A stretch of 64,000 nucleotides of DNA from Marinobacter sp. F4206 (GTDB taxonomy: Bacteria > Pseudomonadota > Gammaproteobacteria > Pseudomonadales > Oleiphilaceae): positions 124,001 to 188,000 of the forward strand of contig NZ_JAHXKI010000004.1 of the NCBI RefSeq assembly GCF_019392195.1, written 5' to 3'. The notes below the pieces were generated by a model. It was not told the DNA's origin. It was given only the letters and a program-made list of their open reading frames with translations, and searched no databases. Position numbers and translations under genes: made by a program. This document shows positions 1 through 64,000 of this stretch, piece by piece; within the stretch, counting starts at the first letter, position 1; every line of letters starts with the position of its first letter.

Positions 1-196
1 CGACGATGATCTCGCCACTGTCCACGAGAACTTCTCCGGAAAGGGCGTTCAGAAACGTGGATTTACCGGCGCCGTTGCTGCCAATGACGGTCACGAATTC
101 ACCCTGGTTGACCGTCAGGCTCATCCCCCGGAGGGCGGGGTTTTCCAGGGGCGTTCCCTTGCCAAAGGTCAGTCGGAGATCGCTTGCACTGATCAT
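1..196 (-). CDS. ABC transporter ATP-binding protein, N-terminal part (cut by window edge)
   Basis: Only the first 65 codons lie inside the window, and the gene runs off the left edge. The ATG at 196 follows a GGAGG ribosome site. The visible protein has the A-loop/beta region and a full Walker A motif, GSNGAGKST, so it is the nucleotide-binding subunit of an ABC transporter. It starts 9 bases after the permease stop at 206, so it is the third gene of the operon binding protein - permease - ATPase. That set matches the uncharacterised import family COG2984/COG4120/COG1101, which resembles amino-acid and TrpXYZ-type importers. Substrate unknown. Confidence 0.85.
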   Translation of the reverse strand, partial: MISASDLRLTFGKGTPLENPALRGMSLTVNQGEFVTVIGSNGAGKSTFLNALSGEVLVDSGEIIV

Positions 197-205
197 GTCG
201 CCTCC

Positions 206-1108
206 TCAGGCCTTGTTACGGGTGAATTTGCCGATCACGGAACTGCGAACGCCGGGCAGAACGATTGCCAGGGTTACCAGGACTGCTGTGATCAGGTTCA
301 GGTCCTGGGCCTGAAGCCCAAGTACGTCGGCGTTCAGTGCGAACGCAATGGCCAGCCGGTAAATGATGGCGCCAAACACGCAGGCGAGCAGGGCGCGCAC
401 TACGGTCGAGGGTGTGATCACAGCCTCGCCCCCGATCAGCGAGGCCAGGCCGATCACGATGACGCCAACGCCCATGGTCACGTCTGCGGCACCCTGGCTC
501 TGGGCAAACAGTGCGCCAGCCAGGCCAACGAGGCCGTTGGACAGGGCGACACCCAGTACGATCATAGCCCCCGTCGCAATGCCCTGGGCCCGGGCCATCC
601 GGGGATTGGCGCCGGTGGCGCGCATGGCCAGACCGGTTTCCGACTTCATAAAGCGCCAGAGCAGAATCAGCGCCACGATCACCACAATGATAAACAGCAA
701 CACGGGTACCTGATGGTAGGCCAGGTCGAGGTTATACCAGGGAGTGAGGACAGTCTGTTCGGTGAGAAGCGCAACATTTGGCCGGCCCATGATGCGCAGA
801 TTCACGGAATAAAGCGCAATCATGGTGAGGATCGAAGCCAGCAAATTCAGAATCTTGAGTTTCACGTTGAGTAATGCTGTGACCGCCCCTGCGGCCATCC
901 CGGCAAGCACAGCCGCGCCTGTGGCGATCCAGGGATTCCAGCCGCCAATGATGAGGACGGCGGCGACAGCCGCACCCAGCGGGAAGCTACCGTCGACGGT
1001 GAGGTCCGGGAAGTCCAGTACCCGGAACGAGATGTAAATGCCAAAGGCGACCAGGCCGTAAATGAGGCCGGTCTCAATGGCGCCATAGAATGCGATTTCA
1101 CTGAGCAT
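206..1108 (-). CDS. ABC transporter permease (COG4120 type)
   Basis: A 300-residue hydrophobic protein with about eight predicted membrane segments. It resembles the inner-membrane permeases of the branched-chain amino acid/sugar class (BPD_transp_2). The N-terminal part carries the RVLDFPDLTVDGSFPLGAA region typical of the uncharacterised COG4120 permeases. It lies between a periplasmic binding protein gene upstream and an ATPase gene downstream on the same strand, so it should form the channel of a complete importer. A hairpin at 1130-1164 separates it from the binding-protein gene and may lower its expression. Substrate cannot be read from the sequence. Confidence 0.88.
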   Translation of the reverse strand: MLSEIAFYGAIETGLIYGLVAFGIYISFRVLDFPDLTVDGSFPLGAAVAAVLIIGGWNPWIATGAAVLAGMAAGAVTALLNVKLKILNLLASILTMIALYSVNLRIMGRPNVALLTEQTVLTPWYNLDLAYHQVPVLLFIIVVIVALILLWRFMKSETGLAMRATGANPRMARAQGIATGAMIVLGVALSNGLVGLAGALFAQSQGAADVTMGVGVIVIGLASLIGGEAVITPSTVVRALLACVFGAIIYRLAIAFALNADVLGLQAQDLNLITAVLVTLAIVLPGVRSSVIGKFTRNKA

Positions 1109-1129
1109 GGGTAATATTCACTGTGAAAG

Positions 1130-1164
1130 AAAACGGGCGGGCCCTTGTGGGGTCCGCCCGTTTT
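1130..1164 (-). terminator. Intercistronic hairpin, probable attenuator
   Basis: A strong inverted repeat: AAAACGGGCGG pairs with CCGCCCGTTTT around a short loop. Read on the minus strand it ends in TTTTCTTTC, like an intrinsic terminator. It sits between the binding-protein stop (1174) and the permease start (1108), so it probably lets the binding protein be made in excess over the membrane subunits. Confidence 0.7.
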
Positions 1165-1173
1165 GGTCAGGCG

Positions 1174-2148
1174 TTACTTGTCGCTTTTGACGACTTCTTT
1201 GGCGTCCCGGATCAGGTCCTCAGACAGGGTGATGCCCATACGCTTACCCGCGGCAGGGTTCACAAACAGATCCAGTGTATCCATGGTTTCCACTGGCATA
1301 TCGCCGGGATTGGCGCCGTTCAGGACTTTGGCGACCATCGCGCCGGTTTGGCGGCCGTGGTTGTAGTAGTCGAAGCCGAGCGCCGCGACGGCCCCGCGAG
1401 CGACCGTTGCGGTATCCGCCGCAAACACAGGGATCCCGGCGCGTTCACCGACCGAGATGACGGCCTCTGCGGCACTGATCACCGTATTGTCTGTGGTCAG
1501 ATAGATAGCGTCGACTTCGCCCACCAGAGAGCGGGAGGCACCAAGTACTTCGGATGTCTTGGTTGCTGCCGCCTTGACCAGTTTCAGATCACGGGCGGCC
1601 AGACGTTCCTCAAGAAGTTCTACGAGTGATACGGCATTGGCTTCACCGGGGTTGTAGACCGTACCAATGCGCTTGGCATCGGGCATGACGCGCTGAAGCA
1701 TGTCCAGGTGTTTGTCGATCGGCAGCATGTCGCTGACGCCCGAAATATTTTTGCCCGGCGCCTCAAGACTGGAGACCAACTTGGCGCCAACCGGGTCGGT
1801 CACGGCCGAGAAGATCACTGGAATATTGCGGGCTGCGGCTGCGACCGTCTGGGCAGACGGCGTTGCGATGGCTACGATCACGTCGGGGCTCTCGCCGACA
1901 AATTTACGGGCAATCTGAGAGGCAATGGCCGAATTTCCCTGCGCGCTTTCGTGCATGACGGTCAGGTTGTCACCCTCCGTGTAGCCCTGCTCGGCAAGTT
2001 CGTCTTTTACGCCCTGGTAAACGGCATCCAGTGCCGGATGCTCGACGATCTGCGTAATGGCAACCGTGCGTACTTCCTGAGCCTGTCCCAGGCTCGCCGC
2101 TGCCAGCAGTGTTGCACCAATCAGGGTGCGCAGAGTTCTCTTGGCCAT
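1174..2148 (-). CDS. ABC transporter substrate-binding protein (COG2984 family)
   Basis: A 324-residue periplasmic binding protein. The N-terminus is a Sec signal peptide of about 23 residues (basic start, then TLIGATLLAAASLGQAQ). The body has the ABC_sub_bind fold: a repeated Rossmann-like architecture with VIVAIATPSAQTVAAAA and VIFSAVTDPVGAKLV in the first lobe, and the KRIGTVYNPGEANAV segment that opens the second half. Related proteins bind aromatic or other amino acids, or remain uncharacterised. It is the first gene of a minus-strand importer operon. The start ATG at 2148 has a GGAGACAGG ribosome site upstream. Confidence 0.9.
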   Translation of the reverse strand: MAKRTLRTLIGATLLAAASLGQAQEVRTVAITQIVEHPALDAVYQGVKDELAEQGYTEGDNLTVMHESAQGNSAIASQIARKFVGESPDVIVAIATPSAQTVAAAARNIPVIFSAVTDPVGAKLVSSLEAPGKNISGVSDMLPIDKHLDMLQRVMPDAKRIGTVYNPGEANAVSLVELLEERLAARDLKLVKAAATKTSEVLGASRSLVGEVDAIYLTTDNTVISAAEAVISVGERAGIPVFAADTATVARGAVAALGFDYYNHGRQTGAMVAKVLNGANPGDMPVETMDTLDLFVNPAAGKRMGITLSEDLIRDAKEVVKSDK

Positions 2149-2401
2149 GTGCCTGTCTCCGAGTCAGTGTCTGGTTTTGATGAGTGTTCGACGTTCAGAA
2201 ATACGAAGGGGCGCAAGTTTACCACAGGCCTGAGGGATTCGGGGGAGCATTGTTGGCCGGAAGGCGGTTGTCACGAGGAAAGTTGAGAAGTGGAATAGTT
2301 TTGCTTGTGTCACATTTTGACTGGCGATAGTGTGTTGAAATACCCTACGAAAGTCTAATAACAAGACCGAATAATTCGAATAACGAATGCAAGGAAGATT
2401 C

Positions 2402-4069
2402 ATGGACACAACTAACAAACTCCCGCTGGATATGGTTTACCACTGGGAAACCACCAAGGCGAACTCCCTTTACATGACTCAGCCCATCGGTGATGGCAAG
2501 GTCGTTGAATACACCTGGGGCAGAGCGGTTGATGAGGCACGGCGCGTGGCGGCCTACCTCAAGTCGCTCAACCTCCCGGAAAAGAGCCGGATTGGCCTGA
2601 TCTCCAAGAACTGTGCGCAATGGATCATGACCGATTGGGCCATCTGGATGGCTGGTCATATTTCCGTTCCGCTTTATCCAACCCTGAATTCCGATACCGT
2701 CAACTACATCCTTAATCACGCCGAGTGCGATGTCCTGTTCGTCGGCAAGCTCGACGATTGGGACATGATGAAAGCAGGCGTGCCGGAATCGGTTCGCTGC
2801 ATTTCCTATCCGCTGAGTCCACCCAATGATTTTGAAACCTGGGACGACATCGTGGCCAAGTACCCACCGCTGGAAGGCCAGGTTCAGCGAGAGCCGGACG
2901 AGCTGGCGACTATCGTGTATACCTCCGGGAGTACCGGTCGTCCCAAGGGTGTGATGCTGAGTTTCCGCAATATGGCGTTTGCCGCCGCTGGTGGGACCCA
3001 GGTCCTGGGTGTCGGTTCGGAAGAGCGCATGCTCTCTTACCTGCCGCTGGCCCACGTGTTTGAGCGGACGTTTGTCGAGTTGGGCTCGCTCTACACCGGT
3101 TTCGAGCTGTACTTTGCAGAGTCTCTGGATACCTTTGTCCAGGATCTGCAGCGGGCACAGCCGACCCTGTTTCTGTCTGTGCCACGCCTGTGGGTGAAGT
3201 TCCAGCATGGGGTGCTTCAGAAGCTGCCGAAGCAGAAGCTGGAACGGCTACTTAAGATTCCCGTGGTCAGCACGCTGATCAAGAAGAAGATCCTGAAAGG
3301 TCTGGGCCTAAGCAAGGTCAAGCTGGCTGGCAGTGGCTCTGCGCCGCTCTCAAGTGATGTGCTTGACTGGTATCGCAACCTCGGGCTGGAGCTGCTGGAG
3401 GGGTATGGCATGTCGGAAAACTTTGCCTATTCCCACATGAACAAGCCGGGGCGTTCACGTACCGGGTATGTGGGTGAAGCGCTGCCGGGTGTTGAGGTCA
3501 GGATCAGCGAGCAGGGTGAAGTGCTGGTCAAGAGCCCGGCCACCATGATGGGCTACTACAAGGATGAAGAGAAAACCCGGGAGGCCTTTACCGACGACGG
3601 TTTCCTGAAAACCGGTGACAAGGGCGAAATCGATGAGATGGGACGTCTCAAGCTGACAGGCCGGATCAAGGAGATCTTCAAGACCAGCAAGGGCAAATAC
3701 ATCGCGCCGGCACCGATCGAGAACCGTCTGATGTCCCACGACGCCATCGAAATGGTCTGTGTGTCAGGTGCCAATCAGACCCAGCCCCATGCGTTGGTGA
3801 TGCTCGGTGAGGAGATTCGCCCGAAGACTGCCGATGAAAGCTTCCGCAAGGAACTTGAAGCCAGCTTCAAGAACCTCATTCAGGAGGTCAACAAGACGGT
3901 AGATCCCCACGAACAGCTGGCGTTCATCACGGTGGTAAGCGATGAGTGGTCCATCGAGAACAGCTTCCTGACGCCCACCCTCAAGCTCAAGCGTAATGTG
4001 GTGGAGGATGCCTATCAGGAGAAGGTGGACAACTGGTACGCGCAGCGTCAGGCCGTTATCTGGCAGTAA
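2402..4069 (+). CDS. Long-chain acyl-CoA synthetase (AMP-binding enzyme)
   Basis: A 555-residue ANL-superfamily enzyme that would activate a fatty or related carboxylic acid to its acyl-CoA through an acyl-adenylate. Visible motifs are the phosphate-binding loop TSGSTGRPKGVML, the adenine-binding GYGMSE, the ribose-binding KTGDKGEID and the hinge GRIKEIFKTSKGKYIAP. The KYIAP form is typical of long-chain synthetases rather than short-chain ones. The ATG at 2402 is chosen over the one at 2387 because AAGGAAG precedes it at good spacing. It is a single-gene unit ending in a strong terminator at 4096-4122. The exact substrate is not visible; fatty acid or wax-ester metabolism fits a Marinobacter-like host. 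Confidence 0.9.
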   Translation: MDTTNKLPLDMVYHWETTKANSLYMTQPIGDGKVVEYTWGRAVDEARRVAAYLKSLNLPEKSRIGLISKNCAQWIMTDWAIWMAGHISVPLYPTLNSDTVNYILNHAECDVLFVGKLDDWDMMKAGVPESVRCISYPLSPPNDFETWDDIVAKYPPLEGQVQREPDELATIVYTSGSTGRPKGVMLSFRNMAFAAAGGTQVLGVGSEERMLSYLPLAHVFERTFVELGSLYTGFELYFAESLDTFVQDLQRAQPTLFLSVPRLWVKFQHGVLQKLPKQKLERLLKIPVVSTLIKKKILKGLGLSKVKLAGSGSAPLSSDVLDWYRNLGLELLEGYGMSENFAYSHMNKPGRSRTGYVGEALPGVEVRISEQGEVLVKSPATMMGYYKDEEKTREAFTDDGFLKTGDKGEIDEMGRLKLTGRIKEIFKTSKGKYIAPAPIENRLMSHDAIEMVCVSGANQTQPHALVMLGEEIRPKTADESFRKELEASFKNLIQEVNKTVDPHEQLAFITVVSDEWSIENSFLTPTLKLKRNVVEDAYQEKVDNWYAQRQAVIWQ

Positions 4070-4095
4070 CGCGAGTCGGAGATTAACCGAAGCAA

Positions 4096-4122
4096 AAGAG
4101 GCCCGGCAACGCCGGGCCTCTT
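4096..4122 (+). terminator. Intrinsic terminator after the acyl-CoA synthetase
   Basis: A perfect 12-base inverted repeat, AAGAGGCCCGGC and its complement, around a three-base loop. It lies 26 bases after the stop codon at 4069. The T-run is short (CTCTTGCC), so efficiency is uncertain. Confidence 0.75.
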
Positions 4123-4199
4123 GCCATCTGGAGCCGACATAAGTCGCATAGGGAATCTCCGGGAAGAGGCATAAACTGGAGCAAGATCAGGAGGATGTT

Positions 4200-4685
4200 A
4201 TGACCCAGTTGGCGCTTTTCCAGAAACGCATCAATGAAGAAATTCCGCTGTCCAGAGCGTTGGGAATCCGTTTGATATCCTGGGATGGTCATGCGCTACT
4301 TCTCAGCGCTCCCTTGGACCAAAACCGAAATCATCAAGGTACGGGTTTCGGGGGCAGTGTTTACTCTGCGGCCGTTACCGCGGCCTGGGGGCTCACGGAG
4401 CTTGCACTGGCGGATCTCGGTCTCAGGGGCGCCGTGGTTGTCCAGAGCGGCAATATCGATTATCTGGAGCCCGTTGACCGGGACTTCTATGTGATCTGCC
4501 GCTTGCCGGCCGGCGAAATTCCCGCCAAGTTCCGAAAAAGCCTGGCGCGGCATGGCAAGGGCCGGCTGGATCTCACTGCCGAAGTGTTTTGCGGCGTTCC
4601 TACCGCCGAGCCTCAGAATCAACCCGTGGCCGTCTTTGAGGGGCGTTTTGTCGTCAAGGATGCCCACTCACGGGTCACCCTGTAG
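4200..4685 (+). CDS. YiiD C-terminal-type thioesterase
   Basis: A 161-residue single-domain hotdog-fold protein matching the putative thioesterase domain found at the C-terminus of YiiD/FabY (TIGR02447). The family signature NRNHQGTGFGGSVYS is present near residue 45. This segment forms the acyl-binding face. It would hydrolyse an acyl-CoA or acyl-ACP, but the natural substrate of the stand-alone form is not established. AGGAGG lies just upstream of the ATG. It follows the acyl-CoA synthetase after its terminator, so it is probably separately transcribed. Confidence 0.8.
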   Translation: MTQLALFQKRINEEIPLSRALGIRLISWDGHALLLSAPLDQNRNHQGTGFGGSVYSAAVTAAWGLTELALADLGLRGAVVVQSGNIDYLEPVDRDFYVICRLPAGEIPAKFRKSLARHGKGRLDLTAEVFCGVPTAEPQNQPVAVFEGRFVVKDAHSRVTL

Positions 4686-4705
4686 TCCGCAAGATCGACG
4701 TCTGT

Positions 4706-6394
4706 TCAGCCAATCGTCCGGGTGTTGGAGATGGATCGACTCATCAGAATGATTGGAACGATTCCCGCCAGGACAATGATCAGCGCCGGCAGGGCGCTGT
4801 GATAGAGACGCTCGTCCGACGCAAACTGGTAGACATAGGTCGCCAGGGTTTCAAAATTGAAGGGGCGGAGGATCAGGGTTGCCGGAAGTTCCTTCATGCA
4901 GTCCACGAACACCACCAGGGCAGCCGTCAGGAGCGTTCCCCTGAGCATCGGAAGGTGGACGCGGACCAGGGTTTTGCCCGGCGTGTGCCCCAGTGAACGC
5001 GATGCCATATCCATGCTGGGTGTGATCTTCTGAAGCGCGCTCTCCACGCTGCCCGCGGAAACGGCAAGGAACCGCACCGTGTAGGCAAACACCAGGGCAA
5101 AGGCGGAGCCGCTCAGAAGCAGGCCGGTACTGACACCGAAAAATTCTCGCATCAGGCTATCGAGCCAGTTATCAAAACCGGCGAGGGGGACGATTACTCC
5201 CACGGCCAACACCGCCCCGGGCATTGCATACCCAAGGCTTGAGAGCCGCATCAGAATCTGCATCCCGCGGGTGTTGTGCAGTCTGCGGCTATAAGCCAGG
5301 GTAATCCCGATCAGCAGGGTAGTCAGTGCCGCTGTGCCAGACAGGAAGAGACTGTTGAAGGTGTTGCGGATGAAGTCCGGGTTCCAGCTTTCACCAAAGT
5401 ATTCCCAGGCATAGAGGCCGAGCGTGAATCCGGGAATGAGGAAGCCGAAGGTCACAGGCACGGCACAAACGGTCACGCAAACCAGCTGCCGAGGAAATGA
5501 CATGGTGAACCGACGGATCGGATCACGGTTGTCGCGGGCGGCAAACTGTTGTTGCCGGCGCCGGGAATACCGTTCAAGGGTAACCAGGATAACCACGAAG
5601 ATGAGCATGGTGGTCGCAATCTGTGCAGCCCCGCCCAGGTTGCCCAGGTTCATCCAGGTGTCGAACAGGCCGGCCGTGAGGGTCTGAACCGCAAAGAAGT
5701 CGACGGTGCCGAAGTCGTTCAGGGTTTCCATCAGCACCAGCGAGAGGCCAACTGCCACGGCTGGTCGCGCAATGGGTAAGACCACACGAAAGAAGGTGCT
5801 CAGGGCGGAGTGGCCCAGGCTGCGGCTAACAGCGAACAACGACGGCGATTGTTCCAGAAAAGCGGCTCTCGCCAGCAGGTAGACGTAAGGGTAGAGCACC
5901 AGGCCGATCATCAGCGTGGCACCTTCAAGGCTGCGGATTTCAGGAAACCAGTAATCGCTGGCATTCTCCCAGCCGAACCATTCCCTCAGGGCTCGTTGCA
6001 CCGGTCCTGCGTAGTCGAGGAGGCTGGTGTAAACGTAGGCAATGACGTAGGCAGGAACCGCGAACGGAAGCAGCATCGCCCACTCGAAAAAACGCCGTCC
6101 GGGGAATTCACACATGGTGACCGCCCAGGCCGTCGAGAGGCCGATGACGAGGGTCAGCGCGCCCACGCCGAGCATCAGCTGGAGCGTCGTCGTCAGGTAC
6201 CGCGGGAGCGTCGTATCGAGCAGGTGCGGCCAGATGTTTTCTTCCGGAAAAAAGGCGAGAAAGATAACGGAGAGCACCGGCAGCACCACAATGGCAGTGG
6301 TGAGGGCGGCGGTTACCAGCCACCGGCGTGAGGTTCGTTTCGCCAGCAAGGGCTCGGCAAGCCCTGGATCAATGCTGGTGACGGCCTCAGTCAT
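4706..6394 (-). CDS. fbpB: Ferric iron ABC transporter, fused permease (FbpB/HitB type)
   Basis: A 562-residue inner-membrane protein made of two tandem permease domains, about residues 40-290 and 320-560, with about 12 membrane helices. This internal duplication is typical of FbpB/SfuB ferric-iron permeases. The ATG at 6394 follows AGGAAA and is preferred over the further upstream start at 6481, which would add an unusual 29-residue leader. It lies downstream of fbpA on the same strand with a hairpin in between. No ATP-binding gene (fbpC) follows; the next gene is on the other strand, so the ATPase must be encoded elsewhere, as in the hitAB pair of Pseudomonas. Confidence 0.88.
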   Translation of the reverse strand: MTEAVTSIDPGLAEPLLAKRTSRRWLVTAALTTAIVVLPVLSVIFLAFFPEENIWPHLLDTTLPRYLTTTLQLMLGVGALTLVIGLSTAWAVTMCEFPGRRFFEWAMLLPFAVPAYVIAYVYTSLLDYAGPVQRALREWFGWENASDYWFPEIRSLEGATLMIGLVLYPYVYLLARAAFLEQSPSLFAVSRSLGHSALSTFFRVVLPIARPAVAVGLSLVLMETLNDFGTVDFFAVQTLTAGLFDTWMNLGNLGGAAQIATTMLIFVVILVTLERYSRRRQQQFAARDNRDPIRRFTMSFPRQLVCVTVCAVPVTFGFLIPGFTLGLYAWEYFGESWNPDFIRNTFNSLFLSGTAALTTLLIGITLAYSRRLHNTRGMQILMRLSSLGYAMPGAVLAVGVIVPLAGFDNWLDSLMREFFGVSTGLLLSGSAFALVFAYTVRFLAVSAGSVESALQKITPSMDMASRSLGHTPGKTLVRVHLPMLRGTLLTAALVVFVDCMKELPATLILRPFNFETLATYVYQFASDERLYHSALPALIIVLAGIVPIILMSRSISNTRTIG

Positions 6395-6505
6395 AGGTTT
6401 CCTGTTGTTGAATCGAAATGAGAAAGGCTGTCGATTGTAGACAGCTGACTGGCTGCCTGCAATCACTCGGGTCATCTGCAACAGGCTTTTGTTCAGGAAG
6501 AAAGC

Positions 6506-6537
6506 GGGCCGAAGGTCGCGCAGTGTCGCTTCGGCCC
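6506..6537 (-). terminator. Hairpin between fbpA and fbpB
   Basis: Inverted repeat GGGCCGAAG/CTTCGGCCC with a 14-base loop. On the minus strand it is followed by the pyrimidine-rich GCTTTCTTCC. It lies just after the fbpA stop and probably acts as a partial terminator that keeps the permease level below the binding protein. Confidence 0.55.
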
Positions 6538-6544
6538 CCTGGTG

Positions 6545-7561
6545 TTACTCGCCGTCGTAATCGACGCGGTCAACCAGTTTCACTGCCGCATTCCGGTTAT
6601 CTGCGATTTCCTGGAGGGACAGTTGGTCCGGATTTATTTCGCCCCATTCTGCAACGAGACCGGATGGTGCAACGTTGGGGTTTGCCGGATACTCGGTGTT
6701 TGCTTCGGCGTAGATACGCTGAGCTTCTGCCGAGGACAGGAACTCCATCAGTTTGATCGCATTGTCGCGGTTCGGGGCACTCTTGGTCAGGGAGATGCCG
6801 CTGATGTTGATGTGAGTGCCACGGCCTTCCGCATTGGGGAATACCAGGCGAACCTGCTCGGCAATGTCGCGCTGGTTTTCGTCCTGGAGCATGTTGCCGT
6901 AGTAGTAGCTGTTGCCGATGGAAACGTCACACACGCCCTCGGCAATGGCCTTGATCTGGTCACGGTCACCACCTTGGGGCTTGCGGGCCAGGTTGTCCTT
7001 GACGCCTTCAAGCCAATCTTGCGTTTCAGCCTCCCCGTGGTGAGCGATCATGGAAGAGATGAGGGCAATGTTGTAGGGATGTTTGCCGCTGCGTGTGCAG
7101 ATGCGGTTGTTCCATTTGTCGTCCGCCAGCTCTTCATAAGTCGTGATTTCGCCTTCCTCGACCCGTTCTTTCGACGTGAAGATCAGACGGCCTCGAGTGG
7201 TCAGTGCAAACCACTTACCTTCCGGATGGCGGAGGTTTTCCGGAATGTTGTTGTTCAGCGTTTCGCTGTCGACGCCCTGGACCAGATCACGTTCGACCAG
7301 TTCGTTGATCCGGGAAATGTCGACGGTCATGACGAGGTCGGCCGGGCTGTTGCGTCCTTCCCGTTCAAGTCGCTCAGCGAGACCTTTCTTGGCAAAAACA
7401 ACGTTGGTGTCAATGCCGGTTTCTTGCTCAAACGCATTGAGCAGGGGTTCTAGCAAGTAGGCCTGACGGTATGAGTAGATATTGACCTCGCCCTCGGCCG
7501 ATGCGCTCAGTGGAAGCAGGGTCATTGCAATGGTTGCGGTTGCGGCCAGTTTCAGTCGCAT
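6545..7561 (-). CDS. fbpA: Ferric iron ABC transporter, periplasmic binding protein (FbpA/FutA family)
   Basis: A 338-residue protein beginning with a clear signal peptide (MRLKLAATATIAMTLLPLSA, cleavage near ASA-EG). The mature N-terminus EVNIYSYRQAYLLEPLL is characteristic of the FbpA/FutA/IdiA iron-binding family. Later segments include the GNSYYYGNM tyrosine cluster near the middle; paired tyrosines of this kind hold Fe(3+) in the family. The ATG at 7561 has AAGGA upstream and sits exactly at the signal peptide; a longer frame back to 7669 has no such logic. It is the first gene of the fbpAB unit, and a weak Fur-like site lies upstream. Confidence 0.9.
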   Translation of the reverse strand: MRLKLAATATIAMTLLPLSASAEGEVNIYSYRQAYLLEPLLNAFEQETGIDTNVVFAKKGLAERLEREGRNSPADLVMTVDISRINELVERDLVQGVDSETLNNNIPENLRHPEGKWFALTTRGRLIFTSKERVEEGEITTYEELADDKWNNRICTRSGKHPYNIALISSMIAHHGEAETQDWLEGVKDNLARKPQGGDRDQIKAIAEGVCDVSIGNSYYYGNMLQDENQRDIAEQVRLVFPNAEGRGTHINISGISLTKSAPNRDNAIKLMEFLSSAEAQRIYAEANTEYPANPNVAPSGLVAEWGEINPDQLSLQEIADNRNAAVKLVDRVDYDGE

Positions 7562-7632
7562 GTCGTTGTCCTTTTCAAAGAATGCTGGAGTCACGTCCCG
7601 CGATGTTAGTCGCAGGCATTTAAAAACGCCAA

Positions 7633-7653
7633 CCATTCTCATTTGTATTAATC
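7633..7653 (-). promoter_or_regulatory. Candidate Fur box upstream of fbpA
   Basis: Read on the minus strand the stretch contains ATTAAT-ACAAAT-GAGAAT, resembling three Fur hexamers of the GATAAT type. Only the last hexamer is a good match (5 of 6). It lies about 70-90 bases before the fbpA start, where a promoter is expected. Iron control is the usual rule for this family; the site itself is weak. Confidence 0.35.
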
Positions 7654-7747
7654 GGTTAGTCAATATCACCTTTGGCCTTTTTGGGTGAAAATGGTGGTAT
7701 GCTTCGGAAGACTATAAAAACTATGTAAAAAGTAGTGGAAGCGCGCG

Positions 7748-8026
7748 ATGGCAGGGAACGATCGAAGAGAACATATACGCACCGCAATGAGTGCCAAGGT
7801 AAAGGTTAGACACCCGCTTCTCGGGGAGTTTGTCTTCTCAACCCGGGATATATCCGACGGCGGGGTGTTCATTGTTGTCGATACGGAACCCTTTGAGCCG
7901 TCGCTTGGCGACAGGGTGACAGTCCAGGTTCAGGGGTTGCCAGTGCCGGCGCCGATTCTTGATATGTTGGTCGTTCGCAAGACCAATGACGGATTCGGGC
8001 TTCAATTCGAGCATAACGGCGACTGA
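7748..8026 (+). CDS. Stand-alone PilZ domain protein
   Basis: A 92-residue protein that is almost entirely one PilZ domain. Both c-di-GMP binding motifs are visible: RREHIR (RxxxR) at the start and DISDGG (D/NxSxxG) about 30 residues later. It is therefore expected to bind c-di-GMP in the cytoplasm and act on a partner that the sequence does not reveal. The stop codon is separated by one base from the start of the lipoprotein gene at 8028, so the two are likely translated together. Confidence 0.88.
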   Translation: MAGNDRREHIRTAMSAKVKVRHPLLGEFVFSTRDISDGGVFIVVDTEPFEPSLGDRVTVQVQGLPVPAPILDMLVVRKTNDGFGLQFEHNGD

Positions 8027-8027
8027 C

Positions 8028-8600
8028 ATGAAACGCTTTTTTCTCCTTTTTCTGCCCCTGATCTTGCCCGGTTGCGCATCCTATTATTCCCACTACGCCA
8101 TGTTCCCGGCTGAAAACTCCGCGGGGGAGTCCCGCCAGATACGCGTTTCCTGGCAGACGGCCGAATATCCTGATTGGTGGCTGGCCAATAATAAGGCAAC
8201 CCCTATTCGTGTGGAGACCCAGTGCAGTGACCGTGTGTGGCGGCTGAGGGACGAAGCCGACGAGGATGCGGCTGGCTGCGGTGTCGGTATCCGGGCTTGT
8301 GGTGAGCCGGGAGTGGACGTGCAGGCTCCCGGGGGAAATCCGGTGTTGGATGAGGCTCCCTGCATGGTGGTGGATCCATCGAATCCCGACGCTCGTATTG
8401 CCGGGCTCGGTGGAAAACTTGAGCTGCTCGTTTCCTGCAGGCCGGTTTCTCCAACCCGGGGCCAGGGTGACGAAAAACGTAACCTGGATTATTTGAGGGC
8501 GTCTCCGGTGCCCTACACGGTATATGCTCGGAAGGCGCCCCGTGGCTCGCTTCGAGCAAAAATGCCGGAATTCGACGAGTCTGCATGTGACGCAGAGTGA
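8028..8600 (+). CDS. Uncharacterised lipoprotein
   Basis: A 190-residue protein with a lipoprotein signal: MKRFF, a hydrophobic run, then the lipobox LPGC at about residues 13-16. The mature part has no domain I recognise. It contains several cysteines, for example near ETQCSDR, AAGCGVGIRACG and SCRP, which could form disulfides in the periplasm. The ATG at 8028 starts one base after the PilZ stop, so translational coupling is likely. A CRP/Vfr-type site begins 18 bases after its stop. Function unknown. Confidence 0.7.
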   Translation: MKRFFLLFLPLILPGCASYYSHYAMFPAENSAGESRQIRVSWQTAEYPDWWLANNKATPIRVETQCSDRVWRLRDEADEDAAGCGVGIRACGEPGVDVQAPGGNPVLDEAPCMVVDPSNPDARIAGLGGKLELLVSCRPVSPTRGQGDEKRNLDYLRASPVPYTVYARKAPRGSLRAKMPEFDESACDAE

Positions 8601-8606
8601 CACGTT

Positions 8607-8644
8607 TTGACATTTTCGTGTGATCGCTATCACATTGCTACACT
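8607..8644 (+). promoter_or_regulatory. CRP/Vfr-type site with promoter elements before the HD-GYP gene
   Basis: The half-sites TGTGA and TCACA at 8619-8634 are separated by six bases, a perfect match to the CRP/Vfr consensus. A TTGACA hexamer lies at 8607-8612, and an extended -10 (TGC-TACACT) lies at 8636-8644. The site is between these elements, about 24 bases before the likely start of transcription. That position more often means repression than activation. It would connect the HD-GYP gene at 8777 to cAMP. Confidence 0.65.
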
Positions 8645-8776
8645 TTGTTTCCTCCTGAACATTAGCGTTACCTTTTGTCGCCTTCAGGTTACTTTGCGCT
8701 ACCAAACTGTTATGGACTCTGTTGGCCACTCGGTCAGAATGGTAGCCATCGAAAAGTTTATGCATAGAGGTGGCTT

Positions 8777-10084
8777 GTGGGCGTCCAGCAGAGAAAAATT
8801 GCGGTGCACGATCTGGAAGTGGGCATGTTTGTGTCCGATCTGGACCGGCCCTGGCACCAGACTCCGTTTCCCATCCAGGGTTTTCCTATCCGGTCCCAGG
8901 ACGATCTGCGCGCACTGACATCCCATTGCAAGTGGGTGATGATTGATGTCGCGGAAGTTCGGGTTTCCGGAGAACTGGCTGAAAGCGTTAAGCCGACCTT
9001 TGGTCGAACCACCAGTCGGCGCGGAAATGGGCGGGATGTGTTGCAGCTGCCGCCGATCAGCATTCGTGAGCCGGTCACCTATGAAACGGTGACCACGCTC
9101 AAAAAGGAAATGAAGGCGTCCCGTCATCTGTTGGACGATGCGGAAATGGCACTTCATCGCCTGTTCGAAACGGTTCGCCACGATGGCGTTACGGATCTGA
9201 AGCCCATCGCCGAGATCACCAGCAGAATGGTCAGCAGCGTTATTCGTCAACCAGATGCCTTGCTCTGGCTGAGCCGAACTCGCCAGCACGACGATTACAT
9301 TTACCGGCATGCCCTGAACACGTCTGTGTGGGCCCTGGTTTGCGGTCGCCATCTTGGGTTGAATGAAGGCCTGATGAATCATCTTGGGCTGGGCTGCCTG
9401 CTCTCCCAGGTTGGTAAGTGTGCATTGCCCAGAGAATTGCTGAACCGGGAAGGGCAACTGAATGCCGAGGAATATACCCGTTACCGGGGGTATGTTGGCA
9501 AAGGCGTGGAAATGCTGTCTGACAGCGGACTTTCCCGGGCCGTCCTGAGCGTCGTGCAAGGACATCGTGAGCGCCATAATGGCTCCGGTTTTCCGGAGGG
9601 AGTCCGGGGTGACCGGATTCCATTGCTGGCCAAGGTCGCGGGTATTGCCGAGTTTTTTGAGTCGCTGATTGGGCCCAGAGACGCGTCATTGCCGATGACT
9701 CCTGACAAGGCAGTGGCGTTGCTCTACGACATGAGAAACATCGAGTTTCAGGAAGACCTTGTCGAAAGCTTTATCCAGTCGATCGGAATCTATCCCACCG
9801 GCAGTCTGGTCGAGCTGACGGACGGCCAGCGAGGCATGGTTGTATCTCACTCACCCGAGCGTCGGCTGTGGCCGCGAGTCATGGTGATGACCGACAGCAA
9901 TCGCAAACCACTGAAGTCGGCCAAGGTGATTGATCTCGCCCGATTCAACGAAAGCCGGAGTACGGACGAGGCTGTTTCCATCAGGGAGTGCCTGCCCCAC
10001 GGCACAGAAGGATTGGATCCTTCGGGCTACGATGTGACCGGGGGGGAATCGCGCTGGAATCTGTCACGGCTGATCAGCGGATAA
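8777..10084 (+). CDS. HD-GYP family protein with DUF3391 N-terminus, catalytically degenerate
   Basis: A 435-residue cytoplasmic protein. Residues 1-120 match the DUF3391 region that often precedes HD-GYP domains; residues about 160-400 are the HD-GYP domain. Active family members hydrolyse c-di-GMP with a di- or tri-iron centre. Here the ligands are changed: the HD-x-GK segment reads SQVGK, the HHER segment reads HRER, GYP reads GFP, and the ADVYDAL segment reads AEFFESL. Overall length and the NGSGFP loop are retained. I infer a binding or scaffold role rather than catalysis. The start is GTG at 8777 after AGAGG. Its 3' end overlaps the convergent lipoprotein gene by 11 bases. Confidence 0.82.
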   Translation: MGVQQRKIAVHDLEVGMFVSDLDRPWHQTPFPIQGFPIRSQDDLRALTSHCKWVMIDVAEVRVSGELAESVKPTFGRTTSRRGNGRDVLQLPPISIREPVTYETVTTLKKEMKASRHLLDDAEMALHRLFETVRHDGVTDLKPIAEITSRMVSSVIRQPDALLWLSRTRQHDDYIYRHALNTSVWALVCGRHLGLNEGLMNHLGLGCLLSQVGKCALPRELLNREGQLNAEEYTRYRGYVGKGVEMLSDSGLSRAVLSVVQGHRERHNGSGFPEGVRGDRIPLLAKVAGIAEFFESLIGPRDASLPMTPDKAVALLYDMRNIEFQEDLVESFIQSIGIYPTGSLVELTDGQRGMVVSHSPERRLWPRVMVMTDSNRKPLKSAKVIDLARFNESRSTDEAVSIRECLPHGTEGLDPSGYDVTGGESRWNLSRLISG

Positions 10085-11192
10085 TTACCCGCAATTGTTT
10101 GCGGACCCAGCGGTAGGTGTCGTCCGGGCGAATGCTCATGACCAGCTCGGCTTCACCTCCGGTTTCGCCCGCCACAAAATATTCAACTTCGGCTTCCTGC
10201 CAACTGGTGGCATTGATTACAACATCGCCCGGACGGGTGCTGATGGCTTCGATGTCGGCCAGCTCCGGGGCGCCTCCTATCCTCCGGATGCTCACTGTTT
10301 TTATGCTGGTATCGTTGGCAGGGTGGCTGGCCACGTCCTCATTCAGATAGAACCGGTTCGAAATCGCCGTCGTGATGGCCTTGAGCTCCCGAGTCAGATA
10401 CGTTTGGGCGTCGTTTGCGTCAATGTCCTCAAGGGAGCGAACCGACCCAAGAATGCGATCTCTATTGGCCTGCAGGTCTTCCCGATACTCGGTGTCCGGG
10501 TCCCTGTCAATCTCGTTGTCTGGTCGTGCCGGTGCCGCCGCAATTTCTTCCGGTGTAGGCGGCTCCTTGCATAATTCGTCGTCTTCCGGATAGAAGCAAA
10601 TGGCCGCGAGGAGCTGGTTGGCGGGCGATGGCGTCGTTCCCAGCGCGGTAAATTCTGCCTCACTGACGGAGAAATCAATGGGGCCCGTGAGGTCGGGTAG
10701 GGCTGCATTCAGCTGCTCGACCACCCGGTCCCGAATCTCGATACCTTCTCCTTCCCGGACGTTCTCGGTCCAATTAAGGGCCATCAGGAACCGGGTTATG
10801 TTGTTCAGCGACACGTCGTCGATCAGCAGCTGTTCTGTGATGGTATGGGTGCTGAGCCCCTCGTCATCGAACGCGGGGTTGGTCAGTTCCGACCGAATCT
10901 CCGGGAAGAATTCCAGGGGCGTCACGTATTTTCTGGCGGGAACGTCCTCGATAATCGCCAGGTCACCCACGCGCAGGCTCAGTGTCTCGCCAGGGTAGTA
11001 GCGGAATTCACCCTGTTCGTTGGTGGTCCCGGTCTGACTGGCGGTCTGGTAGGTCAGGCCGCTGAAGCCGTTGTAGTTGAGCCGGCCCACGCTGGTGTCG
11101 TTGCCCCCGGAGCTGCTGTCATCCAGGCAGCCGGTAATGGCGATTGTGGATATCAGGGTGAGTGACAGGCGGATCGGTTGAGCGGATCTCAT
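10074..11192 (-). CDS. Uncharacterised lipoprotein
   Basis: A 372-residue protein with a lipoprotein signal (hydrophobic stretch, then lipobox ITGC at about residues 19-22), followed by a Ser/Gly/Asp linker. The mature N-terminal part holds a segment of the form LTYQTASQTGTTNEQGEF with RYYPGETLSLRVGDL after it. This pattern occurs in secreted and surface proteins of marine gammaproteobacteria and looks like a small beta-sandwich. The rest is acidic with no recognised domain. The gene ends inside the end of the HD-GYP gene on the other strand. A TATAAT sequence lies at 11272-11277 on its strand. Function unknown. Confidence 0.7.
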   Translation of the reverse strand: MRSAQPIRLSLTLISTIAITGCLDDSSSGGNDTSVGRLNYNGFSGLTYQTASQTGTTNEQGEFRYYPGETLSLRVGDLAIIEDVPARKYVTPLEFFPEIRSELTNPAFDDEGLSTHTITEQLLIDDVSLNNITRFLMALNWTENVREGEGIEIRDRVVEQLNAALPDLTGPIDFSVSEAEFTALGTTPSPANQLLAAICFYPEDDELCKEPPTPEEIAAAPARPDNEIDRDPDTEYREDLQANRDRILGSVRSLEDIDANDAQTYLTRELKAITTAISNRFYLNEDVASHPANDTSIKTVSIRRIGGAPELADIEAISTRPGDVVINATSWQEAEVEYFVAGETGGEAELVMSIRPDDTYRWVRKQLRVIIR

Positions 11193-11455
11193 GGTTTGTC
11201 GTACGTTCCCTTTTCTTCAGCCGCCCCCTGAACAGGAAGCCGGCTGTTCGTTTGTAAGTTGTTGTAACCGCATTATAGGGGTGGGCACGGCCTGTTATCG
11301 GGATACCTGTCGCAGTTTCTGTCTTTGACCGCGGTTTCCAATTCCCCGTTCGCACCTTGAAAAACCGACAGTTGCCACAATCAATAGCATTCTAAATTTC
11401 AGCCCTGGCGAGGCTTCCGATCAGGCCAGGCGTGCTCAAGGTATCAGGATCGTTT

Positions 11456-12406
11456 ATGACCCATGCTCTGGAAATCGAAGGTCTGGTTAAAACCTATGGC
11501 GATGGCTTCGAGGCGCTCAAGGGGATAGACCTTCACGTTGCGGAAGGGGATTTTTTCGCGCTCTTGGGGCCCAATGGTGCCGGCAAGTCAACGACTCTTG
11601 GTATTGTTTGCTCTTTGGTCAATAAGACCTCTGGCAAGGTCAGGGTGTTTGGGAATGACATTGATACCCAGCTCTCTGACGCCAAGCTCAACCTCGGCGT
11701 GGTTCCGCAGGAATTCAATTTCAACCAGTTTGAAAAAGTTTTCGACATCGTGACGACGCAGGCCGGCTACTACGGCATTCCCCTGAAACAGGCGTCGGTG
11801 TCGGCGGAGAAATACCTCAAGAAGCTGGGGCTGTGGGACAAGCGTGACACGCCGGCAAGAATGCTGTCCGGGGGTATGAAGCGCCGGCTCATGATCGCCC
11901 GTGCGCTGGTTCATGAGCCCCGGCTCCTGATTCTCGATGAGCCGACGGCGGGAGTGGATATTGAGCTCCGGCGCTCAATGTGGACCTTTCTTGAGGAAAT
12001 GAACCGGCAGGGCACGACCATTATCCTGACGACCCATTACCTGGAGGAAGCGGAAGCGCTTTGCCGGAACATCGCCATCATCGACCATGGCAAGATCCTT
12101 AAAAACACCAGCAAGCGCGACCTGCTCCAGGAGTTGAGTGTGGAGACGTTTGTGCTGGATACCGAGCTGCCACTATCGACGGCGCCACAGTTGGATGGGT
12201 TTTCGACCCGGCTGGACGGGGAGGGCGCCCTGGAAGTAGACGTTGAGAAAGGTCAGGGCCTGAATCAGGTCTTCGTGCAGCTGGAGCAGCGTGGTATCAA
12301 AGTCGTCAGTATGAGAACCAAAGCCAACCGCCTCGAGGAGCTGTTTATTCGTATGGTGGAAGAGAATGCCTCGGAGTCCCGTGACGGACTGGAGGGCGTG
12401 GCATGA
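11456..12406 (+). CDS. yadG: ABC-2 type transporter ATPase (YadG family)
   Basis: A 316-residue ABC ATPase with Walker A GPNGAGKST, signature LSGGMKRR, Walker B LLILDEPTAGVD and the switch histidine in TTHYLEEAE. It belongs to the YadG-like exporter ATPases, which pair with a separate ABC-2 membrane protein. The C-terminal 80 residues form the usual extension of this group. The ATG at 11456, preceded by CAGGA, is preferred over the frame start at 11432. Its stop overlaps the permease start by four bases (ATGA), so the two are coupled. Substrate unknown. Confidence 0.88.
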   Translation: MTHALEIEGLVKTYGDGFEALKGIDLHVAEGDFFALLGPNGAGKSTTLGIVCSLVNKTSGKVRVFGNDIDTQLSDAKLNLGVVPQEFNFNQFEKVFDIVTTQAGYYGIPLKQASVSAEKYLKKLGLWDKRDTPARMLSGGMKRRLMIARALVHEPRLLILDEPTAGVDIELRRSMWTFLEEMNRQGTTIILTTHYLEEAEALCRNIAIIDHGKILKNTSKRDLLQELSVETFVLDTELPLSTAPQLDGFSTRLDGEGALEVDVEKGQGLNQVFVQLEQRGIKVVSMRTKANRLEELFIRMVEENASESRDGLEGVA

Positions 12407-13176
12407 GGACACAGGCCCTGATCACCGCCTTCAACACCATTGTGGTTCGGGAGATCCGGAGATTCACGCGGATCTGGGCGCAGACCCTGCTTCCGCCCGC
12501 AGTCACCATGACGCTCTATTTTATTATCTTCGGGAATCTGATCGGCTCACGCATTGGCCAGATGGGTGGCTTTGACTACATGGCGTTTATTGTCCCCGGC
12601 CTGATCATGATGGCGGTCATCACCAATTCATACGCCAACGTGGTCTCTTCATTCTTTTCCATGAAGTTCCAGCGCAGTATCGAGGAATTGCTGGTGTCGC
12701 CGGTCCCGAACTGGGTCATCCTGGCGGGCTACGTCTGTGGCGGCATGGCGCGTGGTTTGGGAATCGGTCTGATTGTCACTCTGCTGTCGCTGGCCTTTAC
12801 CAATCTGTCGATTCACAGTCTGCCCATGATGGTCGTGACCGTGTTCCTGACCTCGGCGCTTTTCGCATTAGGTGGCTTCATCAATGCCATGCTGGCGACC
12901 AAGTTTGATGATATTTCCATCGTGCCGACGTTCGTGCTGACGCCGCTGACCTATCTCGGCGGAGTATTCTACAGCATCGATCTCTTGCCGGAGTTCTGGC
13001 AAGGGGTGTCTATGGCAAACCCGATTCTGTACATGGTAAACGGCTTCCGTTTCGGTATTCTCGGGGTTTCCGACGTTAATCCGTTTGTTTCTCTTGGTAT
13101 GATTCTGTTTTTCATTTCCGTGCTTGCCATCATTGCCCTGAAAATGCTGGCGCGCGGGAAGGGCATCCGTCACTGA
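12403..13176 (+). CDS. yadH: ABC-2 type transporter permease (YadH family)
   Basis: A 257-residue membrane protein with six predicted helices of the ABC2_membrane family. The segment TPLTYLGGVFYSIDLLPEFW is the conserved signature near the fifth helix. It forms the membrane part of the exporter powered by the preceding ATPase, whose gene it overlaps by four bases. YadGH-type pairs are widespread in proteobacteria, but their cargo is not firmly known. Confidence 0.88.
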   Translation: MRTQALITAFNTIVVREIRRFTRIWAQTLLPPAVTMTLYFIIFGNLIGSRIGQMGGFDYMAFIVPGLIMMAVITNSYANVVSSFFSMKFQRSIEELLVSPVPNWVILAGYVCGGMARGLGIGLIVTLLSLAFTNLSIHSLPMMVVTVFLTSALFALGGFINAMLATKFDDISIVPTFVLTPLTYLGGVFYSIDLLPEFWQGVSMANPILYMVNGFRFGILGVSDVNPFVSLGMILFFISVLAIIALKMLARGKGIRH

Positions 13177-13190
13177 TTCCAGGACTCCTT

Positions 13191-14009
13191 ATGGCGCTAC
13201 ATGACGCACCGCTGGGAAAATCCAGCGAGTACCCCGACCACTACGATCCGGCCCTACTGTTCCCGGTGGCCCGCGAGGAGAACCGTCGCAGGCTGGGCTT
13301 GAACGATGGCCGCTGGCCGTGGTTTGGAGAGGATCTCTGGCAGGCCTGGGAGGTGTCCTGGTTGCGCCATAGCGGGGTGCCAGCGGTGGCGTGGGCCGAA
13401 ATCCGGTTTCCCGCAGCGTCCCCATCGATCATCGAGTCCAAGTCCCTGAAGCTGTACCTGAATTCGTTCAACCAGACGGTGTTCTCCTCGATGGAGCAGG
13501 TCGCCGAGACCATGGCCGAGGACCTGTCCAGCGCCTGCGGTGCTGCTGTTCAGGTTGATATAAAGAGCGTGGACGAATCAGGTGAGGCCGTCGGACGTCC
13601 ACCGGGCCATGAACTGATTGATGACGAGCCAGTCACGGAGCCGACCTACGAGTATTCGCCCGAGGTGCTTGCAGCCAGTGGTGAGGTTGTCACAGAGAGT
13701 CTGTGCTCGCATTTGCTGAAAAGTAACTGCCCGGTGACCGGCCAGCCTGACTGGGCCACGCTGATGGTGACTTACACGGGGCCGAAGATCGTTCGCAGCG
13801 CGTTGCTGAAGTACGTGGTGGGGTTCCGCCAGAAACAGGATTTCCATGAACATTGCGTGGAGACCGTGTTTACCGACCTGATGGCACGGTGTCAGCCGGA
13901 ACGGCTAACCGTGTGCGCGCGCTACACCCGCCGGGGCGGGCTCGACATTAATCCGTGGCGGGGTACCGAACCTGATCAAACGCCCACGCCGAGATTGGTC
14001 CGACAGTAA
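13191..14009 (+). CDS. queF: NADPH-dependent 7-cyano-7-deazaguanine reductase QueF
   Basis: A 272-residue enzyme of the long, two-domain QueF type that reduces preQ0 to preQ1 in queuosine synthesis. The NADPH-binding signature ESKSLKLYLNSFNQT lies near residue 83, and the catalytic cysteine is in NCPVTGQPDW near residue 180. Length fits the E. coli type. It starts 14 bases after yadH with AGGA upstream, so it may share that transcript by chance of position. The later pathway enzymes queA and tgt are encoded at 29.7-31.9 kb. Confidence 0.95.
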   Translation: MALHDAPLGKSSEYPDHYDPALLFPVAREENRRRLGLNDGRWPWFGEDLWQAWEVSWLRHSGVPAVAWAEIRFPAASPSIIESKSLKLYLNSFNQTVFSSMEQVAETMAEDLSSACGAAVQVDIKSVDESGEAVGRPPGHELIDDEPVTEPTYEYSPEVLAASGEVVTESLCSHLLKSNCPVTGQPDWATLMVTYTGPKIVRSALLKYVVGFRQKQDFHEHCVETVFTDLMARCQPERLTVCARYTRRGGLDINPWRGTEPDQTPTPRLVRQ

Positions 14010-14035
14010 GTGATCCTCTCGAGGTCGCCCCTGGT

Positions 14036-15475
14036 TCAGGAGGCGTCCTCTTCTTGCCGAAGGCGGTCTGCGGCATCTTCCAGGGCCGCCAGGATGGACT
14101 CACGTTCTTTCTCGGTGATCTTGTCAGAATCCAGGTACATGGCAAAGCCACTGTGTTCGTGCTCGAGGAAGCTTCGATTGGGGCCCATGTCCCGGCGGAA
14201 ATCGACCACTTCGTAAATAGGAACCGGCTTGCCGAAACCCTTTACCGTTATTTCGCCTTTGTCCCGGCACATGATCCTGTCTTTGATCAGAGAGAAGGTC
14301 TCGTAGGACACGAGAATTTCCCCCGCTTCCGCCAGCGACTCCAGCCGACTGGCCAGGTTCACTTCCTTGCCGATAATCGTGTAATCCATACGGTTCTCAG
14401 CCCCGAAGTTACCAACGGTTGTGTAACCGGTACTGATGCCCATGCGGATTTCCAGGGGCGTTTTAATGCCCTGGCTGCGCCATTTCTGACGCATGATCTT
14501 CATGTGCTTTCGCATCTCGATTGCCATGGAGACACAGGCAAAGGCATCTTCGCGCTGGCCCCGGCTGGTGGGGTCGCCAAAGAACACCATGATGGAATCG
14601 CCCACAAACTTGTCGATGGTTCCGCCGTACTTGAGGGCGACTTCAGACATTTCGTTGAAGTAGTGGTTAAGCAGTTCGGTCAGGGCTTCTGGTTCCATTT
14701 CCTCCGACAGCTCGGTGAAGCCCTTGATATCGGAAAAGAACACCGCCAGTTTCTTGCGTTGTGTCTCCAGGCGGACATCCCGTTCGCCGGTAAAGATCGA
14801 TTGCCAAACCTGAGGTGAAAGGTATTTGGAGAGCTTGTGGGACAGCGCAATGGACTGTTCCCGCTGGTTCTGGATCTGCGATTTCGCGAGCATGAGCGCC
14901 CGAGCCTGCTGGTGGGAATAGTAAGCGGTGACACAGATGTAGAGTCCGGTCGCGGAGATTGACAGAATGCTGGTCAACAGAGGCGAGCGGAGTGTTTCAG
15001 CGGGGCCAACGACAGCCACGGACGCGGCGACCGCGGCGGCCATGAATATCGTTCCGAATAGCCATTGCCTGATTCCGCCAACGATCAGGCAGCTGAACAT
15101 CAACATCAGGACAACCGAGACTGACGGAATCGCGACCAGGCCAATACAGCCGATAAAACCGCCACCAACCATGCAGTCAAAAGTCAGCATCTTCTGACGG
15201 ATTCGGGGAGAGTGTCGGAGCAGCGTGCGCCGGGTCAACATGTGAGCGACATGAGGCCAGGTGAGCGCGCCCGCCACCAGCCATAGCAGCCATTGATGGA
15301 AGGCGCCCTGCAACACCCCCGTCACAATAATGGCAGCCGTAGTGGTATAGGCAAGAATGCGGCCGTTGTAATCCGGCATCGGTGGAATGGCAACGGGATT
15401 ATTGGGATGATCAAGGGTCAATGCTTTGCCAGCGCTGTTGCTGGCATTACGCAGATCTGCCGGTGCACTCATCAT
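14036..15475 (-). CDS. Membrane adenylate cyclase, class III (CyaB-like, MASE2 type)
   Basis: A 479-residue protein with about six N-terminal membrane helices (residues 35-200), a short linker helix and a class III cyclase domain (about 245-440). The metal-binding aspartates are seen in FFSDIKGFT and in FVGDSIMVFFGDP. The base-binding region DYTIIGKEVNLASRLE carries the lysine expected for ATP. The architecture matches Pseudomonas CyaB, whose N-terminal MASE2 region is a sensor and which supplies cAMP to Vfr. The start is ATG at 15475 (or 15472), directly after the stop of the DUF962 gene; a TTG at 15496 is possible but less likely. A CRP/Vfr-type site lies in this window at 8619. Confidence 0.85.
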   Translation of the reverse strand: MMSAPADLRNASNSAGKALTLDHPNNPVAIPPMPDYNGRILAYTTTAAIIVTGVLQGAFHQWLLWLVAGALTWPHVAHMLTRRTLLRHSPRIRQKMLTFDCMVGGGFIGCIGLVAIPSVSVVLMLMFSCLIVGGIRQWLFGTIFMAAAVAASVAVVGPAETLRSPLLTSILSISATGLYICVTAYYSHQQARALMLAKSQIQNQREQSIALSHKLSKYLSPQVWQSIFTGERDVRLETQRKKLAVFFSDIKGFTELSEEMEPEALTELLNHYFNEMSEVALKYGGTIDKFVGDSIMVFFGDPTSRGQREDAFACVSMAIEMRKHMKIMRQKWRSQGIKTPLEIRMGISTGYTTVGNFGAENRMDYTIIGKEVNLASRLESLAEAGEILVSYETFSLIKDRIMCRDKGEITVKGFGKPVPIYEVVDFRRDMGPNRSFLEHEHSGFAMYLDSDKITEKERESILAALEDAADRLRQEEDAS

Positions 15476-15476
15476 G

Positions 15477-15788
15477 TTAGAAACGGATCCGGCCAATGAG
15501 CATATCTCTGAACATGACCCAGTCGCCCATCAGGCTGTAGACGGGGTATTTGAAGGTTGCCGGCCGGTTCTTCTCGAATTTGAAATGACCAACCCATGCG
15601 AAACCGTAGCCGATGACAGGGAGTAGCAATAGCCAGGTCAGCTTTCCGGAGGTGATGGCCCATACCGCCACAATCAGCACCAGCAAACTGCCCGCGAAAT
15701 GCAGCCGACGGCAGGTCGCATCGCTGTGCTCTTCGAGGTAGTAGGGATAGAATTCTGCAAAGTTGCTAAAAGTTCGTTGGTCACTCAT
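15477..15788 (-). CDS. DUF962/Mpo1-like membrane protein
   Basis: A 103-residue protein with two to four hydrophobic segments, matching the DUF962/YGL010w (Mpo1-like) family. The conserved pieces FAEFYPYYLEEHSDATCRRLHF at the start and GDWVMFRDML near the end are both recognisable. The yeast relative is an Fe(II)-dependent dioxygenase acting on 2-hydroxy fatty acids; whether the short bacterial proteins do the same is unclear. It ends one base before the cyclase gene and likely shares its transcript. Confidence 0.8.
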   Translation of the reverse strand: MSDQRTFSNFAEFYPYYLEEHSDATCRRLHFAGSLLVLIVAVWAITSGKLTWLLLLPVIGYGFAWVGHFKFEKNRPATFKYPVYSLMGDWVMFRDMLIGRIRF

Positions 15789-15934
15789 GGTGCTGCTACC
15801 AAGTCGTTTATAATTTTTAGGTAGACCGGACTACGACTAAAGGTTAACAGTATTACGTATAACCCACAATTAACCGAATCGACGTAAACGGTCTCAAATC
15901 CTCCCGTCGATCATCCATCCGATAGTGAGACGAT

Positions 15935-16489
15935 ATGACTGCAGTCAGCGAATTTCTGCTCAACCGGACGTCCGAACCCAGGCTTGAGGCACCGGCGCCG
16001 GATTCCGATTCTCTCGCCCGTGCCTTCGCCTGCGCTGCCCGGGCCCCCGACCATGCCCTGTTGCGGCCGTGGCGCTACCTCGTCATTGAGGGTGAGGGCC
16101 TGAAAGCGTTGGGGGACCTCTTCGCATCAACCTGTGCCAACAACAGCGACGAGCAGGAGATCGAGAAGTTGCGTCGGGCGCCGCTCCGGGCTCCGATGAT
16201 CATCGTTGGGATCGCGTCGCCAACAGCCCATCCCAAGGTTCCGGAAGTCGAGCAGGTTATGTCGGCTGCAGCTGGCATGAGCTTCCTGGAGCTGGCACTG
16301 CAGGAGGCCGGATTCGGTGTTATGTGGCGTACTGGCAGTGTCGCTTATCACTCGGCCGTCCATCAGGGGCTTGGATTGAAAGAAGGCGAATCGATCGTTG
16401 GCTTTCTCTACGCCGGGACGGTGTCTTCGGAAAAACCCCGGGTTCCCCGGCCAGAGATGCACGACTATGTCCAGCACTGGCCTTCCTGA
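15935..16489 (+). CDS. Nitroreductase family protein (YdjA-like)
   Basis: A 184-residue flavin-fold protein of the small nitroreductase group. RAPDHALLRPWRYLVIEGEG at the start corresponds to the FMN-phosphate binding segment (RRS/R-x-PDH form of YdjA). LELALQEAGFGVMWRTG matches the conserved central part. The physiological substrate is unknown; E. coli YdjA is a minimal nitroreductase. It is a single gene, followed by a GC-rich spacer and the flagellar operon. Confidence 0.85.
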   Translation: MTAVSEFLLNRTSEPRLEAPAPDSDSLARAFACAARAPDHALLRPWRYLVIEGEGLKALGDLFASTCANNSDEQEIEKLRRAPLRAPMIIVGIASPTAHPKVPEVEQVMSAAAGMSFLELALQEAGFGVMWRTGSVAYHSAVHQGLGLKEGESIVGFLYAGTVSSEKPRVPRPEMHDYVQHWPS

Positions 16490-16651
16490 ATGACATGACG
16501 TTCTCCCTCCCTGCAGGCCCGATCCTTGGTCTGGGGGAGGGGAAACCGCTTGCCGCTTTTCCCCGGTTTCATTGAATTTCCGCCCCGTCCCTTCCCCCAT
16601 CAATTGACCCCAGGGCCCGCGCAGACAGCGATTCAGAGGGGTTTTCAAACT

Positions 16652-16668
16652 TTGGCATTGGCCTTGCT
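16652..16668 (+). promoter_or_regulatory. Sigma-54 promoter of the flgBCDE operon
   Basis: The sequence TTGGCAT-N4-CTTGCT keeps the invariant GG and GC at the exact sigma-54 spacing (TGGCAT, five bases, TTGC). The predicted start of transcription is near 16679, leaving a leader of about 55 bases before flgB. Control by RpoN with an activator such as FleR is the rule for this operon in Pseudomonas. Confidence 0.8.
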
Positions 16669-16734
16669 TTAATCCCATCAGAGAGCAAATTCGGCAAAGC
16701 AGGCCGGCATGCGGGGGCAGTTTTGGGAGGCAGT

Positions 16735-17133
16735 ATGGCGATTTCGTTTGATAATGCGCTTGGTATCCACCAGCAAGCACTGGAGGCCCGGGTCAAACGG
16801 GCGGAAGTCCTGGCGAACAACATGGCAAACGCCGATACCCCGGGATTCAAGGCCCGTGATATGGATTTCCAGGCAGTGATGCAGCGGGCACGGCAGGCTG
16901 CCTCTGGCTTTGAAATGGCCAAGACTGACGCTGGGCATATGGATACTTCCAGTGGTTCCGCCGACAGCGAGTTGCTCTATCGAACACCACACCAGCCGTC
17001 AGTGGACGGCAACACGGTGGATGCACAGCAGGAACAAACCCGGTTCATGCGCAATGCCATGGATTACCAGGCCAGTTTCCAGTTTCTGAGCAGTAAATTT
17101 TCCGGTCTGACCAAGGCCATCAAGGGCGAGTAA
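16735..17133 (+). CDS. flgB: Flagellar proximal rod protein FlgB
   Basis: A 132-residue rod protein, first gene of the flgBCDE unit. The N-terminal Flg_bb_rod motif VLANNMANADTPGFKARD and the C-terminal helix with FLSSKFSGLTKAIKG are both present; together they make the coiled-coil of rod proteins. The ATG at 16735 has GGGAGG upstream. Export is through the flagellar type III system, so no signal peptide is expected. Confidence 0.96.
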   Translation: MAISFDNALGIHQQALEARVKRAEVLANNMANADTPGFKARDMDFQAVMQRARQAASGFEMAKTDAGHMDTSSGSADSELLYRTPHQPSVDGNTVDAQQEQTRFMRNAMDYQASFQFLSSKFSGLTKAIKGE

Positions 17134-17167
17134 GCCGCAGCGACGCGAGTAGCAAAGGAGAGTTTTC

Positions 17168-17617
17168 ATGTCATTAGGCAGCATTTTTGACATCGCCGGT
17201 TCCGGCATGACTGCGCAATCACTGCGGCTGAATACGACGGCATCCAACATTGCCAATGCGGAGACGGCCAGCTCCAGCACCGAGACAACCTATCGGGCCC
17301 GAAAGCCCGTGTTTGCGGCCATCCACCAGTCGATGCTCAATCCCGACAATCAGGGCCTGGCCTTTTCCAGCGAGCAGGGTCCCGGGGCAGGGGTTCGCGT
17401 TGAGGGGGTTGTCGAGAGTCAGGCAGATCTCCAGATGCGGTATCAGCCTGAGCATCCGGCAGCGAATGAAGACGGTTACGTGTTCTATCCGAACGTCAAT
17501 GTGGTGGAGGAGATGGCCGACATGATGTCGTCATCCCGCAGTTACCAGATGAACGTGGACATCATGAACACCGCCAAATCCATGATGCAGCGAATCCTGA
17601 CCCTCGGTCAGCAGTAA
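17168..17617 (+). CDS. flgC: Flagellar basal-body rod protein FlgC
   Basis: A 149-residue rod protein. The N-terminus has the rod motif NTTASNIANAETASS, and the C-terminus has the family signature VNVVEEMADMMSSSRSYQ. It assembles with FlgB, FlgF and FlgG into the rod. It follows flgB by 34 bases with AAGGAG ahead of the ATG, and is followed by flgD after 18 bases. Confidence 0.97.
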   Translation: MSLGSIFDIAGSGMTAQSLRLNTTASNIANAETASSSTETTYRARKPVFAAIHQSMLNPDNQGLAFSSEQGPGAGVRVEGVVESQADLQMRYQPEHPAANEDGYVFYPNVNVVEEMADMMSSSRSYQMNVDIMNTAKSMMQRILTLGQQ

Positions 17618-17635
17618 TCCGGAGAGGAGTAAGCA

Positions 17636-18313
17636 ATGAGCGCAATTAACGCAACAGACGCTTCGGATGTTCTGAGCCAGTACCAGCTGAAACAGCAGGG
17701 TGGCGCCGATGGCAACAGCGAGCTGGGCAGAAACGAGTTCATGGAGCTGATGCTGGCCCAGTTGAAGAATCAGAATCCGCTGGAGCCCCAGGATAACGGC
17801 GAGTTTATCTCACAGCTTGCCCAGTTCAGCTCGCTGGAAGAGATGCAGAAACTGTCGGGTACCGTCGATGACGTGGTTGGGCAATTCCGGTCGACCCAGG
17901 CTCTGCAAGCGTCAGCTATGGTCGGCAAGACCGTGTTGGCGCCGTCCAGTGTCGGCATTCTTGGTGCGGACGGTGAAATCAGCGGCACGATCGCCGTGCC
18001 GGCCTCGACCGGTGGCATGCGTTTGTCAGTGCAGAATCAGGCCGGCGAACTGGTTCGTCAGATTGATCTGGGCAGCAGCCCGGCCGGCATGAAGTCGTTC
18101 AGCTGGGATGGCCAGGACGGCAACGGCAATCCATTGCCGCCAGGCCCCTACCGGATTGTGGCGGAAGCTTCCTACCCGGGCGGGACGCAACAGCTGGGGA
18201 CCATGGTGAGCGCCAATGTGGACAGCGTTTCGCTGGGCCAGAACGGCTCCATTACATTGAATCTGGCAGGCATGGGTTCAATTGCCCTGTCCGACGTAAA
18301 ACAAATCAACTGA
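17636..18313 (+). CDS. flgD: Flagellar hook cap protein FlgD
   Basis: A 225-residue protein that caps the growing hook and lets FlgE subunits polymerise. The N-terminal FlgD signature FMELMLAQLKNQNPLEPQDN is followed by FISQLAQFSSLEEM; the C-terminal half is the FlgD Ig/Tudor-like region with SWDGQDGNGNPLPPGPY. Its place between flgC and flgE is standard. Confidence 0.97.
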   Translation: MSAINATDASDVLSQYQLKQQGGADGNSELGRNEFMELMLAQLKNQNPLEPQDNGEFISQLAQFSSLEEMQKLSGTVDDVVGQFRSTQALQASAMVGKTVLAPSSVGILGADGEISGTIAVPASTGGMRLSVQNQAGELVRQIDLGSSPAGMKSFSWDGQDGNGNPLPPGPYRIVAEASYPGGTQQLGTMVSANVDSVSLGQNGSITLNLAGMGSIALSDVKQIN

Positions 18314-18340
18314 TACCGGTGTCAGACCAAGGGGTGATTT

Positions 18341-20230
18341 ATGGCATTTAACACAGGGCTTAGCGGCCTTCGGGCTGCATCGGTGGATCTGGATGTCACC
18401 GGTAACAACATTGCCAACGCAAGTACCGTTGGTTTCAAGGGCAGCAGCGTTCAGTTCGGTGACCTCTACGCTAGCGGCTTTCTGAGTGGGGGTTCCAACC
18501 CGATTGGCGACGGTGTTCGCGTTCAGGACGTCAAGCAATCGTTCGGGCAGGGCAACATCAGCTTCACCGACAATGGCCTGGACATGGCCATCAGTGGCGA
18601 TGGCTTCTTCATCCTCAACAATGGCGGTGAGATTCGCTACTCACGGGCGGGCCAGTTCGGTATCGACAAGGACGGTTTCGTTACCAACAACCAGAACATG
18701 CGGGTTCAGGGTTACACCGCAGATGGTGACGGCAATCTGTCCGGTATCCGAGGCGATCTCCAGATTGAAACGGACAACCTGGCGCCACGCCGCACCACGA
18801 ACCTGACGACGGATCTGAACCTGGATTCCCGAGAGCCGGTTCTGGAGAACCGGGTAAGGGACATCGGCCCCCTTGGTGTCGCGGGTATTCGGGGCGAAAG
18901 CTTCTCGGTGCAATATACTGATGGTTCGCCGGATTACGCGGTATCGATCGATCCGACCGCATCAGCCAGGGAGGCGGCAGCCACTCTCAACGGTGTGCCT
19001 GGATTCAATGCTTCGGCGACCACCACCGCCCAGCTCAATGGCCTGACCGATGCCTTCATCTCCGGCGGAACCTTTTCGTTCAATCTGAACATCAACGGCA
19101 GCCCGCTGACCCTGGATACCAGCAGTATCTCCTCCCTGCAGGATCTTGCCGATGCCATCAATAATTCCAGTGAGACGGCCATTTCCGCCTCGGTCGTGGA
19201 CGACGGCTCCGGCACCGGTACCAACGTATTGCGGGTAATCCACAATCAGGGTGAGACCCTTGATTACACCTACAGCGACGGCACCACGACCGTGGGGCCA
19301 ACCCAGGTCCTCGGGGATGTGAATGTGACGGCGGACCGCGTTGTTGCCGGCCTTGATGACCCGGCTGACGGCAATTTCGAGACCGCCTTCAACGGATCAC
19401 CGATCCGGATCACCAACGAATTCAACCCGTTGGATCAGCGCACCTACAACCATGCGACGTCGGCGACCATCTATGACAGCCTCGGCAACTCTCACGAGAT
19501 TACCCAGTTCTTTGTGAAAGAGCCGTCACCGGGTAACGGCGTGGGGATTAGTGAGTGGTCCGTCTACTTGCAGATTGACGGTGAAATGGTTGCAGGCACG
19601 GATACCACGCCCTACACAGCCCGTTTTGATCAGGATGGCAATCTGCAATCCGTGAATGGCGACCCGGCTGGTGAAATCGTGGTGAGTGATTGGATCCCGA
19701 AAGATCAGAACGGCCAGCCCAATGGCGCTGACGGTCCTCCGGCACCAGGCACTCAGGTTGTCACGCCCATTCCGGAGCCACCGACCTCGTCCGCGTTTGT
19801 GATTGATGTCGGAGGCACTACCCAGTATGGCGCGGCCTTCGGGGTGAATGACCAGCAGCAGAATGGTTACACTACCGGCCGCTTGTCGGGGCTGGATGTT
19901 TCGGATCAGGGGGTTCTTTTTGCCCGCTATACCAACGGCCAATCCCAGGCGCTGGGGCAGGTAGCGCTTGCATCATTCAATAACACCAACGGGTTGTCCC
20001 CGGTCGGGGAAACCACCTGGGTAGAGACGTTCGAATCGGGACAGCCGATCATCGGTGCGCCGGATACCGGAACCCTGGGTTCCATCACGGCAAGCTCGGT
20101 GGAGGAATCGAACGTGGATCTGTCGGCGGAACTGGTTAACCTGATCATCGCCCAGCGTAATTATCAGGCCAACGCCAAGACGATCGAAACCTCCGATGCG
20201 GTCACCCAGACCATCATCAACCTTCGCTAA
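18341..20230 (+). CDS. flgE: Flagellar hook protein FlgE (long form)
   Basis: A 629-residue hook subunit. The N-terminal rod-type helix (VTGNNIANASTVGFKGSS) and the C-terminal helix ending NYQANAKTIETSDAVTQTI are conserved. The first 130 and last 150 residues match FlgE well. The middle, about residues 150-450, is an expanded variable outer-domain region, so the protein is clearly longer than the usual 400-460 residues of enteric and Pseudomonas hooks. It is the last gene before a second sigma-54 promoter. The gene appears intact, with no frameshift. Confidence 0.95.
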   Translation: MAFNTGLSGLRAASVDLDVTGNNIANASTVGFKGSSVQFGDLYASGFLSGGSNPIGDGVRVQDVKQSFGQGNISFTDNGLDMAISGDGFFILNNGGEIRYSRAGQFGIDKDGFVTNNQNMRVQGYTADGDGNLSGIRGDLQIETDNLAPRRTTNLTTDLNLDSREPVLENRVRDIGPLGVAGIRGESFSVQYTDGSPDYAVSIDPTASAREAAATLNGVPGFNASATTTAQLNGLTDAFISGGTFSFNLNINGSPLTLDTSSISSLQDLADAINNSSETAISASVVDDGSGTGTNVLRVIHNQGETLDYTYSDGTTTVGPTQVLGDVNVTADRVVAGLDDPADGNFETAFNGSPIRITNEFNPLDQRTYNHATSATIYDSLGNSHEITQFFVKEPSPGNGVGISEWSVYLQIDGEMVAGTDTTPYTARFDQDGNLQSVNGDPAGEIVVSDWIPKDQNGQPNGADGPPAPGTQVVTPIPEPPTSSAFVIDVGGTTQYGAAFGVNDQQQNGYTTGRLSGLDVSDQGVLFARYTNGQSQALGQVALASFNNTNGLSPVGETTWVETFESGQPIIGAPDTGTLGSITASSVEESNVDLSAELVNLIIAQRNYQANAKTIETSDAVTQTIINLR

Positions 20231-20248
20231 TCCCAAGTAAGATAAACA

Positions 20249-20263
20249 TGGCACAACTCCTGC
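20249..20263 (+). promoter_or_regulatory. Sigma-54 promoter of the flgFGHIJKL operon
   Basis: The sequence TGGCAC-AACTC-CTGC matches the sigma-54 consensus with the correct 5-base spacer; only one -12 base differs. It lies in the 75-base gap between flgE and flgF. The likely start is around 20275, about 30 bases before flgF. Confidence 0.8.
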
Positions 20264-20305
20264 AGGAAGACTGGAAACAGTCAAAATTCCGGCAGGAGTT
20301 TTCCT

Positions 20306-21058
20306 ATGGACAAAGCCCTCTACATCGGTATGTCAGGTGCCAAGCAGAATATGCTGGCCCAGCGTGCCCATGCCAACAACCTGGCTAACGTCAGCACCAC
20401 CGGCTTCAAGAAGGACTTCGCCCAGGCCCGCAGCATGGCGGTGTTCGGCGAACATCATCCTACCCGGGCCTATGCCATGACCGAGCGCCCCGGTACTGAT
20501 CTGTCCGCTGGCGCGCTCATGGAAACCGGCCGGAAACTCGATGTAGCCCTGGAAGGGGAAGGCTGGCTGGCGATTCAGAATGATCGTGGCGAAGAGGTCT
20601 TCACCCGAACCGGAAGTCTTCAGATCGATGTCAACGGTCTTATGCGTCTGCCGGGCGGTGAACTTGTCCTGGGTAATGGTGGCCCGGTGGCGCTGCCTCC
20701 TTTCGATAATGTTCAGATCGGTGCTGATGGCACGGTGTCGGTGGTGCCGGTTGGTGGCGCTCCGGATGAGCTGGTGGAAGTGGACCGGCTGAAGCTGGTG
20801 AATCCGCCCTCTGATGCCCTGGAAAAGGGACTTGATGGTTTCATGCGGCGCAAGCCTGATCAGGCCATTGGTGGCGTGGAACCGCCGGATGCCAATCTCC
20901 GGGTGGCCACCGGCTTCCTGGAAAGCTCAAACGTGAACGCCGTTGAGGAAATGATTTCCAACCTTCAACTCTCCCGGCAATACGAGATGCAGGTGAAGGT
21001 AATGACCACGGCCAATGAAAATTCCGAAGCGGCGGCACGGCTGTTGCAGAACCTCTGA
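20306..21058 (+). CDS. flgF: Flagellar proximal rod protein FlgF
   Basis: A 250-residue rod protein, first gene after the internal sigma-54 promoter. It begins MDKALYIGMSGAKQNM and has the rod motif HANNLANVSTTGFKKDF; the C-terminus carries SSNVNAVEEMISNLQLSRQYE. These are the usual ends of FlgF. A GGCAGGAG ribosome site precedes the start. Confidence 0.96.
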   Translation: MDKALYIGMSGAKQNMLAQRAHANNLANVSTTGFKKDFAQARSMAVFGEHHPTRAYAMTERPGTDLSAGALMETGRKLDVALEGEGWLAIQNDRGEEVFTRTGSLQIDVNGLMRLPGGELVLGNGGPVALPPFDNVQIGADGTVSVVPVGGAPDELVEVDRLKLVNPPSDALEKGLDGFMRRKPDQAIGGVEPPDANLRVATGFLESSNVNAVEEMISNLQLSRQYEMQVKVMTTANENSEAAARLLQNL

Positions 21059-21140
21059 TAACAACTGAATACATTGGCCTGACGGGCTGAAAGCGGCAAA
21101 AAATGGCCGCACAGTCAGCCCCCGGCAAGGAGTAAGAATC

Positions 21141-21929
21141 ATGCATCCAGCACTTTGGGTCAGCAAAACCGGGTTGAGCGCGCAGGACACCAACATGTCC
21201 ACCATTTCCAACAACCTGGCGAACGTGAACACCACTGGCTTCAAGCGGGACCGGGCGGTATTCCAGGATCTGCTGTATCAGATCAACCGGCAACCCGGTG
21301 GCCTGAGCACCCAGAACTCCGAGCTGCCTTCGGGGCTGCAGTTGGGCACGGGTGTCCGGGTGGTTGGTACGGCAAAACAGTTTTCCCAAGGCAACCTTCA
21401 GGTTACCGAACAGCCCCTGGATATGGCGGTGAATGGTCGGGGCTTCTTCCAGGTCCAGCTGCCGGACGGGCAGGTGGCTTACACCCGGGACGGCCAGTTC
21501 CAGCTTAACGCCGATGGCGATGTCGTGAATCCGGACGGGTACGCGCTGGAGCCTGCTATTACGGTTCCGGAGAACGCCACCACCATTACCATTGGCAAGG
21601 ACGGGACGGTGACGGCCGTGACCGATGACCAGGCCGCTCCGGTGAATCTGGGTCAGGTTACGCTGGTGGACTTCGTCAACCCGCAGGGCCTGCAGGCGAT
21701 CGGTAACAACCTGTTCAAGGCAACCAATGCCAGCGGTGATCCCGCGGAGGGCGAGCCCGGGCTCGCCGGACTGGGCACCGTTGAGCAGGGCTCCGTGGAA
21801 GCCTCCAACGTGGAAGTGGTGGAAGAGCTGGTCAACATGATCACGACCCAACGCGCCTACGAGATGAATTCGAAGGTCGTATCCACCACCGACCAGATGC
21901 TGCAGTTCATCACCAACAATATCGGTTAA
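21141..21929 (+). CDS. flgG: Flagellar distal rod protein FlgG
   Basis: A 262-residue distal rod subunit. The start MHPALWVSKTGLSAQD and the rod motif ISNNLANVNTTGFKRDR are typical of FlgG, as is the C-terminal SSNVEVVEELVNMITTQRAYE. The length equals that of the Pseudomonas and enteric proteins. GGCAAGGAG lies upstream of the ATG; it is separated from flgH by three bases. Confidence 0.97.
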   Translation: MHPALWVSKTGLSAQDTNMSTISNNLANVNTTGFKRDRAVFQDLLYQINRQPGGLSTQNSELPSGLQLGTGVRVVGTAKQFSQGNLQVTEQPLDMAVNGRGFFQVQLPDGQVAYTRDGQFQLNADGDVVNPDGYALEPAITVPENATTITIGKDGTVTAVTDDQAAPVNLGQVTLVDFVNPQGLQAIGNNLFKATNASGDPAEGEPGLAGLGTVEQGSVEASNVEVVEELVNMITTQRAYEMNSKVVSTTDQMLQFITNNIG

Positions 21930-21932
21930 GCC

Positions 21933-22634
21933 ATGAAACGCATCATTCCAACCCGCATGTTCAAAGGGGCACCGACACTGATTCTGGTTGGTGTGCTGAT
22001 TGTGCTGCAGGGGTGCACGGCCATGAGCCGGCCCCAGGCAGTGCCGGACGATCCCGAGTTCGCGCCGGTTCGTGCTCAGGCAATGATGCAGCGGGACCCG
22101 GAGTCCGGAGCGATTTTCCAGAACTCCCGGAACTACAATTTCTACGGCGACACCACGGCCTTGAACGTAGGCGATGTGCTGACCATTACCCTTGAAGAGT
22201 CAACGCGTGCGAGCAAGAACGCGGAAACCAGCATTAGCAAGGATAACGAGGTCAGCCTGCCCGAGCCGACCATCTTCGGAAAGAGCAATATCGGACTGGA
22301 TACCGCACTGAATCATGAGCGGGATTTCGAGGGCGCGGCGGAAGCGGATCAGAGCAACAGCCTGGCCGGTAACATCACGGTCACGGTGACCGAGGTTCTG
22401 CCCAACGGTGTGCTGCGTATTCGCGGTGAGAAATGGTTGTCCCTGACCAACGGGGATGAGTACATCCGGCTGACCGGATTGGTCCGGCCTGAGGACATCC
22501 AGCCCGACAATACCGTCGCTTCCAACCGTATCGCGGATGCCAGGATTGCCTATGGCGGTACCGGTGATTTCGACCAGGCGAATCAGATGGGCTGGCTGGC
22601 CCGCTTCTTCAACAGTGAGTGGTGGCCATTATGA
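21933..22634 (+). CDS. flgH: Flagellar L-ring lipoprotein FlgH
   Basis: A 233-residue outer-membrane lipoprotein that builds the L ring. The signal peptide ends at the lipobox LQGC near residue 28. The body shows [21 protein letters not shown] and [15 protein letters not shown], both hallmarks of FlgH. Its stop overlaps the flgI start by four bases, so the ring proteins are translated together. Confidence 0.97.
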
Positions 22635-23728
22635 GTCTGAAAAAATTCCTGGCCGCAACGCTGATGCTGTCGCTCTTTGCCGCGCCGGTGCTGGCGGATC
22701 GTCTCAAGGACCTGGCCCGAATCAAGGGCGTGCGTAACAACCAGCTGGTGGGTTATGGCCTGGTAGTGGGACTTGATGGTACCGGTGACAAAGCGCCGTT
22801 CACCAACCAGACCTTCCGCAACATGATGAATCAGTTCGGCGTGACCTTGCCGGAGGGTGTAAATCCCAACCTCAAGAATGTGGCTGCCGTTACCGTCAGC
22901 GCGACCTTGCCGCCGTTTGCCAAGCCGGGGCAGGAGCTGGACATCACGGTATCGTCGATTGGCAACGCCGAAAGTCTGCGGGGCGGCACCTTGTTGATGA
23001 CGCCGCTGAAGGGCGCGGATGACAACATCTATGCCATGGCCCAGGGCAGCCTCGTGGTTGGTGGTTTCGGGGCTCAGGGACAGGACGGTTCACGTATCAC
23101 CGTTAATATTCCGAGTGTGGGCCGCATTCCGAACGGGGCGACCATTGAACGGGAGGTGATCTCGCCGTTTTCCAAGGGCGACACCATTACTTTCCATCTG
23201 TTGCGCCCGGACTTCACCACGGCGCGCCGGGTGGTGGAAGCCGTCAACGGTCATCTGGGGCCGGACATGGCCTATGCCCATGACGCCACGTCCATTTCGG
23301 TTCGTGCACCGAGGGATCCGTCCCAGCGAGTGAGCTTCCTGTCCATCCTCGAGAACATCAACGTGGATCCCGCTCAGGATGCCGCCAAGGTGGTCATTAA
23401 CAGCCGGACCGGAACCATTGTGGTCGGCCAGAATGTTCAGGTCAGCCCTGCGGCGGTGACCCACGGCAACCTGACCGTCACAATTCAGGAAAACCCGAAT
23501 GTGGTCCAGCCAAACCCCTTTGCCGGTGGCGAAACCGCACTTGAGCAGGACAGCCAGATCGCCATCACCGAGGAACCGGCCCGGATGTTCAAGTTCGGAC
23601 CGGCGGTCACGCTGAACGACATCGTCCAGGCCGTGAATCAGGTCGGTGCGGCACCGGGTGACGTCATGGCGGTACTGGAAGCGCTCAAACAGGCCGGTGC
23701 CCTTCGCGCCGAGCTGATCGTGATCTAG
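22631..23728 (+). CDS. flgI: Flagellar P-ring protein FlgI
   Basis: A 365-residue periplasmic P-ring subunit with a 22-residue signal peptide ending APVLA. The mature start [20 protein letters not shown] is invariant in the family; [20 protein letters not shown] at the end is the FlgI C-terminus. The ATG at 22631 overlaps the flgH stop (ATGA) and coincides with the signal peptide, so it is chosen over the GTG at 22619. Confidence 0.97.
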
Positions 23729-23736
23729 GTGGCGTG

Positions 23737-24723
23737 ATGCAGGACTATCAGGTTAAACAGGCCCAGGTTTATACCGATTTCAGCGGATTGAATGCCCTGA
23801 AATCCCAGGCGCGTACCGACAAGCAGGCGGCTTTGGAAGAAGTGGCGCGCCAGTTCGAGAGCCTGTTTCTGTCTGAGATGCTGAAATCGATGCGCAAGGC
23901 CGGAGACGTCTTTGCCGAGGGTAATTACCTTAACAGCAGCCAGTCCGAATTCTATCGGGACATGTTCGACAGCCAGTTGAGTCTGACCATGGCGAAGGGT
24001 CAGGGAACGGGACTTGCCGAGGCGCTGGTTCGCCAGCTGGGGCAGCAAGCGCCGGGGCTGGATAGCCAGGGCGGCAGGCTGGCCGGACACAAGGCGAGCC
24101 TCGCCGATTACGATCGCAGTCTGCCGGCCTTGTCTGCTCGACTCCCGGAGCAGCTCGAAAAGGTGGAGACGGTGGCCCAAGAGGCGTTGCCGGCACCGGT
24201 GCCTGATAAACGGGCGTTGCCCGAGCAATTCGATTCCCCGGAACACTTCGTACGCGAACTGCTGCCGGTGGCTGAACGCATCGCCCGTGATTCCGGCATC
24301 GATCCGAAGCTGATGGTGGCTCAGGCCGCACTCGAAACCGGATGGGGCCGCCACATGATTAAAGGGGACGACAGCAAGCCGAGTTTCAACCTGTTCGGTA
24401 TCAAGGCCGATACTCGCTGGCAGGGTGATGCGGTAACCATCACCACCACAGAGTACCGGGAAGGATTGCCGCTCAAAGAGCAGGCGGATTTCCGGGCCTA
24501 CCCGGATTACGAATCGAGCTTTCGGGACTACGTCTCTTTCCTGGAGTCTAATCCGCGCTACCGCGACGTTCTCTCCGTTGCCGACGAACCGGAGGTTTTC
24601 GCTGACAAGCTCCAGGAAGCCGGTTACGCAACCGACCCCAACTACGGTGAAAAGATCCGCCGGATCATGAACCGTGATTCACTGATGACGCTGTCCATGG
24701 GCAGTGAAGGGATGAAGGAGTAA
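23737..24723 (+). CDS. flgJ: Flagellar rod-cap muramidase FlgJ
   Basis: A 328-residue two-domain protein. Residues about 15-110 are the rod-binding cap (FESLFLSEMLKSMRKAGD). Residues about 170-320 form a glucosaminidase domain with the likely catalytic glutamate in ALETGWGRHM. It cuts peptidoglycan to let the rod pass. This dual form is standard in gammaproteobacteria. The ATG at 23737 follows AGGTGG; a GTG one codon earlier is possible. Confidence 0.96.
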   Translation: MQDYQVKQAQVYTDFSGLNALKSQARTDKQAALEEVARQFESLFLSEMLKSMRKAGDVFAEGNYLNSSQSEFYRDMFDSQLSLTMAKGQGTGLAEALVRQLGQQAPGLDSQGGRLAGHKASLADYDRSLPALSARLPEQLEKVETVAQEALPAPVPDKRALPEQFDSPEHFVRELLPVAERIARDSGIDPKLMVAQAALETGWGRHMIKGDDSKPSFNLFGIKADTRWQGDAVTITTTEYREGLPLKEQADFRAYPDYESSFRDYVSFLESNPRYRDVLSVADEPEVFADKLQEAGYATDPNYGEKIRRIMNRDSLMTLSMGSEGMKE

Positions 24724-24728
24724 CTGCA

Positions 24729-26777
24729 ATGGCGGGACTGATCGGTATTGGTCTGAGCGGTATCCTGAGTCATCAGTCGGCTCTGAATACCACTGGCAAC
24801 AACATCACCAACGCAAACACGCCGGGGTACAGCCGCCAGGAAGTGCTTTTTGAGACCCAGGAAGGTCAGCGCACCGGCGCCGGAACCGTTGGCAGCGGCG
24901 TCAGTATCTCCGATATCCGTCGTCTGGCGGATGAATACCTGGTTCAGCAGGTTCGTGAAGACAGCACCCTGTTTAGCGAGCAGGAAACCCTGAACTCGGA
25001 ACTCACGCGGTTGGATAACCTGCTCGGTGGCGAGTCCACCGGGCTGAGCAATGCTCTGAACAATTTCTTTGCGGCCCTTCAGAACGCTGCGGAAGATCCG
25101 ACGTCATTGCCGCAGCGCCAGCTGGTGCTGAGCGAGGCTCAGCAAATCGTCAATCGATTCCAGGCCCTGAACCAGGAATTTATTCAGCAGCGCGAATCGG
25201 TCAAAACCCAGATGGAGCAGGGGGTCAAGGATGCCAACACCCTGCTCAAGAGTATTGCGGAACTGAACCTCGCCATTTCCGAATCACCGGGTATCGCCCA
25301 GGGCCAGATGCCCAACGAACTGCTGGATAAACGCGACGAAAAGCTCAGGCAGCTTTCGGAGCTGGTCAACATCAAGGTCACCGAAGGTGAGGGCAGTCAG
25401 GTCAACGTTTCACTGACCAACGGCCTTTCTCTGGTGGTTGGCAGCAATGCGGCCCAGCTCGGGACCGAGGAAAGTGCCGAGGACCCGACCCGGCTGTCCT
25501 TCACGCTGTCCAATGGCGGTCGCACGCTCAATATTGATGAGCAGATTACCGGCGGTAAGCTTGGGGGATTGCGTCGTTTTGATAACGAAGCGCTGAAACC
25601 GGCGTTCGACGAACTCGGGCGTATCGCGATCGCCCTGTCGGCGGCGATGAATCACCAGCATGAGATCGGGATGGACCTCGAAGGCGATCTCGGCGGTCTG
25701 TTCTTCACTGACATCAATTCGCTGGAAGCCCAGCGCAGCCGGGTTGTTGCCAATGCCAACAACCAGTCACCCCAGACGGGCCAGCTGGCGGTAGAGATCA
25801 CCGACAGTTCGGCGCTGGCAGCGGGCACCTATACCCTCCAGTTCAGTGGCGATGGTCGCAGTTATGAGTTGATCGACAAGGCAACCGGCGAGACCGTGAA
25901 CCAGGGCCGTCTGCCGGATCCTGTTCAATCTGAAATCTCCATGCCCGGATTCAATATCCGGGTGGAAGGCGGCACCTTCAATCCGGGTGATAAATACCTC
26001 ATCCAGCCCACCAGGAACGCTGCGGAGAGCATTGGCCTTGAGGTCGACCGCGAAGAGGATCTGGCCTTCGCGAGCCCGATCCGGGCCGAGGCTGGCGACG
26101 AGAACATCGGTACCGGTGCGATTGATCAGGGCACTATGCTCAATGTGCGGAACCCGTTCACCAATTCGGTGTTGCCAGAGTTCTCCCAGCAGGGGCAATT
26201 GTCGCCCCCGCTGGAAATACGTTTTCGGGACGACGCCGGAACCCTGGTTTATGACGTCTACGATGCGTCCAGTGGTGCCATCCTGGAGGCGGGCGATGCC
26301 GCCGCCGTCCCTCCGGTGAACACCTTTACACCGGGCGTATCCAACAAACTCTTCCCGGAAGACCCGTCAGATCCGGACTATCGGGGATTTCAGTTCGAGG
26401 TGAACGGCGAACCGGCACCCGGTGACAGCTTCGTGATCGGGTATAACAGCAACGGCGTTTCCGATAACCGGAATGCGGAATTCCTGGCGGCCCTTGGCAC
26501 AGCGAACACCATGAACAATGGCAGTCAGAGCTTTGCCGAGGGGTATGCTGGCCTGGTGGAGGATGTGGGCGTCAAGACGCGCCAAAGTCAGCTTGATATG
26601 GACGCGGGCAAGACCCTTCTGGAGCAATCTACCAATCAGCGGGAATCCGTTTCCGGCGTTAATCTCGACGAAGAAGCCGGCAAACTGATTCAGTATCAGG
26701 CCGCCTACAATGCCTCTGCCCAGGTGATGTCGGTGGCGCAGGATTTGTTCAATACGCTGTTACAGAGTTTCCGGTAA
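24729..26777 (+). CDS. flgK: Hook-filament junction protein FlgK (HAP1)
   Basis: A 682-residue junction protein. It has the rod-type N-terminus NTTGNNITNANTPGYSRQE and the conserved C-terminus GVNLDEEAGKLIQYQAAYNAS ending in LFNTLLQSFR. The central part contains the variable D2/D3 regions and is longer than in enterics (about 550). It follows flgJ by five bases; the export chaperone FlgN is not encoded nearby. Confidence 0.95.
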   Translation: MAGLIGIGLSGILSHQSALNTTGNNITNANTPGYSRQEVLFETQEGQRTGAGTVGSGVSISDIRRLADEYLVQQVREDSTLFSEQETLNSELTRLDNLLGGESTGLSNALNNFFAALQNAAEDPTSLPQRQLVLSEAQQIVNRFQALNQEFIQQRESVKTQMEQGVKDANTLLKSIAELNLAISESPGIAQGQMPNELLDKRDEKLRQLSELVNIKVTEGEGSQVNVSLTNGLSLVVGSNAAQLGTEESAEDPTRLSFTLSNGGRTLNIDEQITGGKLGGLRRFDNEALKPAFDELGRIAIALSAAMNHQHEIGMDLEGDLGGLFFTDINSLEAQRSRVVANANNQSPQTGQLAVEITDSSALAAGTYTLQFSGDGRSYELIDKATGETVNQGRLPDPVQSEISMPGFNIRVEGGTFNPGDKYLIQPTRNAAESIGLEVDREEDLAFASPIRAEAGDENIGTGAIDQGTMLNVRNPFTNSVLPEFSQQGQLSPPLEIRFRDDAGTLVYDVYDASSGAILEAGDAAAVPPVNTFTPGVSNKLFPEDPSDPDYRGFQFEVNGEPAPGDSFVIGYNSNGVSDNRNAEFLAALGTANTMNNGSQSFAEGYAGLVEDVGVKTRQSQLDMDAGKTLLEQSTNQRESVSGVNLDEEAGKLIQYQAAYNASAQVMSVAQDLFNTLLQSFR

Positions 26778-26820
26778 TGGAACTGGTAACGGTCACAATG
26801 GCAGCGTGAGGTGATAAGAG

Positions 26821-28047
26821 ATGATGCGGATTTCATCGCAGCAGATTTTTTCCGGCGGGATCAGCCGTCTTCAGGAGCTGAACAGCAGCCTGAACAACAC
26901 CCAGCAGCAGATCTCCACCGGTAAGCGGGTCAACATGCCGTCGGATGATCCCGTAGCGGCCGCCCGGATTCTGAAGCTGGATCAGGAGCTGTCCCGGGTG
27001 GAGACCTATCAGCGCAACGTAAACCTGGCGGATAACCGCCTGAACCAGGAAGAAAGCGCGCTGGAAAGTTCCATCGATATCATTCAGCGGGTCAGGGAGC
27101 TGGCTGTCCAGGCGGGCAACGGTTCCCTCTCGGCCAATGATCGCCAATCCATTTCGTCCGAACTCAAGGAGCGTCTGGACCAGTTAGCCGACGTGGCAAA
27201 CACCCGCGATCCCTCCGGCGAGTATATTTTCAGTGGTTTCCAGGGAACCAGGCAGGCGTTCGTTCAGGGCGCAGACGGCAGTTGGCAGTATCAGGGTGAT
27301 GAGGGCCAGCGGGTCCTGGAGATTGACGACGGCGTCACGGTGCCAATCAGCGATCACGGTAAGGGTATTTTCGTGACCGTACCCAAGGCCATTACCGGGG
27401 TTGAAGCCGCAGGTAACAGTCCGGGTTCCTATATCTCGGGCGTTGAGCTGGCGGACGAAGATGCCTTGCAGAGCGCGTTTGGTGGAGCGGTTCCCAACGA
27501 TATCCAACTGACGGTGAATGCGGCCGGCGAAGTGGTTGCCGAAAACCGGAATACCGTGCCGGCGACCGCACTGGCGACAAACCCGTCTCCTGCCGTACTC
27601 GGAGAGGAGTTCGAGGTGGCCGGCATCCGCGCGACGGTTAATGATGCGGTAACCGGCGATGAGTTCACCCTGGCTATCAGTGACAAACAGTCTGTCTTCA
27701 AGACCATCGAGAACCTGATCGCCGGCCTGGACTCGCTGGGCAAGGATACGGCCAAGAGTACCGCTCAGTACGATACCCTGATTGCCGATTCCCTGAACAA
27801 CCTCGACAACGCCCAGGAAAGTATCGTTCTCAAGCAGACGGAATTGGGTGGGCGGATGAATGCGGTGGAGTCCACCAAGAATTTTCTCGAAGATTCATCG
27901 GTGTATACCAACGAGATCCGGTCGGAATTGCAGGATGTGGACTACGCCGAGGCCATCAGTAATCTGAGCTTCCAGAGTTTTGTCCTGCAGGCGGCGCAAC
28001 AGTCCTTTGCGCAGGTGTCGCAGTTGTCCTTGTTCGACAGACTCTAA
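26821..28047 (+). CDS. flgL: Hook-filament junction protein FlgL (HAP3)
   Basis: A 408-residue flagellin-like junction protein. The N-terminal helix MRISSQQIFSGGISRLQEL and the following NTQQQISTGKRVNMPSDDP are characteristic; the C-terminus ends FVLQAAQQSFAQVSQLSLF. It is the last gene of the flg operon, followed by a terminator hairpin. Start is at 26821 or the next ATG at 26824. Confidence 0.96.
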   Translation: MMRISSQQIFSGGISRLQELNSSLNNTQQQISTGKRVNMPSDDPVAAARILKLDQELSRVETYQRNVNLADNRLNQEESALESSIDIIQRVRELAVQAGNGSLSANDRQSISSELKERLDQLADVANTRDPSGEYIFSGFQGTRQAFVQGADGSWQYQGDEGQRVLEIDDGVTVPISDHGKGIFVTVPKAITGVEAAGNSPGSYISGVELADEDALQSAFGGAVPNDIQLTVNAAGEVVAENRNTVPATALATNPSPAVLGEEFEVAGIRATVNDAVTGDEFTLAISDKQSVFKTIENLIAGLDSLGKDTAKSTAQYDTLIADSLNNLDNAQESIVLKQTELGGRMNAVESTKNFLEDSSVYTNEIRSELQDVDYAEAISNLSFQSFVLQAAQQSFAQVSQLSLFDRL

Positions 28048-28055
28048 ATAATTGA

Positions 28056-28081
28056 ACCAGCGGGCAGATCTGCCTGCTGGT
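28056..28081 (+). terminator. Terminator of the flgF-L operon
   Basis: ACCAGCGGGCAGA pairs with TCTGCCTGCTGGT to form a near-perfect hairpin, 9 bases after the flgL stop. It is followed by CTTGTTGATTT, a T-rich but not uniform tail. The tail also holds the -35 of the tRNA-Leu promoter. Confidence 0.65.
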
Positions 28082-28085
28082 CTTG

Positions 28086-28113
28086 TTGATTTCGCGGGCG
28101 AGCTCAGTATAAT
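28086..28113 (+). promoter_or_regulatory. Sigma-70 promoter of tRNA-Leu
   Basis: TTGATT at 28086-28091 and a perfect TATAAT at 28108-28113 are spaced by 16 bases. Transcription would start about 10 bases before the tRNA at 28130. Confidence 0.7.
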
Positions 28114-28129
28114 CGCCTCTCTCTCCAAT

Positions 28130-28216
28130 GGCGGCGTGGTGAAATTGGTAGACACGACGGATTCAAAATCCGTTGGGGTAAAACCCGTGGCGGTTCGAGT
28201 CCGCCCGCCGCTACCA
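28130..28216 (+). tRNA. tRNA-Leu (CAA anticodon)
   Basis: An 87-base class II tRNA with encoded CCA. The acceptor stem GGCGGCG pairs with CGCCGCT (one G-T at the end). The D-loop contains AAATTGGTAGAC. The anticodon stem ACGGA/TCCGT encloses TTCAAAA, giving anticodon CAA, which reads UUG. A long variable arm and the T-loop TTCGAGT follow. It stands alone, between the flg operon and a lipoprotein pair. Confidence 0.95.
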
Positions 28217-28448
28217 TCTCCCGGGAACCTTCCCGAATCTTCTGAATCTTTCTTGCAGGCTCTCTGCCGACCGATTGTCCCTCCGTACCCATAAACCCTG
28301 CGACGAACCTCTGTGACCGTCAGAAAGCCTGGCAGGCCGTCTGGCCGTATACTTTAGGTCGTAAAATCAATTGCGTGGGTTCTGAATTGATCTATCTTTA
28401 GATGACACCTGTTGTAGGGATAACAGCAAGCACATGAGAGGGATCGAG

Positions 28449-29078
28449 ATGTTGAGAATTGCTTATCTTTGTATCATCGCACTCTTGGCAGGGTGTGCTG
28501 GCCCCGGCACCGAGGTCCAGCGCATTGAGGCAGTTCCGGAAGTCGATAAAACCTACAAGCGCATTCTCGTGTTTGCTGTCACCCGGAAAGAACAGGTTCG
28601 CATTGCTGTTGAAAGCGAGCTTGTGGCGGAACTGAACAAAAGCGAGTTTGAAGCCAGTCGCTTTGAGCAGCCCAATGCAGAGATTCCCTGGGAAGATCCC
28701 GGTGAGTTGCAGGCGCTGATTGCGGAGGATGCGAGAAGCGGAGAGTATGATGGCGTGCTGGTGGTGTCATTGATCCGCAAGAATCGCGAATCCCGGTATG
28801 TGCCGGAGCAAGTGGTCTACCAACCTATCGTCACATCGATGGGCCCTCTGGCATCAACCACCTACATGGACACCACGGTGATTCCGCCATCCTACGAAGA
28901 AAACGTTAACTACGTCCTCAAATCCACGCTGTTTGATACCGTCTCCAGCAATCCCATCTGGCAGCTTTATTCGAATACGGTTAATCCGGATTCCCTCGAT
29001 GTCGCGGCCAGGGATTTTGGTGAGGTTGTCGTCAAAGCGCTCAGAAAAACGCTGCCTCACGCGGCGGAGGAAAAATGA
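28449..29078 (+). CDS. Uncharacterised lipoprotein
   Basis: A 209-residue protein starting with a lipoprotein signal (MLRIAYLCIIALLAGC, lipobox LAGC). The mature part begins with an alpha/beta stretch, YKRILVFAVTRKEQVRIAVE, suggesting a small Rossmann-like or DUF4136-like periplasmic domain; I cannot name the family. The ATG at 28449 is chosen because GAGGG lies six bases before it and the signal peptide starts there. Its stop overlaps the next lipoprotein start by four bases, so the two are made together. Confidence 0.72.
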   Translation: MLRIAYLCIIALLAGCAGPGTEVQRIEAVPEVDKTYKRILVFAVTRKEQVRIAVESELVAELNKSEFEASRFEQPNAEIPWEDPGELQALIAEDARSGEYDGVLVVSLIRKNRESRYVPEQVVYQPIVTSMGPLASTTYMDTTVIPPSYEENVNYVLKSTLFDTVSSNPIWQLYSNTVNPDSLDVAARDFGEVVVKALRKTLPHAAEEK

Positions 29079-29614
29079 ACTTGATGGACTCGAAATGGAT
29101 TTACATTGGTCTGGTTGCCGGACTGAGCGGCTGCGCGAGCGACTCGCGTTTATCTCTGGGCGTTTCCGATCCCTGTGAAAGCTTGCAGGCAATCATTGCG
29201 GACTTTGATACCGGCTTTTCCAGCTACCGGGGGGCGCGCAATGATTTCGACTCGTTCACCCTGTTCAGGGCCAAGGAAGAGCTGGTAAAAGGCCATTGTG
29301 AGGTCTGGTTGTGGGCCGGTGGTGACAGTGCCTACGTCTGTTCTGCCAATACCCCGGTGGAGGAGGTTGCCGAGCAAAGGTATCAGAACAGCCTTGCCTT
29401 CGTTGAGGAGTGCGTGGGAAGTGCCTGGCAGCAGGAAACCGTGACTCGGGAGCGTGATGGTAATTACCTTGGACTGGCGACCCGGTTTACTTCGCCGAAC
29501 GAGCCACGTCTTGTGATATCAGTTCAGAACATCACGCCACCGGGGTCTTACCGGAATTTGCGCAGCAATTACCTGTTTATCGGCGCGGCTGGAAGGAGTC
29601 CGGCACCAGAATAA
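29075..29614 (+). CDS. Uncharacterised lipoprotein
   Basis: A 179-residue protein with a short lipoprotein signal (lipobox LSGC near residue 20). The mature protein has four or more cysteines, as in DPCESL, KGHCEVW, AYVCSAN and VEECVGS, probably forming disulfides in the periplasm. No domain is recognised. It is translationally coupled to the previous lipoprotein gene (ATGA overlap), which suggests a shared complex. queA follows after 87 bases. Confidence 0.7.
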   Translation: MNLMDSKWIYIGLVAGLSGCASDSRLSLGVSDPCESLQAIIADFDTGFSSYRGARNDFDSFTLFRAKEELVKGHCEVWLWAGGDSAYVCSANTPVEEVAEQRYQNSLAFVEECVGSAWQQETVTRERDGNYLGLATRFTSPNEPRLVISVQNITPPGSYRNLRSNYLFIGAAGRSPAPE

Positions 29615-29701
29615 ATGCGCTTGGTGTTCAGGCGAGGCGCATTCCGTGGTAAATTCCGCATTCTTTTTCACAACTGCTGTCGCGTCTCGACATTCCTTTC
29701 T

Positions 29702-31941
<2,240 letters not shown>

Positions 31942-31971
31942 CTTTTTTTGCAAAACCAACGGAGATGCTTA

Positions 31972-32334
31972 ATGAAATCAATCAAATTGCTCGTAGCCGG
32001 CCTTTTGGCAATGATGCCCGCATTGGCCATGGCCCAGGATCCGGCCGCGCAGGGAATGGGTGTCATGGGACAGGTGATCTTCTTCGCCGGCTTCATCCTG
32101 ATTTTCTACTTCCTGATCTGGCGTCCGCAGTCCAAGCGTGCCAAAGAGCACAAAGCACTGATGTCCGGCCTGAACAAGGGTGATGAAATTGTGACGTCCG
32201 GTGGTGTTGCCGGCAAAATCACCAAAGTAACGGACGATTTCATCGTGGTAGAGATCGCCGACAACGTAGAAATCAAGGTGCAGAAAGTGGCCGTTGCAGC
32301 TGCCCTGCCAAAAGGCACTTTGAAGGACATCTGA
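31972..32334 (+). CDS. yajC: Sec translocon accessory protein YajC
   Basis: A 120-residue protein with one strong membrane helix (VIFFAGFILIFYFLIWRPQ) and a C-terminal beta domain including KGDEIVTSGGVAGKI. A second hydrophobic N-terminal stretch (KLLVAGLLAMMPALAMA) looks like a signal sequence. It associates with SecDF. The position between tgt and secD is conserved in proteobacteria. ATG at 31972 follows GGAG. Confidence 0.96.
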   Translation: MKSIKLLVAGLLAMMPALAMAQDPAAQGMGVMGQVIFFAGFILIFYFLIWRPQSKRAKEHKALMSGLNKGDEIVTSGGVAGKITKVTDDFIVVEIADNVEIKVQKVAVAAALPKGTLKDI

Positions 32335-32415
32335 GCCGGAGTCCGGAACCTGACGGACTGATCTTTCTGGCTGAAACACCAAGGCCGGCCCTCGGGTCGG
32401 CTATAAAGGGATCCC

Positions 32416-34290
32416 ATGCTGAACAAGTATCCGCTTTGGAAAAACCTGGTCATCCTGGTCGCGCTCGTGATCGGGTTTATCTACGCCTTGCCCAACCTTT
32501 TTCCTGACGATTACGCCATCCAGATCACCGGTGCTCGCAGCAGTACTGAGGTCAACTCAACCGTTCTCGACCGCGCAGTCAAAGCGCTGGAATCGGAGGG
32601 CATTGAGGTAAAAAGCAGCACGCTTCAGGATCGGGATGCCCTGATTCGTCTTACCAGTGGCGAGGATCAGCTTCAGGGTCGACCCATTGTTCAGTCTGCT
32701 CTGAGCAATGATTACCTGGTGGCACTGAACATGGCACCCTCCACGCCCGAGTGGCTGAAAAGCCTCGGAGCTGGCCCGATGAAACTGGGCCTTGATTTGC
32801 GTGGTGGTGTCCACTTCCTGCTCGAAGTGGACATGGAAACCGCCCTGCACACTCGACTGGAAGCCCTGTCGAGTCAGATCAAAGGTGATCTTCGGGAAGA
32901 GCGGATCCGGTATCGCGGTGGCGATGTTGAAGGTGAGCGACAGATCGTTCTCACGTTCCGCGATGAGCAGGCTCGTGCCGAAGCGTTCGATTTGATTCGC
33001 GCCCAGTACAACCAGTTCCTGTTGGACGAGAGAACGGTGGATGAGGAACGACAGATCGTCCTGTCGCTGTCCGAAGCCGAGGTGAAATCCATTCAGGAGT
33101 ACGCCCTCGAGCAGAACCTCACCACGATCCGGAACCGTGTCAACGAGCTTGGCGTTGCCGAGCCGCTGGTTCAGCGCCAGGGTGCGGACAGGATTATCGT
33201 GGAATTGCCGGGTGTTCAGGATACGGCCCAGGCCAAGCGGGTACTTGGGGCAACCGCAAACCTCGAATTCCGCCTGGAGGCTCGTCAGGACGCGTCTGCC
33301 AGTGAAATAGAGGAGTTCAGCTTCCGCGATACTCCCCAGCGCACCGCGCGTCTCGAGCGTGACGTGATCACCACTGGTAATAATGTGGCCAACGCCCAGC
33401 AGGCGTTTGACGAGAACGGGCAGCCTCAGGTCAACATTACGATGGATTCCGTCGGTGGTGACCAGATGAATCGTGCAACCCGGAATGCCATTGGTCGTCG
33501 GATGGCGGTGCTGTTTATCGAATTCCGCACCGAGACGGAAACCCGCTTGGTCGACGGAGAAATGACGTCCGTCGATGAGCGAGTGGTGGAGAAGGGCATT
33601 ATCAGTCTGGCCACGATTCAGTCGGCTCTGGGCAGCAGTTTCCGGATAACCGGGCTCGACTCCATTCCGGAAGCCGCAGAGTTGGCTTTGCTGCTCCGCG
33701 CGGGCGCGCTGGCCGCGCCGATGTATTTCGTACAGGAGCGGACCATCGGGCCAAGCCTTGGTCAGAAGAACATCGATGCCGGTGTCATGTCGGTGGCGCT
33801 TGGCTTCGGTCTGGTGCTGCTGTACATGCTGGTTTACTACCGGGGTTTCGGTCTGGTCGCCAACGTTGCGCTGACCCTCAACCTGATGCTGCTCATTGCC
33901 TGCATGTCCATTCTCTCGGCAACGCTGACGCTTCCGGGTATCGCCGGTATCGTGTTGACGGTGGGTATGGCGGTTGACGCCAACGTGCTGATATTCGAGA
34001 GGATACGTGAGGAGCTTAAGGCCGGTGTGCCGCCCCAGTCGGCGATCAATTCGGGTTACTCCCGGGCCTTCGTGTCCATTTTCGATGCCAACATCACGAC
34101 CCTGCTGGTCGCGGTCATACTGTTTGCCATGGGCTCGGGCCCGGTTAAGGGGTTCGCGGTAACTCTCTGCCTGGGTATCCTGACCTCGATGTTCTCGGGC
34201 CTGATGGTGAGTCGCAGCATCGTGAATTTCGTATATGGCGGTCGCAAGATCGAGAAATTGTCGATCGGAGGAAAGCTGGCAAATGTCTGA
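32416..34290 (+). CDS. secD: Protein translocase subunit SecD
   Basis: A 624-residue inner-membrane protein that uses the proton gradient to help pull proteins across the membrane. One N-terminal helix is followed by a large periplasmic region (about 30-450) with LGLDLRGGVHFLLEVD, and then five helices including VGMAVDANVLIFERIREE. This motif holds the conserved aspartate. It overlaps the secF start by eight bases. Confidence 0.97.
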   Translation: MLNKYPLWKNLVILVALVIGFIYALPNLFPDDYAIQITGARSSTEVNSTVLDRAVKALESEGIEVKSSTLQDRDALIRLTSGEDQLQGRPIVQSALSNDYLVALNMAPSTPEWLKSLGAGPMKLGLDLRGGVHFLLEVDMETALHTRLEALSSQIKGDLREERIRYRGGDVEGERQIVLTFRDEQARAEAFDLIRAQYNQFLLDERTVDEERQIVLSLSEAEVKSIQEYALEQNLTTIRNRVNELGVAEPLVQRQGADRIIVELPGVQDTAQAKRVLGATANLEFRLEARQDASASEIEEFSFRDTPQRTARLERDVITTGNNVANAQQAFDENGQPQVNITMDSVGGDQMNRATRNAIGRRMAVLFIEFRTETETRLVDGEMTSVDERVVEKGIISLATIQSALGSSFRITGLDSIPEAAELALLLRAGALAAPMYFVQERTIGPSLGQKNIDAGVMSVALGFGLVLLYMLVYYRGFGLVANVALTLNLMLLIACMSILSATLTLPGIAGIVLTVGMAVDANVLIFERIREELKAGVPPQSAINSGYSRAFVSIFDANITTLLVAVILFAMGSGPVKGFAVTLCLGILTSMFSGLMVSRSIVNFVYGGRKIEKLSIGGKLANV

Positions 34291-35236
34291 ACACGAGAAG
34301 AAACCATTCGATTTCATGGGTTTGCGGAAGCCTGCTTCCGTTCTCTCGATTGCGTTGCTGGTTGCCTCCGTGGTGTTGCTGGCGGTTCGGGGCTTGAACC
34401 TGGGAATGGATTTTACCGGCGGCACGTCGGTCGAATTCGAGTACGCCGAAGCGCCGGCGCTGGACCAGATCCGTTCCACCCTGGACGAGGCCGGCTACGA
34501 GCAGTTCGTGGTGCAGAACTTCGGTGCTGATACGACGGTGCTGGTACGACTCGCCGAAGCAGGTAATGATGAACTGGCGGTCGAGGTTACGGACGCGCTG
34601 ACCGCCGGGGGCGAGCAACTCGAGCTGATCAGCTCAGAGTTCATCGGCTCCCAGGTTGGGGAGGAGTTGAGGGAAGATAGTGGCCTTGGTTTGCTGCTTG
34701 CCCTGGCCGTTGTATTGATTTACGTCGGCATGCGTTTCCAGTTCAAGTTCGGTATCGCCTCCGTTCTGCCCCTGGCCCACGATGTGATCATTGTCCTGGG
34801 GGTGTTTGCGCTGTTCCAGTGGACCTTCGATTTGACCGTGTTGGCCGCGTTGCTGGCGGTAATCGGTTACTCCCTGAACGATACCATCGTGGTGGCGGAC
34901 CGGATCCGGGAAAACTTTCGCAAGATGCGCGTAGGGGACTCCTGGCACGTCATCAATACCTCCATCCACCAGACCATCAGTCGGACCATCAACACGTCGG
35001 GCACCACCCTTGTGGTTCTGTTTGCGCTGTATCTGTTCGGTGGCGAGGCGATCAATAACTTCGCCCTGGCGCTGATTATCGGTGTGGTCGTCGGTACCTA
35101 CTCCTCCATCTACGTGTCTGCAAACCTGTTGATTGCGTTCGGCGTATCGAGAGAGGACCTGGCGCTCCCGACAAAAGAGGGAGCCGCCGATGCCGAGGAA
35201 GAGGAGGAGCCACCGGAGTGGCTGAACCGGATGTAA
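34283..35236 (+). CDS. secF: Protein translocase subunit SecF
   Basis: A 317-residue partner of SecD, with six membrane helices. The periplasmic head starts with GLNLGMDFTGGTSVEFEY, and GYSLNDTIVVADRIRENF is the conserved transmembrane motif. The acidic C-terminal tail (AEEEEEPPEW) is cytoplasmic. The ATG at 34283 is inside the secD end and follows GGAGGAAAG. A bidirectional terminator lies 16 bases after the stop. Confidence 0.97.
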   Translation: MSEHEKKPFDFMGLRKPASVLSIALLVASVVLLAVRGLNLGMDFTGGTSVEFEYAEAPALDQIRSTLDEAGYEQFVVQNFGADTTVLVRLAEAGNDELAVEVTDALTAGGEQLELISSEFIGSQVGEELREDSGLGLLLALAVVLIYVGMRFQFKFGIASVLPLAHDVIIVLGVFALFQWTFDLTVLAALLAVIGYSLNDTIVVADRIRENFRKMRVGDSWHVINTSIHQTISRTINTSGTTLVVLFALYLFGGEAINNFALALIIGVVVGTYSSIYVSANLLIAFGVSREDLALPTKEGAADAEEEEEPPEWLNRM

Positions 35237-35252
35237 CCGGTTCCCTGGAAAC

Positions 35253-35289
35253 AAAAAAACCGCCGTTCCCTCGGGAAGGCGGTTTTTTT
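35253..35289. terminator. Bidirectional terminator between secF and suhB
   Basis: A strong hairpin AACCGCC-GTTCCC-TCGG-GAA-GGCGGTT flanked by seven A on one side and eight T on the other. It works for both the rightward queA-secF operon and the leftward suhB gene. Confidence 0.92.
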
Positions 35290-35308
35290 TGTGCCTGCTC
35301 GCTGGTTG

Positions 35309-36109
35309 TTAGCGGGGCAGACGACCCCGGAAGGGGTGAAGTGCTTTCAGGACTTCCCGGAACAGCTTGGGGTTCGCCACTACCAGTTGACGGGCGTTAC
35401 CAGTGGAAGGATTGCCGGAGAAGTCGCCGGTCAGAGCGCCTGATTCCATGGCCAGGGTCACGCCGAGATCCAGATCCACCGTCTCCGGGCGGAAGATAAC
35501 GGCAGCGTCCAGATTGCCGGCAGACACCCGGGCAATATCCAGAACCACGCAGCCGGATGTGCGGAACATGGCGGATTCACGGGCCAGGACGGAAGCCATC
35601 TCGCCCCACAGCTGGGTGTCTTCGCTTTTGCGGGTCTGGTCCAGCAGGTTGGTGGCAATGGCCGCCTTTTGAGCATGTTTGACGTCGGATGCCCGAACCC
35701 GTCGGCTGTTAAGTGCAGCACCGTGACCGCGACTGGCGGAATACTCTTCGCCGGTAATCGGGTTGATGACCAGGAGGTTTTCGGTGCGGTTGTTTTTCTT
35801 CTGGGCCAGGGCCAGGGCAAATTCCGGGATGCCTCTCAGAAAGTTTTCGCGACCAAGGACCGGGAAAACGTGCCAGCTTCGTTCGCTGGTACCCGCATTC
35901 GCTTCGTTCAGAGGGGCGATGCTGTGGTCCTTGTAGGCCTTTTCGAGTTGCTCCGCAAAGTTGTCGTAGATCGACTGCTCGACCCGGTCCAGTTGGCGAC
36001 GGCGTTCTTCGTCGTCTTTGCCGGTGGGTTCCTGGCGCTCGAAATGGGCTTTCAGATAGTCGGACCCCTGACGCGCGACGCGCAGGGCCATTTTAATAGC
36101 TGGTTGCAT
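35309..36109 (-). CDS. suhB: SuhB-like inositol monophosphatase family protein, catalytic residues lost
   Basis: A 266-residue protein aligned along its whole length with SuhB (MQPAIKMALRVARQ at the start; RGIPEFALALA; EEYSASRGHGAALNSRRVRAS; LDIARVSAGNLDAA). The gene lies exactly where suhB sits in Pseudomonas. The phosphatase motif WVIDPLDGTTNF reads WHVFPVLGRENF, so both aspartates are lost (F82, L85). The EES metal glutamate is missing near residue 65, and the late PWDxAAG motif reads RPETVDLDLG. It cannot be a normal phosphatase. In E. coli, SuhB also assists rRNA transcription antitermination with NusA, a role that does not need catalysis, so that role may be what is kept. A start 12 bases upstream (36121) is possible. 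Confidence 0.85.
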   Translation of the reverse strand: MQPAIKMALRVARQGSDYLKAHFERQEPTGKDDEERRRQLDRVEQSIYDNFAEQLEKAYKDHSIAPLNEANAGTSERSWHVFPVLGRENFLRGIPEFALALAQKKNNRTENLLVINPITGEEYSASRGHGAALNSRRVRASDVKHAQKAAIATNLLDQTRKSEDTQLWGEMASVLARESAMFRTSGCVVLDIARVSAGNLDAAVIFRPETVDLDLGVTLAMESGALTGDFSGNPSTGNARQLVVANPKLFREVLKALHPFRGRLPR

Positions 36110-36293
36110 CTGAGTGTTCATTATCCGGGTGTGTGAAGGCCGGCCATGATAGCAAAAGATCAGGTCGCTTGTATGTTTTTTGACTTAGCAATAGCACGGA
36201 TACCAGTGGATTACGGCATCTCCGGACGGGCGGGATGCGTTCCTTTTCTGGTATCATCCCCATCTTTATCAATCTAGCCTGGACCCGTAACCA

Positions 36294-37157
36294 ATGCACA
36301 AACCGGCACTCCCCCTGGAGGGTACTGACACTTTTCAGGACCAGATTCGAATTGTTCTGGTCGAGACCTCCCATTCCGGCAATATTGGCGCGGTGGCCCG
36401 GGCCATGAAGAATATGGGGCTCGAGAACCTATGGCTGGTGAATCCGAATTCGTTTCCAGATGAGACGTCTTACGCTCGTTCCTCGGGTGCATCCGATATC
36501 CTGGATCGAGCCCATGTCGTTTCTTCCCTGGACGAGGCCCTGGCGGACTGCGTGCTGGTGATGGGCACCAGTGCTCGGGGGCGTAAGGTGCCATGGCCTG
36601 TCATTGCGCCTCCGGAAGCGGCTGTGGCGGCTTCGGAAAACGCACTGAACGGCCCGGTGGCGCTGGTGTTTGGTCGTGAAAACCACGGGCTGAGTAACGA
36701 AGAGCTGCAACGTTGTCACTACCATATTCACATCCCCTCCAATCCGGATTACAGCTCCCTTAACCTGGCGATGGCCGTTCAGGTGATGTGCTATGAATTG
36801 AGGATGCATTTTCTGCGCGGCCTTGAAGGTGGAGAGGGCAGCCCATACCTAAAGCCGATGACGGCGCCGGGTGATCCGGGTTGGGACGTTCCTCCTGCTC
36901 CGGTCAATGACGTTGAAGGCTTTTTCGGACACCTTGAGCAGGTATTGGTGGATGTAGACTTTCACCGCAGGGAGAATCCGCGCCAGCTCATGACGCGCTT
37001 GCGGCGACTGTTTCAGCGCGCGAGACTGGACCAGATGGAAATCAATATACTCAGGGGCATACTGACGTCGGTGCAAAAAGCCGCCGGCGCCCGGAGCGAC
37101 AATAAATTAACCGAGGCCGATACGAAGGCGGCGGGGCAGGATAATGGCCATGTTTGA
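36294..37157 (+). CDS. trmJ: tRNA (Cm32/Um32) methyltransferase TrmJ
   Basis: A 287-residue SPOUT methyltransferase that 2'-O-methylates position 32 of several tRNAs using SAM. The knot motifs are visible: [20 protein letters not shown] near residue 20, [15 protein letters not shown] near 125, and [19 protein letters not shown] near 145. The C-terminal 100 residues are the usual extension. It overlaps the front of cysE by a few bases and is divergent from suhB. Confidence 0.95.
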
Positions 37158-37926
37158 GCGTTTAAGGGAAGACATCAACAGCGTTTTTCACCGGGATCCG
37201 GCGGCCAGGAATACCTTCGAGGTCCTGACCAACTACCCGGGCCTGCACGCGCTGCTATTCCATCGACTGGCTCATCGGCTCTGGCGCTTGGGGCTCAAGT
37301 GGATTGCTCGTACGATCTCCACCATTGCCCGCTGGCTGACCGGCGTCGAGATCCACCCCGGTGCAACCATCGGCAGGCGGTTCTTCATTGACCATGGTAT
37401 GGGTGTGGTTATCGGCGAAACCACTGTGATCGGAGACGATGTCACGCTCTACCAGGGCGTTACGCTGGGCGGAACGAGCTGGAACAAAGGGAAGCGGCAC
37501 CCAACGATCGGAGACGGTGTGGTTGTGGGCGCCGGTGCCAAGATACTGGGGCCTTTTGAAGTGGGTGCCGGGGCCAAGGTCGGTTCAAATTCGGTGGTTA
37601 CCAAGGCAGTTCCGGCCGGTGCAACGGTTGTCGGTATTCCCGGGCGAATCATCATCAAGCGACAGAGCGAAGACGACGTACGTCGCAAGGAGATGGAAGA
37701 GCGGATGGGATTCGATGCCTACGGCGTGACCGAGGAAATGCCCGACCCGGTGGCGCGGGCTGTTCGCTCGTTGCTGGATCACATGCATGCGGTAGATGAT
37801 CGGATCGAAAACATGTGCAAGGCCCTGCGCAAGGTAAACAGCGAATACCAGAATGGTGAGTTGCCGCCACTGCAGGAAGAGGACTTTGACTGCGTTCGTG
37901 ACGAGAGCGAAGAGACCCGGGGGTGA
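37150..37926 (+). CDS. cysE: Serine O-acetyltransferase CysE
   Basis: A 258-residue left-handed beta-helix acetyltransferase that makes O-acetylserine for cysteine synthesis. The catalytic region [20 protein letters not shown] and the hexapeptide repeats through [14 protein letters not shown] are seen. The C-terminal 80 residues form an extension rich in charged residues. The ATG at 37150 (MFERLRED) matches Pseudomonas CysE and has AGGA at proper spacing; the ATG two codons earlier (37144) is an alternative. It is next to iscR/iscS, which consume cysteine. Confidence 0.94.
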
Positions 37927-37959
37927 ATACTTGACTGAATTACTGGGTCAATTCATACT
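37927..37959 (+). promoter_or_regulatory. IscR type 1 site and promoter of iscR
   Basis: ATACTTGACTGAATTACT matches the first two-thirds of the IscR type 1 motif exactly (ATA-SYY-GACT-RWWWY-A), with a weaker right half. The TTGACT at 37931-37936 doubles as a -35, with CATACT at 37954-37959 as -10 (17-base spacer). This implies that [2Fe-2S]-IscR represses its own gene, as in E. coli. Confidence 0.72.
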
Positions 37960-38003
37960 CGCTGCTGTAATTCGAGATTCATTCCCATCACGGGGCTGAT
38001 GCT

Positions 38004-38501
38004 ATGAAGCTGACCACCAAAGGCCGCTATGCCGTCACGGCAATGCTGGACCTGGCTCTGCATGGAGACCAGGGGCCGGTGAGTCTTGCTGACATTTCAG
38101 CCCGTCAGGAAATCTCACTTTCCTACCTGGAGCAGCTCTTTTCCCGTCTGCGCCGACAGAACCTGGTGATCAGTATTCGCGGCCCGGGAGGTGGCTATCG
38201 CCTCAGCCGTGATGCTGGACAGGTATTTATTGCCGAAGTCGTGGATGCCGTCAGCGAATCCCTGGATACCACGCGGTGTGGTAACAAGGGGGATTGCCAG
38301 AAAGGCGAGAAGTGTCTGACCCATCATCTATGGTCTGATCTGAGTGACCAGATTCATCAGTTCCTGAGTGAAATCAGCCTTGGCGACCTGATGAAAAAGC
38401 ATGAAATCCGCCAGGTTGCGGATCGGCAGAACCGCCGTCAATCTGACAGCGGTTCTGAAACGATTAATACCGAACGCCTGTCTGATCAGGCGCCGGCCTG
38501 A
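38004..38501 (+). CDS. iscR: Iron-sulfur cluster regulator IscR
   Basis: A 165-residue Rrf2-family regulator. The winged helix includes [19 protein letters not shown] and the recognition region [18 protein letters not shown]. The three cluster cysteines and the histidine are present in the order [17 protein letters not shown], near residues 92-107. It senses [2Fe-2S] status. The preceding promoter carries an IscR site, and iscS follows after 19 bases. Confidence 0.96.
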
Positions 38502-38520
38502 ACCAATACTCCTTGATACC

Positions 38521-39669
38521 ATGAAAAAGCCCGTATACCTGGATTATGCGGCGACGACGCCCGTTGATCCGTCTGTTGCCGAAGAAATGGTCAAGTACCT
38601 GACGCCTGATGGCGTTTTCGGGAACCCGGCCTCACGTTCACACGCCTTTGGCTGGCAGGCCGAAGCGGCGGTAGAGGCAGCCCGCCGGCAGGTCGCGCAG
38701 TTGATTCACGCGGACCCCAGAGAAATTGTCTGGACCTCTGGCGCCACCGAGTCGGACAACCTCGCCATCAAAGGTGCGGTTGCAGGTCGGGCGGGTGCTC
38801 ACATTGTGACCTCGGCCATTGAGCACAAAGCCGTACTTGATACCTGTCAGTGGCTTGAGCAGCATGGCGTGGAAGTGACCTGGCTGGCGCCGGATCGTGA
38901 CGGCCGGATCCGTGCGGAGCAGGTGACTGATGCCCTGCGCGACAATACGGTTCTGGTCAGCCTGATGCTGGTCAATAACGAGCTGGGAACTGTCACCGAT
39001 ATTGCGGCGATTGGTCGCGAACTCCGTGACCGGGGCGTTCTCTTTCATGTTGATGCTGCGCAGGCGGCCGGCAAAATGCCGGTTGATGTTTCGGCTATGC
39101 CGGTAGATCTGATGTCGTTGTCGGGGCACAAGGTATACGGGCCCAAAGGGGTGGGCGCCCTTTACGTAAGGCGTTCGCCCGATGTGCGGATTGAGGCCCA
39201 GATTCATGGTGGTGGTCACGAGCGCGGCATGCGCTCCGGAACACTCCCGACGCATCAGATTGTGGGGATGGGCGCGGCGTTCGCCATTGCCCAAGAGCGT
39301 CTCGGGTCGGAGGCCGAGGAGCTGGAACGGCTGCGAGCAACCTTCCTTGGTGGTCTTGAGGGTCTCGATGGCGTCAGTCTCAACGGAAGCAGCGAATTCC
39401 GCGTGCCGGGCATTGTCAATTTGTCGTTTGACGGCGTGGAGGCCGAGTCGCTGATGCTTGGTTTGCGGGATCTGGCGGTTTCGTCAGGTTCAGCCTGTGC
39501 TTCGGCGACGATTGAACCGTCGTTTGTCCTGCGCGGTATTGGTTTGAGTGATGAGCAGGCTCACCGTGCGCTTCGATTTTCGTTCGGCCGATTTACCACG
39601 GCCGAAGAAGTGGCCTTTGCCAGTTCGCAAATAGTTGATGTTGTTAGCCGCCTGCGAGCAGTGCGGTAG
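38521..39669 (+). CDS. iscS: Cysteine desulfurase IscS
   Basis: A 382-residue PLP enzyme that takes sulfur from cysteine. The start [16 protein letters not shown], the PLP lysine in [17 protein letters not shown] and the persulfide cysteine (residue 326) in SSGSACASA are intact. It ends about 20 residues earlier than E. coli IscS, within the C-terminal part that contacts IscU there. Directly downstream is ndk instead of iscU, iscA, hscB, hscA and fdx. The ATG at 38521 follows ACTCCTTGATACC and has only a weak ribosome site. Confidence 0.93.
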
Positions 39670-39695
39670 GCAGTCGCCCTTGGACTGCGTATAAT
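39667..39695 (+). promoter_or_regulatory. Promoter of ndk
   Basis: A perfect TATAAT at 39690-39695 with TAGGCA (4 of 6 to the -35) at 39667-39672, spaced by 17 bases. It overlaps the iscS stop and lies 43 bases before ndk. Confidence 0.55.
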
Positions 39696-39737
39696 CGCAG
39701 GCCGGAATTTTAACCCGAACCCTAGTGGAGAAAGATC

Positions 39738-40166
39738 ATGGCAAATGAGCGCACGCTCTCTATTATCAAGCCCGATGCAGTTGCGAAGAACGTGATCGGC
39801 GAAATTTACAGCCGTTTTGAGAAAGCTGGACTGAAGATCGTTGCCGCCAAAATGATGCACCTGACCCAGGAGCAGGCGGAAGGTTTCTATGCCGAGCACA
39901 AAGAGCGCCCGTTCTTTAACGATCTGGTGGCCTTCATGACCTCCGGTCCCGTTGTTGTTCAGGTTCTGGAAGGTGAGGGAGCAATCCTCAAGAACCGTGA
40001 TCTGATGGGTGCAACCAACCCGAAGGAAGCGGACGCGGGCACTATCCGTGCTGATTTCGCATCTTCCATTGACGCAAACGCCGTTCACGGCTCTGACTCT
40101 GCTGCTTCAGCAGAGCGTGAAATCGCGTACTTTTTTAACGACAACGAGATCTGTCCGCGCGGCTGA
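39738..40166 (+). CDS. ndk: Nucleoside diphosphate kinase
   Basis: A 142-residue enzyme that balances nucleoside triphosphates. The start [20 protein letters not shown] and the active-site histidine in [16 protein letters not shown] are conserved. Length is standard. A GGAG ribosome site precedes the ATG. In Pseudomonas, ndk follows the complete isc operon; here it follows iscS directly. Confidence 0.97.
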
Positions 40167-40176
40167 TCCTGTTGAT

Positions 40177-40201
40177 CGGGGGCGGTCGGTGGCCGCCCCC
40201 G
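40177..40201 (+). other. GC-rich intercistronic hairpin between ndk and rlmN
   Basis: CGGGGGCGG and its exact complement CCGCCCCCG enclose a seven-base loop. No T-run follows, so it is more likely an mRNA-stabilising or pausing structure than an intrinsic terminator. Confidence 0.55.
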
Positions 40202-40228
40202 AATTGGTTATCTGATCGAGGTTATGAA

Positions 40229-41341
40229 ATGACAGCGGCCGCTGAAAAAACCAATCTTCTGGGGATGCCGAAAGCCAAACTTGAAGCTTTCTTTGATTCC
40301 CTGGGGGAGAAGCGTTTTCGTGCCACCCAGGTTCTGCAGTGGATTCATCAGCGGGGCGCTGATGACTTCGATCAAATGACCAATATGAGCAAGGCGCTCC
40401 GGGAAAAGCTCAAGCAAGTGGCAGAGATTCGTGGGCCGGAAGTGGTCTACGACGAAACGTCCAAAGACGGCACCCGCAAGTGGGTGATGCGCATGGACAA
40501 CGGCAACAATGTCGAAACGGTGCTGATTCCCGATGGCGAGCGTGGAACGCTCTGCGTTTCCTCCCAGATCGGTTGCAGCCTGGACTGCACGTTCTGCTCG
40601 ACGGGAAAGCGGGGCTTTAACCGTAATCTCACGGCTGCTGAGGTAATCGGTCAGGTATGGGTGGCCCGTAAGGCCTTCATGCCCTTTGAGCCCGGTCCAG
40701 ACCGGCCCATTACCAACGTCGTCATGATGGGCATGGGGGAGCCCCTGCTGAACTTCGACAACGTGGTCGATGCCATGAATCTCATGATGGAGGATCTGGC
40801 TTACGGCATATCGAAGCGCAGGGTGACCCTGAGTACATCCGGTGTTGTCCCGGCTCTTGATCGCCTTTCGGAAGTTACCGATGTTTCACTGGCTATTTCC
40901 CTGCACGCCCCGAATGATGAACTTCGTAACAAGTTGGTGCCGCTCAATAAAAAGTATCCGATCTCGGAACTGCTTGCGGCCACCAAACGGTACTTCGCCC
41001 GCTTACCTGACAAGCGCAAAGCCACGATTGAATACACCGTGATTGAGGGAATGAACGATCAGCCGGAACACGCCCGTGAACTTGCGGTGCTGCTGCGGGA
41101 TCTCCCCTGTAAGATCAACCTGATACCCTTCAATCCATTCCCGGAAAGTGATTTCCGCCGGCCGAGTATGAATGCAACCCGCCGGTTCCAGACCGTGCTT
41201 AATGAGGCCGGACACATTGCCACCATAAGAACGACCCGTGGCGATGACATTGATGCGGCATGTGGGCAATTGGTCGGCAAGGTCGAGGACCGTACCCGCC
41301 GGAGTAAGCGATACATCGAGGTCCAGCAGGTTAATCCCTGA
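40229..41341 (+). CDS. rlmN: 23S rRNA (A2503-C2)/tRNA (A37-C2) methyltransferase RlmN
   Basis: A 370-residue radical SAM enzyme. The cluster motif C-x3-C-x2-C is in [19 protein letters not shown] near residue 120. [16 protein letters not shown] and [16 protein letters not shown] are typical. The C-terminal cysteine that takes part in methyl transfer is in DIDAACGQL. The ATG at 40229 is set by family length; the frame is open further upstream. Confidence 0.96.
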
Positions 41342-41381
41342 CGCGGTACCGACAACAAGTCCAAGCGAGGAATGCGAAACT

Positions 41382-42188
41382 GTGACATATAGATCGACGA
41401 ACTGGCGTTTTTCTGTCGTGGCCCTGATGGTCGCCGCGTTGTTTGTCACAGGTTGCGTTACCACAACGGACAGTCGTTTCTCCCGCGAGGCGGATCGCCA
41501 GGAAGCTATCGATGATTACGTTCAGTTGGCCACTGCCTATATAGGCCAAGGTAATCTTGATCGTGCGCGTCACCATCTTGAAAGGGCACTGGATCTCGAC
41601 TCCGACAGTTCCGCCGCGCGGGCTGCGATGGGGCTTGTTTACAATGCCGAAGGTGAAGCTGAGCTTGCGGAATCCAGTTTCAAACAGGCGATAGCGGCAG
41701 ATGAAGGCTATACCCGTGCCCGCGTCTATTATGGCGCCTTTCTTTATGGCCAGGGGCGCATGGACGATGCCCGGGATCAGTTTCGCGCGGCGTCAAGGGA
41801 CACCGAATACAAGGACCGGGGTTCCGTCTTCTTCAACCTCGGAATGACGCAGGAGCGTCTGGATGAGCTCGACAATGCAGCGACGTCATATCGCCGCGCA
41901 GTGGAATTATCCCGGGGCGATGCCCGCTCCTTGCTGGCGCTTTCCCGTGTGTTGGCAGATCAGGGGGACTACGACGCGGCAGCGCGCTATTACGCTCGTC
42001 TTTCTTCAATGATGCAGAGAAACGATCGTCTGCGTCACTCACCTGAAAGTCTGTTGACCGGAATTCGCATTGCCCGGCACCTGGAAAATCGCAATCAGGA
42101 AGCAAGCCTGGCATTGCAGCTAAAGAATAATTTCCCGGAGTCAGTCGAATACCAACAATATAAGGTGCTGATTTCTAATGACCAGTGA
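41382..42188 (+). CDS. pilF: Type IV pilus biogenesis lipoprotein PilF/PilW
   Basis: A 268-residue outer-membrane lipoprotein. The signal ends at lipobox VTGC (near residue 25). The rest is TPR repeats (for example AYIGQGNLDRARHHLERALDL and GLVYNAEGEAELAESSFKQA). PilF carries the secretin PilQ to the outer membrane. The GTG at 41382 is the only start that keeps the signal peptide intact. Order rlmN-pilF-rodZ is conserved in Pseudomonas. Its end overlaps the next gene by 11 bases. Confidence 0.9.
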   Translation: MTYRSTNWRFSVVALMVAALFVTGCVTTTDSRFSREADRQEAIDDYVQLATAYIGQGNLDRARHHLERALDLDSDSSAARAAMGLVYNAEGEAELAESSFKQAIAADEGYTRARVYYGAFLYGQGRMDDARDQFRAASRDTEYKDRGSVFFNLGMTQERLDELDNAATSYRRAVELSRGDARSLLALSRVLADQGDYDAAARYYARLSSMMQRNDRLRHSPESLLTGIRIARHLENRNQEASLALQLKNNFPESVEYQQYKVLISNDQ

Positions 42189-43245
42189 AGAGACCTCCCA
42201 GCCAACGAGCAGTGATCCTGTAGGGCAGCAGCTGCAGCGTGCGCGTGAACTGAAAGGCCTGAGTGCCGGAGACGTTGCCAAGGCCCAGCATCTGAGACCC
42301 GCGGTGATTCAGGCTATCGAGGCAGGGGATTACCACCAGATTGACAGTGAACTCTTTCTGAAAGGGTATGTCAGGGCCTATGCGAAGCAGGTGGGCCTGG
42401 ATGCCAATGAAATCATTGCTGATCTCGACCGCGAACTCGAACCGATGCGTCAGAAGCGGGAACAGGAGTTTGAAGCCAATCCCCTGGTCGATATCGAACG
42501 CCGACGTCGGAGAAAGCGTCGTGCTGCCAAGTCAACCCTTTTGCTGGGTGTCGTAGCGCTTGCTGGCTATCTGGTGTTCACCTTCGTATTACCCCGGTCT
42601 GAGTCACTGATACCTTCTGCGGTCGTGGATGAGGCGGAGCAAGAACAAGACCAAAACCTGGAGCAAGTGCAAGAACAGGAGGAGCCTGTGAGCAACGGGC
42701 TCCAAAGCCAACCGGAATCCGCCGCCTCCGAGGCTGATGAGGCTGTCAGCCCGAGTGCCGATGCCCCGGCAACATCGGATTCCAATATGGAATCTGAGGG
42801 CGTGGCGGTTGACCCGGTTGAAGAGGCATCAGTTCCTGAGCAGCCGGTCGACAGTCAGCCAACCTTAACGGCTGACTCGGTAATGGATGAGCCAGTCGCC
42901 GGGGAAAGTGTAGCGGATTCGATAGAAACACCGGCCGTGGTTAGCCAGTCAACGGATCCGGTAATGGAGGATCCGGCAGAGCCGGTGGTGGTGACGGATA
43001 CCGGTAGGTTACAGATCACCTTTACCGATGACTGCTGGGTTCAGGTCAGCGATGCTGCCGGAAACCGGCTGGTCAATTCGCTGCAACGTAGTGGAGACCG
43101 GATAGATGTATCCGGTGACTTGCCACTCAGGGTAGTGATTGGCGCGGTTGACGCTGTTGGTTCGATCCGTTTCCAGGATGAGCCAGTGGATATGGGCGAT
43201 TTTCGCGTCGTAAACAATCGTTCAGAGTTCACCCTGACGATCTGA
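42178..43245 (+). CDS. rodZ: Cell-shape protein RodZ (HTH and DUF4115)
   Basis: A 355-residue single-pass membrane protein. The cytoplasmic N-terminus is a helix-turn-helix (LQRARELKGLSAGDVAKAQ, residues 18-85), followed by a basic patch (RRRRKRRAAK), one membrane helix (near 125-142), a long Glu/Gln/Asp/Ser-rich periplasmic linker and a C-terminal DUF4115 beta domain (near 285-350). RodZ links MreB to the wall-synthesis machine. The linker here is acidic and repetitive. It overlaps pilF. Confidence 0.9.
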   Translation: MTSEETSQPTSSDPVGQQLQRARELKGLSAGDVAKAQHLRPAVIQAIEAGDYHQIDSELFLKGYVRAYAKQVGLDANEIIADLDRELEPMRQKREQEFEANPLVDIERRRRRKRRAAKSTLLLGVVALAGYLVFTFVLPRSESLIPSAVVDEAEQEQDQNLEQVQEQEEPVSNGLQSQPESAASEADEAVSPSADAPATSDSNMESEGVAVDPVEEASVPEQPVDSQPTLTADSVMDEPVAGESVADSIETPAVVSQSTDPVMEDPAEPVVVTDTGRLQITFTDDCWVQVSDAAGNRLVNSLQRSGDRIDVSGDLPLRVVIGAVDAVGSIRFQDEPVDMGDFRVVNNRSEFTLTI

Positions 43246-43280
43246 AACTTGATGAACTTATTGAAATCGGTCAGTAACCC

Positions 43281-44399
43281 ATGAAACATGAATCTCCGAT
43301 CGTTAGACGCAAATCCCGCCAGATCATGGTGGGCAATGTACCTGTGGGTGGTGATGCGCCGATTGCGGTGCAGAGTATGACCAACACCAGTACTTGTGAT
43401 GTGGATGCCACCGTCGGACAGATTCGGGCGCTTCAGGATGCCGGCGCGGATATCGTGCGGGTGTCGGTTCCGACCATGGATGCTGCAGAAGCGTTCGGGA
43501 AAATCAGGGCGCAGGTCTCCGTTCCGCTGGTAGCGGACATTCATTTCGACTATAAGATTGCGCTGCGAGTGGCGGAATTGGGCGTTGATTGCCTTCGGAT
43601 AAATCCCGGCAATATAGGCCGTGAAGACCGGGTCAGTGCGGTTATCAGTTCCGCCAGGGATAAAAACATCCCGATTCGCATTGGTGTGAATGCTGGGTCC
43701 CTGGAAAAGGAGCTGCAGAGGAAATACGGGGAGCCAACACCGGAGGCGTTGGTCGAGTCCGCGATGCGGCACATTGACATTCTCGACCGCCACGATTTCC
43801 AGGACTTCAAGGTAAGCCTCAAGGCCTCCGAAGTGTTTATGACCGTGGCGGCCTACCGCAACATTGCGGCTCAAATTGAGCAGCCGTTGCACCTTGGCAT
43901 CACCGAGGCGGGCGGCTTCCGCTCTGGAACCGTGAAGTCGTCCATCGGTCTGGGCATGCTGCTGATGGATGGTATCGGTGACACAATCCGAGTCTCCCTG
44001 GCTGCTGATCCTGTTCAGGAGATCAAGGTTGGGTATGACATCCTGAAGAGCCTCCGCCTGCGCAGCCGAGGAATCAATTTCATTGCCTGTCCGAGCTGCT
44101 CCCGCCAGAATTTCGATGTCATTCAGACTATGAACGACCTTGAGGCCCGCCTGGAAGATGTAAACACAGCTATGGATGTTGCCATCATAGGCTGCGTGGT
44201 AAATGGTCCGGGCGAAGCCAAAGAGGCGGACATCGGTTTGACCGGGGGAAGTCCCAAAAACCTGTTCTATATGGCGGGGAAGCCGAACCAGAAACTTGAT
44301 AACACAACGCTGACCGACGACCTCGAGCGCCTGATTCGCGAAGAAGTCGCCCGGCGCAAAGACGAGGAAGACGCAATCATCGCCCGCTCGGGTAGCTGA
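43281..44399 (+). CDS. ispG: 4-hydroxy-3-methylbut-2-enyl diphosphate synthase IspG (GcpE)
   Basis: A 372-residue [4Fe-4S] enzyme of the MEP isoprenoid pathway. Motifs: [19 protein letters not shown] near residue 28, [14 protein letters not shown] near 85, and cluster cysteines in [11 protein letters not shown] and [16 protein letters not shown]. Located between rodZ and hisS as in other gammaproteobacteria. Its cluster needs an Fe-S supply system, which matters given the reduced isc locus. Confidence 0.97.
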
Positions 44400-44450
44400 T
44401 TCCGTCTGTTTCCCGTCACTATTATCCAGAGATACGTTTAAGGGTTTAAC

Positions 44451-45731
<1,281 letters not shown>

Positions 45732-45775
45732 ACCAAACTTAAACAAAAGCAAAGCATTCGACTACAGGAGTCACC

Positions 45776-46429
45776 ATGGCTGAACTGCGCACCGAAGAAG
45801 AACAGGTCCAGGCAATAAAGGACTGGTGGAAGAAAAATGGCAGCTCGCTGCTGATCGGTATCGGTGCCGCCCTGGCCATCGTTTTTGGCTGGCAGGCCTG
45901 GCAGAACCATCAGGCACAGCAACGCACGGAAGCCGCCAACCAGTTCGCCAACCTTCTGAATGCCTTCAGTGAGCAGGCCGACGAAAACAGCGGAGAGACC
46001 GTGAAGTTCGTGGCGAAAACTCTGCGGGAGGATTACTCCGACAGTGCCTATGCGGTCTACGGCAACCTGATTCTCGCGAAGCAGCAACTGATGGACGATG
46101 ATTCGGCGGCGGCGATCGATTCCCTGACCTGGGCACTCGACCAGAGTGGTGAGCATCAGGCGTTGGCCCTGGTGGTTCGAAGCCGCCTGGCGCGCGCCCA
46201 GTTTGAGGCGGGACACTACGAGGATGCGCTGGCTACCATCGACTCCGCGACAAGCGCGGATGCGTTCGAAGCGATTTTTTCTGAGCTCCGCGGAGATATT
46301 CTTTTGGCGCAGGGCGACAAAGAAGGCGCACGTGAAGCCTATCTGGCAGCGCGCGAGCAGAGTCAGCAGGGTCGCAGTGGCCTCTTGCAGCTCAAGCTGT
46401 CGGATCTCGGTGTCGGGGAGGACGCCTGA
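45776..46429 (+). CDS. yfgM: YfgM family ancillary translocon protein (TPR)
   Basis: A 217-residue protein with a short cytoplasmic start (LRTEEEQVQAIKDWWKKNG), one membrane helix (LLIGIGAALAIVFGWQAW, near 24-41) and a periplasmic tetratricopeptide-type domain. In E. coli YfgM joins the SecYEG translocon with PpiD and helps periplasmic chaperones. The order hisS-yfgM-bamB-der is conserved. Its stop shares one base with the bamB start. Confidence 0.93.
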   Translation: MAELRTEEEQVQAIKDWWKKNGSSLLIGIGAALAIVFGWQAWQNHQAQQRTEAANQFANLLNAFSEQADENSGETVKFVAKTLREDYSDSAYAVYGNLILAKQQLMDDDSAAAIDSLTWALDQSGEHQALALVVRSRLARAQFEAGHYEDALATIDSATSADAFEAIFSELRGDILLAQGDKEGAREAYLAAREQSQQGRSGLLQLKLSDLGVGEDA

Positions 46430-47601
46430 TGCGATTCCATCGCAACAGGTTTGTGCGTGCCGGACTTGTGAGCGGTTTGCTCGCTGTCGTGGGGCTGACC
46501 GGTTGTAGTACCACCGACACTTTTGAGCAGCCCGTTCCGGTCCCTGACATTGAAAGCTCCGTGGAGTTCAAGTCGGTGTGGAGCATGTCGGTTGGCGACG
46601 GTCATGACGAGGATTTTCTCTACCTGTCGCCCCTGAATACTGGCGATATCCTCTATGCGGCCTCTGCTGATGGCGAGCTATATGCGGTGCAGGCTGCCGA
46701 CGGCAAGGTGGTCTGGGAGACCGAACTTGACGATCGAATTTTTGCCGGGGTCGGCGGTGACAGTGAGCGGCTTTATCTCGCCACGAGAGAGGCCGATCTT
46801 CTGGCGCTCTCCCGGGAGGACGGTAGCGAACTATGGCGTGCGCCATTGCCGACGGAAGTTCTTGCAACCCCCCAATCCAATGGCCAGTTGGTGGTTGCCC
46901 AGACTACCGATGGTCGCGTCCTGGCGTTTGATGCGACGAGTGGTGAGAAGCTCTGGCAGTACGACGGTGTGGTTCCGGTTCTGTCGATTCGAGCCGCGGC
47001 GGCGCCACTGGTCGGTGGTGACGTGGTCCTTGCATCTTTTGCCAACGGCAAGCTCATTGCGTTGAGTGCAGAGGCCGGCCAGCCAATTTGGCAGTATGAG
47101 GTCGGGCAACCCCAGGGGCGAACCGAACTGGAGCGACTGGTAGATATTACCGGCCAGCCGTTGGTGCTCGATTCGGCCGTGCTGGTCGTCGGGTATCAGG
47201 GCAAGCTGGCCCTGGTGGACATCAGGACCGGTCAGGAAATCTGGAGCCGTAAGGCATCCAGTCTGTATCCGCCGATGATCGGCAATGGTGAAATCTACCT
47301 GGCATCGGCCAACGGTGACATAGTGGCGTTGCGGGGCTCCGACCGCCGCGAACTCTGGGTCCAGGACCGACTGTCCTGGCGTCAGTTGACGCAACCCATG
47401 GTGGTGGACGATTACCTGGTTACCTCGGATTTCGAGGGTTACCTGCATATTCTCTCGCGGGAAGACGGCAGCCTGCAGGGGCGGCTCGAATTCGATGATG
47501 AGGGTATACGCGTACCGGCACAACGCCTGAGCAATGGTAACCTGCTCGTTTACGGTAACAGCGGTGACATGGCGGTTCTCAGGATCCGGCCCATTGAATG
47601 A
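46429..47601 (+). CDS. bamB: Outer-membrane assembly lipoprotein BamB
   Basis: A 390-residue lipoprotein (lipobox LTGC near residue 23). The mature protein is an eight-bladed PQQ-type beta-propeller with repeats such as LYAVQAADGKVVWETEL and LLALSREDGSELWRAPL. It supports BamA in inserting outer-membrane proteins. A terminator follows at 47611. Confidence 0.96.
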   Translation: MRFHRNRFVRAGLVSGLLAVVGLTGCSTTDTFEQPVPVPDIESSVEFKSVWSMSVGDGHDEDFLYLSPLNTGDILYAASADGELYAVQAADGKVVWETELDDRIFAGVGGDSERLYLATREADLLALSREDGSELWRAPLPTEVLATPQSNGQLVVAQTTDGRVLAFDATSGEKLWQYDGVVPVLSIRAAAAPLVGGDVVLASFANGKLIALSAEAGQPIWQYEVGQPQGRTELERLVDITGQPLVLDSAVLVVGYQGKLALVDIRTGQEIWSRKASSLYPPMIGNGEIYLASANGDIVALRGSDRRELWVQDRLSWRQLTQPMVVDDYLVTSDFEGYLHILSREDGSLQGRLEFDDEGIRVPAQRLSNGNLLVYGNSGDMAVLRIRPIE

Positions 47602-47610
47602 ACACTTTCC

Positions 47611-47645
47611 AGCCCGGTACAGCAACCGGGCTGTTTTCCTTTTTG
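47611..47645 (+). terminator. Terminator after bamB
   Basis: AGCCCGGT-ACAGCA-ACCGGGCT hairpin followed by GTTTTCCTTTTT. It starts 10 bases after the bamB stop and ends 15 bases before der, so der transcription is partly read-through or has its own promoter. Confidence 0.85.
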
Positions 47646-47659
47646 CATAGCGACTTATT

Positions 47660-49081
47660 ATGACCCCAGTAATTGCCCTGGTCGGCCGCCCGAATGTTGG
47701 CAAGTCGACCCTGTTTAACCAGATGACCCGATCCCGGGACGCCCTGGTCGCGGATTTTCCGGGACTGACCCGTGACCGGAAGTATGGTGAGGGCAACTAT
47801 GAGGGTCAGCGATTCATCGTTATTGACACTGGCGGCCTGACCGGGGACGAACAGGGACTGGACGCGGAAATGGCCCGGCAGTCCTTGCAGGCGGTGGAAG
47901 AGGCCGACATTGTGTTGTTTCTGGTGGATGGCCGTGCCGGTCTGACGGCTGGTGATGAGACCATTGCCAACCACCTTCGGCGCTCCGGCAAGCAGGCCCA
48001 CCTGGTCGTCAACAAAACCGACGGTCAGGATCCAGACATTGCGGCAGCAGACTTCTACAGTCTCGGCTTCGACTCGACCTTCCTGATTGCAGCGTCCCAC
48101 AACCGTGGGATTCGGTCCATGCTCGAACTGTTGCTGCCGTCCGAGGAAGAGCGCGAGGAAGAGGATCGTGCCGATCGATACCCCGGCATCCGGATCGGCG
48201 TGGTGGGTCGCCCCAACGTGGGCAAGTCAACACTGGTCAACCGGATGCTCGGCGAAGACCGGGTCGTGGTGTACGACATGCCGGGCACCACCCGGGACAG
48301 TGTCTATATTCCCTATGAGCGGCAGGGGCACGAATACACCCTGATCGACACCGCAGGCGTTCGTCGCCGAAAAAACGTCCGGGAAACGGTTGAGAAATTC
48401 TCGATCATCAAGACCCTGCAGGCGATTGATGATGCCCACGTCGTCATCCTGGTCATAGATGCCCGGGAAGGGCTGGTGGACCAGGATCTTCATCTCATCG
48501 GCTTTGTCCTTGATGCCGGACGTTCGCTGGTCATTGCGGTTAATAAGTGGGATGGGATGGATCCGGAGGACCGCGCCAAGGTGAAGGAGCAGGTACAGCG
48601 CCGCCTGGATTTTCTGGACTACGCCGACAAACACTATATTTCTGCGCTTCACGGTTCGGGCGTTGGGGTGATGTACGAATCCGTCCAGGCTTGCTACGAG
48701 TCGGCCATGGCAAAGTGGCCGACGAATCGCTTAACCGCGATCCTTCAGGATGCCGTTGCCCAGCACCAGCCACCCATGGTTCACGGCCGCAGAATCAAGC
48801 TCCGGTTTGCCCATCAGGGTGGATCGAATCCCCCGGTGATTGTCGTCCACGGTAACCAGGTGGATGCCTTGCCAGGGGCCTATAAACGTTATCTTGAAAA
48901 TACCTTTCGCAAGGTTCTGAAGGTAACCGGTTCTCCGATTCGCTTCGAATTCAAGGCGGGCGAAAACCCGTTCGCGGGCAAGGTGGATCGTCTCACTCCC
49001 CGTCAGAAGGTCAAGAAAGACAACGACCTGAAGAAGGGGAGGCGGATCAAGAAAACCCGTCAGAAAAGCCTGAAGCGGTAA
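47660..49081 (+). CDS. der: Ribosome-assembly GTPase Der (EngA)
   Basis: A 473-residue protein with two tandem GTPase domains and a C-terminal KH-like domain. Two P-loops [10 protein letters not shown] (near residues 8 and 180), DTGG and DTAG switch II motifs, and NKTD and NKWD base-recognition motifs are all present. It is essential for 50S subunit assembly. The lysine/arginine-rich tail is typical. Confidence 0.97.
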
Positions 49082-49084
49082 TCC

Positions 49085-49106
49085 CGGGCCGAATTTACCC
49101 GGCCCG
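49085..49106. terminator. Hairpin between convergent der and pta
   Basis: CGGGCCG and CGGCCCG enclose an eight-base loop between the two stop codons. T-runs are weak, so it is a probable but not strong two-way terminator. Confidence 0.5.
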
Positions 49107-49108
49107 AC

Positions 49109-51262
49109 TCACTCCGATTTAGCCGCTGCCACCTGTTTTGCCTGAACCGCGGTTAGTGCGATGGTGAACACGATATCCTCCACCAGGGCGCCGCGGGACA
49201 GATCGTTAACGGGTTTCCTCAGGCCCTGAAGCATGGGGCCAATACTGACCACGTTCGCGCTTCGCTGAACGGCCTTGTAGGTGGTGTTGCCGGTATTCAG
49301 GTCCGGAAACACGAAAACCGTCGCCTTCCCCGCAACCTTGCTGTGAGGCGCCTTGCTCCTGGCAACGCTCTCGATGGCAGCGGCATCGTATTGCAGGGGC
49401 CCGTCGATGATCAGGTCGGGGCGACGTTCCCGGGCAATCCGGGTCGCTTCCCGTACCTTGTCGACGTCCTGACCGGTGCCGGATTCGCCGGTACTGTAAC
49501 TGATCATGGCCACCACCGGATCGATACCAAACGCTTCTGCTGATTCCGCGCTCTGAATGGCGATATCGGCCAGTTCCTCCGCGTTGGGATCCGGATTAAT
49601 GGCGCAGTCGCCATAGACGACCACCTGTTCCGGTAAAAGCATGAAGAAAACCGAGGACACAACCTTGGCGTGTTCGTGGGTCTTGATCAACTGCAGGGCA
49701 GGTCGGACGGTATTGGCGGTGGTATGTATCGCGCCGGATACCAGGCCATCGGCCTCATCCTGAGCCACCATCATGGTTCCCAACACCACATTGTCCTCAA
49801 GCATGGCTTCTGCCATATCCGGAGCCAGTCCCTTATGCTTCCGCAAGTTAACCATGGGCGCGATATAATTGCTGCGAACGTCGGCCGGATTGATAACCTC
49901 AATGTCGTCCGGCAGGGTCAACCCCTGATTGGTGGCTACGTTTCGGATCTCGGAAGGATCTCCAATCAAGACACAACGGGCCAGCCCGCGCTCGTGGCAG
50001 ATGATTGCTGCCTGCACGGTCCGCGGCTCGCTGCCTTCCGGCAGGACGATTCGCTTGTTTGCTGCGCGGGCGCGCTCGGACAATTGATGGCGGAATGCCG
50101 GTGGCGACATCCGGTTCTGGCGCTGGACCTTCAGGTGCGCCTGGAGCCAGTCCGTATCAATGCGGGTGGCGACCATTTCCATGGCCTTTTCGATGCGATC
50201 CGGGTCGTCGACCGGAATCCCTGCCGAAAGATTCGCCAGCATATGCGCTGTTTCATAGGTGTTGTTCTCTGAACCCAGCACCGGCAGCCCTGTGTCCAGG
50301 GCCCGTCGGCACAGTTCGATGACTCGGGGGTCGGGCATCAGCCCGCCCGTCAACATTAGGCCGGCCAGCGGAACCCCGTTGAGGGCCGCGACCGCGGTGG
50401 TCACCACAATATCCTCGCGGTCTCCGGGGGTGACTAGCAGTGTTCCAGGCTTGAGTGTTTCGGTCATGTTGGGGATCGTTCTGGCGCAGACAGAGACGTT
50501 CTGGACACGACGGTTCTGCATCTGCCCCTCGCTCAGTACATCAATGTCAAGTTCACGGGCAATGTCTGAAACGCGCGGAGCCAACAAGTCCGGTTGCCAC
50601 GGGATTTCCGCCAAGAGCCTGAAACGGTCTTCGCTGAACACCCTGCATTGCCGCCGGTAATCCGTTGTGTCCGGCGTCGGCGCCGACGACCGTTGCAGTG
50701 AAAGGCCGGATCGCTCTGGCTCACCGACCTTGTTGAGGATCACGGCAATCACGTCTGGATCGGAGGGATCGGCGAACAGCCTTGCCCAGAAGTCGAGTTC
50801 CTCGTCCAGCGTAGCGGCGTTGCTGTTATCCGGAGTGCTCACCAGGATGACTTCGGAGCCCAGATTGCGGGCGACCTCGACATTCAGCCGGGCAATGTAG
50901 GCTTCGCTCCGATCAGGGACAAGACCCTCAATGACCACGACATCCACGTCTTTTGCGACGCTCTGGTATTCACCGACAATATTTTCCATCAACAGGTCGG
51001 ACTTGCCGCGATTAAGCAGGTGTTGGGCCTGTTTCAGGGAGATGGGGTCCGGTGGCTGCAGATGACTACGGGTGCGAACGAACTCAACCGAGGTGTCCTT
51101 GCCATCGTTGTGCAGGGTTTCTCCCTGATGGACCGACTGATGGAAAGGTTTGTAGAAGCCAACGCTGACGCCCACCCGCTCCAGAGCCCGGAGCAGGCCC
51201 AGGCAGACCGAAGTGAGGCCGGAGTTCATGGAAGTTGGTGCGATGAAGAGACTTTTTGCCAT
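49109..51262 (-). CDS. pta: Phosphate acetyltransferase (long, three-domain form)
   Basis: A 717-residue enzyme that interconverts acetyl-CoA and acetyl phosphate. Residues 1-215 are a P-loop/BioD-like region (SLFIAPTSMNSGLTSVCLGL), 220-340 a DRTGG domain, and 385-710 the PTA_PTB catalytic domain (RIVLPEGSEPRTVQAA, GAIHTTANTVRPALQ and VFPDLNTGNTTYKAVQR). The ATG at 51262 follows AGGA. It lies 26 bases after ackA in the same operon. Confidence 0.96.
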   Translation of the reverse strand: MAKSLFIAPTSMNSGLTSVCLGLLRALERVGVSVGFYKPFHQSVHQGETLHNDGKDTSVEFVRTRSHLQPPDPISLKQAQHLLNRGKSDLLMENIVGEYQSVAKDVDVVVIEGLVPDRSEAYIARLNVEVARNLGSEVILVSTPDNSNAATLDEELDFWARLFADPSDPDVIAVILNKVGEPERSGLSLQRSSAPTPDTTDYRRQCRVFSEDRFRLLAEIPWQPDLLAPRVSDIARELDIDVLSEGQMQNRRVQNVSVCARTIPNMTETLKPGTLLVTPGDREDIVVTTAVAALNGVPLAGLMLTGGLMPDPRVIELCRRALDTGLPVLGSENNTYETAHMLANLSAGIPVDDPDRIEKAMEMVATRIDTDWLQAHLKVQRQNRMSPPAFRHQLSERARAANKRIVLPEGSEPRTVQAAIICHERGLARCVLIGDPSEIRNVATNQGLTLPDDIEVINPADVRSNYIAPMVNLRKHKGLAPDMAEAMLEDNVVLGTMMVAQDEADGLVSGAIHTTANTVRPALQLIKTHEHAKVVSSVFFMLLPEQVVVYGDCAINPDPNAEELADIAIQSAESAEAFGIDPVVAMISYSTGESGTGQDVDKVREATRIARERRPDLIIDGPLQYDAAAIESVARSKAPHSKVAGKATVFVFPDLNTGNTTYKAVQRSANVVSIGPMLQGLRKPVNDLSRGALVEDIVFTIALTAVQAKQVAAAKSE

Positions 51263-51288
51263 ATTGGAATCCTGATAGGTGGAGGTGG

Positions 51289-52485
51289 TCACACCGTTTG
51301 AGTCGTTTCCGCGAGGCGGAGTGCTTCCCTGGCAATGACCAATTCTTCATTGGTGGGGATCACTAGTACCGGAAACCGGGAGCTGGCGCTATCGATGCGG
51401 CCGTCGCTGTATAGACCGTTGCAGTTATTCAGATCATGATCGAGCTCGAAGCCCAAAAGCCGGAGGTGGCTCAGGGTCTGATGTCTTACCCGGGAGCTGT
51501 TCTCACCAATGCCGCCGGTAAATACCAGGGCATCCAGGGTCGTTAAGGAGGCCATCATGGCGCCTACGTACTTGGCGAGCCGGAAACAGAAAACGTCGAT
51601 CGCCAGTTCGGAGGGTTTGTGTCCGTGATCCGCAAGGTCGCACAGGGATCTCATATCGTTGGACTGGCCGGACAGCCCGAGCAGTCCGCTCTCTTTGTTC
51701 AGAACTTCATGAACTTCGGACGCGGGAATGCCTTTTCCGGCGAGGAAATCAAACAACCCCGGGTCAACATCGCCACTGCGAGTGCCCATGACCAGACCTT
51801 CCAGGGGGGTCAGGCCCATGCTGGTATCGACACTGATGCCATCGCGGATTGCGCTGATGCTGCAGCCATTGCCCAGATGTGCAGAGATAATCGATGTGGT
51901 TGCCGGGGTGCGATCGAGGAGTCGGGCGGCTTCCCGGGACATGAAATAGTGGCTGGTGCCATGGAAGCCGTATCGTCGTACCGCCCAGTCCCGGTAATAG
52001 GCCTCGGGCAGAGCATAGTGAAACGCTCTCGGTGGCAGAGTCTGGTGGAATGCTGTATCAAAAACGGCAACCTGAGGGACATGCGGGTACAGGTTGCGCG
52101 TCGCGGAGATGCCAGACAGATTTACCGGGTTATGCAGCGGCGCCAGTCCCGAGCAATCGGTGATGGATTTGATGACGTCTTCATCCAACAAGGCGGCTTC
52201 CCGAAAAGTTTCACCGCCGTGAACAACACGATGGCCAATAGCAGCGGGATCCTGCTTGAGGGTGCCCTGATTTCTGAAGGCGTCCATCAATGCCCTCAGG
52301 GCCGTTTGATGAGATGCACCGGAAGGCAGAGCGGTGGGCTCGTCGACACCCGCGATGCGGGCAAAGGCCTCGTCAGTGTCCAGTCGCTCAGCCAGAGCCG
52401 ATACGATTTTCTCCAGGCGGCTGTTGAACACCGCAAGTTTCAGTGAGGAACTGCCGCAATTGACGACAAGTATGTTGGCTTCCAT
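51289..52485 (-). CDS. ackA: Acetate kinase
   Basis: A 398-residue enzyme that makes ATP and acetate from acetyl phosphate or the reverse. It starts MEANILVVNCGSSSLKL and has GHRVVHGGE, FDTAFHQTLP, HLGNGCSISAI and FTGGIGENSS, all ASKHA/acetokinase motifs. First gene of ackA-pta. The ATG at 52485 is preferred over a TTG three codons upstream. Confidence 0.97.
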   Translation of the reverse strand: MEANILVVNCGSSSLKLAVFNSRLEKIVSALAERLDTDEAFARIAGVDEPTALPSGASHQTALRALMDAFRNQGTLKQDPAAIGHRVVHGGETFREAALLDEDVIKSITDCSGLAPLHNPVNLSGISATRNLYPHVPQVAVFDTAFHQTLPPRAFHYALPEAYYRDWAVRRYGFHGTSHYFMSREAARLLDRTPATTSIISAHLGNGCSISAIRDGISVDTSMGLTPLEGLVMGTRSGDVDPGLFDFLAGKGIPASEVHEVLNKESGLLGLSGQSNDMRSLCDLADHGHKPSELAIDVFCFRLAKYVGAMMASLTTLDALVFTGGIGENSSRVRHQTLSHLRLLGFELDHDLNNCNGLYSDGRIDSASSRFPVLVIPTNEELVIAREALRLAETTQTV

Positions 52486-52505
52486 GGTTTCCAAGGTCCT
52501 GAGGA

Positions 52506-54923
52506 TCAGATCTGTACGCGCTGATTGGTTTTGAGCCAGTTCTCGAAGTCACGCGCGGGCAGGGGGCGGCTGTAGAAGTAGCCCTGGGAGAAATCGCAGC
52601 CTTCCTGTTTGAGGAAATGGGTTTGAGGTTCCTCCTCGACACCCTCTGCAATGACGCGCAGCCCAAGGCTGTGGGCCATATTGATGATAGCGCGGACCAG
52701 GGACGCATCCTCGGGCTCCTTCATGACATCCTGCACGAACGACTTATCGATTTTCAGGGTGTCGAACGGATAGCTCTTCAGATAACTGAGCGCCGAGTAG
52801 CCGGTCCCAAAATCATCCACGGATAGTCGAATGCCGGCCCGGTCGAGTTCGCGAAGGATTTCCGCCGTTTCAATTGAATTGTCGAGGATCAGACGCTCGG
52901 TTATTTCCAGTTCAAGCTGGTCGGCCGCAAGGCCACTGTTCGACAGGGCGCGCATGACTGCGTCGGTAAAGCCCGGGTCGCGGAATTGCCGGGGCGATAC
53001 GTTAACGGAGATTCCCACATCCCGTCCGGTTATCTTTTTCCACTCGACCGCCGCTTTGCACGCCTCTTCAAGAACCCATTCGCCGATGGGGATGATCAAC
53101 CCGGTTTCCTCCGCGAGCGGAATGAAGCGGTCGGGCATGACCATGCCCATTGTCGGGTTGTTCCAGCGCAACAGGGCCTCGACGGAACACAGATTGCCGG
53201 AATCGGTATGGACGATGGGCTGGAAGTTCAGCTCGAACTCCTGCAGCTCGAGCGCCCGTCTCATGCGTGACTCCATTTGCAGCCGTTCGTGGGAAACTTC
53301 GGTCATCTCGGGTGCAAAGTGGGCGTAGGCGCTCTTGCCCTTGTGTTTGGCCTGGTACATGGCCGCGTCTGCATGCTGAAGCAGGGTTCCGCTGTTGTCG
53401 GAGTCGGTCGGGAAAATGGCAATGCCAATGCTGGTGGTGACGAACACTTCCTGGCCGTTAAGAATGTACGGCGGCTCGAACGTCTTCAGGATGCGGTCGG
53501 CTACCTGTGAGGAGGCATCGGGGCCGGTCAGGCCCGGCAGGATTACCAGGAATTCGTCCCCGCCGAGCCGGGCCACAGTACTGGTGCCCCTCAGGCAACT
53601 CGAAATTCGACGCGCGGCCTCAATCAGCAGGTTATCGCCGGCGTCGTGACCCAGGGTGTCATTGATGTGTTTGAAATTGTCCAGGTCCAGGAACATGACC
53701 CCGACCAGGGTGTTTTCACGCCGCGCCTGGGCCAGGGCCAGCTTGAGCCGGTCCAGCGCGAGCATGCGGTTGGGGAGGCCCGTGAGAATGTCGTAGTTCG
53801 CCTGACGCAATAGCTGTTGTTCGTAGCGTTTGCGAATACTGATGTCTTCCCCAAGAATCAGGTAGCCGGTGGCCTGGCCGGCAGCATCCTTGATGGGGGT
53901 GACGATCAACTGTTCCCAGAACCTTTCCCCGTTTTTCCTGACGCTGTTAACTTCGCCCTGCCACACGCCGACACGCTGTACCTGAAGCCGGATGGATTGC
54001 CACAGATGCCGGCTTTCGCGATTCTCAACATCGTTTTCGCCCAGTGATCCGGGGTGCTTGCCAATGATCGACTTGGCGTCATAGCCAGTCAGCTGAGTGA
54101 ATTTCTGGTTGGCAAACTCGATTCGCCATTGACGATCGCAGATAAGAACCGAGGAGGGGCTCTGTTCGATGGCTTTGGAGAATTTGTGGATCTCGGCGGC
54201 ATCCCGCTCCTGGCGAGCAAGATCGTCGTTCAGTCGCTCCCGCATCTGATTGATGGCATCGGTTACTCGCCCCAGCTCGTCATTGCGATTCGATGGCGTT
54301 TCAGGCCGGTCGAGGACTAGGGGGCGCGAGAGATTGGCGAGGCTGAAATCGCGTGCGTAGGCCGCCATGGTGGACAGATGTCGAGTCACGAAATGCTGGA
54401 AGATCAGGATGATCAGAATGGAGACGAAGAAGGTTTTCAGGAACTGGGTGGCCAGAATGATGCCGACCTTTCGTTCCATCTCCTTATAAACCCGTTCGAG
54501 GTCCGCGGTGACCGTCAGCTCGCCAAGCTTGAACATCTCATCACCCTGGTGGACCAGACTGAAGCTGTGGGAGCGGGTTTGGGAGCCTCGTGAAATATCG
54601 CCCATCACCAGCTCGGAGTCTGGCTCGATCCGCAACCTTAAATGCACGATGTCCGGGAGACTGAGTATCCCTTCCATTTGGGTTTGCAGCAGTTTCTGGT
54701 CCAGGGCCCAGAGACTTCTGGCCAGGCTGGACGCGTAGCCTGATTCGACAACCATCATGCGGTTATCAATTTGGGAGAGGTCTTTGCGATAGTCGGAGTA
54801 AATCTGGATGCCCGAAGCGATCAGGGTAAAGACCGAGCTGAACAAAAGTATCCACGCCAGCAGCCTGAAGGACAGGGGAGAGCTTTTTCGAAAACGTTGG
54901 AGCCGCGTCGACAGTTTTGGCAT
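52506..54923 (-). CDS. Membrane-bound PAS-GGDEF-EAL protein
   Basis: An 805-residue signalling protein. A membrane helix near residues 20-40, a periplasmic domain to about 160, a second helix near 165-180, HAMP (185-245), PAS (250-365), GGDEF (375-535) and EAL (545-800). The GGDEF motif is intact (ARLGGDEF), but the upstream inhibitory RxxD site reads RGTS. EAL residues are intact (SVEALLRW, ELEITERL, DDFGTGYSA, TLKIDKSFV, AEGVEEE). It could make or break c-di-GMP; the EAL side looks fully active. It starts at ATG 54923 or GTG 54941. Confidence 0.9.
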   Translation of the reverse strand: MPKLSTRLQRFRKSSPLSFRLLAWILLFSSVFTLIASGIQIYSDYRKDLSQIDNRMMVVESGYASSLARSLWALDQKLLQTQMEGILSLPDIVHLRLRIEPDSELVMGDISRGSQTRSHSFSLVHQGDEMFKLGELTVTADLERVYKEMERKVGIILATQFLKTFFVSILIILIFQHFVTRHLSTMAAYARDFSLANLSRPLVLDRPETPSNRNDELGRVTDAINQMRERLNDDLARQERDAAEIHKFSKAIEQSPSSVLICDRQWRIEFANQKFTQLTGYDAKSIIGKHPGSLGENDVENRESRHLWQSIRLQVQRVGVWQGEVNSVRKNGERFWEQLIVTPIKDAAGQATGYLILGEDISIRKRYEQQLLRQANYDILTGLPNRMLALDRLKLALAQARRENTLVGVMFLDLDNFKHINDTLGHDAGDNLLIEAARRISSCLRGTSTVARLGGDEFLVILPGLTGPDASSQVADRILKTFEPPYILNGQEVFVTTSIGIAIFPTDSDNSGTLLQHADAAMYQAKHKGKSAYAHFAPEMTEVSHERLQMESRMRRALELQEFELNFQPIVHTDSGNLCSVEALLRWNNPTMGMVMPDRFIPLAEETGLIIPIGEWVLEEACKAAVEWKKITGRDVGISVNVSPRQFRDPGFTDAVMRALSNSGLAADQLELEITERLILDNSIETAEILRELDRAGIRLSVDDFGTGYSALSYLKSYPFDTLKIDKSFVQDVMKEPEDASLVRAIINMAHSLGLRVIAEGVEEEPQTHFLKQEGCDFSQGYFYSRPLPARDFENWLKTNQRVQI

Positions 54924-54982
54924 GCCGTGAACTTCTGCCACCCAGTCTGGTTTAGGGGAACGGAGGTGTCGTTACCTTTCCG

Positions 54983-54991
54983 ACTATAGCA
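54983..54991 (-). promoter_or_regulatory. Possible extended -10 of the GGDEF-EAL gene
   Basis: On the minus strand the bases TGC-TATAGT form an extended -10 element about 60 bases before the start codon. No good -35 is seen. Confidence 0.35.
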
Positions 54992-55084
54992 GCAGTTTCT
55001 TTTGATTGCCCTGCAAATACAGGAAAAATCGAGAGAAATGTGTCGGGGTTCAGTGTTTTGAGTGTGGTTTTCGAAACTGTTCCG

Positions 55085-55126
55085 TTGATATGGATCAATA
55101 CCTCCGGGTCGAAGCCGGCGTAATCT
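55085..55126 (+). promoter_or_regulatory. FNR/Anr site and promoter of the small CcoM-like gene
   Basis: TTGAT-ATGG-ATCAA at 55085-55098 is a perfect FNR/Anr palindrome. A -10 element TAATCT lies at 55121-55126, which puts the site centre at about -41.5 from the predicted start near 55133. This is the class II activation geometry of FNR-type promoters. The gene at 55165 follows. Confidence 0.75.
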
Positions 55127-55164
55127 GAACCCAATCAAGTAACTAATTGGTTGGAGAGCAAAAA

Positions 55165-55314
55165 ATGTATATGGATGCTGTCGTTATCGCGGGGATTGTT
55201 GCTGTGCTGCTGGTACTGGGATTCTTTGTCGGCGTCGGGGTCTTTGTAATGAAAGACCAGAAGGCGCATGGCCGTGGGCCGGAAAAGCGGAAGCATGGCG
55301 GAAAGCCAGTCTGA
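55165..55314 (+). CDS. Small membrane protein resembling cbb3 oxidase subunit CcoM
   Basis: A 49-residue protein: a short start MYMD, one membrane helix (AVVIAGIVAVLLVLGFFVGV, then GVFV) and a charged tail MKDQKAHGRG with many Lys/His/Gly. The pattern M-[YF]-x-D-x-V-V-x-A-G, then F-x-x-G-x-G-x-F and K-D, recalls from memory the CcoM subunit seen in the Pseudomonas stutzeri cbb3 oxidase. GGAG lies eight bases before the ATG. An FNR/Anr-type promoter precedes it, which fits a microaerobic oxidase. No cco genes are nearby. The family assignment is an inference; that a real small gene lies here is well supported by start signals and promoter. Confidence 0.62.
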   Translation: MYMDAVVIAGIVAVLLVLGFFVGVGVFVMKDQKAHGRGPEKRKHGGKPV

Positions 55315-55334
55315 CAACCTTTCAGAAAAGGTTG
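55315..55334. terminator. Hairpin between the small gene and tRNA-Glu
   Basis: CAACCTTT-CAGA-AAAGGTTG, a perfect 8-base stem directly after the small gene stop and before the 3' end of the convergent tRNA-Glu. T-runs are weak. Confidence 0.5.
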
Positions 55335-55352
55335 CCATTAAAGGAAATGAAA

Positions 55353-55428
55353 TGGCGTCCCCTAGGGGGTTCGAACCCCTGTTGCCGCCGTGAAAGGGCG
55401 GAGTCCTAGGCCACTAGACGAAGGGGAC
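55353..55428 (-). tRNA. tRNA-Glu (TTC anticodon)
   Basis: A 76-base tRNA with encoded CCA. The acceptor stem GTCCCCT pairs with AGGGGAC. The anticodon loop is CTTTCAC, giving TTC (GAA/GAG). The T-loop TTCGAAC is normal. The sequence is close to the E. coli tRNA-Glu. It is transcribed alone from a strong promoter. Confidence 0.96.
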
Positions 55429-55467
55429 GCAACGTTTTCAAAACCTTGCCTCGTCGAGGTGGCGCGT

Positions 55468-55496
55468 ATATTAAGTAAGGCTCCGGGGAGTGTCAA
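55468..55496 (-). promoter_or_regulatory. Sigma-70 promoter of tRNA-Glu
   Basis: On the minus strand TTGACA (55491-55496) and TAATAT (55468-55473) are spaced by 17 bases. The start of transcription is about 30 bases ahead of the tRNA. Confidence 0.85.
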
Positions 55497-55539
55497 CGCC
55501 TTTTTTGAAAAAAATACGTTGCGGGTCATCCGCTCCGCT

Positions 55540-56442
55540 TTACTGCACACAATCCGCCAGTGCCGTCTCGAGTTCGGGGTAGTGGAATTCGAAACCCTGT
55601 CCGGTCAGCTTTGCCGGGATCGCATGTTGCCCGGTCAGTAACAGGCGGGCCATTTCGCCCAGTGCAATCCTGAGAACCGGGGCTGGAGCCGGGAAAAGCG
55701 TCGGCCGGTGGAGAACTCTGCCCAGACAGCGAGTGAATTCGGCGTTGGTGGCCGGCTCTGGACTGACAACATTGTACGGGCCGGCAGCGTCCTTATTTTC
55801 AAGCATCCATATCAGTGCTCTGACAACGTCCTGTCGGTGCACCCACGGCATAAATTGTAGCCCGCTCCCCAGTCTGCCCCCGAGCCCCAGTTTAAAAGGC
55901 GGCACCATTCGGGCAAGGAAACCGCCTCCTGGACCTGCCACAACGCCGGTTCTGGATAGGCAGATACGGACCTTGTCTTCACCCAGCGCCAAGGCGGCAT
56001 TCTCCCAGTCCCGGCACAGTCGATGAGTGAATTCGTCGTGGGGTGGGGTCTTTTCGGTAACCACCGACGACCCCTGGTCACCGTAAAAACCAACGGCAGA
56101 ACCCGAGATCAGGACTTCTGGGAGCGTTTCCCAGGTGCGTATGACTTCCACAAGGGTTTCGGTTACACCGATGCGGCTATCGCGGAGTTGTTGCTTCCGT
56201 TTGTCTGACCACCGTTTATCGGCAATACCCTCGCCAGCCAGATTGATCACACCATGGAAGCCGGGGTGGGATCGGAGTTGCTTCAGATCCCGCGTTGGCT
56301 CAACCCGCCCGCAACCGGCTCTGACATCGTCGGCGGCCTGTCGGCTGAAGACGGTCAGGTCATAGCCGCGCGCAAGCAGCTCCCGGCAAAGAACCTTACC
56401 GATGAAGCCGGTGCCGCCGGTAATCAGAATGCGTTTACTCAC
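55540..56442 (-). CDS. TIGR01777 family epimerase (YfcH-like SDR)
   Basis: A 300-residue extended short-chain dehydrogenase-like protein. The N-terminal dinucleotide motif is ITGGTGFIGKVLC; further family motifs are VINLAGEGIADKRW, SGSAVGFYGDQG and LSRTGVVAGPGGGFL. It would bind NAD(P); E. coli YfcH has no proven reaction. The GTG at 56442 is the start because GGAGG is nine bases before it and the motif begins at residue 7. Confidence 0.88.
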   Translation of the reverse strand: MSKRILITGGTGFIGKVLCRELLARGYDLTVFSRQAADDVRAGCGRVEPTRDLKQLRSHPGFHGVINLAGEGIADKRWSDKRKQQLRDSRIGVTETLVEVIRTWETLPEVLISGSAVGFYGDQGSSVVTEKTPPHDEFTHRLCRDWENAALALGEDKVRICLSRTGVVAGPGGGFLARMVPPFKLGLGGRLGSGLQFMPWVHRQDVVRALIWMLENKDAAGPYNVVSPEPATNAEFTRCLGRVLHRPTLFPAPAPVLRIALGEMARLLLTGQHAIPAKLTGQGFEFHYPELETALADCVQ

Positions 56443-56499
56443 CTGGTTTGTCCTCCATGGTCGTATCGCCTGTCGCAAGGTGCTCCATCAATTCTCTGT

Positions 56500-56871
56500 T
56501 CACTGGTCCGATGCGGCCAGTTGGTGAACCACGACGTCTTTGATGGCCTCTCCAAGTTGCGGGTTCTCCCCAATGGGCGGAGCGAGGTGAATGTGCACCT
56601 GGTGCGATTCCTCAAGGGCTTTGATCATGGCCGGAACATCCTTGCGAAGGTGTCGGCCGGCAGCAAGAAACAGCGGCACAATCGTGAACCTGGACACTCC
56701 GGCTGCCACACCTTCTGCCACTATGTCGTCAAGCGAGGGTTCCGCCAATTCCATATAGGCGATGCGGGAGTCCGATACCGCGTTCAGTGTCGGAGTGGCA
56801 AGATGCTCGAAAGTCTCACACCAGCGCTTGTCACTGCTTCCGTGTGCCAACAGAATAATGCGGTTGCTCAT
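56500..56871 (-). CDS. CbiX-family sirohydrochlorin chelatase-like protein
   Basis: A 123-residue protein of the short CbiX/SirB class. The metal-binding histidines are in ILLAHGSSD near residue 10 and in FLAAGRHLRKDVP near residue 75. Short forms like this insert cobalt, nickel or iron into sirohydrochlorin-type rings; which metal is used here is unknown. No cob/cys genes lie nearby. The ATG at 56871 follows AGGAGAG. Confidence 0.85.
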   Translation of the reverse strand: MSNRIILLAHGSSDKRWCETFEHLATPTLNAVSDSRIAYMELAEPSLDDIVAEGVAAGVSRFTIVPLFLAAGRHLRKDVPAMIKALEESHQVHIHLAPPIGENPQLGEAIKDVVVHQLAASDQ

Positions 56872-56968
56872 CAGCTCTCCTGAGTCATCGTAGTTCGGGG
56901 GTCCGTCGTAAATCTCCACCGCGCACGAGAGCGGTGTGCAGACCTTAAAAATAGCAGGGTGAGGGTTA

Positions 56969-57571
56969 ATGTTCGATTGGAAAGAGATTCTGGATTTCTG
57001 GTTTGGAGAACTGGATGGTGAAGGGTTGCCGGACCGTGACCATCGTAACCGGTGGTTCCGGTCCGACCGACGGTTCGATCAGGAGATTCGCCGGCGGTTT
57101 CTTTCCATGGTTCTGTTCGCCTCGGAACAGGGCCTGGATCATTGGCGGAGTGAAGCGGGTGGAGTTTTGGCTGAGATCATCCTGCTGGATCAGTTCTCCC
57201 GGAATATCTTTCGGGGTGCGGCCATGGCCTTTGATCAGGACGTCCAGGCCCGAAAGCTTTGCAGGCAGGCAATGAACAAGGGGCAGGATATTTCTCTGGT
57301 GCCGGTTCAACGGGCATTTCTCTACATGCCGCTACAGCACTCGGAGCGTCTCGAAGATCAGCGGATATCTGTGGAGTGCTACGAACAGCTGTCTGCTTCT
57401 ACGTCGGGTATTCTCGGTGATTTCCTGGAAAGCTTTGCCCAATCTGCGCGGGATCATTGTGCCATTATCGAGCGTTTCTCTCGCTTCCCTCATCGAAACA
57501 AAGTGCTTGGGCGAACCTCGACTGATGAGGAAAAAACCTACCTCTCCGGCGGCCGACGATTCGGTCAGTAA
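56969..57571 (+). CDS. DUF924 family protein
   Basis: A 200-residue, mostly helical protein of the DUF924 family. Typical pieces are ILDFWFG at the start, LAEIILLDQFSRNIFRG in the middle and LVPVQRAFLYMPLQHSE. The fold is TPR-like; no activity is established. Divergent from the CbiX gene with a 97-base gap. Start ATG 56969. Confidence 0.85.
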   Translation: MFDWKEILDFWFGELDGEGLPDRDHRNRWFRSDRRFDQEIRRRFLSMVLFASEQGLDHWRSEAGGVLAEIILLDQFSRNIFRGAAMAFDQDVQARKLCRQAMNKGQDISLVPVQRAFLYMPLQHSERLEDQRISVECYEQLSASTSGILGDFLESFAQSARDHCAIIERFSRFPHRNKVLGRTSTDEEKTYLSGGRRFGQ

Positions 57572-57665
57572 GCTAACCATTCCGGCGCGTCAGAATTGCA
57601 GAGCCTATCAAGTTTTGGGGTCTCACATTCCGTCATACTTTACAGGAAACCAGCGAAGAGCACTG

Positions 57666-58409
57666 ATGGAACGGCACATGGCACAGGAACAGGCGGGGTC
57701 TGGCGGAGAATGGACTATCAGGTCAAATCTGAGCGACGGTGAGCAGTCGCCCGGCTACCGGGGGCGTCGGGTGGCAAGGGCAAAAAGCGAAGTACGCAGG
57801 CGTGAAATACTGGAGGCGACGTTGAGGATCGCTGCCCGGGACGGTATTCGCGGAATCAAACACCGTTCGGTTGCCAGAGAGGCGAGTGTCCCTCTCGCGG
57901 CCACAACGTATTACTTTCGTGACATCAATGAGCTGATCAGTGACGCCTTTCTGTTTTTCGCAGAAAAGGCCAGCGCTGACCTCCAGGCTTTCTATGACAC
58001 GATAAACCTGGTTCTGGATAGCCATTCGCCAGAACAGCTATCCCGGACAAGCCCTGACCGCTGGAACATCGCCCGGCGTCTTTCGGCTATTGCTACGGCC
58101 TATTTGGAAAGCCAATTCAAGGAAGGGCGCGAGCGCATTCTTGCAGAACAGGTTTTTCTGATGGAGGCGTTGCGTGATGAGCGACTGGCGAAGCTGGCGC
58201 GAAGCTATCGCCAGGCCTGGATGGCTGGGCTGGAGCAACTGTTAAAACGCCTGGACTCACCTTTGCCCCAGCGGGATGCCGCGTTGATCGTGAACGTGGC
58301 TCTGGGTATGGGGTACGACATTCTTCTCGGCTTGCCCGAGGGCGAGGAAAATTCCCTCCAGAAAGCGGTCGACAGAATTGTCGATCTGGCCCTTGGCGTT
58401 GGTGTCTAG
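57666..58409 (+). CDS. TetR family transcriptional regulator
   Basis: A 247-residue regulator with an unusually long (about 45-residue) N-terminal leader before the helix-turn-helix. The HTH region reads RREILEATLRIAARDGIRGI, then KHRSVAREASVPLAATTYYF, a clear TetR_N. The C-terminal domain has no family-specific match. The ATG at 57666 follows GAAGAG weakly; a later start at 57678 is possible. Targets unknown. Confidence 0.82.
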   Translation: MERHMAQEQAGSGGEWTIRSNLSDGEQSPGYRGRRVARAKSEVRRREILEATLRIAARDGIRGIKHRSVAREASVPLAATTYYFRDINELISDAFLFFAEKASADLQAFYDTINLVLDSHSPEQLSRTSPDRWNIARRLSAIATAYLESQFKEGRERILAEQVFLMEALRDERLAKLARSYRQAWMAGLEQLLKRLDSPLPQRDAALIVNVALGMGYDILLGLPEGEENSLQKAVDRIVDLALGVGV

Positions 58410-58557
58410 GAGTATCTGACACTGTATGTTCTTAACGATTTGTATAGCAATTGTACAACTTGAACGGCGCAACAATTTTGCCTGATAGAATGCGCGACAC
58501 TTCTTGAGGGGTGGGTGCGCAATCCGCGTGCCCCCAGCGTTTTATTGGGGGAGCTGG

Positions 58558-59280
58558 ATGTTCTGTTTGGGACGATGTTTGCGCCCTGGTCTCGCGATCG
58601 CACTCTGTACCGTTTTTCCATTGCCAACAATGGCCACCACTCTTGACGACGACTTGCTGGCGCGTTTGGCCTCGGCTGCCCCGATGCTTGATGGCGATGT
58701 GCTTCATAGCGCCTTCAACGCCTCCCGTTGCGCCGTCTCCTCTGGCGTCGAGATGCCTGAACGGTTGGCGGTGATCGATTTTTCGTTGCCTTCCGGCGAA
58801 GAGCGGCTTTGGATATTCGATCTGGCTCGCGGTGAATTGGTGCTGAGGGATCTGGTTGCTCACGGCGAAAACTCGGGTACGTTCCAGTCAACGGATTTTT
58901 CCAACATAGAGGGCAGTCATCAGTCGAGTATTGGCCTGTTTCGGGGTGCCGAATCGTATTACGGCAAGCATGGCTATTCACTGCGACTTGATGGTCTGGA
59001 ACCCGGTTTTAATGATCTCGCCCGTCAGCGGGCTATTGTCATCCACGGTGCGGATTACGTGAATGAATCCTGGGTGACGAGGTACGGCCGGATTGGCCGG
59101 AGTCATGGGTGTCCGGCTGTCGACAATGAGGTTGTAGAGCGGGTGGTGGAAAATCTTAAAGGCGGTCAGCTGGTGTTCAAGTACTACCCGGACCAGGAAT
59201 GGCTTCACAGCTCGGGTTTCCTGAATTGTAACGGTGGCGATGTGGCAACCCAGGCTGAGGCTGCCGGAAATCAGGGCTGA
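58558..59280 (+). CDS. Murein L,D-transpeptidase catalytic domain protein
   Basis: A 240-residue exported protein (hydrophobic start LGRCLRPGLAIALCTVFPL, cleavage near TMA). The catalytic motif is seen as IVIHGADYV followed by GRSHGCPAVD, with the nucleophilic cysteine in SHGC. This matches the YkuD_2 type. It would make or cut L,D-crosslinks, or attach lipoprotein, in peptidoglycan. The ATG at 58558 follows GGGAG, so it is chosen over the frame start at 58504. Confidence 0.84.
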   Translation: MFCLGRCLRPGLAIALCTVFPLPTMATTLDDDLLARLASAAPMLDGDVLHSAFNASRCAVSSGVEMPERLAVIDFSLPSGEERLWIFDLARGELVLRDLVAHGENSGTFQSTDFSNIEGSHQSSIGLFRGAESYYGKHGYSLRLDGLEPGFNDLARQRAIVIHGADYVNESWVTRYGRIGRSHGCPAVDNEVVERVVENLKGGQLVFKYYPDQEWLHSSGFLNCNGGDVATQAEAAGNQG

Positions 59281-59367
59281 CCCGATGATGCCAAGGCCAA
59301 TTCTGGTCGTTCGATAACCAGTTTATGTTCAGGGCGAAAAGCACGATAAAAAAGTTAGGAAAAGAGG

Positions 59368-59395
59368 TTGACGCCCGCCGTCTGATCCGTAGAAT
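59368..59395 (+). promoter_or_regulatory. Sigma-70 promoter of tRNA-Gly
   Basis: TTGACG at 59368-59373 and TAGAAT at 59390-59395 are spaced by 16 bases. Start of transcription is about 28 bases before the tRNA. Confidence 0.8.
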
Positions 59396-59429
59396 ACGCC
59401 TCCGTTGTCGGTATCAACCGTTCAGCATT

Positions 59430-59505
59430 GCGGGAATAGCTCAGTTGGTAGAGCACAACCTTGCCAAGGTTGGGGTCGCGAGTTCGAATCTCGTTTCCCG
59501 CTCCA
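59430..59505 (+). tRNA. tRNA-Gly (GCC anticodon)
   Basis: A 76-base tRNA with encoded CCA. The acceptor GCGGGAA pairs with TTCCCGC; the anticodon loop is TTGCCAA; the T-loop is TTCGAAT. It is followed by a strong terminator. Confidence 0.97.
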
Positions 59506-59511
59506 GATTTT

Positions 59512-59543
59512 AAAACCCGGTTTCGAAAGAAACCGGGTTTTTT
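59512..59543 (+). terminator. Terminator of tRNA-Gly
   Basis: AAAACCCGGTTTC pairs with GAAACCGGGTTTT around a short loop and ends in six T. A textbook intrinsic terminator. Confidence 0.93.
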
Positions 59544-59640
59544 CGTTTCCGGAGCTCTCAAATTCGGCGTTACTCGGGCTGCTCAGGTATAATCGCCCCC
59601 CCAAAATGCTGCATGACGACAGATCTGGAGGCGCTCCCAC

Positions 59641-60435
59641 ATGAATGTTCATTCGCTCTGGGTTTATCCGGTCAAATCCCTCGCAGGTGTCGCAGTGCAG
59701 GAATTCGTGCTGGACGATTTCGGTCCGGCCGGGGATCGGCGGTGGATGATCATCGATGAGGATCGGAATTTCGTGACTCAGCGAAGCCAGCCTGAGCTCG
59801 CGACGATCCGTGTTTCCCGGGTTGATGGTGACGTAGAAGTCGAGATACCGGGGCAGGGCCGGCATCTACTCCGCCCCGGGAAGGGCTCCCTGAGAGCGTT
59901 GGTATGGCGAGATTGGGTTCAGGTCCTTGTCGCTCAGCCTGAGGTCAATGAAGCACTCAGCCGTTTTTGCGGCAAGCCCCGGAGATTTGTCTTCATGCCT
60001 GATCAGTCCTTTCGGAGGGTGGATGCCAGTCGTGTGCGGGATCTGCGTCGCGTCAGTTTTGCCGATGGTTTTCCCCTCCTGATAACAAACCGGGCCTCCC
60101 TCGAGGAGCTGAACGGGCGCCTGGATACGCCGGTGGAGATGCGCCGGTTCCGGCCGAACATGGTCGTCGATGGCGCCGGACCGTGGGAGGAGGATCATTG
60201 GCGGGCTCTTGGCGTGGGAGATATCTCGCTTGATCTGGTCAAGCCCTGTTCGCGCTGCGTAATGACAACCGTCGATCCGGATGCGGGTGTCAAGGATGGC
60301 TCTGTCCAGCCGCTAAGAACCCTGTCGCAATACCGGCGCACCGAGGATGGTGTCATCTTCGGCATGAACGCGATTCACGAGTCGGCAGGCCGGGTCCGGG
60401 TGGGCGATCCGGTCACAATCACCAAAACGGAGTAA
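59641..60435 (+). CDS. MOSC domain protein (YcbX-like)
   Basis: A 264-residue protein with a MOSC N-terminal beta domain (LWVYPVKSLAGVAVQEFVL) and a MOSC domain. The probable molybdenum-ligand cysteine is in VKPCSRCVMTTVDP near residue 203. E. coli YcbX detoxifies N-hydroxylated bases with the molybdenum cofactor. A TATAAT lies at 59588-59593 ahead of it. uup follows after eight bases. Confidence 0.9.
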   Translation: MNVHSLWVYPVKSLAGVAVQEFVLDDFGPAGDRRWMIIDEDRNFVTQRSQPELATIRVSRVDGDVEVEIPGQGRHLLRPGKGSLRALVWRDWVQVLVAQPEVNEALSRFCGKPRRFVFMPDQSFRRVDASRVRDLRRVSFADGFPLLITNRASLEELNGRLDTPVEMRRFRPNMVVDGAGPWEEDHWRALGVGDISLDLVKPCSRCVMTTVDPDAGVKDGSVQPLRTLSQYRRTEDGVIFGMNAIHESAGRVRVGDPVTITKTE

Positions 60436-60443
60436 AACCTAAC

Positions 60444-62381
60444 GTGCCATTATTAACGTTGGATTCAGTGTCCCTGGCCTTCGGGATGCAGCCATTGCTT
60501 GATCAGGCAACGCTGGTCGTGGAAGCCGGTGAGCGTGTGTGTCTCCTGGGACGGAACGGGGAGGGCAAATCGACCCTGCTGAAAATCGTAAGTGGCGACG
60601 TTGTCTCCGATGGTGGTTTGGTGCGTCTGGAGGATGGCGCGGTGCTGGCAGTGCTTCCTCAGAACCTGCCGACAGAGGATGCTCGGACAGCTTACGATGT
60701 GGTTGCCGGTGCCTTTCCGGAAACGGGCGATCTGCTGACTGAATTCCACCGTCTGTCCCAACAGGCTGATGAAGCCAGTCTTGACCGGATGATGAAGGTT
60801 CAGGAGCGATTGGAGGCGCTGGATGGATGGCGCCTGGATCAGAAGGTCACCACCATTCTGGCCCAGTACGGTATCGATCCCGAGCGTCGCCTGGATACGC
60901 TGTCCGGAGGTTGGCAGCGCCGCGTGTTGCTGGCGAGAGCCTTGGTCGGTGAGCCCGATATTCTCCTGCTGGATGAGCCCACGAACCACCTGGATGTGCC
61001 CGCCATTGCCTGGCTTGAAGAAGCCCTCGGGCAGTTCCGGGGTGCAATGCTATTTGTTAGTCACGACCGGGCGTTTATTCGCCGCATGGCAACCCGGATT
61101 GTGGAATTGGACCGGGGGCAGCTTGTCAGTTTTGCGGCAAACTACGACAAGTATTTGCAGCTGAAGGAGAAAGCTCTCGAGGAGGAGGAGCGTCAGAATG
61201 CCCTTTTCGACAAGCGCTTGAAGCAGGAAGAGGCCTGGATTCGCCAGGGCATCAAGGCTCGGAGAACCCGCAACATGGGCCGGGTTCGGGCTCTCAAGGC
61301 CATGCGTGAGGAGCATCGTCAACGTCGGGTTCGTGGTGGAACGGCCAGCTTTGCCGTTGAAGATGCGGCGCGTTCAGGCAAGTTGGTGGTTGAGACCCGG
61401 GATGCCGGATTCGGCTATTCAAATCAGGCTGATATTATTCGTGAGCTGAACCTGACCGTCATGCGTGGCGACAAGATCGGGCTCGTTGGTGAAAATGGAA
61501 CCGGGAAAACCACGCTCGTTCGTCTTTTGCTTGGGGATCTGGAGCCCACGGAAGGTTCGGTGCGGCTTGGAACCAATCTCCAGGTGGCGTATTTCGACCA
61601 GCTTCGCGGCGAACTGGATCTGACCAAAAATGCGCTCGACAATCTTTCGGAAGGCCGGGAATTTATTGAGATCAATGGCCAAAGTAAGCACGTTCTGGGT
61701 TATCTTCAGGAATTCCTGTTTACTCCCGAGCGCGCACGGTCGCCGGTCAGAGTCTTCTCCGGAGGGGAGAGGGCGCGGCTCCTGTTGGCCAAGCTGTTCA
61801 GTAAGCCAGCGAACATTCTGGTGCTGGATGAGCCTACCAACGACCTGGACGTAGAAACCCTGGAGCTGTTGGAAGAGCAGCTGGCGGAGTTCAAAGGGAC
61901 CGTTATCGTCATCAGTCACGATCGTGAGTTTCTGGACAATGTCGTGACAGAAACGGTGTTTCTCGACGGATCGGGACGAGTCCGGGAGTATGTGGGCGGC
62001 TACAGCGACTGGCGTCGTCAGGGAGGCTGTTTTCCATCTGAGGCCACCGGTAATCGGCCGGATAAGCAGGACAAGCAATCCGGCTCCGATAACAGCGGTA
62101 AGTACGCGAAATCAGACGCCAAACCTGTGGGCCAGTCGACAAAATCAAAGCCCGCAAAGCTTAGTTACAAGCTTAAACTGGAGCTGGACGAATTACCGGG
62201 AAAAATTGAGGCATTGGAACAGGAAATTGCCCGACTGCAGAGTACAATCGCAGATGCAGATTTTTACTCAGGCCCACCGAACGAAGTCTCGGCCACTCTT
62301 GAGGAGTTGACGGATAAGGAAGCCCGTCTGGAGCAGGTGATTGAGCGGTGGATGGAGCTGGAGGAACAGGCGAGTCAATGA
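60444..62381 (+). CDS. uup: ABC-F family ATPase Uup
   Basis: A 645-residue soluble protein with two ABC domains (P-loops GRNGEGKST and GENGTGKTT; signatures LSGGWQRR and FSGGERARL) joined by a charged linker and ended by a coiled-coil C-terminal domain (about 570-640). Uup-type ABC-F proteins act on ribosomes or branched DNA rather than in transport. The start is GTG at 60444. Its stop overlaps the next gene (ATGA). Confidence 0.93.
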   Translation: MPLLTLDSVSLAFGMQPLLDQATLVVEAGERVCLLGRNGEGKSTLLKIVSGDVVSDGGLVRLEDGAVLAVLPQNLPTEDARTAYDVVAGAFPETGDLLTEFHRLSQQADEASLDRMMKVQERLEALDGWRLDQKVTTILAQYGIDPERRLDTLSGGWQRRVLLARALVGEPDILLLDEPTNHLDVPAIAWLEEALGQFRGAMLFVSHDRAFIRRMATRIVELDRGQLVSFAANYDKYLQLKEKALEEEERQNALFDKRLKQEEAWIRQGIKARRTRNMGRVRALKAMREEHRQRRVRGGTASFAVEDAARSGKLVVETRDAGFGYSNQADIIRELNLTVMRGDKIGLVGENGTGKTTLVRLLLGDLEPTEGSVRLGTNLQVAYFDQLRGELDLTKNALDNLSEGREFIEINGQSKHVLGYLQEFLFTPERARSPVRVFSGGERARLLLAKLFSKPANILVLDEPTNDLDVETLELLEEQLAEFKGTVIVISHDREFLDNVVTETVFLDGSGRVREYVGGYSDWRRQGGCFPSEATGNRPDKQDKQSGSDNSGKYAKSDAKPVGQSTKSKPAKLSYKLKLELDELPGKIEALEQEIARLQSTIADADFYSGPPNEVSATLEELTDKEARLEQVIERWMELEEQASQ

Positions 62382-63046
62382 ATGTAAATTACAGTTTCAG
62401 GTTTCAGGACGGGCGTGCCGTTGAATTCAAGGTGACCGATCAGCCGTCAAAAGCGTCGGGTAGTCAGCCTTCCTGGGTCAAACTGGAGCACTGCCAGTGT
62501 TCAAATTGCCCCCTGAAGTCAAGTGAGGCGGAAAACTGTCCGGCGGCAACTGAAATCCTGCCGGTGGTGGAGGCTTTTCAGGCTGATGACGCCTACCAGA
62601 AGGTTGAAGTCACCGTAACCGATGATCGTCGCAGCTATGTGAAACAGACGGCGCTGGAGGAGGCGTTGAGATCGCTTCTGGGGCTCAAGATGGCGACCAG
62701 CGGCTGTCCGGTTCTGGCTGAGCTTAAGCCAATGGCGATACATCATCTGCCGTTCGCCAACAGCGATGAGTTCATCATGCGGAGCGTGTCTCATTACCTG
62801 CTGCAGCAATACTTCGCCAAACGGAATGATCACGAGCCCGACTGGGAACTCAAAGGACTGGTGGAAAGGAATCAGCGGCTTCAGCTGGTTAATCAGGCCC
62901 TTTGGCAGAGGATCCACTCTGTCTGTAAGGGTGACAGCAATCTGAAGGCGCTCCTGAACTTCTTCTCCATGGCTTCAAGTGTGAGCTTTTCGCTGGAGAG
63001 TCAGCTCAGAAAGCTTGAAGCCAAGATGGGCGGGGAAGCGCAGTAA
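62378..63046 (+). CDS. Uncharacterised cysteine-containing protein (DUF6901-like)
   Basis: A 222-residue cytoplasmic protein without signal or membrane helix. The N-terminal third has a beta-rich piece (NYSFRFQDGRAVEFKV) and a cluster HCQCSNCPL followed by ENCPAA, a possible metal site with four cysteines. The C-terminal part is helical. It resembles proteins now called DUF6901, from memory only. It overlaps the uup stop by four bases, so it is co-translated with uup. Function unknown. Confidence 0.75.
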   Translation: MNVNYSFRFQDGRAVEFKVTDQPSKASGSQPSWVKLEHCQCSNCPLKSSEAENCPAATEILPVVEAFQADDAYQKVEVTVTDDRRSYVKQTALEEALRSLLGLKMATSGCPVLAELKPMAIHHLPFANSDEFIMRSVSHYLLQQYFAKRNDHEPDWELKGLVERNQRLQLVNQALWQRIHSVCKGDSNLKALLNFFSMASSVSFSLESQLRKLEAKMGGEAQ

Positions 63047-63076
63047 AGATGCCTGCTTGATCAATGCCAGACAGAA

Positions 63077-63097
63077 GCCCGGGAGAACCTCCCGGGC
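63077..63097. terminator. Hairpin between convergent genes
   Basis: GCCCGGGAG-AAC-CTCCCGGGC, a perfect 9-base stem with a three-base loop, between the DUF6901-like gene and the universal stress protein gene. T-runs are weak on both sides. Confidence 0.55.
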
Positions 63098-63107
63098 ACT
63101 CACCTGA

Positions 63108-63539
63108 TCAGTTGATCCGAACTGCCAGTACGTCACATTCGGTGCCGTGCAGAACGCCGTTGGCGGTCGATCCCAGCAATAGCTGAAATCCCTTTCGGCC
63201 GTGGCTCCCGACAATGATCATATCCACCTGCTGTTCTTTTGCCAGACGGTGAATTTCCGATTCCGGGCGTCCTACTGTGACGATCTGGCTGCTCTTGGGG
63301 ATCCCGTATTGGTCGCCATAACTTGCCAGTTGCTCATGCGCCGCCTTGTCCAGCTGATCCTGCAGTTCGGTCAAGTCCATGGGGATATCGCCGCCGTAGG
63401 CGTAACCGACCGGCTCTACCACGTGAATAAGCATCAATTCGGCGCCATGGGCTTCGCTCACAGCCTTGGCCTTGTTTAGCACCTGGGGAGCTTCTTCGGT
63501 CAGGTCAATGGCAACTAACATCTTCTTGTAGGCGGACAT
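63108..63539 (-). CDS. Universal stress protein (UspA family)
   Basis: A 143-residue single UspA domain. The start MSAYKKMLVAIDLTEEAPQV and the ATP-binding signature IIVGSHGRKGFQLLLGS (G-2x-G-9x-G-S/T-like) are present. It would act in stress survival in the cytoplasm. AAGGAG precedes the ATG at 63539. Confidence 0.92.
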   Translation of the reverse strand: MSAYKKMLVAIDLTEEAPQVLNKAKAVSEAHGAELMLIHVVEPVGYAYGGDIPMDLTELQDQLDKAAHEQLASYGDQYGIPKSSQIVTVGRPESEIHRLAKEQQVDMIIVGSHGRKGFQLLLGSTANGVLHGTECDVLAVRIN

Positions 63540-63650
63540 CGCATCACTCCTTCGTGCGCGTATATATGTTCAGAATAGTACGTCGAATCTAATCCGAAAA
63601 GTGTAGCGGGTAACTGATGAGCATCAATAAACGAGGAGGAAAAAATGAAT

Positions 63651-63676
63651 TCTGGCGGGTAATTACACCCGCCGGA
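63651..63676 (-). terminator. Terminator of the gene at the right edge
   Basis: TCTGGCGGGT pairs with ACCCGCCGGA (one G-T pair) around AATTAC. On the minus strand a TTTTTT run follows six bases later. It lies just after the stop at 63693. Confidence 0.65.
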
Positions 63677-63692
63677 GATGATTGGGAAGGGG

Positions 63693-63998
63693 TCAGGCGT
63701 TGCTCTGTAACAGCTCGATCGTGGTTGAGAGACCTTTGAGAATACCCTTGGAGTATCGATCGATTACGAAGCCAACGTTTTTCTCGTTGTAGTTGATGTA
63801 GGACCCACGGATGAACTCCCATTTCGAGGAAACGTCGTTCATTACGTCCTTGAGTTCGGGGGCTGAATCCCCCCGCATGACGGTCGCAAGCAGTTGATCG
63901 AATTCGCGGGCCTGCTCGTCGAGGGGTTTCTCAGTGGAGGAGCCCTGAAAAGTCTGGGATACGGACGAGTTCGTGCGAACCGAGTATTTCGCCATCAT
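63693..63998 (-). CDS. Helical protein resembling a PilJ/NarX-type sensor segment, possibly cut by window edge
   Basis: 101 residues are visible from an ATG at 63998, but the frame stays open to the edge, so the true start may lie outside. The sequence is helical with REFDQLLATVMRGD, a conserved tryptophan (SSKWEFIRG) and a final helix; this recalls the four-helix type IV pili methyl-accepting transducer N-terminal domain. No membrane segment is seen within this part. Identity is tentative. Confidence 0.5.
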   Translation of the reverse strand: MMAKYSVRTNSSVSQTFQGSSTEKPLDEQAREFDQLLATVMRGDSAPELKDVMNDVSSKWEFIRGSYINYNEKNVGFVIDRYSKGILKGLSTTIELLQSNA

Positions 63999-64000
63999 CT

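Follow-up and report, generated by a model that had tools for sequence, protein, structure and literature searches.

What protein is encoded by the short open reading frame that lies behind a perfect FNR/Anr-type palindrome in Marinobacter sp. F4206, and does the palindrome serve this frame? The locus is situated in a stretch of 64,000 nucleotides on contig 4 (referred to as the window, i.e., the whole of the DNA analyzed). The frame is read here as ccoM, the gene of accessory subunit M of the cbb3 cytochrome c oxidase, with which bacteria respire at low oxygen. The gene would be activated by Anr/Fnr from a class II promoter together with the cco genes when oxygen is low, and its product would aid the oxidase. 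A probability of about 0.9 is given to this reading. The gene and its upstream signals are as follows.

55085 to 55098, forward strand: FNR/Anr-type palindrome TTGAT-N4-ATCAA, a perfect and conserved match, predicted class II activator site
55121 to 55126, forward strand: predicted -10 element TAATCT, read from the sequence and conserved in the family loci
55153 to 55158, forward strand: Shine-Dalgarno-like GGAGAG, read from the sequence
55165 to 55314 including the stop, forward strand: ccoM, 49 amino acids, assigned by NF041600, 5djq_N, conservation, a pN far below pS and hydropathy

The original prediction described a 49-residue single-helix protein with good start signals, and this was borne out. 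As read from the sequence, the frame begins with an ATG (55165-55167) preceded by GGAGAG and ends with a TGA (55312-55314). The Kyte-Doolittle profile of the protein shows one peak (2.92 at residues 5-23 and 2.96 at residues 11-29), and the 19-residue windows from residue 23 onward are below 0, which gives one predicted transmembrane helix at approximately residues 5-29. The NCBIfam equivalog model for CcoM, NF041600, scores the frame at 51.8 bits against a cut-off of 40. It is the sole NCBIfam model to reach its own cut-off with the 49-residue sequence, and no Pfam model reaches its cut-off. The best PDB match of the single sequence is chain N of 5djq (36 residues), with an E-value of 2e-4 over residues 1-32, and a 46-row profile of relatives matches the same chain with an E-value of 2.2e-19, spanning all of its residues 1-36. 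This chain is labelled "putative uncharacterized protein" in the PDB record; we take 5djq to be the cbb3 oxidase of P. stutzeri and chain N to be CcoM. The likeness to CcoM was therefore claimed slightly too cautiously, given the passed NF041600 cut-off and the match to 5djq_N. The 46-row profile was drawn from 88 diverse sequences, a set from which the loci L167 (CTG where the others have ATG) and L185 (running off a contig end) were excluded; L185 was retained in the site and tail counts and left out of the residue counts and the selection test. The genome carries one copy of ccoM, and the 15 named relatives that were found all belong to Marinobacter, the nearest with 92% identity. The claim that default gene callers would miss a frame of this length is doubtful, as NCBI has a curated CcoM model and the minimum gene length of Prodigal is 90 nt.

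Judged by its sequence, the frame encodes a CcoM of the usual kind; it lies apart from the cco genes and is predicted to be co-regulated with them by Anr. The protein shares with CcoM of P. stutzeri (Stutzerimonas; 5djq_N, NF041600) the N-terminal box M-Y/F-x-D, the helix pattern, the basic-D exit and the single helix, whereas the Marinobacter protein has 49 residues instead of 36, the 13 extra tail residues being basic and containing glycine and histidine. The longer basic/histidine tail that had been pointed out is thus real, but it is weakly conserved, its length and sequence varying past residue 36. The median tail after residue 33 measures 17 residues in the taxonomic family and 6 in the other loci read. 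The gene also stands apart from the cco operon, presumably as in P. stutzeri. The ccoN gene is located on contig 2 and is followed by ccoO, ccoP, ccoG and a gene for a CcoI-like P-type copper ATPase; ccoN, ccoO, ccoP and ccoG all exceed their model cut-offs. The statement that ccoM is not next to cco genes therefore holds in this genome.

The palindrome at 55085-55098 has the sequence TTGATATGGATCAA, i.e., TTGAT-ATGG-ATCAA, and its center lies at -41.5 relative to a transcription start predicted at 55133. The predicted combination of a perfect site with a -10 element at class II distance was confirmed. The palindrome is the one perfect FNR/Anr site in the window. At up to one mismatch, 3 matches were observed in the window against 1.74 expected, and 144 places were found in the whole genome, so that a lone motif match marks no target and conservation has to do so. 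Of 197 ccoM loci, 164 have a site with no more than one mismatch in the 250 nt upstream of the gene, and 33 lack one. The 164 are made up of 120 out of 137 family loci and 44 out of 60 loci from the rest of the order (60 of the 85 loci from CcoM-positive genomes outside the family were read). Among the controls, 1.2% of letter-shuffled upstream regions contain such a site, as do 37 of 3102 windows taken from other parts of these loci. A chance palindrome was rejected on this conservation, which is decisive although the motif counts in the window and the genome are uninformative. When the 120 family loci are aligned on the site, T occupies -12 in 75%, A occupies -11 in 95% and T occupies -7 in 75% of them, and no separate -35 signal was found in this alignment. 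The site is centered 72 to 74 nt before the ccoM start codon in 79 of the 120. The -10 signal of the 44 loci outside the family is weaker and lies one base further upstream. These features point to a conserved class II FNR/Anr promoter architecture before ccoM, at which Anr/Fnr would bind and activate transcription.

The strict FNR/Anr motif was not found at the matching place before ccoN of the same genome; a strict site with one mismatch lies farther off, 234 nt before the ccoN start. The idea that ccoN is under different control from ccoM, suggested by this absence, was rejected when a relaxed pattern, TTGAY-N4-RTCAW, revealed a site 77 nt before ccoN (TTGACCTGAGTCAT) that is weaker than the ccoM site and has CATACT at class II spacing from it. 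In 38 of 41 loci (F4206 itself and 37 of 40 relatives), the center of a relaxed site falls 65-100 nt upstream of ccoN. This count is partly fitted because the pattern was chosen after the ccoN sites had been viewed, and the distances are approximate because the ccoN start was placed 24 nt ahead of the model match by analogy with F4206. The 40 upstream regions were hand-picked from the list of ccoN matches and are all on the forward strand. Upstream of ccoM, 180 of 197 loci contain this pattern and 17 lack it, and it occurs in 9 of 1550 control windows. The predicted promoter of ccoM thus has the site type, the center near -41.5 and the -10 element of class II FNR/Anr promoters such as the one predicted for ccoN, the site being stronger at ccoM and weaker at ccoN of this genome.

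An Fnr/Anr gene is present in the genome (NF008365, 249.6 bits against a cut-off of 228), and its product contains a CX2CX5C motif near the N-terminus. Dnr/Nnr-type regulators, which respond to nitric oxide, and other regulators of the CRP/FNR family can share the Anr motif, and the genome contains three weaker matches to the Fnr model, all below the cut-off. That one of these regulators, and not Anr, is the main user of the ccoM site is nevertheless unlikely in view of the same site layout before ccoN, although shared use with Dnr/Nnr-type regulators is compatible with that layout. In PMC6588701, where five Pseudomonas species are compared, ccoN has predicted Anr boxes in every species except one, which also counts against a non-Anr regulator. 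The identity of CcoM and its Anr-type control are both supported as far as sequence can tell.

Under Anr-type control of ccoM, falling oxygen would lead Anr/Fnr to bind at 55085-55098, and the bound regulator would activate the class II promoter, so that CcoM would be made together with the products of the cco operon encoded elsewhere in the genome. CcoM would then insert into the membrane as one helix, pack on the oxidase core and help the assembly or stability of the oxidase. Binding and activation by Anr, membrane topology and incorporation into the oxidase are what we infer for CcoM, the C-terminus being placed inside because of the positive tail, and the stabilizing role is a presumed one carried over from the Pseudomonas papers. 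In the extracts of PMC10433244, the cbb3 subunits of P. stutzeri are lower under oxygen-limited conditions, with CcoN, CcoP and CcoQ higher aerobically, which counts against the account of induction at low oxygen; the authors speculate there that the oxygen-limited cells had fully switched to denitrification.

A stronger role has also been considered, in which CcoM acts as a low-oxygen-limited control point in the assembly of the cbb3 oxidase and its longer basic tail in Marinobacter provides an additional, lineage-specific contact on the cytoplasmic face. As the ccoM site is nearer to the consensus than that of the cco operon, the supply of CcoM and not that of the core subunits would set the amount of stable oxidase formed when oxygen declines. 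Such a role appears quite improbable. To return to a CcoM that is made with the cco products and aids the oxidase, the CcoM family, the protein and the regulator are already known; the modest novelty may lie in an Anr-type promoter that is conserved between families of an order, and this may be new in print. Among the paper titles listed from one open-licence library, none concerned the regulation of ccoM, and a term search found no occurrence of ccoM in the text of the Pseudomonas Anr core-regulon study PMC6588701. The extracts of PMC10433244 and PMC8267372 discuss CcoM solely in Pseudomonas.

Lack of conservation of the frame in related genomes, named in the original prediction as a ground for giving it up, was checked and the frame was found to be conserved. 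The CcoM model matches in 137 of the 163 genomes of the taxonomic family, 135 of them exceeding the cut-off, and in 100 of the 390 genomes of the order sample, 90 of them exceeding it. For codons 1-33, the pooled pS is 0.38 and the pooled pN is 0.073 (239 pairs with pS of 0.1-0.5), and this pattern is reversed in the two shifted frames, a comparison that is somewhat biased because the pairs were limited to a pS of 0.1-0.5 in the true frame. These values indicate that the ccoM frame is under purifying selection. In the 46-row alignment M1 and D4 are invariant, and V7, G10, V14, F20, G23 and D31 are at least 90% conserved.

The presence of ccoM is closely tied to that of the oxidase. Among the 390 genomes of the order, 99 contain both ccoM (E ≤ 0.001) and ccoN (E ≤ 1e-150), 1 contains ccoM alone, 192 contain ccoN alone and 98 contain neither; the association has a one-sided Fisher p of 4e-14, with related genomes treated as independent. 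The single ccoM-positive genome without a ccoN match is 54% complete. These counts show that ccoM hardly occurs without the cbb3 oxidase, that the oxidase often occurs without ccoM (192 of 291 ccoN-positive genomes have no CcoM match), and that CcoM is not obligatory. Within the family, 26 of the 163 genomes gave no convincing CcoM even by profile, the best match having an E-value of 0.02 and falling inside a 683-codon open frame. With a threshold of E = 0.001, ccoN is matched in all 26, although the match in G016, G075 and G099 is much weaker than in most; the 26 genomes form a natural contrast set for the function of CcoM. One of them, G136, is a single contig that is 100% complete, and it has kept ccoN. 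The family genomes without any ccoN match, G019 and G107, are both CcoM-positive and both drafts. Since CcoM is spread in the order (100 of 390 genomes), is accompanied by ccoN in 99 of those 100 and stands behind a conserved FNR/Anr-type site, a low-oxygen role is easy to test outside Pseudomonas.

It is very improbable that the frame encodes another small membrane protein, such as KdpF, an unrelated single-helix peptide or CcoQ (like CcoM, a small membrane-bound accessory subunit of the cbb3 oxidase), and resembles CcoM only in hydrophobic composition. Single-helix proteins readily give weak matches, and the frame does match the models of the ExoX repressor (E = 0.0091) and KdpF (E = 0.11) in NCBIfam and an insulin-receptor transmembrane model in Pfam (E = 0.0078), all below their cut-offs. 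Against this, the CcoM model alone exceeds its cut-off in either collection, ccoN accompanies CcoM in nearly all the CcoM-positive genomes of the order, and the invariant and conserved residues go beyond what composition alone gives. A CcoQ/FixQ model, which Pfam presumably contains, is not among the matches listed to an E-value of 10 for the frame in NCBIfam or Pfam. CcoQ, KdpF and an unrelated hydrophobic peptide were rejected on these model results and on the residue conservation. CcoM and CcoQ are stated to have low mutual identity in the extracts of PMC8267372. Two relatives of CcoM below the cut-off, at L187:1483-1602 (reverse strand) and L188:1501-1632 (forward strand), come from two genera, have a clearly different helix (MYMDTIIMTSL...) and possibly represent a divergent subfamily.

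The neighborhood of ccoM contains the following features.

52509 to 54941, reverse strand: gene of a CHASE5-HAMP-PAS-GGDEF-EAL protein, divergent neighbor
55316 to 55333, no strand: short inverted repeat, AACCTTT-CAGA-AAAGGTT, read from the sequence just past the ccoM stop and lacking a T run
55353 to 55428, reverse strand: tRNA-Glu (ttc), identified by ARAGORN, convergent downstream neighbor, a positional marker outside the function

That the palindrome belongs to the divergent GGDEF/EAL gene or is fortuitous is barely credible, for although it sits between the two genes and is of a type near chance level in the window at up to one mismatch, and although a relative of the GGDEF/EAL gene precedes ccoM in 113 of the 137 family loci (and in 0 of the 60 others), 63 of the 84 loci (out of 197; 24 in the family and 60 others) that are without this neighbor keep the site at up to one mismatch, so that the neighborhood changes and the site stays, and the -10 element of the family loci is in register toward ccoM. 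The assignment of the site to the GGDEF/EAL gene was rejected on the 63 of 84 loci. The intergenic region is common to both genes, and the site could in principle affect the GGDEF/EAL gene too.

The description of ccoM as an orphan holds only in part: it is not beside cco in F4206, but among the six loci read in longer stretches there are three, L313-L315, all belonging to a single further family of the order, in which ccoM adjoins an fnr/anr-type frame and is separated from ccoN by 9-11 kb that include cco genes. L314 and L315 were scanned with the Fnr model, and the frame in L313 was recognized by its cysteine motif only. In all three loci, a site deviating by no more than one base precedes ccoM by 67-106 nt; that of L314, on the ccoM strand, is CTGATCTATATCAA, with one mismatch and centered 69 nt before ccoM. 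Two perfect FNR/Anr palindromes, 32 nt apart, are present between the fnr/anr-like frame and ccoM in L313 (L313:12715-12728 and L313:12747-12760). In L316, ccoM lies approximately 12 kb from ccoN, and no cco accessory or fnr gene was found between them, as judged by the first residues of the open reading frames; by the same means, none was found near ccoM in L317 and L318. The loci L313-L316 were chosen for the nearness of ccoM and ccoN on one contig, and L317 and L318 are Pseudomonas-like controls.

Genes of phosphate acetyltransferase and acetate kinase (49112-52494, reverse strand) follow the GGDEF/EAL gene in F4206, and the proximity of acetate overflow genes to a low-oxygen gene may be either meaningful or a coincidence. 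On the other side of ccoM, the convergent tRNA-Glu follows in 106 of the 137 family loci but in none of the 60 others. In adjoining tRNA-Glu, the ccoM of this family differs from that of P. stutzeri. The inverted repeat between the convergent ccoM and tRNA-Glu genes is possibly a weak transcription end.
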